Below are positions 1 to 64,000 of a stretch of DNA of 64,000 bases, piece by piece. The first letter of the stretch is position 1, and every line of letters begins with the position of its first letter. The DNA is from Caenorhabditis elegans (lineage: Eukaryota; Nematoda; Chromadorea; Rhabditida; Rhabditidae). A model generated the notes under the pieces. That model made no database searches, had not been told where the DNA came from, and saw only the letters and a program-made list of their open reading frames with translations. The DNA lies in assembly GCF_000002985.6 (NCBI RefSeq), contig NC_003279.8:6510001-6574000 (forward strand). The letters run 5' to 3'. The position numbers were made by a program, and so were the translations under genes.

Positions 1-318
1 AAACCAACATTGAGAAAGGTTTGTTGTTTTCTAATTTTTGAAGGAATTTCAAAAATTGTCAGTCAAAGTTTTGCTAAATTGCCTAATTTTCCAAAAAAGG
101 CGGACTTCTCAAATAAGTCATTTCGAGTAGACTAAATTTTTTAATGTAATTTTTACAAAATTAAAAATTAAGAAAACGTTTTATTTTGATATTTATGTGA
201 CCAGTTTAGCCGGTTTTTGAAATTGTATTTTTTCGTGCCAAAACAATACTGAATTTGGTGAAAATTAATTTTTTCACTTTACATACATTTTTCTAAAACA
301 CTATAAATATATTGATTG

Positions 319-683
319 CCGTATTTCCTCTATTAGTTTTGCATCTAAAATCACTCATCGAAAAAAATTAGTTTTGCACCTCTAATAGTTTTGCACCCGG
401 GTGCACCCCTTCATTTGTTCCCTATTTTTAGAAATTCAAAATTTGCATTATAAAATCGTTCTAAAAATTAGGAAAACTCTTGCAGACTTGGTATAAGAAG
501 TCAAAATTGGCAAAATATGAGTACAATTCGGACAATTTTTGCGTATCAGTCGTAAAATTCGTCCATTTTGGTTCATAAGTTGTCATTGAAATTTATGATA
601 TTATGTCATAACTTAATGGCAAACATGAGAAAAAACCTGTTCGAAAATTAGTTTTGCATGCCTTACTAATAGAGGAAATACGG
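319..683. repeat. Short inverted-repeat (MITE-like) element in a gly-2 intron
   Basis: The 18 bases CCGTATTTCCTCTATTAG at 319-336 recur as the exact reverse complement at 666-683. The inner flank TTTTGCA is repeated next to them and again near 390. The element is about 365 bp, AT-rich, and has no coding capacity. No clear target-site duplication is visible. It looks like a non-autonomous DNA transposon. Confidence 0.7.
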
Positions 684-900
684 TATTTGAATGCTATACA
701 AAAGGAATTGGAGGAAATGGTTCAAAATCAGGTGGTTTAGTCTAAAGTAACAGTCACTTCTCCTCGAGGAATACACGAATTGAGTAAATATTCACATGGC
801 CTATAGGCTTACGGTAATCAAAAATGAGATTTAAAGGCCCTTTTATGGGCTTGTCATAACCAAATATATCTGTCAAAATTGGAAAAAATTAACTTTTCAG

Positions 901-1573
901 TGGACAAGTCAAAATCCTTATATGGAAAAAATCGGTGAGCCGCACGTCATCACTGTCGATATATTTAATGAACTAGAATTGGAAGAAGCTATTAAAAGAG
1001 CAATTAGTCTGAAGGTAATACTTTTTTTTTAATTCCGACCTGTGTATTTTGTCAAATTAGTTTTTGAAAAATAATGATTAAAACTAATTTTCAGCCGAAA
1101 CATTTTGTTCCATTCGAATTTACTCCTGCTGGAATGCTTCATCGTGTGGCACTTCTACTTGAAAAACAAGAACTCTGTGATAAAATTGCATATTCCAAAC
1201 GTTGGCCTCCCATTGATCAAATGAAGATTTTCAGGACGTTGAATGCAGATGATTCTTGTGAAACTATTTGTCATTCTAAACAATTACTCTGTGAACCTTC
1301 TTATTTCCCAATCATCAACTCATCTCCACTTCTCCGAAGGTGATTCGTTAAGCCTTACAAATCTTCAAAAAATCTGAAAATTTCAGAGAAAATTTGTGTT
1401 CGTCAACAACTTCCGATTCATCACCATTTGCTCCCTTCAACTGTACAATACAACAATCTGCATTCCTTTTCAGTTGTGCATCCAGTCCTCCCATATCTTT
1501 TGAAATCAACCGATTATGTCCATGCCGTGACTACATTCCAGAACAACATGCCATTTGCAAAAAGTGTCTTTAA
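901..1573 (+). CDS. gly-2: N-acetylglucosaminyltransferase V (MGAT5-like), 3' end only
   Basis: C-terminal part of a Golgi enzyme that adds beta-1,6-linked GlcNAc to the N-glycan core (GnT-V, glycosyltransferase family 18). Three exons are visible at 901-1014, 1095-1339 and 1387-1573; they splice in frame with GT/AG ends and stop at TAA 1571-1573. The first begins WTSQNPYMEKIGEPHVITVD, resembling the MGAT5 region after the catalytic core. The last is cysteine-rich and ends in CKKCL, like the tails of this family. The rest of the gene lies before base 1. Bases 1-900 are intron sequence carrying an inverted-repeat element. An AATAAA-like signal follows at about 1611. The name rests on the tail plus its position beside glh-2, so it is likely rather than proven. 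Confidence 0.8.
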
Positions 1574-1821
1574 AACGTTTCGGGGTTATCATACATGCCC
1601 GGGTTAAACTTTTAATAAAAAAGTATATTTAAAAAAAAGTTCAAACATAAACAACAAAGTCACAAAATGAAAACAGATGTTACAAAAAAAAGGTAAAATC
1701 GAACAGAATACTCATTACCAAAAAACATTCCGTGTTAATTGAGTGTAGATAAAAGTAAGGGAATATGGAAGCACTACAGTTTGGGGTGTCAATAAATTGA
1801 AATCAGGAATTCATATTACCA

Positions 1822-3648
1822 TTATTCTTGAACTTTTATAGTCTTTGGTAGTGGTTTCGTGTAGAAAGGCATTGGAGTCGAAAGGTTTGAAAGTGGTTCA
1901 GAAGAATCCGAGTCGAAATGAATCCCAGAATCTACAAAAACTTTTATTAAACAATTTAGAGCTTTTGAGAGTGTCATGTTAAATTTGCATTCATAACTGT
2001 TTTGTTATCTGTTTCTACTAATTAGTTCCACCGAATCAGGATGCAGTGAGCGAAACCGAAATCGTGAATTTCGGTTTCGCCCACAGGGGACGAAAAGTAG
2101 GTTACTAATATGTGAAGCTTTTAAAAACTCCATAAATTTTGTGAACTCCACAGCTAGGATCAAGGGTGCCGATTTATCGTTTTTCAGGAAAACATTTTTT
2201 TGTTTACATTTTTTTAAAAAGTTGCGGGTTTTCTCGTTTTAGAATAAATTCATGTTTCCTTAATTTTTTTTTCATCAACACAAAAAATTGATTATTAAAC
2301 ATTTTCTTAAAAAATTTTCCGATTTTTCGTTTTTCAGGAAAATCGAAATTTTTTCGCTTTTCCGATATTTCGAAAAATATTTCATTTTTAGAGTTTATCT
2401 TCTTTTTAGAAGAAAATTATGTTTTCTTATGATTTTTCCCATCAACAAAACAATAATTTTTTGAAACTGATTTTTCTTTGTTAACTTTCTAAATTTTTTT
2501 ATTTTTCAGGAAAATCGAACAATCGAAAATTGTTCATTTTTCATGATACCCTAAAAATATAAAGTTTGATCGATATAATCTATTTCAATCTTATGAAAAT
2601 TTTTAAAATAAACTGACCAGAATCGGATGTTGCTTCGGTAGCTGAGAGGTTCCATTGTTCTTCCTCATCGACTTCATCATCACTATCTTCTTCAATCGTT
2701 GTTACTACCCATTGTTTTCCAACCAATTTTTCATTGCACTTGAAATTTTCAAGGGCTTTCATACTACTTTGATACATTTCCAATGCCGAATTATGCTCGT
2801 TAGTCATCAAATCCTCAGCAGGAGAAACACCATCCGAGAAGGAATACTTTCCAAAACCAACAGAGAATAAACTTTGATTTTCCATATCAAATCCAGAAGA
2901 CTTGTAGTTTGATATTGGTCTAGAAATCTGGCTGCAGCGAGTTTCAGAGTTACAGCGAGCAAAATCATATTGTATCAGAGCCGTGAAGTACGTGAATTTC
3001 TTGTATGAAACCAGTTTTTGAAGCTGTTTGAGAATGAAAATATGTTCATCGCAAGGTTTTTCAGCATACTTTGAAGCGTCACGTGGGTTCAGAATGAGTT
3101 TTCCGTCCGGTAAGATCTCAATCAACGTTTCAGTGTTAAGCTCTGGTTGTGTGACATACTGCAATTTTTTAATTGAAGGCAAAATTTGATGTTCAAACAA
3201 ATTTACGTTGAAAATCGCCGTCCGAATCGCGTATACTTCGTTAAAATGAACGTTGAATGACCGAAGGGATTGAAGAATACAAGCTAAAACGTCGTTGGCA
3301 GTATTCGTGATATGAACCCTTAAGAATATTGTTTAAATTTGGCCAAATTCAGAGTTATTACCATTGAATCAGAAGTTGAATAATCCATGATTTTTCTTCC
3401 ATAGGCAACGGTTCTGCGACCATTGCAATCATTGATTGGCATGAAATGTGTGCCATATCGTCGTCCTTCATTGTATGGCTTCTCAGTGACTCGATAATTT
3501 TTTTCGCGAGGGGTTCGATTCCATCCTTGCTTTGATAATACTGAGTTATGTGGCTGAGAAGAACTCCTCCTCCTCGCGGACGAGGCAAATAGTCTTGCAT
3601 TGAAAGTTCGTTGAGAGCATGAATTGCGTCCAGTACACTAATATTCAT
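1822..3648 (-). CDS. Unrecognised protein, about 365 aa
   Basis: Three exons (3648-3362, 3318-2618, 1931-1822) join in frame into about 365 residues. The start is MNISVLDAIHALNEL. Exon 2 runs from VHITNTANDVLACI to a strongly acidic stretch (EEDSDDEVDEEEQ), and the last exon ends KTIKVQE. I see no membrane segment, signal peptide or catalytic motif. The N-terminal two thirds look helical and globular, and the acidic Ser-rich tail suggests a nuclear or regulatory protein. The gene is divergent from glh-2 with only about 370 bp between start codons, so the two may share a promoter region. The 686-bp last intron contains a perfect hairpin and degenerate AT-rich repeats. Exon structure is well supported; function is unknown. 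Confidence 0.75.
2050..2080. repeat. Perfect 13-bp hairpin in an intron
   Basis: The stem GCGAAACCGAAAT at 2050-2062 pairs exactly with 2068-2080 across the loop CGTGA. It lies in the last intron of the minus-strand gene at 1.8-3.6 kb. The stem is too short for a typical microRNA precursor. Origin and role are unknown. Confidence 0.6.
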
Positions 3649-4020
3649 TTCTGAAAAAATTAATTAAATTGTAAATTAAATATGCCAAAAGATAAACGAA
3701 CGTTTAAGTTTAAAAAGGTCTCCAGATTAATTAGGGAAACTATTTTCAGAAAGAAAAATTCTGAAGGTTCCACAAAGTATTACTGGTATGGCAAAAAGTG
3801 CGATGCAAGGATACTGAAATTGTATTCAGAAAATCCCAAATTGAGTTTTTAAAAGGCTCATACGAGCAGCATAGGACAAGGGTCTCGCCACGTTCGTCCT
3901 CTACAGTACTCCCGCGCGGCAAATTTCAAATCTTTTGCGCGCGAGTTTCTGAGTTTCCATTCATTTAAAATTTTTTGGTTTGCAAACGCCAAACTTGTAC
4001 TTTTTCCTGGAAGTTCGAAG
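3649..4020. promoter_or_regulatory. Shared upstream region of glh-2 and its divergent neighbour
   Basis: This is a 372-bp spacer between two divergent start codons. A GC-rich patch near 3930-3960 (CCCGCGCGGC and TTGCGCGCGAG) stands out against the AT-rich surroundings. A stretch near 3885-3910 (GGGTCTCGCCACG ... CTACAGTACTCC) resembles the dispersed repeat seen elsewhere in the window. No trans-splice acceptor is evident directly before the glh-2 ATG. The promoter role is inferred from position only. Confidence 0.4.
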
Positions 4021-7307
<3,287 letters not shown>

Positions 7308-7574
7308 ATGTATCTGCATATCCTTCAAATGTTGTCCATATTGTATCAGTAAATTATAATGCCCCCTTTTTATATATTCTCCTTATCATGTAAATGTTCT
7401 ATTGATTTTTTGCTGGTGTAAAACGTTTTTATAGTAAATCCTCTCCACAGTGAATTTGTTAAATTGTATCAAAACAAGACATTGATTAAATTTGTTCGAG
7501 ACTTGTGGATTGTAAAATATTTTGCAGAAAATGGCAATATTCATTTAGAAACATTACTTCCATAATAGGAAAAA

Positions 7575-10879
<3,305 letters not shown>

Positions 10880-11614
10880 TATTTATTTCAATTAAAACAA
10901 GAGTTTAAAACTCAATTAATGATTTGCTTAGAAAAAATAAAATAAAAAGAGACTGAGATAATAACAGGTTGTACAGTAATCCTCTGAAGCTCCACCCTCT
11001 TTATTTTTGTGATGTTTTTGGCAGGAAGAGCAGGTGAGATTCGATGATGAGCTGAAGAAGAAGAGAAATTGGGAGAGAAGAGATTTTAATCCGAATACCG
11101 TAGTTTCTTCTTATCTATGAAAATTGTGGCTTCACTTACTAACAACTTCCTACACATTCTGATTCCTTATTTTTCAATTTTAGAGAACAATTTTGTTAGT
11201 TTTTTAGTTGTATAGTCATTGAAATTATTTTTTATTAGTTCTTTGGAATCAGTTGTCAAAGATTAATAATCATATCAAAACATATTAATTTATAGATCGG
11301 CGTGCCTGTTAGACATCAACGTAAAACTGACGATATATGGCCTTTTGAGGCCTTTTTAGGAGGAGTTTCTGATCGAGCGAGACTCGTACAGCATAACCTA
11401 GAGACCATGCAACACGAGAAAGTGGTGATTGTTCTTTGGCAATCTCTGTGATATTTCCTCTTCTCCTGAGAAGTATTACAGAAATAGGTTTAAGGTAGTT
11501 CCATTTCATACAGGTATACAAAAAAGTGCGAGCCCTTGAGTTTTAACCTAAATGCTCACCAGCGGACTCGTCATCCTTTTATTTTCCATTTGCACGTATC
11601 AGTTTTGAAATGTA
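10880..11614. promoter_or_regulatory. Upstream region of che-1
   Basis: This spacer lies between the che-1 start and the end of the next minus-strand gene. It contains GAAGCTCCA near 10986, one base away from the GAAGCC core of the ASE motif that CHE-1 is known to bind, so it is only a weak candidate for autoregulation. An open frame on the minus strand at 11465-11316 could be an alternative last exon of the membrane-protein gene upstream. Nothing else is clear. Confidence 0.35.
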
Positions 11615-13442
11615 TTACTTGTGTTTGAAAACTGACAAAAATATCGGGTCATCAGCAATTCCGGTTACTTTGATCATTTTGACGGCTTGCCGAAAATCGT
11701 GAACAACAGTTGAAACGTTTTCGAACGTATAAACCAGAAGCCTAGGGTTGTTTTTTTTCTGAAAATTAATTGCGTATTCAATACTTCATAAATGAAAACT
11801 TTATTCAATTATTAAAAAAAAAATATTTTTAGAATTGTGATTCAACCTCATCATTCCGTTCGTTGTTTGATACCAAATGAATTTTGGGTGGACTCTGAAA
11901 AAAGGTTAGTGTGGCCATTGCATTATCAATAAGAAAAAATCTTACTTCTAATGCGTATGCCATTATATTAACAGATAGAAGAGGCAAAAGAGCGGTGAAA
12001 CATGGAACATAATCCTCTGGTTTGTTCTTTAAAATTACAGAACTTAAATTTGAAACTTGATATTCGTAAACTCACAAAAAGAGCGCATATAATAATAATT
12101 GGCAACAGAGTGAAAAATCGAATAAGAGCACAACCCATGTTGCTCATAAAATATGGATTGATACGATCGGAACATTGAGGAGATACTGCATCCAAGTACA
12201 TATTATGAATCATTAATGGACCTATTGATAATGATGTTATTATCACAAAACATAGACATTTCAGAGAAATTGCAAGACGAAGATTTACCTGGAATTAAAA
12301 AAATATATAAAAATTGTAAAATAAATCGTTTTTCAGTTCAATTTTTGATTTGAAATCTGTTGTTGAGTTGTTGTAAGTGTTTTTGGATGGAAACCAAGGA
12401 AACATTTTTATATAAAAATCCAGTACGGACTATATGAAAAGTGCCAAAGTTTGAGGAAAGTGACAAAAATACCAGTTTTTTAATTTCTAGCAACTGAAGC
12501 TTTGTAAAAATATCGGAAGCTTACAATTCCTGCACTCTCTTGATTCAAAAAATATAAACTTCTCAAAATTCCAAATATTATTTTTAAAAGTAATAAAAGG
12601 TCTTAACCTCATAAAAAGGGTATTAACGATTGTTCCCATCACAGATGGAAAATTTTTAAAACTTTATTTTCGATTGTTTTTTAAAATCAGGTTTTTCATC
12701 AACTCTTTAGCAACATCTTTTGGCAAGAGACTCAAATTTTTTTCAACAATTTACAGCAACCTTTTACACAGATTGATAAAACTGGAAAGTTTAATTTTCT
12801 GAATTAAAAATTGGTAATTTATCACTTTGCATGATTGTTAAGAGAGTGGAGTACGGACATTGGGGAAACGATTGAAAACTATTGCGGTGCTATTACGGTG
12901 CTCATTTGAGCAAATATCAAAATAAACTTTTTCGAAAAAATTGAAACAATTTTCATTTCGAGTCAAAAAGTGGTGAACACTGTATTTGCGCCACTGTTCG
13001 AGAAATTTAAAGCAATTTAGCATCATTGAAATGATTTTAAATCATTTCCCCAAAGTCCGTACTTCAATGAAGTTTTTACCTCAAAACCTTGAACGTTTTT
13101 CTTCAACAGAATGACTCCGAGTAGTAGCTGAATTGATATTACAATTGTGGTAAGACCCACTATTATCCATTTTCTTCGATTTGAAATAAATGGTGGAAAG
13201 AATTTTTTTAGAAGATGATAAATCAAAGGACATATTGTCGCATAAATTAATAATAAAAGTTGTATTCTATTTGCTTCAACTGAAGCAATTCCAGAATCAA
13301 TAAGCATTTTTGATAGTTTGGTTGAAATTGTGAAATGTATTAATAAAAGCAGAAGGAATGACACGGTAGTTTGAAATATAGATATTGAATATGAAAAGAA
13401 TGTTTTTAGAGTTAGAGGCATTGATATATTGGATGATGACAT
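11615..13442 (-). CDS. Multi-pass membrane protein, possibly chemoreceptor-like
   Basis: Five exons (13442-13080, 12288-12076, 12026-11946, 11894-11847, 11758-11615) join in frame into about 282 residues. Exon 1 carries three hydrophobic segments (around SISIFQTTVSFLLLLLIHF, RIQLLLLIYATICPLIYHLL and WIIVGLTTIVISIQLLLGVI). Exon 2 carries two and exon 3 one (VPCFTALLPLLSVNIMAYAL). A polar tail follows from SPPKIHLV. Only six segments are clear, so a seven-transmembrane GPCR is possible but not shown, and I could not assign a nematode receptor family. A GTAATA donor before the stop could instead splice through a mini-exon at 11577-11562 to a frame at 11465-11316. Intron 1 is about 790 bp and holds an inverted-repeat element. 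Confidence 0.65.
12847..13064. repeat. Inverted-repeat element in an intron
   Basis: About 28 bp at 12847-12874 (GTACGGAC.TTGGGGAAA.GATT) recur inverted at 13037-13064 with a few mismatches. A third copy of the end, AGTACGGACTA, sits at about 12422. The interior is AT-rich and non-coding, so it looks like a MITE-like foldback. The right arm overlaps the first bases of the host gene's intron 1. Confidence 0.5.
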
Positions 13443-13813
13443 TTTCTATTTGAAAAGAAAAAGAAAAAAAAAAGAAAAATACCACTTAAAGCTTTTCTAA
13501 GAAAGTGGATGAGTGGGAGAGAAATGAAGAAAAAAGAAATAAACCACGCCCATCTTTTAGGATTCATTTCATCTTCTTACATTATCTAATTTTTTCGAGC
13601 AGAAGAAGGGCAAACATGGAAATGACAAGAGGAAGAAGAAAACGAACAAAAGAATTTGGGCACAATCTCATTAGTTGACATTAAAATTAGATTTAAAATT
13701 CAAATTTTTCTACTCGCTAGAAAATGAAAAATTTGAATTAATTTTCAAGATTTTTTTTAGAATGTTGGAAGTTTGAACAAATTTATTTTTCGAACATTAA
13801 CTTCGAACATTAA

Positions 13814-14043
13814 AATGTACATTAGGTGTGCTCATGGGTCGAATAGGGTCGACCCGCTTTTTTCACAGTAGCTCAACCAATAGTCCGATCATAGTTTTGA
13901 AAATGGAAATTAAATTAGCCTGGACTCCTTGCTAAAATTTTCATTCGGAGTCGAAATTTTATTCATCGGGGTCGCTACAAATGCTGCCTAAAGTTGGAGC
14001 GGGTCGACCCTTTTCGACCCAAGTGCACCTCTAATGTACATTA
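13814..14043. repeat. Foldback element with ~45-bp inverted ends
   Basis: The left end AATGTACATTAGGTGTGC and the inner GGGTCGACCCGC pair with GCGGGTCGACCC and CACCTCTAATGTACATT at 13999-14043. Arms match over about 45 bp with a few mismatches. The element is 230 bp, non-coding and in a spacer. Confidence 0.75.
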
Positions 14044-14391
14044 TGGGTGTTTTTCAATTGAAAGGTTTTTGCACCAATTTCGTACGAAAAATCATAGTTT
14101 TAACAAAGAATGAGATATTCCGGGCAGATGTCTGAATAAAACTGGTTACTGGTGAAGCTTAAGCTTACTGTCAGATAATGTTTTTAATTCGTTATAAAAA
14201 TCCTGAAAATTCTGTGAACCATTATATTCTCAAACAAGTTTTTATGGATCGTAATGCCGAAAAACTCCTGAATTTGATATTTACCATTTTTCAAAGTTGA
14301 CAGTCTCGGCACATCCTGCAAAATACTATCTGAAAATGGTGGAGCTCACATGAGAAGGATTGTTGCTAAGTTAGATACCCACTCGGCAGAA

Positions 14392-14751
14392 GTTCGCAAC
14401 TCTTTGCCCAAGGTCTGTCCGCTTATATTTAACCAATACAAAGAGCTGGCAGACCTTGGCCAAGGAGTTGTTAAACTTTGGACAAAGAGCGGACGCCCTG
14501 TGGTTTTCAGTGTAAAAATACTAACTTGGACAAAAAGTGGGTTGACCTTGGACAAGACGTGGCGGGCTTCTGCCGAGAGTGTCCAAGGTTTGCCCACTTT
14601 TTGTCCAAGTTAGCATTTTTTCACTGAAAACCACTGGGCGCCCGCTCTTTGTCCAAAGTTTAGCAACTCCTTGGCCAAGGTCTGCCAGCTCTTTGCTTGG
14701 TTAAATATAAGCGTGCAGACCTTGGACAAAGAGATGCGAACTTCTGCCGAG
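14392..14751. repeat. Large palindromic element, ~160-bp arms
   Basis: The sequence from CTCGGCAGAAGTTCGCAAC (14392) through CTTGGCCAAGG (14456-14466) and GGACAAAGAGCGG (about 14480) returns inverted through 14590-14751, ending CGAACTTCTGCCGAG. A further CTTCTGCCGAG sits near the centre at about 14567-14577. The arms are highly similar, and the long open frames in both directions arise from the symmetry. It is probably a non-autonomous foldback transposon. Confidence 0.8.
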
Positions 14752-15707
14752 CAGGGTGGTGTGCTTTCCTAAATTTTCCCGAATGAAAAATATCTTCAAA
14801 GAGCTTTTGTCCAACTCGCCATGTTTTGGTTGATTCAAATTTGATTGAACCGTGACCTCTGAGGTCAGTGTTCTTTTTCACAAGTCAACAATATCAGGAA
14901 AAAGACAAAAATATTTAGCATTTATAGAAATTTTTGAAAATTTAAAAGTTCGTCTTCAAAACGTGACACCCTAGCCTATGATGGCCCAGAGATACCATTG
15001 CCACGTGTCACTTGGTATAAAACGAGAAGAATTGGACGAAAAACAATCATTTTGAAGCAAACTTTGGCAAAGCCTCTCGTCAAGTTTCCAACAACAATCG
15101 TTTGCGGTTCGTCATCCGAGGATCGTTCAGTGAGTTTGCTGATCATATGTGGGACTACTACGGCAGGGATTCCACGCAGTGCTGTGCGGCAACCGAACGT
15201 TTAGCAATTTGCCGATTGCCGTAAATTATGAAAATCGGCAATTGCTGGAGAGGCTGATTTCCAGAACCAGGATAGCGGAAATTGAGGCTGCAAGATTTGC
15301 AACCTTAAAAGCGGAATAGCATATTTGTCAATTTTGCAAATTGCCGAAAATGCCTAGAAAATCGGCATAATTCTGGCAAGTGGCCAAGTTGCTCATTGCC
15401 AAAATAGTTGTGTATGTCACCTTGTGATCAGGCGCACTTGCCTGCTAACTGCCTGCGTTATATAGTTTGTTGCGTTTTGCGGTACATATTTCTTGACTAT
15501 TTCTTCATATTATTATTTTTCTGGAAATTTAGTAATAGGAGGACGCATTGAACGCAAACAGACCTGTCTGACTTGTCTTTGTTCCAAACGCTTCGGGTTT
15601 CCGAACATCAGTAGCTTATCAGTAGCCAACGCTCATTTTCACTTTAGCTAAACTCGAATTCCAAATTCACACTGTCATGACACTTTTTTCCAGTTTCCAC
15701 GTGCAAG

Positions 15708-18638
15708 ATGACGTTTCGTTTAACGTGTCTTCTCATCTTCTTGATAGTCTCCGCATCCGCAGTAGACTCTACTTCTACGGCCGAACTAACAACGGAAACA
15801 GCACCAGTAACTGCGCCAACAGGTCCAAACTTTAGTGAGTAAAAATAGGCAGTTGGCTATTCTCATCGTGCTTAAAAGTATTTGATCAAATTACATGTCA
15901 AACGTTACAAGACCCAAGAATTTTTGACATACTCAGCGATTTTTTACTTTAAATCTTAAAATTGTTTAATTTTCCGTTAGTTTTGTATCTAATATTAGTT
16001 TGAAATGTGCTGTAGGAATCAGAATGTGTTCAAATTTGATGAATTAATTTAGGCACTTTATTACGGTTTTTATAACATTGTATCAGGCATTTAAGATTTT
16101 TTATGAGCATTTAGGATATTTGGTTTATTTTCAGTCTTTTCATTTGTTCTCAGCATTTTTAAGACAGTAATTACAAAACTTTAAACTAGTTGATCTCGAA
16201 AAAACTTTCTTACATTTTTTTAGAATGCCCGTCTGGAGACGACATAAACGATGATGGTTGCAATAACAGAAAACAAGGAGTTTCGGATGGTACGGAATTG
16301 TGTGCTGCTGAAAATATTTGTTACCGAGATATGATGAAAAACTCCGGAGTATCGACTTCTGCTTGTTGCGGTGAGAATTACTTTGTATATTCAGTTGTAT
16401 GTTCTTGTTTAAGGTAGGCTAGGTGATTTTTGCCCAAGTACTCGATTGTTCTCATACCATTCTGGTGGACAAACCGGGTTTTTGTACAAATATACCGGAG
16501 AGGCGGACGATCCGCGTTGGTACAAACGAGATTATCCACTATCCGGAGATGTTGCTTGTCGTAAGTGTAACACATTGTTTCGAAGTTTAAGGCAAATTCC
16601 GTTTCAGCGATTCCATTCTCTTTCACACTGAAAAATTCCAATGTTGTTCCACTGACATGGGCAGAGGAAGGATTAGAGAAGTCTAAAGCAAATAACCAAT
16701 CATATAAAGTTAAAACGTGCACTACCAACAGTGAATGTGGAGATGGAAACTTCTGTGATTCAGTTTATAACCCAACTTTCAAGAATCATAGATTTTTGGA
16801 TAGAAGTGGTCCAAAAGAATCATCCTTGCAATTCTGTTACAAACGTAGGTTCAATAGATATTTTTCGAAAGTAGCAAATTGATTCGTATCTCTTTTCTTT
16901 ATATCTGAAGCTTTAAATTTATCTTACGATGCTTCCGTTTTTACCCCAGAAAGTTTCAAATCATTATCTGATTGTTTTACCGAAAATTACAGAATTATTG
17001 ATTTGATTACAGCTCATTTGGGTCTTTGCTTTCAAAAACAAAAATTTCGTTAACTGACTTTTGATAAAACCAAAAAACTGATTATCAGAGTAAATAGGAG
17101 TGCAAGACTTGTCTTAAATTAAAATGTTATTTCAGAACCAGACCTCAAGCCAGATTTGAAGCATGTTAAGGTTGATTTGGGGCTGAAGCTGTGCCATTAC
17201 AACGAAGACTGTGGCAATGAGACTGAAATTTGTCACATAGACAATATCACTGTGTATGCCAATGTTACGCAGCCGGAAAAAATAGCCGTTCCAGGAATAT
17301 GCGTTCACGGTACGAGATATCTGATGTTCTTAGAACTCTAACAATTTGTTTTCTTTTCAGTTGATGTTTGCAGCGAGGCTGATGATGAAAAGACACATGC
17401 AGTTCTTCCAGTCAATTCACAGTTTTGCAAAGAGGACATGCACTGTCAGAATGCCGGAGTATCCGCCAATCAAACTGAGTACAGTCATCATTGCCGATCG
17501 TATTCTGATCCAAACAATAAAGTATGCTGCTTCAAAAAGAAACCAAAATGCAAACATGGAACAGCAGAAACTCAATCTCCAGTTGCTAACCTCATGCAGT
17601 GCAAAAAGTACGAGGATTGCGCTGGAGATCTGAAGTCGGATAAGAAGAGATTGGAATTGTGGTGTGACGAAAAAGTGAATGTATGCTGTAAAGATATAGG
17701 ATCCACTGTCACGAAAGACAAGCACGGAACTTGTTTGGACTATGCAACACCATTGTATAATGAGCCAAAGTGTGTAGATGTTGTTGAAGGAAAGGAAAGT
17801 TCTGGAGTGTGCAAGACGAAGGGCGGAGTCTGTCGCTTTGGTCATTGCTGCCCATCACGTAAGCATTCAAATTAAGATTTTTATTCGATAAAAAGGAGAA
17901 GAGTTTTAGATTCCCCAGGTTTCACTTTTCTTTTCTAGTGTAGCGGATTTTTTTAGGACGATTTGAAATTTTTCAGTTACCCTGACAATTGCACCATCTG
18001 GAAATGGTACTGAGTCAGCGACGCCTACCTTGGGCCCATATCCATACTTGACTAATTATCCGTGTGATGCTAACAAACCTATCCCATCTCAATTCAGCAC
18101 CTATGCATTTTGCGATCCTGACACTAATCGCGTTGGTATTTTGGGCAAAAGGCACTTAACTGGAGAAGAACGTACTGAGGTGAAGGGATCGGCATGCTCT
18201 TCTAACAAGTGAGTTTAAGGTTTATTTGGTGTTTAATGGGACATTTTCAGAGACTGCAAGTCGGGAACTGTTTGCGTGTATGTTAATATCAATAAACACG
18301 TCTGCTACTACCATCCGCTGAAGAAAATCGCCCGTGATGTCAGTCAACCATGGCTCTATGTGCTCATTAGCTTCCTCATTTGCGGTTTTATTTTTGTCAT
18401 TTTGGCAGTCATGAGCTTCGTCTGCTACCGTTCGAAGTCTGTGTTTGACAAGTACAAGCCAAAGAAGAAGGGAGGAAAAAAGGGAAAAGACAGTGATGGA
18501 AAGAAAGGAAAGAAAGGTGGAAAGAAGGGAGACGATACTTCAAAGTCAAAGAGCTCCAAGTCAAAGACCAAGAAGACAGAGGCTGATTCGACAAGCGGAA
18601 CTACTGGTGAAGGAGCCACCAGCTCTCAGATGAACTAG
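15708..18638 (+). CDS. Cysteine-rich single-pass membrane protein, ~649 aa
   Basis: Eight exons (15708-15834, 16224-16370, 16414-16560, 16608-16844, 17136-17309, 17361-17858, 17977-18208, 18251-18638) join in frame. The N-terminus (MTFRLTCLLIFLIVSASA) is a clear signal peptide, followed by a short Thr-rich linker. The ectodomain has repeated cysteine clusters, several ending in CC after a spaced C-x-C pattern (for example DFCP...SACC, KVCC, VNVCC, GHCCPS), like small disulfide-rich repeats such as the lustrin type. A transmembrane helix follows (LYVLISFLICGFIFVILAVMS), then a short cytoplasmic tail very rich in Lys, Gly and Ser. It is likely a type I surface protein. I do not recognise it; ligand and pathway are unknown. 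Confidence 0.85.
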
Positions 18639-19217
18639 ATATTTCCTTTTTATGCATCGAACATTTGGGAATAAACTTGTGTATTTATGTTTCACTTTTT
18701 ATATTTGAAATTGGTTTTAATAGCAGTTAATACAAGCCATGTACGAATGTACGATTACTGTGATTACCTTTTGAGTAGACGATTTCTGATGATCAGAAAA
18801 ACAATTGATACATAAATTTCCTTTATTGATAACTATGGTATAAAAGAATTTCCTAAACTCATCCCTAACACTAATTAGGCAAAATTATATTAACCAAAAC
18901 TTCCATTTTTTTCAAACAAAAAAAAATCTATTTGTGATTTTTAAATGTTTTTAATCAGTGTCTGGAATGGTATGGATTGTTAAAGTTAAAGCTATTCACA
19001 TTCATAAAAACTGTTCTATTTTCAGCCACAAAAATTAAATTATCCCAGTAATAATTTTCGCCCTGAGCTTGGCAGCTGAAGCCATTTCAAAATATGGGCT
19101 ATCAAATGTCATAGGTCTCCATGTACAAGTCATGACGTATTTTAAACAAAAGGAAAAGTGGAAAAATCTTCTCATAATATAACATAATATCATAAAATAT
19201 CAATCACTCATTAATTT
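18639..19217. other. Convergent spacer, no gene seen
   Basis: This region lies between the ends of a plus-strand and a minus-strand gene. It contains an AATAAA at about 18671 that probably serves the upstream gene. The remainder is AT-rich with no coherent exon. Confidence 0.5.
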
Positions 19218-20072
19218 CTATTGAATATTGAAGACTTTCTTATGAATCAATTCGATAGTTGGGTTAGATGGTGGCAAGAAAAGTCCAATGAATACGGCAA
19301 GTTTGATGATATAATACAATGGAATATACTCCAAGATTCGATCGAAAAGATAAAAAAATCCGAAAATTGTCCAATAAATGAACATTATTCCTGTTTCAGG
19401 TCTATCCGATGGTCCCAAGTATGTCAAAATAATGGGAGCAATTACGAGTAGTCCGTTTGCCAAGTAGTGAGGCTCTTTGAGCACAAGCAACAATCCAAGA
19501 AGAAAGAGAATTGTTCCTTTGATCAACTGAAATTCAGATTTTATCTTTTTTTTTAAGTTGACAAAAAAACTACTGTGCGCAATGGTGTAAGCCTTGCCGG
19601 TAAATGTCACACATGTCACACACACAATGTCACAAATCACACATGTTGAAGCAGGAATACGGTAGCCGGTCTCGACACGATCGAGAAAGGCGCCAAACGA
19701 TGTGCGCCTTTGAGATACAGTACTCATAACTGTTTCGAGAGTTGTTATTGATTTTTCTCTTTCTGAGACCCTTTTACTTTGTAAACTTCAATTAACTGAA
19801 TCAAATAAATTGAAAATTCACAGACAGGAAACAAATCGAATATAACATTGAGTATACAGTACTCTTTAAAGGCGCACTGTTTTTTATTCGTGTCGAGACC
19901 GAGTACTGTATTTTTGTATTCGCCGGATAATTACCGATTCAACTTCGATTCCAGTGACTTCACTATATCTTTTGGCCCATCTCGCCGTGAAATATTTCTC
20001 ATTGTGAATGAGATTGATGAACCAAACTTGAACTTCCAGCTCTGACTTGCTCATATTGGAATGATTTTCCAA
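19218..20072 (-). CDS. REEP / TB2-DP1-HVA22 family ER-shaping protein, ~148 aa
   Basis: Two exons (20072-19935 and 19526-19218) splice in phase zero. Exon 1 (LIHNEKYFTARWAKRYSEVTG) resembles the N-terminal helix of REEP5 before its hairpins. Exon 2 has hydrophobic hairpins and the family core IYWTIFGFFYLFDRILEYIP, followed by PLYYIIKL and a LPPSNPTIELIHKK end. The family bends ER tubules and interacts with reticulons. A longer open frame starting at 19727 (MSTVSQRRTSFG) reads through a dispersed repeat inside the intron and is not the likely start. The true start may be the second Met, at 20054. The gene sits 167 bp downstream of nuo-2 on the same strand, so it is probably the third gene of an operon. 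Confidence 0.8.
19640..19925. repeat. Inverted pair of the dispersed CGAGACC/GGCGC repeat
   Basis: One copy at about 19650-19725 (TACCGGTCTC...GTGCGCC...ACAGTACTC, given in mixed orientation) faces another at about 19855-19920 (ACAGTACTCTTTAAAGGCGC ... GTGTCGAGACCGAGTACTG). The pair fills the intron of the REEP-like gene. Related copies occur across the window near 9630, 23220, 23410, 37350, 38200, 49300, 56010 and 63860. Confidence 0.75.
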
Positions 20073-20239
20073 GAGACGACGAATAGAACAATCAATAATA
20101 AAACTAATTGGGAGAAAATAGTAATTGATTCACGTAAAATTTTAATGTTTATATTTTCAAAAAAATCCACACTAACAGAAAATGAGTCTATTTATCAGAA
20201 GAAGAAGTAAAATTAAAACAAAAATCGGAATCATTTTAT

Positions 20240-21960
20240 CTACTTGTTCTGTGGAGTAGCTGGTGTTGGCTCAGCAACTTCAAGGATCGTTTCGTATCCA
20301 CTGGTGATCGACTGATTACGGAAGGCTGGGAATGTCTCCCATGGAGTGTTCAAATCGAATTTACGGAATTCTTGAGCCAATTCAGATGGTTCATAGACGA
20401 CACGCTTCAGCTCTGGATCGTAGCGGACCTCGTTGTATCCCGAAAGTGGATAATCCTTGCGGAATGGGTGACCCTCGAAACCGTAATCAGTGAGAATTCT
20501 TCGAAGATCTGGGTGATTGTTGAACCATACTCCATACATATCGTACACTTCACGCTCAAACCTGAAAAAAATTAGAATAAATATATGGTGACTTGGCCGA
20601 TTTGAGAGGTGAAATCTTTTGAGAAAGTTGCCATAATTTAGGAAACGACTATAATTTGTCAGAAAATAATTAAGTCATAAATGTTCATCAGTTTCTGTTA
20701 GTAATCTTGATTTTTTGGATATTTTTCAGTTTATTACAATAAAAAGAAAAAAGTGGTTTTCAAACGAGTTCTGTCTCATTCGACACATCATGTTTATGCA
20801 AGATTATTACGAAAATTTTTTTGGCTGTTTTTTGCAGACTTTTAATGATTTCACATGTTTTTTGTCGGGGTGGGTAACTTTAAGTTTGTTTCAAAATTTT
20901 TTAAAAATCTGCAGAAATTCGAAAGTCTACTTTTAAATGATTATAATTCTTAAAAGTCTACAAAACCGTCTTTGGAGAAACAACGGATCCGGGAGCAATC
21001 AAAAAATGCATTGGAATAATTTCAGATCGAACTTTTCAGGTTGAAATAGTTTGTTCAATTTTTTTTATATCTTTTCATAGTAATTGTGATTTGGTATTAT
21101 CCATCTTTGATATTAATTTCACTTCTGTTACAATAGTTAAAATAAACTAATTCTTTCAAAAACTTAAATTACATTTAATTAATTAAAAGTTCTTACCAGT
21201 CAGCACCCTTGAAAACTGGAGTGGCAGAATCGATTGGAGCAATTTCATCAGTGTATGTACGAACACGAACTCTGGCGTTGAATCGAACAGAGTAAAGCGA
21301 ATAAATAACTTCAAGACGATTCTTGCGAGTTGGAACATCCATTCCGGTGATGAAGGTTAAGTTGGTGAATTGAGCAGAATGATTTCCCTGGAAATTTAGA
21401 TTTTTTGTTGATAAATCAAGCATTAAACCAAGAAAAAACGGTTTTTGTGCATTTTTTCTCAATTTTAATAAAACGAAGTATAATTTAAAAAAACTGTAAA
21501 ACCGACAATAGTTTCCAGATAAAAAATGGTTATGTACTACTATTGCAGCTGAAAGTCAAAGTGTTACTTTTATTTCAAATTTTTGTGTGTGATTATAATT
21601 AAAGATTTAATACTTACTTTAAGGAAGGAAAGAACTGGAACAACTCCTGATGGATGAATCAAGAGCTCTAACTCGTCTCCGGCTGCAAATTGCACTTTTT
21701 GCACAAACTTTGGCAGGCACTCGGCTGCATACTTTCCAAAATTAGCCAACCGTTCACGTTTGTGTTCGTCGATTTTCCAGATAGTTGCTGAACATTTTTT
21801 GTTAAATTTTGTGTAAAATGCAATTGAAAATTTTACGTTTTTTTGGAGATTCTTTCTTATCGCCAGTCTGGTTGGTCTGGGCAACAGCAGCGGTGGTGGA
21901 AATTGGCGAATTTCGGACAATTTGCCGGGAAACTGCCTGACGGATCACACTACCCAACAT
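20240..21960 (-). CDS. nuo-2: NADH:ubiquinone oxidoreductase 30-kDa subunit (NDUFS3)
   Basis: Core subunit of mitochondrial complex I in the peripheral arm near the quinone site. Four exons (21960-21837, 21787-21618, 21387-21197, 20561-20240) give 268 residues. The start [18 protein letters not shown] is Arg-rich and lacks acidic residues, as expected for a mitochondrial presequence. The family signature is intact: [20 protein letters not shown] followed by [20 protein letters not shown] and SGYNEVRYD. It starts 226 bp after the stop of the KH-domain gene and is followed 167 bp later by the REEP-like gene. A TTGCAG acceptor lies just before the ATG, consistent with trans-splicing in an operon. 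Confidence 0.96.
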
Positions 21961-22186
21961 TTTCTGCAAGACAAGACATATATTATTATTTTAAAGTTTT
22001 TATTGAATTTAAATGCGATTTGAGGCAAAAAATGGTAAAATAAAAAATAAAATCAGAGAAAATGTGTTTGATCGGCCGGCCGCACATGAAACGCGCAAGT
22101 ATTCGGGAAATGCGCCAACATAATTTGCTAGCGCATTTCCCTTGCAAGAGAAGTAAGAAAAATGAAAATATTAAACAGAAAAATAA

Positions 22187-22967
22187 TTAATCGAGGGATT
22201 CCATAAGAGATTCAGCGAATTGGCGTGTGCGAGGATCTTCATATAGAGTTTTTTGTCCTTTCGAAGTTAATCTATCGTAGATTAAGCGCAATCCGATGAG
22301 AATTTGTTGATAGTTTCCTGAAACTGCAAAATATGAAATCAACTAATTTAATCAAATATTCAACCTGTGACTGATACAACAACTCTTCCATCTGTTTCTC
22401 CATTATCTCTATTCTCGTTGTTTCGCTCGAAATGAACATCAACATTAGAACTCAGTTTAATTTCGTTGATTTTGGCGCCGTTCTTGCCTGGAAAAAATGA
22501 AAGCAATAATTAAGAACTTCTTTCTGACCTGCTAAAAGGGCCAGTTACTGCGAAGGAAAACAAAAGAACAAAGACATGTGTGCATAATGAAGTGCGAAAA
22601 ACATATTTCACCATTCAGTAACCTGTTCTTGGGTTTGTACCTCTTCCTGCTTTTTACTTTCTTTTTACTAACACTCACCAATGAGGAATCCAATGTCTTT
22701 GGACGGCATTTCGAATTTATAACGTTGATTTTTATTTCTGATAGTCGAGACCAGTTCCAGCACATCATTCAGAGCAGATTTCAGATTCCAATACGGACCA
22801 GTAATACGAACATTTGAATTTTCTTCGTCATTCTTCCAAATATCCAATGCAACTTTGTTATATTTTTCAATTTTGTAGATGTTGCTTCCTTCGGGCCCAA
22901 TGAACTGACCGAGAAGTGACGAGTCGAGGAATCGATGGATTGGATAATTTAAAATTTCGCTGTCCAT
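22187..22967 (-). CDS. Small two-KH-domain RNA-binding protein, 180 aa
   Basis: Three exons (22967-22679, 22487-22365, 22317-22187) join in frame. Two KH-like modules are visible. The first contains LGQFIGPEGSNIYKIEKY (a GxxG-type loop, GPEG) followed by RITGPYWNL. The second contains IGFLIGKNGAKINEIKL (GKNG loop) followed by a strand-like VVVSVTGNYQQIL and a helix. Almost nothing lies outside these modules, so it is probably a compact single-stranded RNA or DNA binder. Acceptor ATTATAG lies 10 bases before the ATG. The gene is the likely promoter-proximal member of the KH / nuo-2 / REEP cluster. I do not recognise a specific orthologue. Confidence 0.8.
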
Positions 22968-24116
22968 TTTTTCCTTTCTATAATTAGAAATACCGAGAAG
23001 CTGAATAAAATTCGAATGGCACGACAATTTCAAAAAAAAAATTGTTGATACGGTATGCAACAAGGCACGCAGCGGTGTTTGCGGACTGAACTTCTTAGAA
23101 ACGAGGCAATTCGAAATTTTATAATTGGAGACTCAACACCTTCTAATAGATGGCAGAAAAATGGGTATTGAAGAATATATTACCCAGATGCGAAATGTTG
23201 CGATTTTTGCTCCAAAAATACGGTACCCGGTCTCGACATGACCCATATTTGTGAAATGCAAACTTGCGGATTAATTGTAATTTCGAACTTTCAGCGGGAT
23301 ATCATCTAATTTCTGTAGTTTGTTTATTTTTAGGAAATGGTGAGAAAATGTTTTAGAAAAATATTTTAAAATCGACGAAAGTGGCAGCAACGAGAGTTTA
23401 AAGTTACAGTACTCTTTAAAGGCGCACACCAGTTTGCATTTAACAAAAATGTGTCGTGTCGAGATTTTTTTGGCGCAAGAATAGCAAAAATTTGTGTCTG
23501 AGTAATAAAACACATAAATCGCAAACTGCGTTCTTCAGCAACAATATTTTATGGAATTTTTTCGGCATTATTTAGGATTTTAGGCAACCAGCTTCGTCAA
23601 TTTCGGATGAACAGTGTACCGCAAAAAACACAATTTTGAACATGTCTATTTCCAAAAAAAAAGACCAAGCTAAAGTATTCGAACTCGGAAATTTGAAACA
23701 TATTTAGTTATTAAAATAAGTTGATCATCATAAAATTATGTAATCTTATGTTAGAAACTGCTGTAATGTTTTCTTTTTTCTGTCTAACTTTACACATCTA
23801 CCTTCTTTCCGTCATCATCAAAAAAAAACATCCTCAATCTGTTTGTAACACTATATAAAAAAAACGGACTCAGCTGTAATTCACCTCTTAGATATCAAGA
23901 TATCCCTTGAAACACCTCCAGTCAATTCTCTTCTCCCAGGAAAAAAACATCTTTAAGGCCATAGATGCGCGAAAGGACAAAAAACAAGTGTCACTAGAGA
24001 CGCAGCATTATAGACATAAAAAAGTTGAGTAGGCGGAGTCTATCGGAGGAAAAAGAAAGGTTTTGGCAAACAGTTTGGCACCCAGAGGTTGTGTCCTTTC
24101 AATCGAGAAGACAACC
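22968..24116. other. Divergent spacer with dispersed repeats
   Basis: This lies between a minus-strand and a plus-strand start. Two inverted copies of the dispersed repeat sit at about 23217-23240 (TACGGTACCCGGTCTCGACA) and 23405-23470 (ACAGTACTCTTTAAAGGCGC ... GTGTCGAGA). The rest is AT-rich and probably includes promoters for both neighbours. No coherent exon was found. Confidence 0.5.
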
Positions 24117-27100
24117 ATGCTTCTTGTGCCAATTATTCTACTATTTCTGGAGGTTACAACAACGCATCAGAGAAGTATTACTCAGAATACTGTAAGAATT
24201 TTCTAAATTTACTTCATAAAAATTGTATTTCTTGTCATGTAACCGGGAGATAGATCCTCATAAAACATGAAATTTTCGACCATAGCTCTCGAAAATATTT
24301 TCGAGCTATAACTATTTTCACCTTTGCCACTAGTAGTCAGCGTACTTTAATTGAACTCTAGAAACTGTGGTTTTGAAATTTTGACGTCTCAAACATTTTC
24401 TAAAGTGTATTTCCTGTAGAAAACTCGTGCAATATTAAAAAAGCTATTCTTATTTTTCTACATTGATGAATATACACATATGCATAAATAAATTGACAAT
24501 AATGTAAATTTGAATTTTTTCAGTATTATCTGGTTTATAATTTTTAGATAATCATTAGATCCACCTAAGATTAGTCCTAATATAAATCAGTTTATCATTT
24601 TCTGATTAACTTCAGTATATTTCAGAAAGTTTACTGGAAACATTTGTAGTTCGAAGAAGGCATTATAATGCCTGCCAAAGTGCCTACAATGCGCTTCTTC
24701 TATTTTGCCATGAAGAAAAACTGTAAAATGCCAAAGTACTTGTTAAATTTGGTATTATTGACAAATTTTCGAATAAATTGAGGTCTAAATTATTATCAAA
24801 TTTCAAAGGCTAAACTAGAGGAAAATTACTTTTTCGACTTGTCTACAATTCATTTTTTCGCTGAAACTAATTTCTCAAATTTGGAATAATTTTTTCTATT
24901 CTACTGCTAAATTACTTTTATTAATAACAATAAGATGATCGAATTCACCACTAGTTCGAATTTTACGGAAATAGCTTCACAAGAATCCAACCTTTAGTGT
25001 GTTGTATTACTGTGAATACGGTATGTTGTAAATATACCCTCCATGGGATTATTCATAATTTTTACAAATATGCCAAATATCGGATCAAAAAATTTCCGTT
25101 TTTTTGCAAATTTTCAGACTATGTCTCTTTTTTTAAAATCTCGTCTCTATGAAACAAAAACGTATACGAATTGCGCGAAAAACTAATCGGGTTTATGATT
25201 TTTATTACTACATGTGCCCATTATACAAAGAGAGAAAAAACTAGTTGAGATTTCATATATATATATATATATATAATCCTTTCGTACCCCCATATCTATA
25301 ACAAAAAGGATATGAATGTTGAAATTTTGAGCAAAAAAAGATAGTAAGAGACGCAGAGACGATAGACACTCGAAATGATGACCGGATAATAGATGACCGG
25401 TGTGTCAACATGAAACAAAACAAGAGCACTTGAAATAGAGGGCGATGCAAAAAATTGAGATGGGTGAGAAGTGTGTGTTGAGCCATGAGATATGGAAGAT
25501 CTCTGCCATTTATGGTTTTGCATTTTCTGGGAGGTATGAGCATTTTTTGAGAAAAATCAGTGGCATCCGATAACTTGTAGTCAAGATTTCCAGAAGTAGA
25601 AATAAATTTGACTACTCGTGGGTATATGAGTTATGTTGGACACGGCTGTTTCAGGTGGTTGCTTCGAAAGTTTAAACTCTTGACATTAACAATTGAAATA
25701 TAATACAAATGGTTTGTCATATGAAAAATAAGAAAATGGACCCGCCCATATATTGGTTTTTATGATATAATCATCAATCTCTTGGACGTTCCTTTTATTT
25801 TGAATCAACAGAATAAAATAAAACGATGGTAAAAGCGATTTTCATTTTAGTCGAGACTGTCAAGACTGTGTCAAGGTTTGAACAGGATCTCAAAATCTGG
25901 CAGTAGTTGTAGCCATTTTCTTATTGTTTTATTCTAAAAATTAGATAATCAAGATTTCCCGCACTACAGCATTAGACTAGCAAAATCGAGATTTGGATTG
26001 AACGAGCATGAACTATAAAACTATTTAGCATATATTTTGCCCGCATCGTCAGCTTAACGTATTCATAATTTCTAGCAAAAATTACTTTATAGATTTTATA
26101 TTTTTGAAATTAACTTGTATTAATTTCCAGGACTGCTCATTCCACTATTCGAATTATTCAGTCAGTTGGAATTACGATGAACTGAGTAATGATATTGTCT
26201 TCAAATTGAAATCTCATTCTGATTTTACGAATTTCTACACAGCAATAGCTTTTGGAAAGGAGAAGCCGGTAAGTTTGAAAACAATGAATCATCATCAGAC
26301 ATTTATTAAAGGAAGATGTAATTGCTGTATACGTGCGGTCACTTCAAATTGGTATAATTGATGGACATCTTGTGGATGATGGAGCTATCGAATCCGATGA
26401 AAAAACCAATGTTCAAGCTTTACAGTTTGATCTACAAAATGGGGATTTGACAGCTCAGTGTTAGTTTCAAATAAATTCATATGGTGGAAATATGGTAAAA
26501 GTTAGATTTAAAATGTGTTTTAAAAAAAGTCCGTCGACAAAATTTTTGCACAAAAAAAGTAAATTTTCAGTCGCCCGCCCAGTTGAAACATTTGACACTC
26601 AGGACTCAGATCTTGGAAGCTGCATTGCAAGTTGATTTTTTGATGTTATCCCAATTAATTTCATTTTTATAGACAATTTTCTTTCTTACCGAATCCCGCG
26701 AAATCATCACCGGAGCCCCATTGGAATTAGGAAATGAGAAAAACTTACAGAAAGTTCGAGTTTGTGATTTGGCTGTCACTTGCGCCACAAAAATGCACAA
26801 TGGTAGAAGTTTTCAGTGGATTTCAAAAATTCTTTATTTAATATTTAGATGTTCTTGTAAAAAGACAAGAGGATGGAGATGTTGCTCCAATTTGCTCAAC
26901 TGGAGGAGAGGATCAGAAAAATCGAATTGAATGGAAAGTCGATGGAGATTTGGTAAGTATTCTATCCTGGGTTACTAAACTTTCTCATATTTAAAAATGG
27001 TAGAAGAAATCTCTAGATATGCCATGTGTATTTTTACAACTTGTGTACACCCACAAGAAAAGTGTGCAAATATTTTATTTAAGAATCTACAAAAACATTT

Positions 27101-29029
27101 TTTTGGCAACAACGCACAATTTTCTCTACTTCCTATTTTATTTAACCGTAACTGCTCATGGTGCTTAAGGTAAAGTTTTAATGCAGAATTCGATAAATAT
27201 TTTTGTATATTTCGGCATAGTGTGGGCTTTCTAAGGATATGCCCGCTAGCCTCGTCTCTCGTAGATCTAGAAAACAAAACAATATCTATAATTCAGATTT
27301 ATTTCTCCGTATTCCAAAATGCAAAGAAAGGACGTTGGTGGACAGCAATTGGAGTTGGAGAATCAATGAATGATCTCAATATGATTCTATTATTTGCTGA
27401 AAATGGTCGTTTAAAAAAACAAGGAATTTTCAAAACTGAAGGAAAAATGCAACCATTGGAAGTTGAATATGAAGGAATTGAAGTGAAAAAAGATTTGGCT
27501 ATTGTGAATAATGGGAAAGCGAATTTCGATGTTTCTGTCGAGAAGAAGTTCTTCCTGGATCGAGCCGTGAGTTTTTTTTTCAGTACTCACAAAAATCCTG
27601 CCTATTAGCAAAACTTAAAATTTTCCTGACAAATTTTTAGGATGAACAAGGCTGCTTCACTATGCAAGTTGCAATTCTCGCTGGTCAATATCAAGCAAAC
27701 AATTTCAATGTTCAAAAACATCAAAATACTCCAGAACGTATTCAAATCTGTAATGTAGACTCATGTCATGACCCAATTGAGCCCCAACAGGAAATTGATG
27801 GAGAAACTCCGAAGAAAACTACCCAGCCTTTAGTCAAAGGCGATGAGGACATTATTGAAGCGTCTGGAGTAACTGTGCCAACAAAAGAAGCTCTAATTAA
27901 TGATGTGGAAGGTTCTGGACTTCCTGTAACACCGAAAATTGAGAATGAAGAACCAAAGTCTACACCACATACAGCAGAAGTTGCAGATGAGCATCCATTG
28001 ACTGGAGTTGATGCTCCAAGTTCTGTTACGTCATCATCATCTTCATCATCTTCTTTGTCAACTGCTGGCCCTCAATTAGTGTCTTCTTCAACCCCAATTC
28101 CTGTACCAATGACCCCTGAAAAAAGTCCGTTTTTCCTAAGATTAACCCAAAATTCATTGGAATTTATTCCAGATCATGTCTTCGAAGTCGATAATCAAAC
28201 AACCAAAACAGTGAGTGAAGAACCGAAAAAAGAAGAAACAGAAAAGATCAATGATGCACCAGAAGTTACAACACCAAGAGCTGGAAGTCATGGAGATGGA
28301 AGTAAAAATGGTTGTGGAGCAGAACATGAAGACTTGAAAATTTGTGAATCCTACTTTGCCGAGTATTTGGGAAAAGTTAACGATTGGTCTGAAAAGCATA
28401 ATATGACAGTGACAAGTCATATGTGGAAGGTAAGTCTTTTTGAATTTGTGAATAGATTTGGTTTTTTCCAAAAACTAAAACTTCAATTTGAACTTATTAG
28501 GATTTTTGGATCAAATTTTTTGTTAAAATAAATTGGAAGTATTTAGTTATAAAAACCAGAATAAGAATTAGAACAGAATAAAAGAAGAAGAATTTTTCTG
28601 TAAAATAGAAGTGACTTTAATAAAAACTGAAAATAGTCAAAGGTCTACTCAAAATTCAGATTGAAATCTTATTGTTTTGAGTTAAAGTTAAAGTTGGCTG
28701 AGAAGTGGACGCTGATATCATCATCATCATGATGGCAGTACCTGCCAAAATTAAATACGTTGTAGGCTCAAAATAGTAACATACAAACTTTTGTGTTGTA
28801 AAATAAATCCCGAAAAAATCTAAAAAATTTTTGACAACAACTTCAACGACAGATTCAATAGTTAAGTTATTGAATTAATAATTTGCATACCTTTTGTCGT
28901 TTTCCAAATTTTTTCAAATTGTTTTTTTCATATTTTCAGGCGTGCACTTTACTGTCCCAAGTTCAACATGTGACAACAATGTGCTGTACAATTTTCCGAA
29001 ACACGTGTGCCACGCATCTCAGCCTATAA
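24117..29029 (+). CDS. Secreted DOMON-domain protein, ~599 aa
   Basis: Nine exons (24117-24191, 26131-26268, 26312-26459, 26571-26626, 26673-26802, 26849-26952, 27297-27566, 27641-28429, 28940-29029) join in frame. A signal peptide ([16 protein letters not shown]) precedes two beta-rich halves: [20 protein letters not shown] with [12 protein letters not shown], and [20 protein letters not shown] with [16 protein letters not shown]. The second strongly resembles DOMON (WTAIGVG...M.D), a heme- or sugar-binding fold; the first may be a diverged copy. A long Thr/Ser/Pro/Glu-rich linker follows. The C-terminal ~60 residues have six cysteines, including a CC pair. Intron 4 (26627-26672) keeps the frame only if its donor is GCAAGT, a GC-AG intron. 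Intron 1 is 1.9 kb. The ligand is unknown. Confidence 0.8.
25255..25276. repeat. (TA)n microsatellite
   Basis: About 11 TA units lie in the first intron of the DOMON gene. This is simple-sequence DNA with no evident role. Confidence 0.9.
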
Positions 29030-29184
29030 CTTTCAAATACCATATCCTTTTCCCTGAAAACTCCATTCCGCAGTGTCACATTATTTATTAGATGTCTTTT
29101 ATTTCCAAAAAGAGACGAGATTTCGCTTGATTGAAAAGTTTTATTGAAAAATTGAAAATCCTGTATCCCAAAAATAAACACATT

Positions 29185-31121
29185 TTATTGATCAATTTCT
29201 TGTTTTTTCTCATCATCTGTATAATTCGTCGGTGTCGCTTTGGCCTTCTCGGATCCATTCTGAAACACAAAAACTGTATTTTTTGTCTTAAAACAACAAA
29301 AAACAATAGGTGATTTGTCAAGGTTATTTGAATAGAACCGATTACATAATAATTATGGTTTTGTGTTCCCTCTTATTTTCCGTCAAGGACATGTTGAAAA
29401 AGCTTTCTTTAGTGGATGAATGTGGCAGATGACTTTTCAAAATGAGAAGAAAGCAAAAAAAAAGTTTAGAGGTCGTGTATTTATGCCGTGATCCTTTCTA
29501 ATTGTAGACACAAGGGAAAAATGCGGAAAAGGAACTGGTTCGTCTCGATGCTTATGAGAAAATAACTTTTGAACGTCTATTTTTACAGGCATTATAGGCA
29601 ATTTTTGGAAGGGATTTAGATGTGTAGCACTACTTATTATGCTGGTAAAGTTATGAGAAAAAATAAAACGATAGAAATAATTCTAGACAAAACAAATATT
29701 TCTGTTTTTGGTTGAAAACCATATTTTTCTCAATTATTATTTCACAGTATTTAATTCTAGAATAATTTATACATTTGACCATCATCAACTTTTCGGTAAT
29801 ATAACATGGCAATCGACAAAAAAAAATCGATTTTGAGCTCGGCAGCTGAGCCAATCACCGATTGCTTAATGTTAGCGTTTTTTATAGGCGAGCTATAATT
29901 TGGAATTTTGTTATTTTATCTTTAAAGCTGTAGATCAATGTTTTCATCAAAAATGTATAGTAAAACTTACTTCAAACGAAGCTGAATATTCATTGAGTGG
30001 CTGCAAAAATGCCATATTGATTGCAACAGTTATATGAAGACAGATTGCACCAAGATACATCCAAAATGGGCCAAGGACACTGAAACAATATTTTTTGTTA
30101 GTGCTCAAACAAAATTTTCAGAAAAGTTCCTTTTTTCTCTTCCAACCTTTATTTTAAAAGCTCCACCACTTTTTATATGCCGAAAAATTATGAAATACAA
30201 GCAGTAAATAAATATTCTGCGAGTTAATAATTACTGATAAAACCAGATATTCTTGAGTGATGACATTTTAAAACTGAGGTGTAACATTTTTGAGAAATTG
30301 TGTACACTTTCTGGCAACATCTTGTCAAACTAAAGCCAATATTGCCAAATTATTTTATTTTTACAGGTGAAGTAGCGCCAATTGGAATGTTCATAAAATA
30401 TACTCAAATTAGTCGGAATGGTTAATTATCTAGTTGAAACACTCTTAAAATGGTCCAGTTCAAAAACGTTTTGACAAAATGCCAAATTTTGAATAATAAA
30501 ACTTTTGAGAGTGATTTTTGTAAACTGACAGTTGTGCGCATTTTTCATCTCTAAATAGCACGTTTTTTGGCCACAAACTGAATCAAACCTGGTTCACACT
30601 TCTAAATCTTTAATAATGCCCAAAAACAGGAAATATGTTTAGACTAACCTGTAGAATTTATTTTCATTTACAAATTGGCCCGGTAGTTGATTTAGATAAG
30701 TAGATCGTTTTCCAATTGCCATTAAAAAAATAATTGAAATAGCAAGAGCATCAGTCAAAAACATTAATGTCATTGTAATAGTCGTATGAATTGTAATAAA
30801 TAATCTTCGTTTCATCAAAATTCCAAAAGCAGCAAGAATTGCTCCACCAATGTATACAGTTGCAACTGGTAAAAGAACCATTCGAAATATTCCACTGCTC
30901 ACAAAAAATCCTTTTGATTCGAGAATAAAATAGATTGCAACTTCCAATAACATTGTTAGAATTTGCATTGATACTGTTAAAAGAGCAGCTTTTGGAGTAT
31001 CAAAAAGCTCAAAACAGGCTGCTGGACGGTGATTTGAAACTGTTGAAATTTGCATTGATTGCCTTAATGAATTAATTATAGATATTCCTGGTTTCTTCTT
31101 TAGACGTTTTCGTAGAGCCAT
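29185..31121 (-). CDS. Four-segment membrane protein, ~218 aa
   Basis: Three exons (31121-30649, 30079-29971, 29259-29185) join in frame. From MALRKRLKKKPG there is a basic N-terminus, then hydrophobic segments around LLTVSMQILTMLLEVAIYFIL, MVLLPVATVYIGGAILAAFG, TTITMTLMFLTDALAISIIFL and WMYLGAICLHITVAINMAF, and a short polar acidic tail. An upstream in-frame ATG at 31187 would add a hydrophobic leader. I preferred the later Met because tetraspan proteins commonly begin with a short basic cytosolic tail. The spacing recalls MARVEL-type or other four-pass families, but I see no diagnostic motif. Function is unknown. Confidence 0.7.
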
Positions 31122-32167
31122 TTTTAGGAATAGAAATAGTAATAAGGAAAATAATGGAAAAAAAGGAAAAAAAGCTGCACAGAACATTTAATGGAAGGAA
31201 AACGCAGAGAAGGAAAGGCAAATGTCAAGAGCAGGGGGAAATATGAATTTGCAAAAAAAAGAGATTTCTTTGTTTTTCTTTTTTTGTTGTTTGTGGAGAA
31301 AATATAAAATATTGAATTATGAGATACGGTTTACTATATTGAATTTGCCAATTTCTAGAAAATAAACCATTTGGAATTTTGGCGTATTGTTTAACATCGG
31401 AAGTGTTTTATTCATGAAGACTCATAAATTGTACGGATTTGTTTTGATTTTAATATTTGTTCGGCTCAGGCATATTGAGAACAGATTCAAAATCCAGAGA
31501 GGCCAAGAAATGGGCGGAGTCTATTTTAAACTTTAAATCTACAGTCTGAATAAAGCTTCTGATACCAAAAGACGCAGACGTGAAATGAGAAAATCGATAT
31601 GTGTCACGGAGAGAAATAACATAGTTTTGGGATTTATTCGGAAAAGAACGACTATCCAATAGTTCGTTGTCTGTGTCTCCACTGTTGACGTTATGCTTCA
31701 ATTGTATGTACCTCTAACAGTGTCCATATACATTCTATAACTAAATACATAGTTCGTAATTTTAAAAATAACAATATTTATAACAAGGAAAAAACGTTAT
31801 TTTTCGCAAAAAGGTTCATGATAGTTTTAAAAATTATCATTTTGAAATAACGACTTCTACCACCTTGGAACGTCCAAAAAAGTTGTTCTACAATTTTGAC
31901 ATCATCTAATCTGTTATAATTACTATGATTCCAGTGAGACAATAAATATTCTTAACCTGCCTATGCCTTTAATTGGAAACTAATTGAAACTTTTGAAAAT
32001 CTGCCAAAAACTCTGTTTTGAATAACCGCCGAAATGAATTAATGCAAGCGCGCTCTTTCGTCACGCGGCAGAGAACGGAGACAGCAGAGAAACGCGGGTA
32101 GAATTGTTTTTTGAATGGACAAATTAGCGAGATTTCTTTCCATTTTCTTTTATTTTTCAAACTTATA
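31122..32167. other. Divergent spacer, no firm gene
   Basis: A 1-kb stretch between two divergent starts. An 83-codon open frame on the minus strand (31701-31450) is not repeat-derived but has no homologue I recognise and no flanking splice or start context. Near 32050 there is a GC-rich patch (CACGCGGCAGAGAACGG) about 100 bp upstream of the next gene, probably promoter. Confidence 0.4.
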
Positions 32168-34877
32168 ATGCCTCCAAAAAGAAAACAGCTTCGACGAAAC
32201 TCATCAAGTATCGATTCAAATAGTTTGCAACAGGTTTGTAGAAATTGGTAATTAATCAGAGCGAAAAAATACTTGTTTTCAGCAAAATCTGTTGCATGTC
32301 TGTGGATACTGCTCCAAACTGATGGGAAACGATGAAAAAGAACATTTGGAACATGCAATGAGCCATCAGGTAGGAATAAATATTTAAAATAATATTAATG
32401 AAAGACTTACTGTAGAACGAAGTAACCCAATGTCGTACCTGCTGTATTCCTGTAAATAAAGAAGAAACAGAAGATCATCTGAAACGAATTCATGGTAAGT
32501 AAACTTGGGATGAAGCAAAATTCGATATTTTAAATTTAAATTTCAGCCTGCAATTATCGTCACATCAAATTTTCCATTGACAACTCTTTAATCGAACTTC
32601 GGATCGCCGCTGGAAAATCATATTCAAACTTTTGGGGTATTCGCCTCTCTTCAACGGATTCCACACTAAACAGCTTCAGTTCAAACTCTGCAAGATGGTG
32701 GCAGAACTTTAAAAATGGGCGGTCTCTTGGGACATTCCGAATTCTAAATTCAAAATTTAGCTGGAAATGTCCAATGTGTGAAGGAAAATCAGCCGTTAAT
32801 TTCAATGAGACAATCAGTATGCGGACATACGCCCTGACTCATTTAGAACATCATCATTTCGAAGAAGTTATGGTTAGTGTTCCTGGGTTTTTCGAATTTG
32901 AGTGGTATCATCTCAATGAAGAGACTGATTTCGATGTGAGAGCCTTAATGCATATACGACAACAAAGAATTATGTGCAAAGGGCGGAGCTATTTGACATT
33001 TTACACTATTAACTTGTCTAAAATGGAAAACGGTGAGAATTTCCTGACAAAGTTGAAGAAAAGAAGTGGAATGGAGAAGGAAGAAGTCAGATATTGTCTT
33101 GTTTGTTGCTGCTTGGTGTCTTCTGAAACAATTAAACAACACTTTCGATTATCAAGTCATAGTTGTCTAGATCCGTAAGTTAAATAAAAAACTATTGCGT
33201 AGTAAAACTTGAACAATTTTGATATATTCTGGAGCACCAAAATTACTGAATTCGTAGCACAACTCTGATTTTTTGATAAGGCCTGCCTGCATAACATTCG
33301 TTTTTTTCAATTATTATTTGTTCAGTATCGCATCGAGCTCATCCTTCACACATGTCCAACCTGACCCAAAAGAAGTTGCGAACGAAGCCGGTGAGAATGT
33401 GAATAACGCTGAAAATCCAGAAGAAGAAGAAGTATACACTTTTGAATTTCCCAAGGAATTGTTTCTATATTCTAATGTTTTCAAGGTACATTTTTTTTCA
33501 ATTTCAAATTTAAATAATTTTTTCGATTTTTAGAACCTACGAAAAGATGAATTCAAGTGGCGTTGTTGTCTCTGTCCACGTGCCCATGCTCACATTTTCA
33601 CGACTCAACTCATTATGAGAATGTATGCTCTTCGACATATTGATCAACATCACAAGTACCTTTTTACTGAAGAATTCATGAATTATGAATGGTTATCGGC
33701 GAAACATGAAATCAGAGCTTCATTCGATATTAGAACATTCACACCTCTTCAGTATACGATTAAGGGAGAATCAACGTTCAATGCAACGTAATTTTTTTCA
33801 AAATATGTTCTTATCAGAACAAAAACTTTCAGAGATCCAAATGATTATACTCTTCCACAGCAATACTTTTTTATTCCAAAAGATTTCATCAACGAGACAG
33901 TCATTTGTGGGTTCTGCTATCGATCATTTAATAAAATTGATTTTCTACTTCATATCGTTCTTCATGGATTTAGAGTCGTCACCAGGTTCTTTTTTAGAAT
34001 ATTCTACAAAATTTTTCGTGAAATTAAACCCTTCGAATTTCCAGAGAAACTGCAAAACTTCGTCCAGCGTCTTATACTGAAACCGCGAATGAATTGATGG
34101 GACAAAATAACTATTCGGATGGTGGACTTGATGATGAACCACACAATATTTTGTCTGTCGATGGGAAGCGGCTAAAATCAAAAATGGATTTATTAGCTAA
34201 AAGAAGTTACCTGAATGTTCCTCGATTCTCAGAAGTAACTACGCCTGGCAAAAGTGAAAGAGACACTGATGGAGAAATTTATACGGTAATTCAAAATACT
34301 TTTAAAATTAAAATTATAAATATCAAAATTTTCAGCCAAGTGGTCGAAGATCTGCTATGAATGCTCGAAAACTTCTCACTGAAACCTTCAAAGTTCTCCA
34401 AGATAACTTTCGAAATAGGAAAGACACGTGGAATGAATCATCGTGCTCTTCTTCGTCTTCGTCGGATGAATCAAACTCTGAAGACGATAGATTCGAACGG
34501 AATTTGTTATTAGAAGCTACTACAAAAGATGAGAGACGAGAAAGATCGAAAAGTACAGAACTTAAAGTGAAAGATTTATCAAAAATGAGGCCAGCTGAAG
34601 TTCGTGAATGGGTTAAAAGAGAAGCTGAAAAGCGAGGAGTTGACTGGAAAGATCAGTCATCATCATCAGAAGGAGAAGATATGGAATCGGAAACTACCAC
34701 GGAACGAATAGCAGGAAATAATTGGAATAATATGAGATTAAAAGATATCAAAGAACTGTGAGTTTGTAAAAATTAAATTAAATTTTTCAATTTTCTTTTT
34801 TCAGTGTTCGCACAGCAGCAAAAAGGAAGAAGATTGATATTTCAAACGATTCCAGTAGTGATTCAGATGATTGTTAG
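32168..34877 (+). CDS. Protein with six C2H2-like zinc fingers and an acidic Ser-rich tail, ~720 aa
   Basis: Ten exons (32168-32233, 32283-32369, 32416-32494, 32547-33174, 33326-33485, 33534-33787, 33833-33985, 34045-34285, 34336-34757, 34805-34877) join in frame. After a basic start (MPPKRKQLRR) come paired Cys/His clusters: CGYC...H...H; CRTCC...H...H; CPMC with LTHLEHHH; CLVCCC...H...H; CCLC with LRHIDQHH; and CGFC...H...H. The third and fifth are alike (MRTYALTHLEHHH versus MRMYALRHIDQHH), suggesting an internal duplication. The C-terminal third is disordered, with Ser/Glu/Asp runs and a basic AAKRKKIDI near the end, a possible nuclear signal. It is likely a nuclear nucleic-acid binder of unknown target. 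The next gene starts 232 bp later on the same strand. Confidence 0.8.
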
Positions 34878-35103
34878 ATTACGTAGTAATTTATTCGTTG
34901 TTAATTTATTAAAATAGTTTCAAAAATAGTTTTTCGATACTCAAAAAATAAATGCTTTCAATTTTTAAAACTATTTTCAACTTTTTTTTTTGTTTCCAAC
35001 TTCTGTTGTACAGCTCAGGTCTCAGATTATTTGTGATATATTTTCAAAATTTCCGCCAAGGTTTGCTGTAACAAACTGATCCGAAATAATTGCTTTTTCT
35101 GAA

Positions 35104-35109
35104 TTTCAG
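35104..35109 (+). promoter_or_regulatory. Trans-splice-type acceptor directly before ATG
   Basis: TTTCAG abuts the ATG at 35110 and no upstream exon is evident. With the 232-bp gap to the previous gene this fits a spliced-leader acceptor in an operon. Confidence 0.6.
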
Positions 35110-36495
35110 ATGGTGAGAAAACCTATCGAAATATTAGACTTGCCCCCAGAATTGTTAGAGAAGCTTATCGAGAAATGTGATTTAATTTCAAGGTATTATT
35201 CTCCTTAAATAATTTTAAAAAAATCAAAACTTTAGATGCAAACTTCGTGCAACCTCTTCTACTATGAATCATGCTGTTTCATCTACAAAACTCTTCATTC
35301 CATCGGTCTATATCAAGGATCTTCACAGTGTAGGAGTTCTCGTAAAACTTACATTTAAACTATTCAAAGATGTACATTCTCTCAAGTTTAAAATGACTCC
35401 CGAATGCGACACAAGAATCTCCCAATCTTCGAAAAATGATATTATAATTGAAGGATCTCGACCAATTGATGAGGCTATCGCATTCCTTAATCGAATGTGT
35501 TTTCAAAATAATGTTGTTATTGGATTCCTAACTGTAGAATTATCAGATAATTTCGAGGAATTGAATAATAAGTTTATGGAGACATTAGATAACATGGAAA
35601 GTTCTCTAAAAGTTCAATCCATTTTTTGGAGAAATCCGCGAAAATGTGACCTTCTCTGGAAAATGTTTGATAAATGTGATGGAAGTTTGCTGAATGGTTT
35701 GAAAATAGACGGACAAGCTCGTGATGATGACGATGATTTCGATTTTCTCGGGAAAAATGCGGCAATTGTGCAAAAAATGGACAAAATCGAGGTAAGATGA
35801 GTTATGAATATATGCGTTGCACTTTAGAAAACATATAACTTGTGACTAGAGAAATTATGTGTTTCAGATCTCTACTATCACCACAGCAACCTATGAAGAC
35901 GTCATGGCACTAAAAGCGTCAGTGATCTCTCTCAAATCCAAGAAGTTTACTGGTGACCTTATTTGTGACGTCATCGAGAAGTTCGTGGCTACCAGATCAA
36001 CTGGATCGAAACTTGACATCATGAACCCAAGTGGCCTAGATTTTGAAAATATTCCTGCAGGATTTACACAAGTTGAGCAGGACTCTGGCCAGTATGTCAT
36101 AATTTGACAATTATTTTTTGAATATCTTAATTTCAGCAATGTATATCACAAGCAACTTCCAGATGATCAAAGACTTGTAGTTTTATGGAAAAGTGAGAAT
36201 TGGATTAATTTAGAAATTGGAAAAACCGGAAATTATGATTTCTCGCCTAGTTTTGTAAGTTCAATATTCAGTTTTCATGTCTCCAAATAAATACGTTATT
36301 TTTCAGAAGAAAATTCTACTCGGTCTACCCCATTTCGCTGACGATTCTTCGGAGTACGATGACAATTATGATGATTATGATAACGATGAGGATAGCAATT
36401 TTGATCCCGATTATGACTACGAACGTTATGAAGATAATCTCGATGAATCTGACTATGAAGATACAGATTATGGGGAAAACGAAGAATTCTATTAA
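35110..36495 (+). CDS. F-box-like protein with very acidic C-terminus, 389 aa
   Basis: Five exons (35110-35192, 35236-35791, 35868-36091, 36137-36254, 36307-36495) join in frame. The N-terminus IEILDLPPELLEKLIEKCDL followed by CKLRATSSTMNHAV matches an F-box (LP.E.L..I...C.L....LR..S..) that would bind a Skp1-related adaptor. The middle is a mixed alpha/beta region of the kind that follows F-boxes in nematode expansions, with no zinc or WD motifs. The last ~50 residues are almost all Asp, Glu, Tyr and Asn. It is probably a substrate receptor of an SCF ubiquitin ligase with unknown target. It is the likely downstream partner of the zinc-finger gene and converges on acdh-4 with only 185 bp between them. 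Confidence 0.75.
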
Positions 36496-37344
36496 TAATC
36501 AAATTGTAACGTTTCGTTTTTTCTCTCGTTCTCTTATAATTTTATATAACTAGACGTTCAATAGATACAAATTAGAATAAATTTTCAAACAACATTTTCC
36601 CTTAGAACACCAACATGAATCCATATTTATCAAATGAGAATATCGAATTAACCCTCGCAATAAGGAGGAGAGGTACATTTTCAGGCCTTCTGTTTAAATT
36701 CGGCGTCAATTAGCTTCGCGATGGTGCTCAATTGAATGTTGGAAGTTCCTTCGTAAATCGTTCCAATTTTACAGTCACGATAGTATTTCTCGACGGGGAA
36801 TTCTTTGGTGATGCAAAGAGCTTCGCCATTGCTGCCTCACGAACAAATGGTAATCCGTGTTGCTTCATACGAGCAGCATTGTAAACCAACAGACGAGCAG
36901 CTTCGATTTCAGTTCTGACTTGAGCAATTTGATGTTGCATTCCCTAGAAGTCTATTGTATATATATATTTCTCTGTCATGTTTTATGTCTCACCTGGAAA
37001 TCAATAATTCTCTGCCCAAACTGTTCTCTTTGTTGAAGATATGGAATTGTCTGATCAAAACATCCTTGAGCTAATCCAAGCATTTGAGCTCCAATTCCGA
37101 TACGACCAGCATTCAAATATTCAATTGCGTACTTGTAACCTTTAAACATTGTGTACTTAAATTGGAATTATTAATTCTATAGTCAACCTTTTCCAAATTC
37201 TCCAAGAATTGCCGACTTGTGAACGCGTACATTATCAAAATGAAGTGGGCACGTAGAAGATGAACGAACTCCCAATTTGTCCTCCTGAACTTGATGATTA
37301 TTACGTCCATTTTAAAGCGGAACCGCAAAACTCGATTTGTTGCG

Positions 37345-37600
37345 TTTTTGTACAAACTACTGTACCCCCGTTCTCGCCAGGAATAAAATAACTGGAATAC
37401 AGTAACCCCATATGCCTGCTTCCATTGATTTCCTTTGAGTCCTTGATGTATTTCATGTTTTTCAATAATTTTTTCAGCAAAATAATGTCTTGGATAGAAG
37501 AGACGATGAAAAAACGATACAATGGGTTACTGTACTTCTTGGAGGCACTCATTTTGAGCGTCATTGACTTGATATTTTGTTCGTGGCGAGACTTTTTTGA
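37345..37600. repeat. Dispersed repeat pair in an acdh-4 intron
   Basis: ACTGTACCCCCGTTCTCGCCAG near 37360 and GGGTTACTGTACTTCTTGGAGG with GTGGCGAGAC near 37515-37590 are inverted relatives. They lie in the 368-bp intron between exons 3 and 4. The exons themselves splice in frame around them. Confidence 0.65.
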
Positions 37601-38149
37601 GCGAAAAGTCACAATAAATAACTCTGGAAAATGGTTATAAAAGTTAACTTACATGCTTTCCAATGGTAAATCCTTTAGTACCCTTTTCAACAATGAAACA
37701 TGTAATTCCTTTGTATCCTTTACTTGGATCCGCATTAGCAAACACCAAGAATGTTTCCGATTGCTCCGAATTTGAGATCCACATCTTTGATCCATTAATC
37801 ACATAGTCATCTCCATCTTTCTTTGCAGTTGTTTTCAATGCAAATGCATCAGATCCAGATCCGGTCTCGGAAAGAGCAAATGATCCAACTGATGAAGTAT
37901 AACATTTTGGAAGATATTTCTCTTTTTGTTTTTCTGTTCCAAGTTCAATAATTAAAGGAATAAAGAGTGTATTATGAACATCAACCATTGCTCCAACCGA
38001 TGCATCAACTTTTGAAATTTCTTCAATTACGAGAGCAGCATCGAAAAACGTTGCTCCAGGGCCACCGTACTTTTCAGGAACTTCGATGCCCATCAGCTGA
38101 GGTTAACTTTAAACATTTTCAAAATACATTATTACCCAGTTGCTATACT

Positions 38150-38295
38150 ATGTAGACGTCGCGCAAAAAAGTATGCGCCTTTAAGAAGTACAGTAATACA
38201 TTTCTCAAAAATGGGTTACTGTACTAATTTGAAGGCGCATCGTTTTGCGCAGTTAATTAAAAAATACATTTGTTTCGTTGCGAGACCGTAAAGTG
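38150..38295. repeat. Dispersed foldback repeat in an acdh-4 intron
   Basis: GCGCAAAAAAGTATGCGCCTTTAAG.AGTACAGTA at about 38161-38194 faces GGGTTACTGTACTAATTTGAAGGCGCATC...GCGAGACCG at about 38213-38290. The arrangement is like the repeat copies in other introns of this window. Confidence 0.7.
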
Positions 38296-38800
38296 TCGCA
38301 ACTGGATAATTACTTTCATATAATACCCCATTTTCAAAGCATCCATTGATCACAGCTGGAGTCATTTCCGAAGTTCGATCCATTTCACGAACCAGAGGTT
38401 TTATCACTGTATCCGCAAATTGACGAACTTAAATTGCACTATTTATTCTCTGAATCTTTTAATTCTTCAGTACAAACCAGTTTTAACGAATCCGGTTTCC
38501 TGCTCCGACAATACTTGCAATGGATGTGGAATATCATCCTCATTACGTGGTTTTGAAGATAACAATGATGACGTGCTAGAGATCAAGCGTCTGCATGAGC
38601 TCAAACGGAGTTGGTGGACGAGAAGAGACATTTGGAAGAATTCAAAAGAAGGAACTACATTTTTAAACATTGGAAAAAGGTTTGTGTGATCATGGAGGAG
38701 AATTATGGTCACGCTTTTATATTTAAAAAAGTTTTCAATAGGGCAACAAAAACAGTGAAAAAGTAACAATAAAAGTAACAATGAGAAAAAAGATTTAATT

Positions 38801-40350
38801 TTATTTGAAGATCATATTCATCAATTCGCTACTCTCTGTGTTAACATGTTTTGATCTTTCCTTCTTCACCTTCACAACCTTCTTCTGCTGGACATCTCGC
38901 TGGAATTTATCCCACTTTCCACCGGAAGCTGTAACCTTTGCTTCAAGCTTTCTCAAATGTTTTCCTTTCTCAATTTGTTCTTCAAAGTGAGCAGCAATTC
39001 GACGAGCCTTGAAAAGAAGAATATTAATGCAAAGTGGCCAATACCGGGGGTTACTGTACCTGTGCGACTTCCACATTCATTCGTCGTTTTTCCACTTCTT
39101 TTTCATATTGTAATTGTTCCATAAGATGTACCCATTTGAAACTAGAAAAATAAAAATTCATGTATATTTTCATGAATAACTTACCCAGATAAATATCTAA
39201 TATTCCATAACATGCTCGACACTGGATCCTTATTCTTTCCACCAATCGGAGTGTTATCAATTTGTTCAGCAATTGCTTTTGCAATCTTTTTCTTTTTCAA
39301 CTCCATCCATCCTTCTGAATATAGATATTGCGGATTTTTCGAGTGCTTGTTACGCTAAAAATATAATTTTTATGATTTCATTTGAAAAAAAAATAAGCTA
39401 CCGCAAGGAAGATTCGACCAACTTGTCCAGGGCATCGCTTTTCAAAGTATTCACGCATTCGAACCACGTTGTATTTTGGAGGAATTGTTGAGAAGAAGAC
39501 AACCTGAAAATTACTTTTTTTTATCTGTGGCCTCTAAAATAGTCTAAAATTATATTTTATCAACAATCCGAGAAGGGATCTTTTGAAGTTAACTAATCCT
39601 TCTGAAGAATTACTTAAAATTTTCTAACATTCTGATTGTGAGCAGAATATTTTTTGTTTTTTTAAACAAAATTAATTTTTAAAAGCGAAAAAAACCTGGA
39701 AAATTCTTTTAACCTGTCGGTAACTCAAAACTCATAAATTTTCATTAAAATTAGGAAAAAATTGGTATTTTTTTGCGCTTTAGACTCGGAATAAATTCTA
39801 TACAGAAAAACGACACTCAGAATTGTAACTGTGCAAAGTGTTTCTATTTAAAAAATGCAAAAATGTTCGTTATAAGCTCTGCTTAAAAAAAACGATTTTT
39901 CATGTTTCCTTTTCGATTAAAAAATGTTTCGCTTTTTTTTATTTTTTCAATTACGAAAAAAACGTTTTTTTTCTAGGATTCAACCCTAATTCTCAGGTAT
40001 TTTCGAATAAAAAAGTTAAAAAAAAACTTACACCAGTCTTCTTTTGTTTTTGTTCTGGATCCTCAAAAGTCTCCATTTCATCATCTTCTGATTCTTCTGT
40101 TTTAATTTCAGAATCGTCCAGATTTCCAGCTTCATCTTCATTATTATCTGTTTCAATGCTTTCCTCTTTTGGTTCAAGCATTTCTGAAAATTTTGATATT
40201 TTCGGATAAAAATTGCGAAATCAATTTATAGTGCAAGCATTAGTTCGAATATTCACCTTTTTCCTCTTCCATTTTCATATCTTCTTCTACAACAGGCTTT
40301 TTGATCGATTTTCTCACAATTTTCTTCTTCTTTTTTGGAATAGGCGCCAT
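38801..40350 (-). CDS. ABT1/ESF2-like ribosome-biogenesis RNA-binding protein, 268 aa
   Basis: Six exons (40350-40257, 40183-40032, 39503-39402, 39354-39185, 39141-39060, 39007-38801) join in frame. The N-terminus is very basic (MAPIPKKKKKIVRK), then comes a long acidic stretch. An RRM-like core follows, TGVVFFSTIPPKYNVVRMRE with QVGRIFLAR and YSEGWMELKKKKIAKAIAE, then the signature WNIRYLSGFKWVHLMEQLQY and an Arg/Lys-rich helical tail. This order matches human Activator of basal transcription 1 and yeast Esf2, nucleolar factors for 18S rRNA maturation. It starts 336 bp after the stop of spg-20 and ends 131 bp before acdh-4, all on one strand, so cotranscription is likely. Confidence 0.88.
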
Positions 40351-40685
40351 TTTTCCAAAATTTATAATTGCTCGAGATTTTCCAATACGTTAAAATCCTC
40401 AAAAATTTTCTACGTTTTTTTTTTTCGAAAATCGCACTGAAAACAAATCGGTATTTTTTGCGCTTTCAAGGCATAAACATTCAGAGATATAGAATTTTAG
40501 ATTAAATACATGTATGGTTCAAATATAACTGTTTTGCGAAAATAGATTTATTAAATAATACAATGCAAAAAAATTAAGTTCGATGCATGAAAAATTAAAC
40601 TTCGTAAAAATTAACTGGAATTGAAGAAGACATGAGGAAATTTGTATTCAAATTGTTTCTAAAATAATGTTTTCAAAAAAAAAAT

Positions 40686-42612
40686 CTAGACAGCCTTCTT
40701 GAGCTCCAAAGCTGGCACTTCTTGATCTAAACGACTTCCTTTTCTACTGTGATGCAAATCCGATACCATTTGAATTCCAGCTTTTCTTGCCATCCTTCCA
40801 GCAACACTTCTTGGTCCCAAATCCCATAGTTGAGCAGCTGCAAGTGTTCCGTGTCCGGCAGCGAAAAGAGCATGATGAGTGGTATCTGATGCATCGTCTC
40901 CGTACTTGAGTTTCACGTTCTGTACAGTTTGATTCGCAATACTTCGGCATAGATGACGGGAACCATCTTCCAAACTCATCCAAACTGTGGCAACACCAGT
41001 GATTCCGCCTCCAAGAATTTCTGAAAATAGTAAAATAAAAATTATTTTATGGAAACCAGTTATAAGCCATACCAATGGTTCCGGATACGAGTCCTCCACT
41101 TTTTCCATCTCCAAATCGTCTTTGTGCACTATCTGCCAATTTCTTTCCCATCGAAACGCCCATATCTCCGATTTTGTCCACTGAAAATTTGAATTTTTAA
41201 ATCCCTAATACTTGAAAAAATATTTGGCCAACTTTTCGTGTCCAAAATATTTTTCAGAATCTCTTCTCTACAAACTTCTCTCTTAAAGTCGAAAACTTAC
41301 ACAAATATCTTGTGCACTTAGCGACTGTCTTTGTTCCTTTATGCATATAAACTACACTTCCTTTGATAACTGGAGACACTTGCATTGGTTTGTCCGTTGC
41401 GATAAGTGTTGTTCGATACTGTTCTCCATTATCTTCAACTCTTGAAATCACTCGTACGGTTGTTGTTTCAACTCCCCAAGCTATTTTTTGACCTCCTTTG
41501 ATCAGAAAATTCGAAATTGTTGTAGAAATCCTATTCTTCTCTTCTTTACTCAGTTCAGTAGATGGTTCAGCTTGTTCTTTGAAATCCGTGAATTCACGGA
41601 GAACAATGTGAAGTTCTTCAATTAATCTTCGCTCAATGTCTGATGATAGTAGGATTGCAACAGTCATGTCTGAAAATTACAAATTGAAATCTTTGAATGT
41701 CTGAATTTTTCCCACTTGGATTTTCTGGAGTCGGATTGGCAACCAAATATGCTCCGAATTCGTTACGAAGCACTGGAGTCTTTGCACCCATCAATGGATA
41801 TGCCCAAGGCCCAACTTGCATGAATGCAAGTGTATCTGAAGAAGCTCCACCATCAGTTGGCTGAGGAAAACGGAGAATTTGAAGAGATGTTGGAGCAGTT
41901 GGAGCAGTTGTTTTTTCCCCCTGAAAATATAATAAAATTGTAGAAATATTTAGAAAACTATCTATAAAAGAAATTTAAACAAAAGAAGAAAACACTTACA
42001 TCAATTGTGAAGAGTTGCACACCTTCCGGCAAAAAATAAATCAAGTCAGCTTCCTGAGATCCAAAGGAGTCGAGCTGCATTCTGATTGCTTCTTTCTGAA
42101 AAAGGAAAATGAATTTAATTAATTAAAATGAGTAAATACCTCGTTTTCAACACTTTCTTCAGCTTCCTTGATTTTCTTTGGAGTTGGTTGCTTTGGTCCT
42201 TCCTTTTTCAGAACGTTGATTCTATAAACTTTTTTTTTTTTCAAATAAAAAGTCGAAAAAAATAATGTGAACTTTAAAGGTACTTTTTCGCGGTTTTATC
42301 AACGTTTTTAATTCAAAATCACTCACCTATGCTGGACACTTGATTTTGATTCTTGTAACATTTTCCACATTTCACTTTTCCTCGCATTTTTCATTTTCTC
42401 TCCTTCGACGATCAAATTCAATCCTTTTTCGTACATTGCGAGAGTATTTTCCTTAAAAAAACAATTATTTTCAAAGTTTTCATTCAAAATAATAAACATA
42501 CCCAATCATTAACCTCATCGTAGCATAATCCCTGTTCAATTGATGCATATGCTCCAGAAAATACTGCATCAACCTGAGCAGTATCAGGAATTCTCATAAA
42601 TATCGAGAACAT
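40686..42612 (-). CDS. spg-20: Spartin homologue (MIT and senescence domains), ~476 aa
   Basis: Eight exons (42612-42502, 42451-42327, 42221-42140, 42095-42000, 41920-41716, 41669-41301, 41180-41073, 41020-40686) join in frame. The N-terminal ~100 residues fit an MIT-type helical bundle (AYASIEQGLCYDEVNDW, then AMYEKGLNLIVEGEK). A middle plant-related senescence region (SDTLAFMQVGPWAYPLMGAK) and a C-terminal Gly/Ala-rich senescence domain (EILGGGITGVATVWMSLEDG, HHALFAAGHGTLAAAQLWD) follow. Spartin in mammals acts at lipid droplets and endosomes, and its loss causes Troyer-type spastic paraplegia. The worm protein is shorter than the human one (about 666 aa). A TTTTCAG acceptor lies two bases before the start, consistent with trans-splicing. 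Confidence 0.9.
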
Positions 42613-42935
42613 TGCTGAAAATTTGACTGAAACAAGTGATTCGAATGAGAAAAAACGGCACGAGTAAAAAAACATGCAAGAGACCACACAACAACAGCGA
42701 AAACAAGTTTAGTCGTCGGCGTCTCTCTTCTGAATTACTATCTCTGCTCAGTGGCTCGCTATGAGTCACAACAATTTCGAAATCCCGGCGCTAAGCGACT
42801 GTGCATAAACTATTTTTCAACGAAAAAGAGGCCAATAATAGAAAGTTTATCCGAGCAAAAAGATTCTAGAAGATAAACATCTTCATAATTCTAAAAAAGT
42901 CAATCAACGATCGGAATAGGTGTTGAGGATTTAAT

Positions 42936-43371
42936 CTATTCGACGTAACGCTTGTTCCAGAGTGGGATGTACTGTCCGACGGTTTTCCATTCACAGAAGT
43001 AGATGGCCAAAAGGAAAGCGGATCCTCCGTATGCTCCATACGACTTGAAGCTGGAAGAAAATCATAGAACATCCTAACCGAATCCACGTTCATTGTGAAA
43101 ATGTTTAAATTATTATAAACACTCAAAACAAATAAATTGCGAGTGTTCGCAGAAGACTAGGTAATTAAACCACAGCGGGCTGCTTTTTGTATTTTACAAT
43201 TTGTATTTAGATGTGAAAGATCGGAATGAAGTTAAAAACTTGTGTTTTTGCGGTGGCAAGTATTTTCAATAAACAATCTATGCTTAAACTTCTTCGTTTT
43301 TAGTATTTAACTTACTAATTAGGGTTGGTGAAGGCGTTCTTCACGAAACGAGCTGGCTTCATGTACAGCAT
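42936..43371 (-). CDS. ucr-11: Small complex III subunit, 56 aa (UQCR11/QCR10-like)
   Basis: Two exons (43371-43316, 43050-42936) splice in frame into MLYMKPARFVKNAFTNPNYF... ending LWNKRYVE. There is one transmembrane helix (GAYGGSAFLLAIYFCEW) followed by WKTVGQYIPLWNKRY. The length and the W-x-x-x-x-x-Y/W-x-P pattern after the helix resemble the 6.4-kDa subunit of ubiquinol-cytochrome c reductase. The gene lies between dad-1 (stop 243 bp upstream) and spg-20 (start 324 bp downstream) on one strand. An AATCAG acceptor lies 9 bases before the ATG. The symbol is recalled from this locus and is moderately certain; family membership rests on a very short sequence. Confidence 0.7.
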
Positions 43372-43379
43372 GATTCAAC

Positions 43380-43386
43380 CTGATTA
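43380..43386 (-). promoter_or_regulatory. Probable trans-splice acceptor for the ucr-11-like gene
   Basis: TAATCAG ends 9 bases before the ATG at 43371. It sits 230 bp downstream of the dad-1 stop on the same strand, the usual spacing for an operon-internal spliced-leader site. Confidence 0.55.
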
Positions 43387-43613
43387 GTTTATAATTGTTC
43401 AGCTGGATGAGAATGTGCACATCAAAAGTAATTTGCGACAATAACGCAGTTTTCTTCTTGAATACTAAAAACTTCTAATTAAAACAGAAACATATTTTAT
43501 TAAATTAGGTGTAACACAGCAAGAGAAACGAAACCCCAGGTGGCATTTTGCAACACAAATAAATTAATGGAAGGAATTGAAACAAATAAATACATATTAA
43601 AGCTTTTCAGAGT

Positions 43614-44289
43614 TTATCCCAAGAAGTTGACGACGACAAGATGGAGAATGAGGTTTGCGAAGATGAAATCAGCAAATGCACGTTCTGTCGAGACAGCTGT
43701 GAACTCGGAGCGGTTCTCTTGATTTACTTGCATCCTGAGACACGCTAAAACAAAATATTAACGTTTAGAATTAATTGCTTAAAAATACATTTATTTATTA
43801 TCAATTCATTTGAGGGCTGAAGCGGGGGCCCATTGGAATTTCCAATGTTTATGATACGATGTGAAAATTGCAGTCCATCCGAAACTCAAATGAACATACA
43901 ATTTATATTTACTTTATTTCGCTTAAGTACCAAACATTTTAAATCAGCGCAAATCTATTAAGAAACCCAGAAACCCTTTTTAGGAAAACAAAGATCACCG
44001 TTTTAACCTTTTATTACTGAAAACAATACTCATGTTGCCAATATACTTGAACCCAAATTTTTTGAATAAACAACTCACATGCTAAAACGAACGAAGTGAC
44101 AGTGGAGATGAAACCAGAGAGGAACGAGTTGAATGGGAATGTACCGACGAGCAAGCAATAAATGAATTGAAAGATTCCGGTGAACAGGATGTATGTCATG
44201 TAAGCATCAATGATTTTCAGCTTCGATGATGTTGTCTTTTGGTAGTCATCGAACAGTTTCGAGAGAACTGGAACTACTTGAGCCGCCAT
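43614..44289 (-). CDS. dad-1: Oligosaccharyltransferase subunit DAD1
   Basis: Two exons (44289-44079, 43744-43614) give exactly 113 residues, the DAD1 length. Recognisable blocks are [55 protein letters not shown], and the highly conserved [20 protein letters not shown] with the terminal FLG. The protein has three membrane segments. It is a subunit of the ER complex that transfers N-glycans to nascent proteins, and its loss triggers apoptosis in mammals and worms. An ATTACAG acceptor lies one base before the start. It is the first gene of a five-gene same-strand cluster and is divergent from tre-1. Confidence 0.97.
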
Positions 44290-44900
44290 TCTGTAATTAA
44301 TTTAATATCTTTGAGATACAACAGAACAATAAGATAAAATATATTAGAAAGGAGCGAAAAAACATAAATTTTGAATTAGAAAATGCAACCTAGTTATCTT
44401 GAAACATGTTCATGAAAAAATAAAATTTAAAGCATTCAGACTTTTATTTTTGCTAGTATAATAAAAGAGAAATGTCTTTCATGACCTGTATTTAACGAAT
44501 ATAAATGTCCCGCAAAGTATAAATCCTTTAAAAATAACAATATTAATATTTAAAAAGCTTAAAAAGAGCAACGTGGCACAACAATCAAGTAAAAAGCGGC
44601 GGGCGGCGTTTAAAGGAGCACACATTTTTGCTAGTTGTTTCGCTGCGGGACCAAAGTCCCCGCCCAATTGCAACTCTGCGGCACGCACTTTTGCAGTGGC
44701 GCCGCACACTTTCATGTTTTGTTGATTTATTTTTCATTTTGTGAGACACGAGACGTTGAGGGCACTCGGCTGACATCAGAGAAGAAAGAAGAAAAATCAA
44801 CGATATTTTGCCAATTTTTCCGCCCACAAATTCGAATTAGTGTCTGACCGAATGCCTTGTCATTAACATTCTCTGTACTCTTCATCCCCTATAGGAAATT
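44290..44900. promoter_or_regulatory. Divergent dad-1 / tre-1 promoter region
   Basis: A 611-bp spacer. Around 44590-44710 it turns GC-richer (GCGGCGGGCGGCG ... GGCGCCGCACAC) and includes part of the dispersed repeat (TTTAAAGGAGCACAC ... GCTGCGGGACC). The TCTATAG-type acceptor CCCTATAG at about 44887-44894 precedes the tre-1 start. Promoter function is inferred from position. Confidence 0.45.
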
Positions 44901-47900
44901 ATGCTCTACACTGTAATCAACCTCCTAGCGTAAGTTTCCTTTGAAATATTCTTGAAAAATGGTTTTTTTTCTAGACAAATCTATTGCAATGGACCAATTC
45001 TTCAAACTGTACAAGATTCACACATGTTTCCAGACTCGAAGCACTTCGTCGATATGTCACTAAAATATGATCCAAGTAAGGTTTTTGGTTTTTAATGTTG
45101 TTGTTACGTAAAAATCACATAACAAAACATAAAAACAATCTATCAAAGACGCTATCTTTATCACCTGAACCGGTTTTTGCAACGGAGTTGTAAATTTGAA
45201 AGGTCTTGTTGATTGTAAATTAAATCTTTGTTAAAAGTCAGGAAAGAAGAATATTTTCAAGCAGCTGACAGACACGAGCTTCCTCAAATTCAAAGAGCAA
45301 TTAGAAGTCAGAGAATCAACTACTGACCTTTAGTGTTTTGGGAAAAAAATTGAAATCAGGCCATATCATAACTTTTTTGGTGGATGATGATTGGTAAAAA
45401 GATAATTGAATTACATCTTCCACCACGTGACTTTCGAAAAAGGAATGCTAAATGTTAAAATTGAATGAGGTAAGCAATTGAAAACGATGAGACCGGTTTT
45501 TGGGTTATATTTTGTGATCGAGATGTTCGAAAAACGAATGTTTAAATTTTTCTTTTTCAGTTACGACACTTCGACATTTCGACGAGCTTGGTGATCGAAC
45601 TTCAGATATGATTATTTTAAGGGAATTTGTAACTTCACATTTTAATCCGCCTGGAAGTGAGCTGGTTGAATGGTTTCCTCCAGATTGGGTCGATTTTCCA
45701 TCAAACTTTTTGAATATTCATGATTATCACCATAGACGATGGGCATTGCATTTACATAGGATTTGGAAAGATTTATGTAGAAAAGTAATCTTATTTTGCT
45801 TAATATTGATTGTAAATGAGCAATTTCAGGTTCGAGATGACGTCAAGCATCGTCAAGATCACTATTCACTTCTATATGTTCCTCATCCATTTATTATCCC
45901 GGGTGGTCGATTTTTGGAGTTCTACTATTGGTGAGCTTCATTGTTTCAGTGAATATAAAATATCGAATTATTTCAGGGATACTTTCTGGATACTCAAAGG
46001 GCTTCTCTTCTCAGAAATGTATGAAACAGCTCGAGGAGTTATCAAAAATCTAGGATATATGGTTGATAAGTGAGTTTTAGATTTCATATCCAAATTTGGA
46101 ACATGATGCTGAACAGCTTCCGCGAATAATTATTTCCAATTTCCTTAATTTAGAAGATTTATTCACAGCTCAAAACCAAAAAGGAACTGTTTTTTTATTT
46201 AGAAAAAAGATTACGGAGACATCGTTACTCTTCAAAAATCCCTATCATTTTGACACTAGCATTAGTATGATAAGAATTGATTGATGGACTCATACTTTTT
46301 TCGAATTGACATGCGCCCATCATGTGACCTATTAAGTAAAGAATGTTCGTTTTTTGATTCGTATTAGGGAGTGGTGCTGGTGTCCTCGGTACAAAAGTAG
46401 GAAATTGGTAGGCTGCACATATCTGAACAAATATCGATGGAAATTAGACAATTTTTTATATTTGGGAATTTATTATGGAAGCGAAAATGTAGGTGAAACA
46501 CCATAAATATTTGAAAGAAATGAGAAATTAAAAAAAAAAGAATTGAATAAAAATCAAGGCGCTAGTTTTTTTGGTGCAAAAAAGGAGGATAGATAACTGT
46601 TCGAATGTTTATTCTTTCAGTGGTAAAATGATCTACTGAATTGGCCACTAGAATAAAGTTCTCCAATTTGATAATAAAGATTAATTTCAGTCACGGTTTC
46701 GTACCAAATGGAGGTCGTGTCTATTATCTAACACGTTCCCAACCACCTCTATTGACACCGATGGTCTACGAATATTACATGAGCACAGGAGATTTGGATT
46801 TTGTAATGGAAATTCTTCCAACCCTTGACAAAGAATACGAGTTTTGGATTAAAAATCGACAGGAATGGTTCAAAGACAAAGATGGTGTCAAGCAGTTTCC
46901 ATATTATCAATATAAGGCTAAACTCAAAGTACCGAGACCAGAATCATATCGTGAGGATTCGGAATTAGCAGAGCATCTGCAAACTGAAGCGGAGAAAATT
47001 CAAATGTGGAGTGAGATAGCGTCGGCTGCCGAGACGGGATGGGATTTCTCCACTCGATGGTTTTCTCAAAATGGAGATACAATGCATCGAATGGATTCTA
47101 TAAGGTATCGAGGGTGTTGGTTTTTTGGTTAAAAAAAAATCTTTTTTTGTTAATTTTCTATACTTTTTTTTCCGATTTTTTGGTTTTCTGGATTAATCGA
47201 AAAAGAAAACAGAGAATTTCTGTGACATGCTGTCTTTACAAATTCAAAAATTACAGTTCCGAGGTTTTAATTCTAAATCAAATTCAGAACGTGGAGCATT
47301 ATCCCAGCCGATTTAAACGCTTTCATGTGTGCAAATGCTCGAATTCTGGCGAGTCTTTATGAAATTGCTGGTGATTTCAAAAAAGTGAAAGTATTTGAAC
47401 AACGATACACTTGGGCAAAACGGGAAATGCGTGAATTACATTGGAATGAAACAGATGGTATTTGGTATGATTATGATATCGAATTGAAAACTCATTCAAA
47501 TCAATATTATGTATCAAATGCTGTTCCTTTGTATGCAAAATGTTATGATGATGATGATGATATTCCACATCGTGTTCATGATTATTTAGAGGTTAGTGTC
47601 ACTCTAAAAAAAACGTATATATTGGGAATTTTCAGCGCCAAGGACTATTGAAATACACAAAAGGTCTTCCAACATCTCTTGCAATGAGTAGTACGCAGCA
47701 ATGGGATAAGGAAAACGCATGGCCTCCAATGATTCATATGGTTATCGAAGGATTCCGTACAACTGGTGACATAAAACTGATGAAAGTTGCTGAAAAGATG
47801 GCAACGTCATGGCTTACTGGAACATATCAGTCATTTATCAGAACTCATGCTATGTTTGAAAAGTATAATGTTACTCCACATACTGAAGAAACTTCTGGAG

Positions 47901-48331
47901 GAGGTGGAGGAGAATATGAAGTTCAAGTGAGTATTTAAAGATGTAATTCCGAAATTCCACAAATGGAAAAAAAAATAATCAGAAAAATTGAAAAGTTTTT
48001 TTTCAAAAAGCGATTTCTCAATTTTGACTGAATTTTTGTTTGTTTTTTTCAAAAGTTAGATGATTCTTCTTTTTTTCTTTTCGTATTCCTAAATTTTGAA
48101 CTATTCTGGATATTTTCAAGCAAAATCCCACTGAGAAAATAATGTAAATTAACAGAAAAAATTGGAAAAAAAAATCATTTCCAGACTGGCTTTGGTTGGA
48201 CAAATGGCGTTATTTTGGATTTATTGGACAAATACGGAGATCAATTTGCATCCAGCTCTACAGCTTCCAAATTCAGTTTTTCCCTTTCGAATATCACATT
48301 TGTAGTTTTTATTTTGTATATTTTCTCATAG
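44901..48331 (+). CDS. tre-1: Trehalase (glycoside hydrolase family 37)
   Basis: Hydrolyses trehalose to two glucose molecules. Ten exons (44901-44929, 44975-45075, 45561-45784, 45830-45930, 45977-46069, 46691-47104, 47288-47591, 47636-47926, 48185-48331, with the first encoding only nine codons plus two bases) give 567 residues. Family signatures are present: PGGRFLEFYYWDTFW, TAAETGWDFSTRW-type (ASAAETGWDFSTRW), QQWDKENAWPPM and the Gly-rich loop GGGGGEYEVQTGFGWTNG. The start MLYTVINLLAQIYCNG works as a signal peptide. The C-terminus ends in a hydrophobic stretch (ITFVVFILYIFS) after a Ser-rich spacer, which suggests a GPI anchor as in animal membrane trehalases. It is followed 368 bp later by xpg-1. 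Confidence 0.95.
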
Positions 48332-48699
48332 ATTCCTGTAGAATTTGCACCTGATTTTATTATTTTCTGTTGTGTATAGTCCAGTTCCCTCATTTAGATC
48401 TTTTTTAACTAAAGAATCAAAAACATTGCCATAGCGATTGCCTTAATTTTTTTGTTTTAAATATCAAACTCACATTTTGCTTTTTCTCATCCGGTCCAAC
48501 CCCCCATTTTCAGATTATAACGATTGTTTTCTTTCGGGTTCTTTTTTTCCTTATTTTCAAAAAACCTTTTTTAGTTCATAAAATTTTTACTTATACCAGT
48601 TCCTTATACCAGTATATATTGGTTTTTATGTCACGCAATTCTAATGTAATATATTTGATTTATCATCAAATTTCCCAATTATAGAAATTAATTCAAGAT
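48332..48699. other. Spacer between tre-1 and xpg-1
   Basis: AT- and T-rich, probably the tre-1 3' UTR plus a short promoter or operon spacer. A direct repeat TTCCTTATACCAG/TTATACCAG occurs at about 48590-48615. ATTATAG before 48685 could be the xpg-1 trans-splice acceptor. Confidence 0.4.
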
Positions 48700-51600
48700 A
48701 TGGGAATCACTGGATTATGGAAAATTGTAGAACCAACGGCAACAGAGATTCCTTTGGAATGTTTAGAAGGAAAAAAATTGGCAATTGGTAAGCTAAAAAA
48801 CAAATTCAAAACTATGTAAAATTGTTTTATTTCGTATATTTAAGTTTTCATGTATTGGGGTACTGTACTTTTCACTTTTATTCTGACATTACATGTTTTG
48901 TAATTTTTATCATTTTTTCAGATGTTTCAATTTGGATCTATCAGGCTCAACTCGCATATCCATCGGATCAACCGTTTCCACATCTGCGTCTCCTTGTAAA
49001 TCGTCTCTCTAAACTTTTATTCTACAAAATTCGTCCTGTTTTCGTGTTTGATGGACCACAAGTACCACCTCTCAAACGTCAAGTCTTAGAAGCGAGACGG
49101 CAAAAAAGACAGAATGATGATGATATTCTTAAGAATTCGAAGAAAATGGGAAAATTAAAGGTGCTGAAAAAATCTCAAAAAATTAGGGTAAAATTAATTT
49201 ATTTAGAACTTCATGAATTTTTCAGACAGCGAAAAAATAACAAAATTTTTCCATCAAAAACATGACGAAAAACAACGAAAAAGCTCTGTTCATGAAGCAA
49301 GAATACGGCGCACGGTCTCGAAACAACCGAAAATTTTCTTTGAAAAATACTCCGAAAATGGTTATGCGCCTTTAAGTAGTACTGTAGCTCCCGTTTCCTA
49401 TTTTTTGCAATTAAATTTTTGGTTGTTAAAAGACAAACTAGATTTTTTTTGTTTTTTAAAAGAGCAAAAAAATGAGCACACTCTTCACGATCTTCATTAA
49501 AATATATCGATTCGTTTCAAGACCCGGCTCTATATTCTCGCATCAATTTTTTTGAAGTTTTTAACTGTTTAAAAAGTTTTAAATTATTTCCAAATTCTTT
49601 TGTTAAACCAATCAATTTTCAGGAAATTGCCAGTGGTGGTCTTGATGACGTGGCACTTGCGAATGCAATCAAAGAAGTTATAAGTCCATCGAAAAAAGTA
49701 ATTCTGAACGACATTTATAAGGATATTCCCTCAACAAGCACATATTTGGATAAACCTTCTGCACATCAAAATGATCAGCTTGTTTATGGAAATATTGAAG
49801 ATTCAGATTCAGATGATAGTGATATTATTATTGTACCTACTGTAAAAGAAGAACGAATTTCGAAACAATTTACTTCTCGGAAACTGGAAATTCAAAGTCT
49901 CGTGGAAAAAAGAGAGATCATGAGAAATAGCAGATTACGGCCTGATATGGTTGGATTTTATCTTTTAAAAAAGTGTTTTTACAATAAGCTAAAACGATTT
50001 TCAGATTCCACAAGATTCGAAAAGTTTCAGCAATTTTCAAATGCAGCGTCTACTCAGAAGAGGTCGTCTGAATGCAGAAATTGAACAAGTAACTTTATTG
50101 AATTACATAATTTGCTACTTATAAAAATGTATAAACTGAAGTCATAATCCGTTCAATTTTCTTTGATTTTTCCACATTTTTAAGAAGTTTTTTTATTTAT
50201 GAAGAAAAAAACTCTGAAACACATTAAAACTTTAGAAAAAAACATTTTTTAAAAGTGGGTTACTGTAGTTCTTGAAGCGGATATTTACGGTTTCCGAAAA
50301 GTTTTTAGTGAAAAATCGCTTTAAATCCACATTCTATAATTTCAGTTAGCCAAGTCTACAACAACCTCCACAGGTGGATACTCTTCTGATAAAATCAACG
50401 TAACTGGACCAGATGGAACTTCTCACATTTTAAAATATGCACATAGTGATGAGATTCAAGAAGTTCGCCCAGAATTAAAACGAGATATCGATAGTCTTTA
50501 TCAAGAACCTTTATCAATGACACTTGACTTTTTCAATGTAGAATATGGTGGAAAGAAATTAAGCAGAGAAGTGACACCTGATGATGTACGAGAAGAGATT
50601 GTTGACAGATTAGAGGAACGTTTAATTGACAAGAAAGAAAGAGGATATCAGAGTAAATCGGGAATGTTGGAAGCAATTGCGAGAAAAAGAATTCGACAAC
50701 ATTATGGTACTGAAACTGTAGAAGATAAGAAAGAGGAAGAAAAAAGAAAAAAGGAACAGAGAATAGAAGATGATATGATTGGTAAAACATTTAAAATATA
50801 AACAAAACTTGTTTTATTATTTTTTTAGAAGTCAGCGACGATGAGATGGTTCTTCAAGAAGTTCTACTTGAAACAGCTGCAAAATCATTGGATAAGAGAA
50901 TGGCTAGCTTGGAGAAACACAAGGTTCCAAGTGAAGATGAGGAGATTGAATGGGATCCTCAACGATACGATAAGCCATCAACATCTTCTGCTCCTGCTCT
51001 CATGGAAGATTATATTCATTTGAACTATAGTGATGAGGATGATAAGACGCCTGAATTATATCGTGATCTTCAAGAATTTCTTACAAATGCAGGCATTCCG
51101 TGGATCGAATCGCCTGGTGAAGCGGAAGCTCAATGTGTTGAGCTGGAGAGACTTGGATTAGTTGATGGTGTCGTTAGTGATGATAGTGATGTGTGGGCGT
51201 TTGGAGCACAACATGTATATCGTCATATGTTTTCTAAGAATCGGAGAGTACAACGATATGGAGAGCAGACAACAGCGAATAGAGATAATTGCAAACTTTT
51301 TTGTAAGATTTATGGCAAACATTAGAATATTTCCTGAATTCTAAAAATCTAGGTCTCCAACGTGAGGACTACATTTCAATTGCTCTGCTCTCTGGGGGTG
51401 ATTATTGTGCAGGACTTGTAAAAGTTGGAGCCATTGGTGCACTTGAACTGGTGTCCGAGTATGTTGAATGTAGGATTGATAATACAAATGATCTTAAAGT
51501 CATTGAGAACAGGGTAAGATAATTACACATGTGATGGAGTCCCTTATGAAAAGTTTCAGATCATGAGGCTCCTTAAAAACGTGGAAAGTTTGTTCTTAAC

Positions 51601-52299
51601 TGCTCCGGATGATAAACGAGTTGCTAGTCGAAATGCAATGATGTTGAGAAGACATGTAACTGAAGCAAACGATATGGAGAATATCAAATGTGTACTTATT
51701 TTTAGATTTTTGAAAACAAAACAACATACTGAAACTCATGTTTCTCTTAAATTCCTAATAGTTCAATTCAATTTCAGGTGTGCTCTAATCAAGACGCTGT
51801 GCATGCCTACCTTCATCCCATCGTTGATTCATCATCAGAAAAACTTCGATGGCGCCAGATGAATATTCCATTGATCCGTCGAATTCTTCATCAACGCCTT
51901 CAATGGCCTGATCGCAAACAGCACAACGAAGAGCAGAATTCATTTGACGCTTTCGAAAAATGGAATAATTTTCTAAAATCCGGTGGACAAAGCCAAATGC
52001 GATTAGACCGATTTTTCGCACAGAAATTGGATAGTTCTCTCGAACTAAAATGGTCGAAAAAAATTGTCGAGGCGCTGGACAAAATTGGACAACGTGTAGC
52101 GGGAACTATGAAAAACAATGAAATGTCAAAAGAAAAGAAAGTTGATAAACAAATCAAGAAGAGCAAAACAGCTGTGAAACGTGTAACTCGTGCCAGAGGA
52201 ATAGGTCGCGGGAAAGGAGGAGCACTTCTTGTACCAGCTAATAGTAAACTGAATCTATCTGAGGAAAGCAGTTCTAATGATTCTTTTGATGAATTTTAG
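48700..52299 (+). CDS. xpg-1: XPG/ERCC5-family structure-specific DNA endonuclease, ~820 aa
   Basis: 3'-side nuclease of nucleotide excision repair. Nine exons (48700-48787, 48922-49160, 49623-49949, 50005-50088, 50346-50781, 50829-51302, 51353-51513, 51560-51691, 51778-52299) join in frame. The N region has MGITGLWKIVEP, LAIDVSIWIYQA and VFVFDGPQVPPLKR with the metal-binding Asp residues. The I region has GIPWIESPGEAEAQCVELER and VVSDDSDVWAFGAQHVYRH. The helix-hairpin follows (ALLSGGDYCAGLVKVGAIGA). Between N and I lies the long acidic spacer typical of XPG, not FEN1. A PCNA-binding box, QMRLDRFF (pattern QxxLxxFF), lies at about 51993-52016, then a basic tail (GIGRGKGG). Intron 2 (49161-49622) carries a dispersed repeat, so reading through it gives a false longer exon. 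Confidence 0.93.
49300..49395. repeat. Copy of the dispersed repeat in an xpg-1 intron
   Basis: AATACGGCGCACGGTCTCGAAAC at about 49301 and ATGCGCCTTTAAGTAGTACTG at about 49364 form the usual paired ends. The copy creates a spurious open frame across the intron. Confidence 0.7.
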
Positions 52300-52706
52300 T
52301 TTTTAGCTAATTTATCTATTGAAAATAAATAAAAATGTTGCATTTTACACCAATTTCTTTTATTACGTTGAAGTTATTCTGTCAATTTGTGAATATTTTA
52401 TTGATATTAATATTTAATACAAAATAATGAATTTAGCCTTCTCTTACAATTGAGCACAAAATGTGCAATGTTCTAATGTGTTCTATTTTATGTTCTATTT
52501 ATAATATATTTATTGTATAATTAAATATAAATATTGTGCGCTGCAAGTGCGCCCCTTTGAACTAGTGTTCTGTTGGCATTTTCCATGCGTCGAATTTCTC
52601 TCCTTTTCACGTTTTCTCTCTATTAATAGAATAATTATAATTTTGTATTGCTTCTTATCCAATTCGAATAAATTTGTAAAAATATTTCAACTTTTCAGCC
52701 AAGATC
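52300..52706. other. Spacer between xpg-1 and the p24 gene
   Basis: An AATAAA at about 52326 follows the xpg-1 stop. The rest is AT-rich, with a GC-richer patch at 52540-52560 (GCGCTGCAAGTGCGCC) that forms a small inverted repeat. A CTTTTCAG acceptor at 52691-52698 lies 8 bases before the next ATG. Confidence 0.45.
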
Positions 52707-53535
52707 ATGCTCAAATTTGTCATAGTTTCATCAATTCTTGTGGCCCTAGGTCTGTCAATCGAATTGACATTCGAACTTCCAGACAACGCAAATCAGTGTT
52801 TTTATGAAGATCTGAAAAAGGATGTTGACACAGTGTTTGAATTCCAAGTTAGTATTTCAATTGAAAATCGTAGAAACTGTAATAATTTGATAATTTCAGG
52901 TTGTTACTGGAGGCCATTATGACGTAGACTTGATCATTGAGGATCCAAATGGAAAAGTTTTGTATAAAGATACTAAAAAGCAGTACGACAGTATCAACTT
53001 CAAGGCCGAAGTTGAAGGAACATACAAAGCATGCTTTTCAAATGAATTCTCCACATTCTCTCATAAAATCGTTTACATGGATTGGCAATTCGGTGATCAA
53101 AATGCTCTTCATGCTGCCGTTACTCAAGGAGCTCATGCAATGACTCAATTAGAAAATTATGCAGTCGCTATTGGAGATAAATTGAGAACAGTAAGATTTT
53201 TATTTAAAAAGATTTATTTTTACAATTAGAAAATGCTCAAAACGTAACTTTTTCGAATTTTATGAATTCGTTCATTTTTCCAACTCTATTTTGCTGGGAG
53301 CTTACTAAAAAAGTTGTTCACCCGACATTTGACATACTTATAAACTTTTTTGTAGATTGATGACTATCAAACTCATCATCGTCTCCGTGAAGCAACTGGT
53401 CGCAAACGTGCAGAAGAACTCAACGAGCGCGTGATGATCTGGTCCCTTGGTCAATCTGCCGTCGTAGTATTCATTGGAATTGGCCAAGTTTTCCTGCTCA
53501 AATCATTTTTCAATGATAAAAGAACTCGTTATTAA
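52707..53535 (+). CDS. tmed-3: p24 family cargo receptor (TMED), 203 aa
   Basis: Three exons (52707-52847, 52900-53190, 53356-53535) join in frame. The signal peptide ([17 protein letters not shown]) precedes the GOLD domain [20 protein letters not shown] with the conserved QCF.ED and a second Cys ([10 protein letters not shown]) for the disulfide. A coiled-coil region, a C-terminal membrane segment ([19 protein letters not shown]) and a short tail [10 protein letters not shown] follow. The FF motif is the COPII-binding signal of p24 proteins, and the basic end fits COPI. The protein cycles between ER and Golgi. It is closest in look to the gamma subfamily (TMED3/7). The symbol is recalled from the locus and is less certain than the family. 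Confidence 0.9.
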
Positions 53536-53710
53536 TTTTTTCACACCATTGCTCTTTTTTTTGTAATTAGCAGCCTTCTCATTTTAATGGGTCCCGTCAG
53601 TTGTTTTGCCCCTTTTCCTCCCTTTGATACATAGCATAAGAATATAATTTATTGATTTATAACTGAGTTTCATAACATAAAAACCCGAAGCAATTTTATG
53701 CAATTGAGAA

Positions 53711-54449
53711 TTATTCAGGAATGTCTCCGTTGAGAACTGACTGATATTCCTGGAGTCTCCGAAGAAGTGCGTCATTTTGATTAAGAAGAGTTTGGATTCC
53801 GTTTACGAGCGTCTTGCGTTTTTCACGGTTTCGCTTAGCCTGAAAGTTGATTGAACTGAATCGAAAACTTATTCAAAGTACAAAATAAAATTATGACACA
53901 CCTGATTTTCGGGAGTAGTTTCAGTGATAATATTCATCCCATCAAGAGTTTCCAGATGTCTTTCCGCCTCTTCGTTGAAATATTTCACTTTCTTTTCCAG
54001 CTTTTTCCCCATCTCGACCTGCTTTGGTTTTTCGAGAAAACCACGTTCCAAATCAGCGACATCTCTCAAATTGAGATCATAGGCTTTTTGAAGATTGCTC
54101 AAATTATGCTTCTCATATTGCATGAGCATTTTGAAGCCCGCGTCATCAACCAAAGCATTTTTTCCACCCATCACAATGATTTTATCATTTTCTTTAAAAT
54201 TTAAAGTAGAAAGGGAGACATCGTCGGCGCCTTGAAGAAACTTTCCTGTAAAATACTTTGTCTCATTATTCCAAAAAATCAGAAACAACCTCTGTGCAAC
54301 AACTTCATGGTTTCAACATCAACATCATTGTCGGTGGCGATTCGATCGCGTAGCTGCCCAAGTGTCAAAATAGATTCGTCTTCTCCTTGATTTTCCTCAA
54401 GAATGTCGATTGTAGTTTGAACGGATGAACACGACACATTCACCTTCAT
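53711..54449 (-). CDS. bag-1: BAG-1 co-chaperone
   Basis: Three exons (54449-54290, 54245-53902, 53839-53711) give exactly 210 residues. The N-terminal ~80 residues form a ubiquitin-like domain (MKVNVSCSSVQTTIDILEEN through LSTLNFKENDKIIVMGGK). A linker follows, then a C-terminal BAG helical bundle (KLEKKVKYFNEEAERHLETL, then NREKRKTLVNGIQTLL) that binds the ATPase domain of Hsp70 and promotes nucleotide exchange. ATTTTCAG lies two bases before the ATG. The gene starts 418 bp after the mei-2 stop on the same strand, so the two may form an operon. Confidence 0.95.
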
Positions 54450-54451
54450 TT

Positions 54452-54459
54452 CTGAAAAT
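54452..54459 (-). promoter_or_regulatory. Probable trans-splice acceptor of bag-1
   Basis: ATTTTCAG ends two bases upstream of the bag-1 start, with no upstream exon in frame. Confidence 0.6.
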
Positions 54460-54867
54460 TGATTTTGAGACAGTTTTAGCAGTGGGAGAAGCCTCCGAGT
54501 GTCGATAAATAAGAAATTGGAACAAAATTATTGTTAACTTATTAGAAAATTAAGAAACTTCTAGAAATGACGAGAAGCTTATGCGAAAATCAGTTCCTCC
54601 ACGAGGTGTACACATCGATTGCAATGGGGCGCACTCGCTCAGAGACTTCAGAGAAAAACGATTCCATAGACAATGAATCACCGTTTTCGTACGATACTGT
54701 GAGGGACATTAAATTAGCCCATTTTTGTTTTTAAGTCACAATACGAGAGCACATGATAGTTTTTATATTGGACATGTAAGAAACACAATGTATGAGCAAT
54801 AAAATAAACAGTGAGTTGGGTGATAACCATCGGTTGAATAATAAGTATGCAATTATTTACAAGAAAA

Positions 54868-55850
54868 TTACTTATGGCTGGAAACTTTTTTCAATCGCTC
54901 GAGAATGGCATCGAGTTTGTAAATTGTCTCCTGGTCAATCTGTTTGTAGATTTTGTCCCGATTTTTAACTATTTTGCGAAAATTGTGAATGCACTCTGTT
55001 GCTTTTGCAGCTCGCTCTTCAGCTACCACATCGACTCCAATTCGCCGAGTTTTGGTGGATGCAAATCCGATGATTGTGTCCAGTAAACTGTTGGTAATTG
55101 ATGCAAGAGCCTTCAAGCAAGCCGATCGCTTCCCATAATTGTCGCTCGTGATATTTTCTGAATTACAAAACATTAGAATAAATTTATCAGGAAGCAAAAC
55201 CAACCCATGATAAATGTTAAACAAGCATGGCACGAGTTGAGACACCAAGAGTTTCTACTATTCAGAATTCTAATGACTGTGGGAGCGAGTTGGTTGTCGT
55301 TTGACAATATCTGTTCCATGTTACTTGTGAAACTCTTCATCTTATAAACACGAAGATCTGAAAAGAAAACATAAACTGAAAAATCAAAACTCTGCAAATC
55401 CTACTTCTGCTCTCTCGCTTCGCACAAACACCGATTTTATTCACTTCCTCGGTGCATGCGGACCACAACGACGCGTTTGATGACATGACTGACACGGATG
55501 ATTCTGGGGAGGATTTTGGCAAAGAACTGCTATGTTCTTCACCTCTCGAAACCGGGTTCCGAGACAATTCCTTCTTCGACTCGGAATGCAATGGACGTCT
55601 TGAGCGAGTATTTGTGAACTCGGGCAGATCGGCTTTCACAGTTCGAGAACTCCCGATGAAAGTGATGGGAACGTCCTTTTCCGCACCGCGTCTGAAAAAA
55701 ATATAATCGCTTCAGATACTTTTTTCGTAGAACTCACCGACTCGAAGTAGATCTTGTATTTGGTCTGTTTTCAGCGGATTTCGGAATGTCGTTGAGAGGC
55801 TTCCTATTTTTTGCATGTGTTAGTTTTTTCCGGTCGTCAAGCCCTGACAT
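54868..55850 (-). CDS. mei-2: MEI-2, katanin p80-like subunit of the meiotic microtubule-severing enzyme
   Basis: Four exons (55850-55738, 55691-55405, 55357-55205, 55157-54868) give exactly 280 residues, the MEI-2 length. The N-terminal ~150 residues are basic and Ser/Thr-rich (MSGLDDRKKLTHAKNRKPLN...), suited to microtubule binding. The C-terminal half is helical and resembles the con80 domain of katanin p80 (SNMEQILSNDNQLAPTVIRI, NSWCLNSCHACLTFIM, ALASITNSLLDTIIGFA). It is known to partner MEI-1 in severing microtubules in the oocyte spindle. TTTTTCAG directly abuts the ATG, a trans-splice acceptor. It is upstream of bag-1 and divergent from the coiled-coil gene at 56.2 kb. Confidence 0.95.
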
Positions 55851-56004
55851 CTGAAAAATTTCAAAATTTCAAATTTAAGAAGAGACAAACATTTTATAAT
55901 TGGAAAAAAACACAAGATATCAAAATTAGACGAAAGAAAGGAACTAGTAAACAAGAAAAAACCGTTTTCCCGCATAAAAGAAATTCCCGCGTAATTCTTT
56001 GAAG

Positions 56005-56070
56005 TACTATCGTACCCCGCATGAGCGCTGCGGGACCCGAATAACATCTCATATGCGCCTTTAAAGTTTT
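56005..56070. repeat. Copy of the dispersed repeat in the mei-2 upstream spacer
   Basis: AAGTACTATCGTACCCCGC, GCTGCGGGACC and ATATGCGCCTTTAAAG mark a copy in the 320-bp spacer between mei-2 and the divergent plus-strand gene. Confidence 0.6.
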
Positions 56071-56172
56071 TAATATAAAGCTGGATTTTTTAATCCTAAG
56101 TATTTACTTTTGCCTCATTCCAATGAATTCTTGAAACGATATATTTAATATTTAATTTAGTTCTTATAGTAA

Positions 56173-58766
56173 ATGGCTCCAGTACTTGGTTTGTTGGAAA
56201 ATGAAGCGAAAGTCAAGTCGATCATCAGAAAGTAAGTCACCAAAAAAAGAAACAGTTTATATTAATTTAATTTCAGCAATAACCTACTCGAAAAAAAGTT
56301 TTCGAGCTTTCAAAGACAGTGTAGAGACCTATCAAGAAACCATGCACTCCGTAGGCGATTTTCGTTCTTGGTTGCAAACGAATTACATTTTTTCAGTCGA
56401 TTCGTGTTGTTCACAAGTCAAACATTCGGCAACAGCCGCAGAAGAAATGTCAGTCAGCGATAAAGATGTGAAAAATCACCAGAAGAAACTTCATTCATTT
56501 TTGGCACAGTCTACTGATCAAGGTATCATTTTCCTTTTAACTTTTAATATTTTAGTTTTCGTGTTTCAGTTAACTCCACGATTGATAAAATGGATTTTTT
56601 CTGTTCCAAGGGCAATCACTCTCTTCCGATGGAAATGTCAGTGCTTTCGATCACACTTCCATATGAAGCGTGTATTGAAAAATCTGCAAAAAAACACGAA
56701 ACTATGGTTTTTTCCATTGATGAAGTTTCGAGTGCTGTTCAGCACCTGGAAAATGAAAAAGTCGATGTGGAAAAGCGTCAATCTTCAACAGGCAAACTTA
56801 TATTTCAAACTGAAAAAGAAATTATGAAGCTAAAAGAAGAGATTCAAGTAAATACAAATCTCGAGTCAAATATTATTCAATTGTCTCTGGAGAAGCTTTC
56901 TTCAGTCAAAGACTCTTCTACGAGTGAAAATGTTTATAAAGCGAAACTGGAAGAGGAGGTATTTCTGTTTCATAAAAAAGGATGTAAAATTTATAATTTA
57001 GATAAACGAAGCCAGGCAAATATATGAAGACGCATTGAAACAGGATGTGATCAGCCAAGAATCAGCTATGATGACCCAGCAACTAGAATCTCTTAATGAG
57101 TTGTGCTCTGACCTCAGTGATCTTAACAAAATTAATCTTACATCTATCGAAAAGTTTCCTGATTGCAATGAGGTATGCGAGCTCTCCGATGAACTGCAAA
57201 CTCTTGAAAAGTCTGAAGCTGAAAACTCAGAAAGTATAATAAATCTCGAGGCGTCGTTGGAAGATATTAAATATCAGAACAAGAAAGTCCGTAAGAGTTT
57301 TGATCAAATAAACCAATTGGAAAACGCATATATCGTTAAAAAAGAGGTTCTGACTCGGAAGAAATCTGCTATCGAGGACGTCAAGCGACAAATTGCTGAA
57401 AGCAAAATCACATTAAATAAATTGAAAGTGACTGTCCGTGCTGTGGAACGATCTGACACCCCAGAGAATGTGGAATCAAAGAAAGAAGTATTTATTCATT
57501 CAAATTCAGTATATTACAAGTCTTGTTTCAGGAGGCTTTTCGGCGTCTCGTGGCATCTAGCACTGAACTTCCCGGACCAGAGTCATTCCAGCGTGACAAT
57601 GTTCGAAATGTGGAGAAATCATTGCGTTTTAAGAAGTGGAACCAAAGAACCACGTCGCAGTCGTCGTTCACTTCAGGTAAGATGTTTAATTGTTTTTATA
57701 CCAATTTGATTACAACCACATGTTTACTTTTTTGAATAACAAAATACGACGCTTTCAAAGAAGTTTGCAAAGTTTTTTTAATAGACTTTGTGTCAAAGAA
57801 GAAATAAATTTATAATTATTTATAGTTTTAGATTCAACACGATCTATTGGACCGATTGGTGTGCATTATCCAGGGATAAAACTTATCAACAAAGACGCTG
57901 CAACGCCCACTGAAGTTATTCGGAAGATTACATCGGAGCTAAATGAATCTGCTACTTCTGAAGATTCAACATTCGATGACGATACAGGCACAACACAGGA
58001 TGAGTCTGGATTGAATGCATTCTTTAATTCTCCGGTTAGCAAAGAACAAACTTCAATGCGTCCACAGTTTTCAATGATTGCTCATATGGAGAAGTATGAT
58101 ACAATGCAGGCCAAGAAAAACATGGATAAATTGCCTGATAATGTTCGCCGAGAAAGCGAAATGGAACACATTTCCCATAATTACGGCCGTAATAATAATT
58201 TTTACAGTACGAAAAATTCTGATTACTTCAGGTCCCTCTGAAGTTAACCGCCCGGCGAGTGTTTCATCTAAACGCCACGATCCGGCTGCAAGTATATCGG
58301 CAACATCGGAAGAGTCGATCCTATCTGGAACCACTCAGGATGAATCTATGCTCAATGATTTCTTCAATCCAACAGGCACCGACGAAAAACTTAACGACGT
58401 TGAGTTTTCCATGACTGCGCATGTGGCAGAATTCGATAACAGACAAAAAGCAAAAAGAGCTGCAGAGCAAATTAAGAAGAGTTCTTCAAAAATATCTGGC
58501 AAAAAAGAGGAATCAGTTGCAGATGATAAAAGTGGTTCTTGAATTCTGAATAAGCTTGACAATTTGCAACTATTTTCAGGCTCTGGCAACAGCTACGTAG
58601 CTGAAAGTGAAGCTGGCTTCTCACAAGGATCTGAGGAAAACGAATCCATGGATGATGAGGTTTGTGTCTCTTAATGGAATATTCATGAAACATTTATTGT
58701 TTTCAGGATTTGGTTGCTCCAGATGATGGCGGTCTAGATCAAACGATTTGGGATGGTGACGACTAA
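56173..58766 (+). CDS. Coiled-coil protein with internal duplication, ~692 aa, function unknown
   Basis: Ten exons (56173-56231, 56277-56350, 56397-56522, 56570-56958, 57002-57487, 57532-57676, 57832-58188, 58232-58534, 58580-58659, 58707-58766) join in frame. Residues ~20-430 are dominated by coiled coil with heptad Leu/Ile and many Glu/Lys (for example EKEIMKLKEEIQVNTNLESN, ENSESIINLEASLEDIKYQN). From ~500 on the protein is polar and contains two related blocks: GTTQDESGLNAFFN...FSMIAHMEKYD and GTTQDESMLNDFFN...FSMTAHVAEFD. The end is acidic with aromatic residues (LDQTIWDGDD). A long central coiled coil with a disordered acidic tail is the layout of spindle, centromere and synaptonemal-complex proteins, but I see no proof for any of these. 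It is divergent from mei-2. Confidence 0.8.
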
Positions 58767-59608
58767 AACTTTCTACATTCTAATTTAATTCATACTTTTT
58801 TGTGTTCCTCTTATACGGAATTTTCGCGTAATCTTGTACTATTCCATCATGTTCCTATTGTTTGTGATCTGTTATAAGTTATAAATCATTGTTCTTTAAT
58901 ATTTCAATATTATTGCTGTCACTGTCAAAATGCTAATTAAATTTATCTTTAAAAATCAATTTAAATGTTTAAGTCCTGTAAATATTTATTAAACCGTCGA
59001 ATTTCAGGAAAAATAACTGTTATAAAATTTATTTTACATGTTAACATGCATGTTAGAAAAGAAGAATTTTACATGTCAACATGCATGTTAGAAAAGAAGA
59101 GTACTTGAGAAATTACAAAAGTTTGTATGTATTTACTTGTTTCAATAGTTTTCATTTGTCTGTGGTCGTTGTCTCGCTGAAAAAGACGGGCGGTGCGAGA
59201 AAAAGGGTTTTATTTGGACACTAAACTCAATAAAGATACACTTTTTTGATTTCGCTCGCTAAAACTTTTCAATTTCAATACTTCACTTTTGCATCATTTT
59301 TCGTGCAGCTCTCTGCGTCTCCGCTTTCAAACACTTCTATTTTGGGTCAATTCTGTTTTTTTTCTTGTTCAGTTTCGAATCAATAGTTTAGCGCGGCTCC
59401 AAACATCTAGAAAATCCTTCAAGAAGAGAGCACGAGAAATTGAGAATTTCTTGAGAAATGAGAGAAATGTTAGAGATACGTGATAGAAGAGTTGTTTACG
59501 TGCAAAAATCTCACACAGAAAACGTTTCTCAATTTTATTCTCATTTCTTTCAACATTTCAATAAGTCAATGAAATAGTGCTTGACAGAAGAGACGGAGAG
59601 AAATAGAG
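58767..59608. promoter_or_regulatory. Spacer and upstream region of ipgm-1
   Basis: It contains a 35-bp tandem duplication at 59031-59100 and a GC-richer patch near 59180-59210 (AAGACGGGCGGTGCGAG). Pyrimidine-rich runs at about 59300-59370 resemble nematode core-promoter T-blocks. No exon was found. Confidence 0.45.
59031..59100. repeat. 35-bp tandem duplication
   Basis: Two adjacent copies begin ATTTTACATGT (59031 and 59066) and differ by a single base (TTAACATG versus TCAACATG). Each holds the palindrome CATGCATG. Confidence 0.9.
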
Positions 59609-62430
59609 ATGTTCGTAGCCCTGGGCGCTCAAATTTATCGGCAATATTTCGGACGACGCGGTGAGCGGTTTTTGGATTCTTGTTGTTCTCTTTTTTAATT
59701 TTTTTCTCACTGGTTATATTTTAAATTTCTCGAAACAAAATTGATCGATGATCAAACTTCTTATTTGATAACGAATCAACAGTTTTGATTTAATTCCATT
59801 TTTCATAATCTCGTCATTTTGTTTTGCCTTTTTTTTAATTGTCCTTTTTTCTTTCTAATACCTATTTTTATATTAATTGATTGCTAATGTTTTAATTTTA
59901 ATGGAGGTTACATTTAAAAGTTTTGCTCCGAATATATTTGAAAGAAATTCCTTCACAAGCATCATCTAGTATTTTTATTCTTTTTATATTTTGTGCGAGA
60001 AATCACAATCCCCCTATAACAGCTAATAGTTTTCGCCTTTAAACTCAAAAATTTTTCAATTTGCATCATATTCCGATATTTTTCAGGAATGGCGATGGCA
60101 AATAACAGTTCGGTGGCCAATAAGGTCTGTCTCATCGTTATTGATGGATGGGGAGTTTCTGAAGATCCTTACGGTAACGCTATTCTCAACGCACAGACAC
60201 CAGTTATGGACAAGCTGTGTTCGGGTAAGATTTTATTTATTTCAAAATTGTTAACCCAAGAACATTTTTCCAGGCAATTGGGCTCAAATTGAGGCACATG
60301 GTCTTCATGTTGGTCTCCCAGAAGGATTGATGGGAAATTCGGAAGTCGGACATTTGAACATCGGAGCCGGACGTGTTATCTATCAAGACATTGTTCGTAT
60401 TAATCTGGCAGTCAAGAACAACAAATTTGTATGCTTCCAATATTATTTCAGAATATTATATTTCGTAAATTTTAGGTGACTAATGAGAGCTTGGTGGATG
60501 CTTGCGATCGTGCTAAAAACGGAAATGGACGTCTTCATCTGGCCGGACTTGTTTCTGACGGAGGTGTTCATTCTCATATTGGTAATATTCATTTATTTAT
60601 TTTCAATTTATGATTTTTCTCATTTCAGATCACATGTTTGCTTTGGTTAAGGCCATCAAAGAGCTCGGAGTTCCAGAACTTTACCTTCATTTCTACGGAG
60701 ATGGTCGTGATACTTCTCCAAACAGTGGAGTTGGATTCCTTGAACAAACCCTCGAGTTCTTGGAGAAAACTACTGGGTTAGAATAATGTGATAATTTATG
60801 GGGTTATTCAAGTAGTGTCGGAAAATTAAAAAGTGTAGAAAAATTACGCCACAACTGTATTCAAGTATATAAAAACATGTATTTAAATACATTTGTGACG
60901 TCACAAATATATTTAAATACATTTCGCTACATTACTTGAATAACCCCATTAGGAAACATGTTTAAAAATATTTTCAGATATGGAAAACTAGCTACTGTAG
61001 TTGGCCGCTACTATGCTATGGATCGCGATAACAGATGGGAGCGTATCAATGTTGCATACGAGGCAATGATTGGAGGTGTTGGAGAGACTTCCGATGAGGC
61101 TGGGGTATGATTTTAGCGTATAAACTGATTAACAATTCAAAAGACGAAGAATGAACAGTTTTGGATTTCGTTTAATTATAATTTTCTAGGTATCAAAAAT
61201 CATTTACTAAATATAAAGTAGTTTTCTTCCGTACAATGTATGATATACCAAGATGCAAACTTTTCACTTTAAATCAACAAAAATTCAAATTCATTTCAAT
61301 TAAAAATGTTTCCGAGAGAAATTCGAATTCTAATTTCAGCAAGTTTAAATAATATCTAAAATTATCATTTTCCAGGTTGTTGAAGTTGTTCGCAAGCGTT
61401 ACGCTGCTGATGAAACAGACGAATTCTTGAAGCCAATCATTCTTCAAGGAGAGAAAGGACGTGTTCAAAATGACGATACAATCATCTTCTTCGACTACCG
61501 TGCTGATCGTATGCGTGAGATTTCTGCAGCAATGGGAATGGATCGTTACAAGGATTGCAATTCGAAGTTAGCTCATCCATCAAATCTTCAAGTATATGGA
61601 ATGACTCAATACAAAGCCGAGTTCCCATTCAAATCGCTGTTCCCGCCAGCATCGAACAAAAATGTATTGGCTGAGTGGCTCGCCGAGCAAAAAGTTTCGC
61701 AATTTCATTGTGCGGAAACCGAAAAATACGCTCACGTTACATTTTTCTTCAATGGAGGACTTGAAAAACAATTTGAGGGAGAAGAAAGGTGTTTAGTGCC
61801 CAGTCCAAAGGTAATACTTTGATGATATAACTTCGAAAATTGAATATTTCCAGGTCGCAACTTACGATCTTCAACCAGAAATGTCTGCGGCCGGCGTTGC
61901 TGACAAAATGATTGAACAACTCGAGGCTGGAACTCATCCATTCATTATGTGCAACTTTGCTCCACCAGATATGGTCGGGCATACGGGAGTCTATGAAGCT
62001 GCTGTCAAGGCCTGTGAAGCTACTGATATCGCAATCGGAAGAATCTATGAAGCAACTCAAAAGCACGGATACTCACTTATGGTTACTGCTGATCACGGAA
62101 ATGCTGAAAAGATGAAGGCTCCAGATGGTGGAAAACACACTGCTCACACATGTTACCGTGTTCCACTCACTTTGAGCCATCCAGGATTCAAATTTGTCGA
62201 TGTGAGTTTTTGTCAAACGTTTGAAATTTTTATTTAAAAAAAAACAGAAACCCATATGTTAAATGAAAATATTAATTTACAAACGGGTGTAAATAGCTAT
62301 TCACTTCACACGTTTACAGCCAGCCGACCGTCATCCGGCCCTTTGTGATGTTGCTCCAACAGTTCTCGCTATTATGGGACTCCCTCAACCAGCTGAAATG
62401 ACTGGGGTCTCGATTGTTCAGAAGATCTAG
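59609..62430 (+). CDS. ipgm-1: Cofactor-independent phosphoglycerate mutase
   Basis: Interconverts 3- and 2-phosphoglycerate in glycolysis without 2,3-bisphosphoglycerate, a type absent from mammals. Nine exons (59609-59660, 60087-60224, 60274-60428, 60476-60581, 60629-60776, 60978-61104, 61376-61810, 61854-62201, 62320-62430) give 539 residues, the known long form. Starting at the Met in exon 2 (60090) gives the 521-residue short form, so an alternative promoter or trans-splice is likely. Active-site blocks are VIDGWG, the Ser in [54 protein letters not shown] and [10 protein letters not shown], which supply the metal ligands and phosphoserine. The intron between exons 5 and 6 contains a MITE. 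Confidence 0.97.
60798..60949. repeat. MITE with 17-bp perfect terminal repeats in an ipgm-1 intron
   Basis: ATGGGGTTATTCAAGTA at 60798-60814 is exactly inverted at 60933-60949. The inside holds a second palindrome, ATTTGTGACGTCACAAAT at 60889-60906, and repeated TATTTAAATACATTT blocks. It is 152 bp and non-coding. Confidence 0.85.
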
Positions 62431-64000
62431 ATTCAAGTACAATGATTTCAATATTCAAGTTCTATGAACTATATTTTCTACAGTATTCTTTTGTCCAATT
62501 TCTTCCCAATTACCTACTATTCAATTCTGTTTATAGTCTGAAAATTTTTATGTATTTAGATCCTTAAATTAGTATGAATAAAATTATATTGCACTGAGAA
62601 AATATTTCATTCATTACTATGACCTGTCGGATGACTCATATTCTATTTGCTATTTATGTTTTTTTTCTTGCTCCGGAATGAGCTCTGTAGTCAGTTGCTC
62701 AACATTTTTGAAGGGTCAATTGATGGTGACATTTGGCCAATAGACACACTGAGCACATCTGCGGAGCACTCTGACGGCTCGCAAAAGATTGATTTGATCG
62801 GACTTTTACTGGGACGAACTGAGAAAAACCATTGGTTTTCTCTGCGTCTCTTAATTTCTCAAACTCTCTTGATTTAGTATCTTATCGTTTCTTCTAATGC
62901 TCTCTCTGTGTGACATTTTTCATTATAGTTTCTCGAAAATTCTTTGGAGAAAATGTTGCTAGCATTTTGATGTCACTTTCGTTTGAAAACTCCAGAAACC
63001 TCGCCTTTTCCTTATCGTTTTTTAGCATCACTCAGTTAAAATGACCTATTTGTGCCACGAACCCAGTTTTATTGAGAAAAATCGAAATTACTAGGTGAAA
63101 TTCTATTTTTCGTTGACTTTGAATACGTGTTTGATCGAATTTTGATGAAGCAAAAAACATGAAAATTACATGACCTTGCCCTAGATACGTGGCTACATGG
63201 CCTGACCTTTTAATTAACAGAAAATTTTAGGATTTTTTTAGGATTTAATCAGCAGATCATAGATTTTAAAGAATTACATCGTTTTTTAAATCTTCAGAAT
63301 ATTTTTCTGGTTTTTAAGTAAATGTACATTTTATAAACTTTACAAAGTGTAAATAAGAAAAATTATTTTGTTGAGAAAAAAATCGAGCATACAAAAATTG
63401 AGACCCGAAGAACTCGGGGGATGTCCTATTGGGGGGATTACCAACTCGGGGGATTGGCCCCGCCCACAGAACCGTGGCTTGCAATACGCCCATTTCTGCA
63501 ACTGCCGCACGGTTTTAAAACTGTATTTTTCTCAATAGAGCGAGAATTAACAAGAAAAAATAATTTTAAAACCGTGCGGCAGTTGCAAAAATGGGCGTAT
63601 TGCAAGCCACGGTTCTGTGGGCGGGGCCAATCCCCCGAGTTGGTAATCCCCCAATAGGACATCCCCCGAGTTCTTCGGGTCTCCAAAAATTCAGAAAACT
63701 ATATGGAAAAGGAAAAAAGGCAATTGGACATAATAATTTTTATATCCTTCACAATTTTCTGAAACTCAGAGATTTATTCAAATGATTTTTTGTTGGTGTT
63801 TTCAGTGTCCACTTTGAAAAAAATTCCGCAAAAGTTTCCGCAAATTGTTTTTCTCGTGGCGAGACCCATCCGAAAAAATCCGTGCGCCTTTAGAAACGCA
63901 TTACGGTACTTGTCGAGGCTTCTTTTTCAAATATTTACGTTGAATTTGTGTTTTCTTCGTTATTTTCAGATTAATATAATATTAATCCATTCAAATCTTT
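62431..64000. other. Spacer without recognised gene
   Basis: The ipgm-1 3' UTR (AATAAA at about 62578) is followed by about 1.4 kb with no coherent exon set. It contains the foldback element at 63400-63683 and a dispersed-repeat copy near 63855-63910 (GTGGCGAGACCC, GTGCGCCTTTAGAAACGC). It may be the upstream region of a gene beyond base 64000. Confidence 0.5.
63400..63683. repeat. Near-perfect palindromic element, ~120-bp arms
   Basis: GAGACCCGAAGAACTCGGGG at 63400 and the following GATGTCC, CCAACTCGGGGGATTGG, CCGCCCACAGAACCGTGG and GCAACTGCCGCACGGTTTTAAAA blocks recur inverted from about 63563 to 63683. A ~40-bp AT-rich loop separates the arms. Arm GC content is far above the surroundings. 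It is non-coding; the open frames seen in both directions come from the symmetry. Confidence 0.85.

What the first reader, a model, noticed from the sequence alone, without database searches (positions are those of the whole stretch)
36681..36943. acdh-4 reads as frameshifted by a small internal deletion that removes the active-site end from frame
The last exon runs [11 protein letters not shown] and then leaves the acyl-CoA dehydrogenase pattern. The expected ~18-residue block (EVA ... GGVGF) is absent, and [12 protein letters not shown] ... [10 protein letters not shown] continues one base out of frame to a family-like stop at 36681. No intron can fit, because the two parts abut at about 36809-36815. 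A loss of one base plus a multiple of three, about 55 bp, would explain both the missing block and the frame shift. The catalytic Glu of IYEGT falls in the out-of-frame part, so the enzyme should be dead unless this is an error or a strain-specific allele. Upstream exons look intact, implying a recent event.
Basis: partly seen in the sequence, partly recalled or inferred. Interest (0 to 1): 0.75.

Follow-up and report, generated by a model that had tools for sequence, protein, structure and literature searches.

The report
Worm enzyme gene with 58-base deletion
In this stretch of roundworm DNA, a gene for an enzyme that breaks down small branched acids has lost about 58 bases near its end, so the catalytic end is read in the wrong frame and the enzyme is probably dead; why it was lost, and in which worms, could not be settled here.

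Summary
A six-exon short/branched-chain acyl-CoA dehydrogenase gene lies on the minus strand (38670-36681). It reads cleanly to ...[11 protein letters not shown] (TCA, 36811-36809). The family's C-terminus ([12 protein letters not shown]...[10 protein letters not shown]...) then starts at ACC 36809-36807, one frame back, sharing base 36809. SBCAD of PDB 2jif and 80 of 80 bacterial relatives have exactly 19 residues between these points, so 57+1 = 58 bp are missing, not about 55. The missing piece was not found elsewhere in the window, and no single GT-AG intron that I enumerated brings it back. The actual frame stops at 36728 after a 26-residue tail, without the catalytic Glu. Both halves are otherwise well preserved (172/274 and 30/38 identical to 2jif), which fits a recent single lesion. 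The window is C. elegans (145/145 residues of an iPGM exon identical to PDB 5kgn); neighbouring genes agree with the name acdh-4. Other isolates, sister species, paralogues and RNA reads were out of reach, so a real allele and a clone or assembly error are not separated, and "strain-specific" is untested. Ordinary kind: a loss-of-function allele or young pseudogene in a multi-copy enzyme family.

The parts
38478..38670 (-). exon 1 of the acyl-CoA dehydrogenase gene (ATG at 38670; a second in-frame ATG at 38631)
   Evidence: GT-AG intron and open spliced frame; choice of start codon is inference
38327..38427 (-). exon 2
   Evidence: spliced frame open, phases agree
37653..38096 (-). exon 3 (N-terminal and middle domains)
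   Evidence: PF02771 E 2.2e-21, PF02770 E 3e-21; aligned to 2jif
37188..37284 (-). exon 4
36994..37139 (-). exon 5
36809..36943 (-). last exon up to the lesion, in frame with exons 1-5 (ends ...[11 protein letters not shown])
36807..36811 (-). deletion junction: TCA (36811-36809) and ACC (36809-36807) share base 36809; 57+1 = 58 bp missing by comparison with the family
36681..36809 (-). family C-terminus ([12 protein letters not shown]...IYEGT...) in the -1 frame, stop at 36681
   Evidence: PF00441 E 1.9e-8; 30/38 identical to 2jif
36728..36808 (-). aberrant in-frame tail [26 protein letters not shown] (26 residues) and actual stop codon
   Evidence: no PDB match up to E 1 for the tail

Best explanation
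It is a loss-of-function allele of a C. elegans short/branched-chain acyl-CoA dehydrogenase gene (acdh-4 by position). About 58 bp of the last exon were lost, most simply in one event. The transcript should still be made and spliced, because all five introns keep GT-AG ends. Translation leaves the family frame after MAKLFAS, adds 26 unrelated residues and stops 47 nt before the family stop, inside the last exon. The product lacks the conserved GGxG segment and the IYEGT catalytic Glu, so it should have no dehydrogenase activity. Related genes (acdh-1, acdh-3 and others) could cover the step. Shown: frame break, 58-bp shortfall against the family, preserved halves. Inferred: one event, dead enzyme, stable mRNA, redundancy, true allele rather than error.
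For: Two halves of one Pfam domain in two frames with an 18-position hole. A gap of exactly 19 residues in 2jif and in 80 of 80 bacterial relatives. Of 23 columns with at least 97% agreement in the 81-row C-terminal alignment, the gene keeps 20 of 20 outside the hole and lacks the 3 inside it (GG.G). No displaced copy of the missing piece found in the window. No enumerated intron restores it. All five introns GT-AG with an open frame. One paper shows RNA-seq expression levels of acdh-4, unchanged by temperature (PMC6508741, passages).
Against: No second copy, isolate, sister species or read data to show that the bases are truly absent from the animals; a clone or assembly deletion would look the same. 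In an RNAi screen acdh-4 is listed among genes whose depletion affects development of phb-2 mutants (PMC5875015, passage). If that effect is specific, the gene still does something; silencing of a paralogue would also explain it.
Confidence: 0.75

Rival explanations
1. Sequence, clone or assembly error: the animal's gene is intact and 58 bp were lost in cloning or assembly.
For: The rest of the gene is well kept on both sides of the junction, as expected if there is no real lesion.
Against: A clean 58-bp loss is unusual for base-calling error, and the window holds no ambiguous bases (0 N). Otherwise not testable here.
Confidence: 0.17
2. The protein is rescued at RNA level by alternative splicing, or by a frameshift during translation, and keeps a function.
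For: 59 hypothetical GT-AG introns (donor in exons 3-6, at least 35 nt, one extra intron at a time) put IYEGT back in frame; the best score 9 on my crude consensus count, as high as real introns of this gene (8-12), so the score does not rule them out.
Against: All 59 end in the last exon and skip at least 35 nt more of the gene (products 138-402 residues), and none can restore the 19 residues with the GGxG segment. GC donors were not enumerated. No slippery heptamer is apparent at the junction by eye.
Confidence: 0.04
3. Old pseudogene fixed in the species, or a family variant that lost the end long ago.
For: Other C. elegans family members exist that could make it dispensable (PMC9388463, passages).
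Against: The out-of-frame end is at least as well conserved as the rest (30/38 against 172/274 identical to 2jif), and there is no second frame lesion in the six exons.
Confidence: 0.04

Closest known systems
Short/branched-chain acyl-CoA dehydrogenase, PDB 2jif (human ACADSB; organism recalled)
   Same: Same domain order; 172/274 residues identical before the junction and 30/38 after it
   Different: 2jif has 19 residues (348-366) that are absent here, and its catalytic end is in frame
C. elegans acdh-1 and acdh-3 (ACADSB-type paralogues)
   Same: Described as ACADSB-like copies (PMC9388463, passages)
   Different: Said there to be functional; their sequences could not be compared here
Natural or laboratory loss-of-function alleles and structural variants of C. 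elegans
   Same: Variants over 30 bp arise at about 0.03 per genome per generation (PMC13322394, passages); 4,334 variants over 50 bp annotated between N2 and CB4856 assemblies (PMC10634987, abstract passage)
   Different: Neither passage set names this one; 'acdh' does not occur in PMC10634987

Membership tests
Acyl-CoA dehydrogenase, short/branched-chain type (by descent) | N-terminal, middle and C-terminal domains in order | tested here: met
   PF02771 and PF02770 in exon 3, PF00441 in the last exon but split over two frames; best PDB match 2jif E 1.2e-126 with the two parts joined in the query
Acyl-CoA dehydrogenase, working enzyme | Catalytic Glu of IYEGT (role recalled) in the same reading frame as the rest | tested here: not met
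   IYEGT lies in the frame ending at 36681; the spliced frame ends at 36728
Acyl-CoA dehydrogenase, working enzyme | Conserved GGxG segment before TK.(F/Y)PVE (cofactor contact, recalled) | tested here: not met
   Columns 109, 110 and 112 are G in 81, 79 and 81 of 81 rows, 2jif included; absent in this gene
Unitary or polymorphic pseudogene | Disabling lesion in an otherwise intact gene, no parent copy beside it | tested here: met
   tblastn at E 0.01 finds only this acdh gene in the window; the rest of the genome was not searchable
Unitary or polymorphic pseudogene | Intact orthologue in related strains or species | not testable with these tools
   no genome held for the window
Gene acdh-4 (T10E9.9) | Position between nuo-2 (T10E9.7) and spg-20 (F57B10.9) | tested here: inconclusive
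   PF00329 (complex I 30-kDa subunit) at 20246-20674 and PF06911 (senescence domain, as in spartin, recalled) at 40689-41204. The abstract of PMC4482654 equates F57B10.9 with spg-20; T10E9.7 and nuo-2 occur together in 4 of the 5 papers listed, the equation being recalled. That T10E9.9 is acdh-4 is recalled.

The most novel reading that the evidence does not exclude
The sequenced C. elegans strain, possibly the laboratory reference, carries a derived null allele of acdh-4 that wild isolates lack. Branched-chain acyl-CoA use in the laboratory worm then differs from the wild, or the tail-altered protein persists as a catalytically dead partner in mixed tetramers with its paralogues.
Probability: 0.2. 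Interest if true: 0.5.

Novelty: new member of a known kind. Interest (0 to 1): 0.3.

Why it matters
If the deletion is real in the strain used as reference, acdh-4 should not be counted as an active dehydrogenase in worm metabolic models or in RNAi screens, and crosses with isolates that carry an intact copy would test what the gene does. If it is an error, the sequence needs a correction. Either way it is one gene in a redundant family.

Tried and rejected
Displaced missing block: a six-frame search of the window (open stretches of 15 residues or more) with a profile of the block and its flanks (81 rows) gave, below E 10, weak edges of the two known halves and five other hits (E 2.5-9.9) that look like chance; the GG.G[FY] motif occurs only in the glycine repeats at 4091-5282. 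A paralogue in the window to serve as template: none found at E 0.01. Rescue by splicing: 59 candidates, none restores the block. Repeats behind the deletion: one search lists no repeat at the junction, but this cannot test the idea, since one copy would have gone with the deleted piece. A TCA repeat of three bases (Ser codon TCA; tTCAcc if the lost last codon was TTC) is possible and rests on a guessed codon. Literature: 'acdh-4' as a whole word is in 2 held papers, T10E9.9 in 0; the passages seen are not about a lesion. The family-history paper by Swigonova 2009 is not held (DOI recalled). Searches on reference errors and N2 loss-of-function alleles listed no paper whose title or abstract start concerns this gene. 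The bacterial promoter/terminator scan of 36600-36700 found nothing and does not apply to a worm. Structure prediction was not run: it would not separate the main rivals.

Full report
What is there. On the minus strand between 38670 and 36681 lies a six-exon gene for an acyl-CoA dehydrogenase. Five GT-AG introns (50, 230, 368, 48 and 50 nt) join into one open frame. The frame reads through the N-terminal and middle domains (PF02771 E 2.2e-21, PF02770 E 3e-21) and into the C-terminal domain as far as ...[13 protein letters not shown], whose last codon TCA occupies 36811-36809. From there the frame gives [26 protein letters not shown] and a stop at 36728. The family's true end, [42 protein letters not shown], starts with ACC at 36809-36807, one base back, and stops at 36681.

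How much is missing. SBCAD of PDB 2jif (human, organism recalled), the best match among solved structures (E 1.2e-126), has EIAGQTTSKCIEWMGGVGY, residues 348-366, between the two parts. One scan of bacterial genomes found 132 stretches that encode a relative, of which the best 80 were kept. All 80 of 80 span the gap with exactly 19 residues. They are bacterial and chosen by similarity, so they show the family's constancy, not the worm's own ancestor. Since the two worm parts share base 36809, the shortfall is 57+1 = 58 bp.

Is it more than chance. Each half matches the family alone, in different frames: PF00441 E 2.8e-10 and 1.9e-8. The halves are 172/274 and 30/38 identical to 2jif. Of the 23 columns with at least 97% agreement in the 81-row C-terminal alignment, the worm gene keeps 20 of 20 outside the hole and lacks the 3 inside it.

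Could it be rescued. The missing piece was not found elsewhere in the 64-kb window: a profile of the block gave only weak edges of the two known halves and a few hits at E 2.5 or worse. Of hypothetical single introns with a GT in exons 3-6 and an AG at least 35 nt downstream, 59 put IYEGT in frame. All 59 end in the last exon and skip further sequence. My consensus count does not separate these from real introns (best 9; real 8-12), so I rely on the fact that none can restore the 19 residues.

Which organism and gene. A 145-residue stretch of the frame at 61349-61822 is 145 of 145 identical to PDB 5kgn, an iPGM that I recall as that of C. elegans. The window also holds a complex I 30-kDa subunit exon (PF00329 E 3.9e-20, 20246-20674), a senescence-domain exon as in spartin (PF06911 E 6.3e-17, 40689-41204), a zinc-knuckle DEAD-box helicase and a trehalase. 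F57B10.9 is spg-20, the spartin gene (PMC4482654, abstract). T10E9.7 occurs with nuo-2 in 4 of the 5 papers listed; that they are the same gene is recalled. A branched-chain dehydrogenase between them fits acdh-4 = T10E9.9, also recalled. Which strain was sequenced cannot be told.

How it most likely works. A deletion in the last exon shifts the frame. The stop at 36728 is only 47 nt before the family stop and in the last exon, so I expect a stable message and a protein with a 26-residue foreign tail, lacking the GGxG segment and the catalytic Glu (roles recalled from the family). How the deletion arose is open. A TCA repeat of three bases would fit if the lost last codon was TTC; the repeat search cannot test it, since one copy would be gone. 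Large variants are common enough in this worm: variants over 30 bp arise at about 0.03 per genome per generation (PMC13322394, passages).

Literature. acdh-4 as a whole word is in 2 held papers. One lists it, with acdh-3, among genes whose depletion affects development of phb-2 mutants (PMC5875015, one passage), which speaks mildly against a dead gene or reflects silencing of a paralogue. The other takes it as a randomly selected gene whose RNA-seq expression did not change with temperature (PMC6508741, two passages). A healthspan study says C. elegans has multiple functional ACADSB copies and names acdh-1 and acdh-3, not acdh-4 (PMC9388463, passages). That agrees with acdh-4 being non-functional but does not show it. 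PMC10167481 (passages) places acdh-3 and acdh-9 with isoleucine and valine degradation. I found no statement of this lesion in the listings and passages; most subscription papers, supplements and WormBase are outside what I could search.

Verdict. The reading as a disabling deletion is well supported by sequence. Whether it is an allele, a fixed loss or an error is not settled. It is an ordinary kind of event in a redundant enzyme family, of moderate interest if it sits in the reference strain.

Noticed in passing
window 38631-38803: The frame of the gene upstream ends at 38801, only 130 bp before the first ATG of acdh-4 (169 bp before the second), the spacing of C. elegans operons (recalled), so acdh-4 may be a downstream operon gene. 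Two frames of that neighbour gave no Pfam match.
   Followed up: partly
window 38131-38310: Intron 2 holds nested imperfect inverted repeats (arms of 19, 18 and 17 nt, 83-88% complementary), about 180 bp in all, like a small palindromic mobile-element remnant inside the gene.
   Followed up: partly
window 4091-6725: Long run of ten-residue glycine-rich repeats ([10 protein letters not shown]) ahead of a zinc-knuckle DEAD-box helicase, GLH-like (name recalled).
   Followed up: partly
L001-L020: The closest 20 bacterial relatives (55-61% identical over the compared C-terminal stretch) are Balneolaceae or Balneolales, Myxococcales and a few others, set apart from the other 60 (39-48%); this recalls the proposed myxococcal contribution to mitochondrial beta-oxidation (PMC3131387, listing only).
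   Followed up: no
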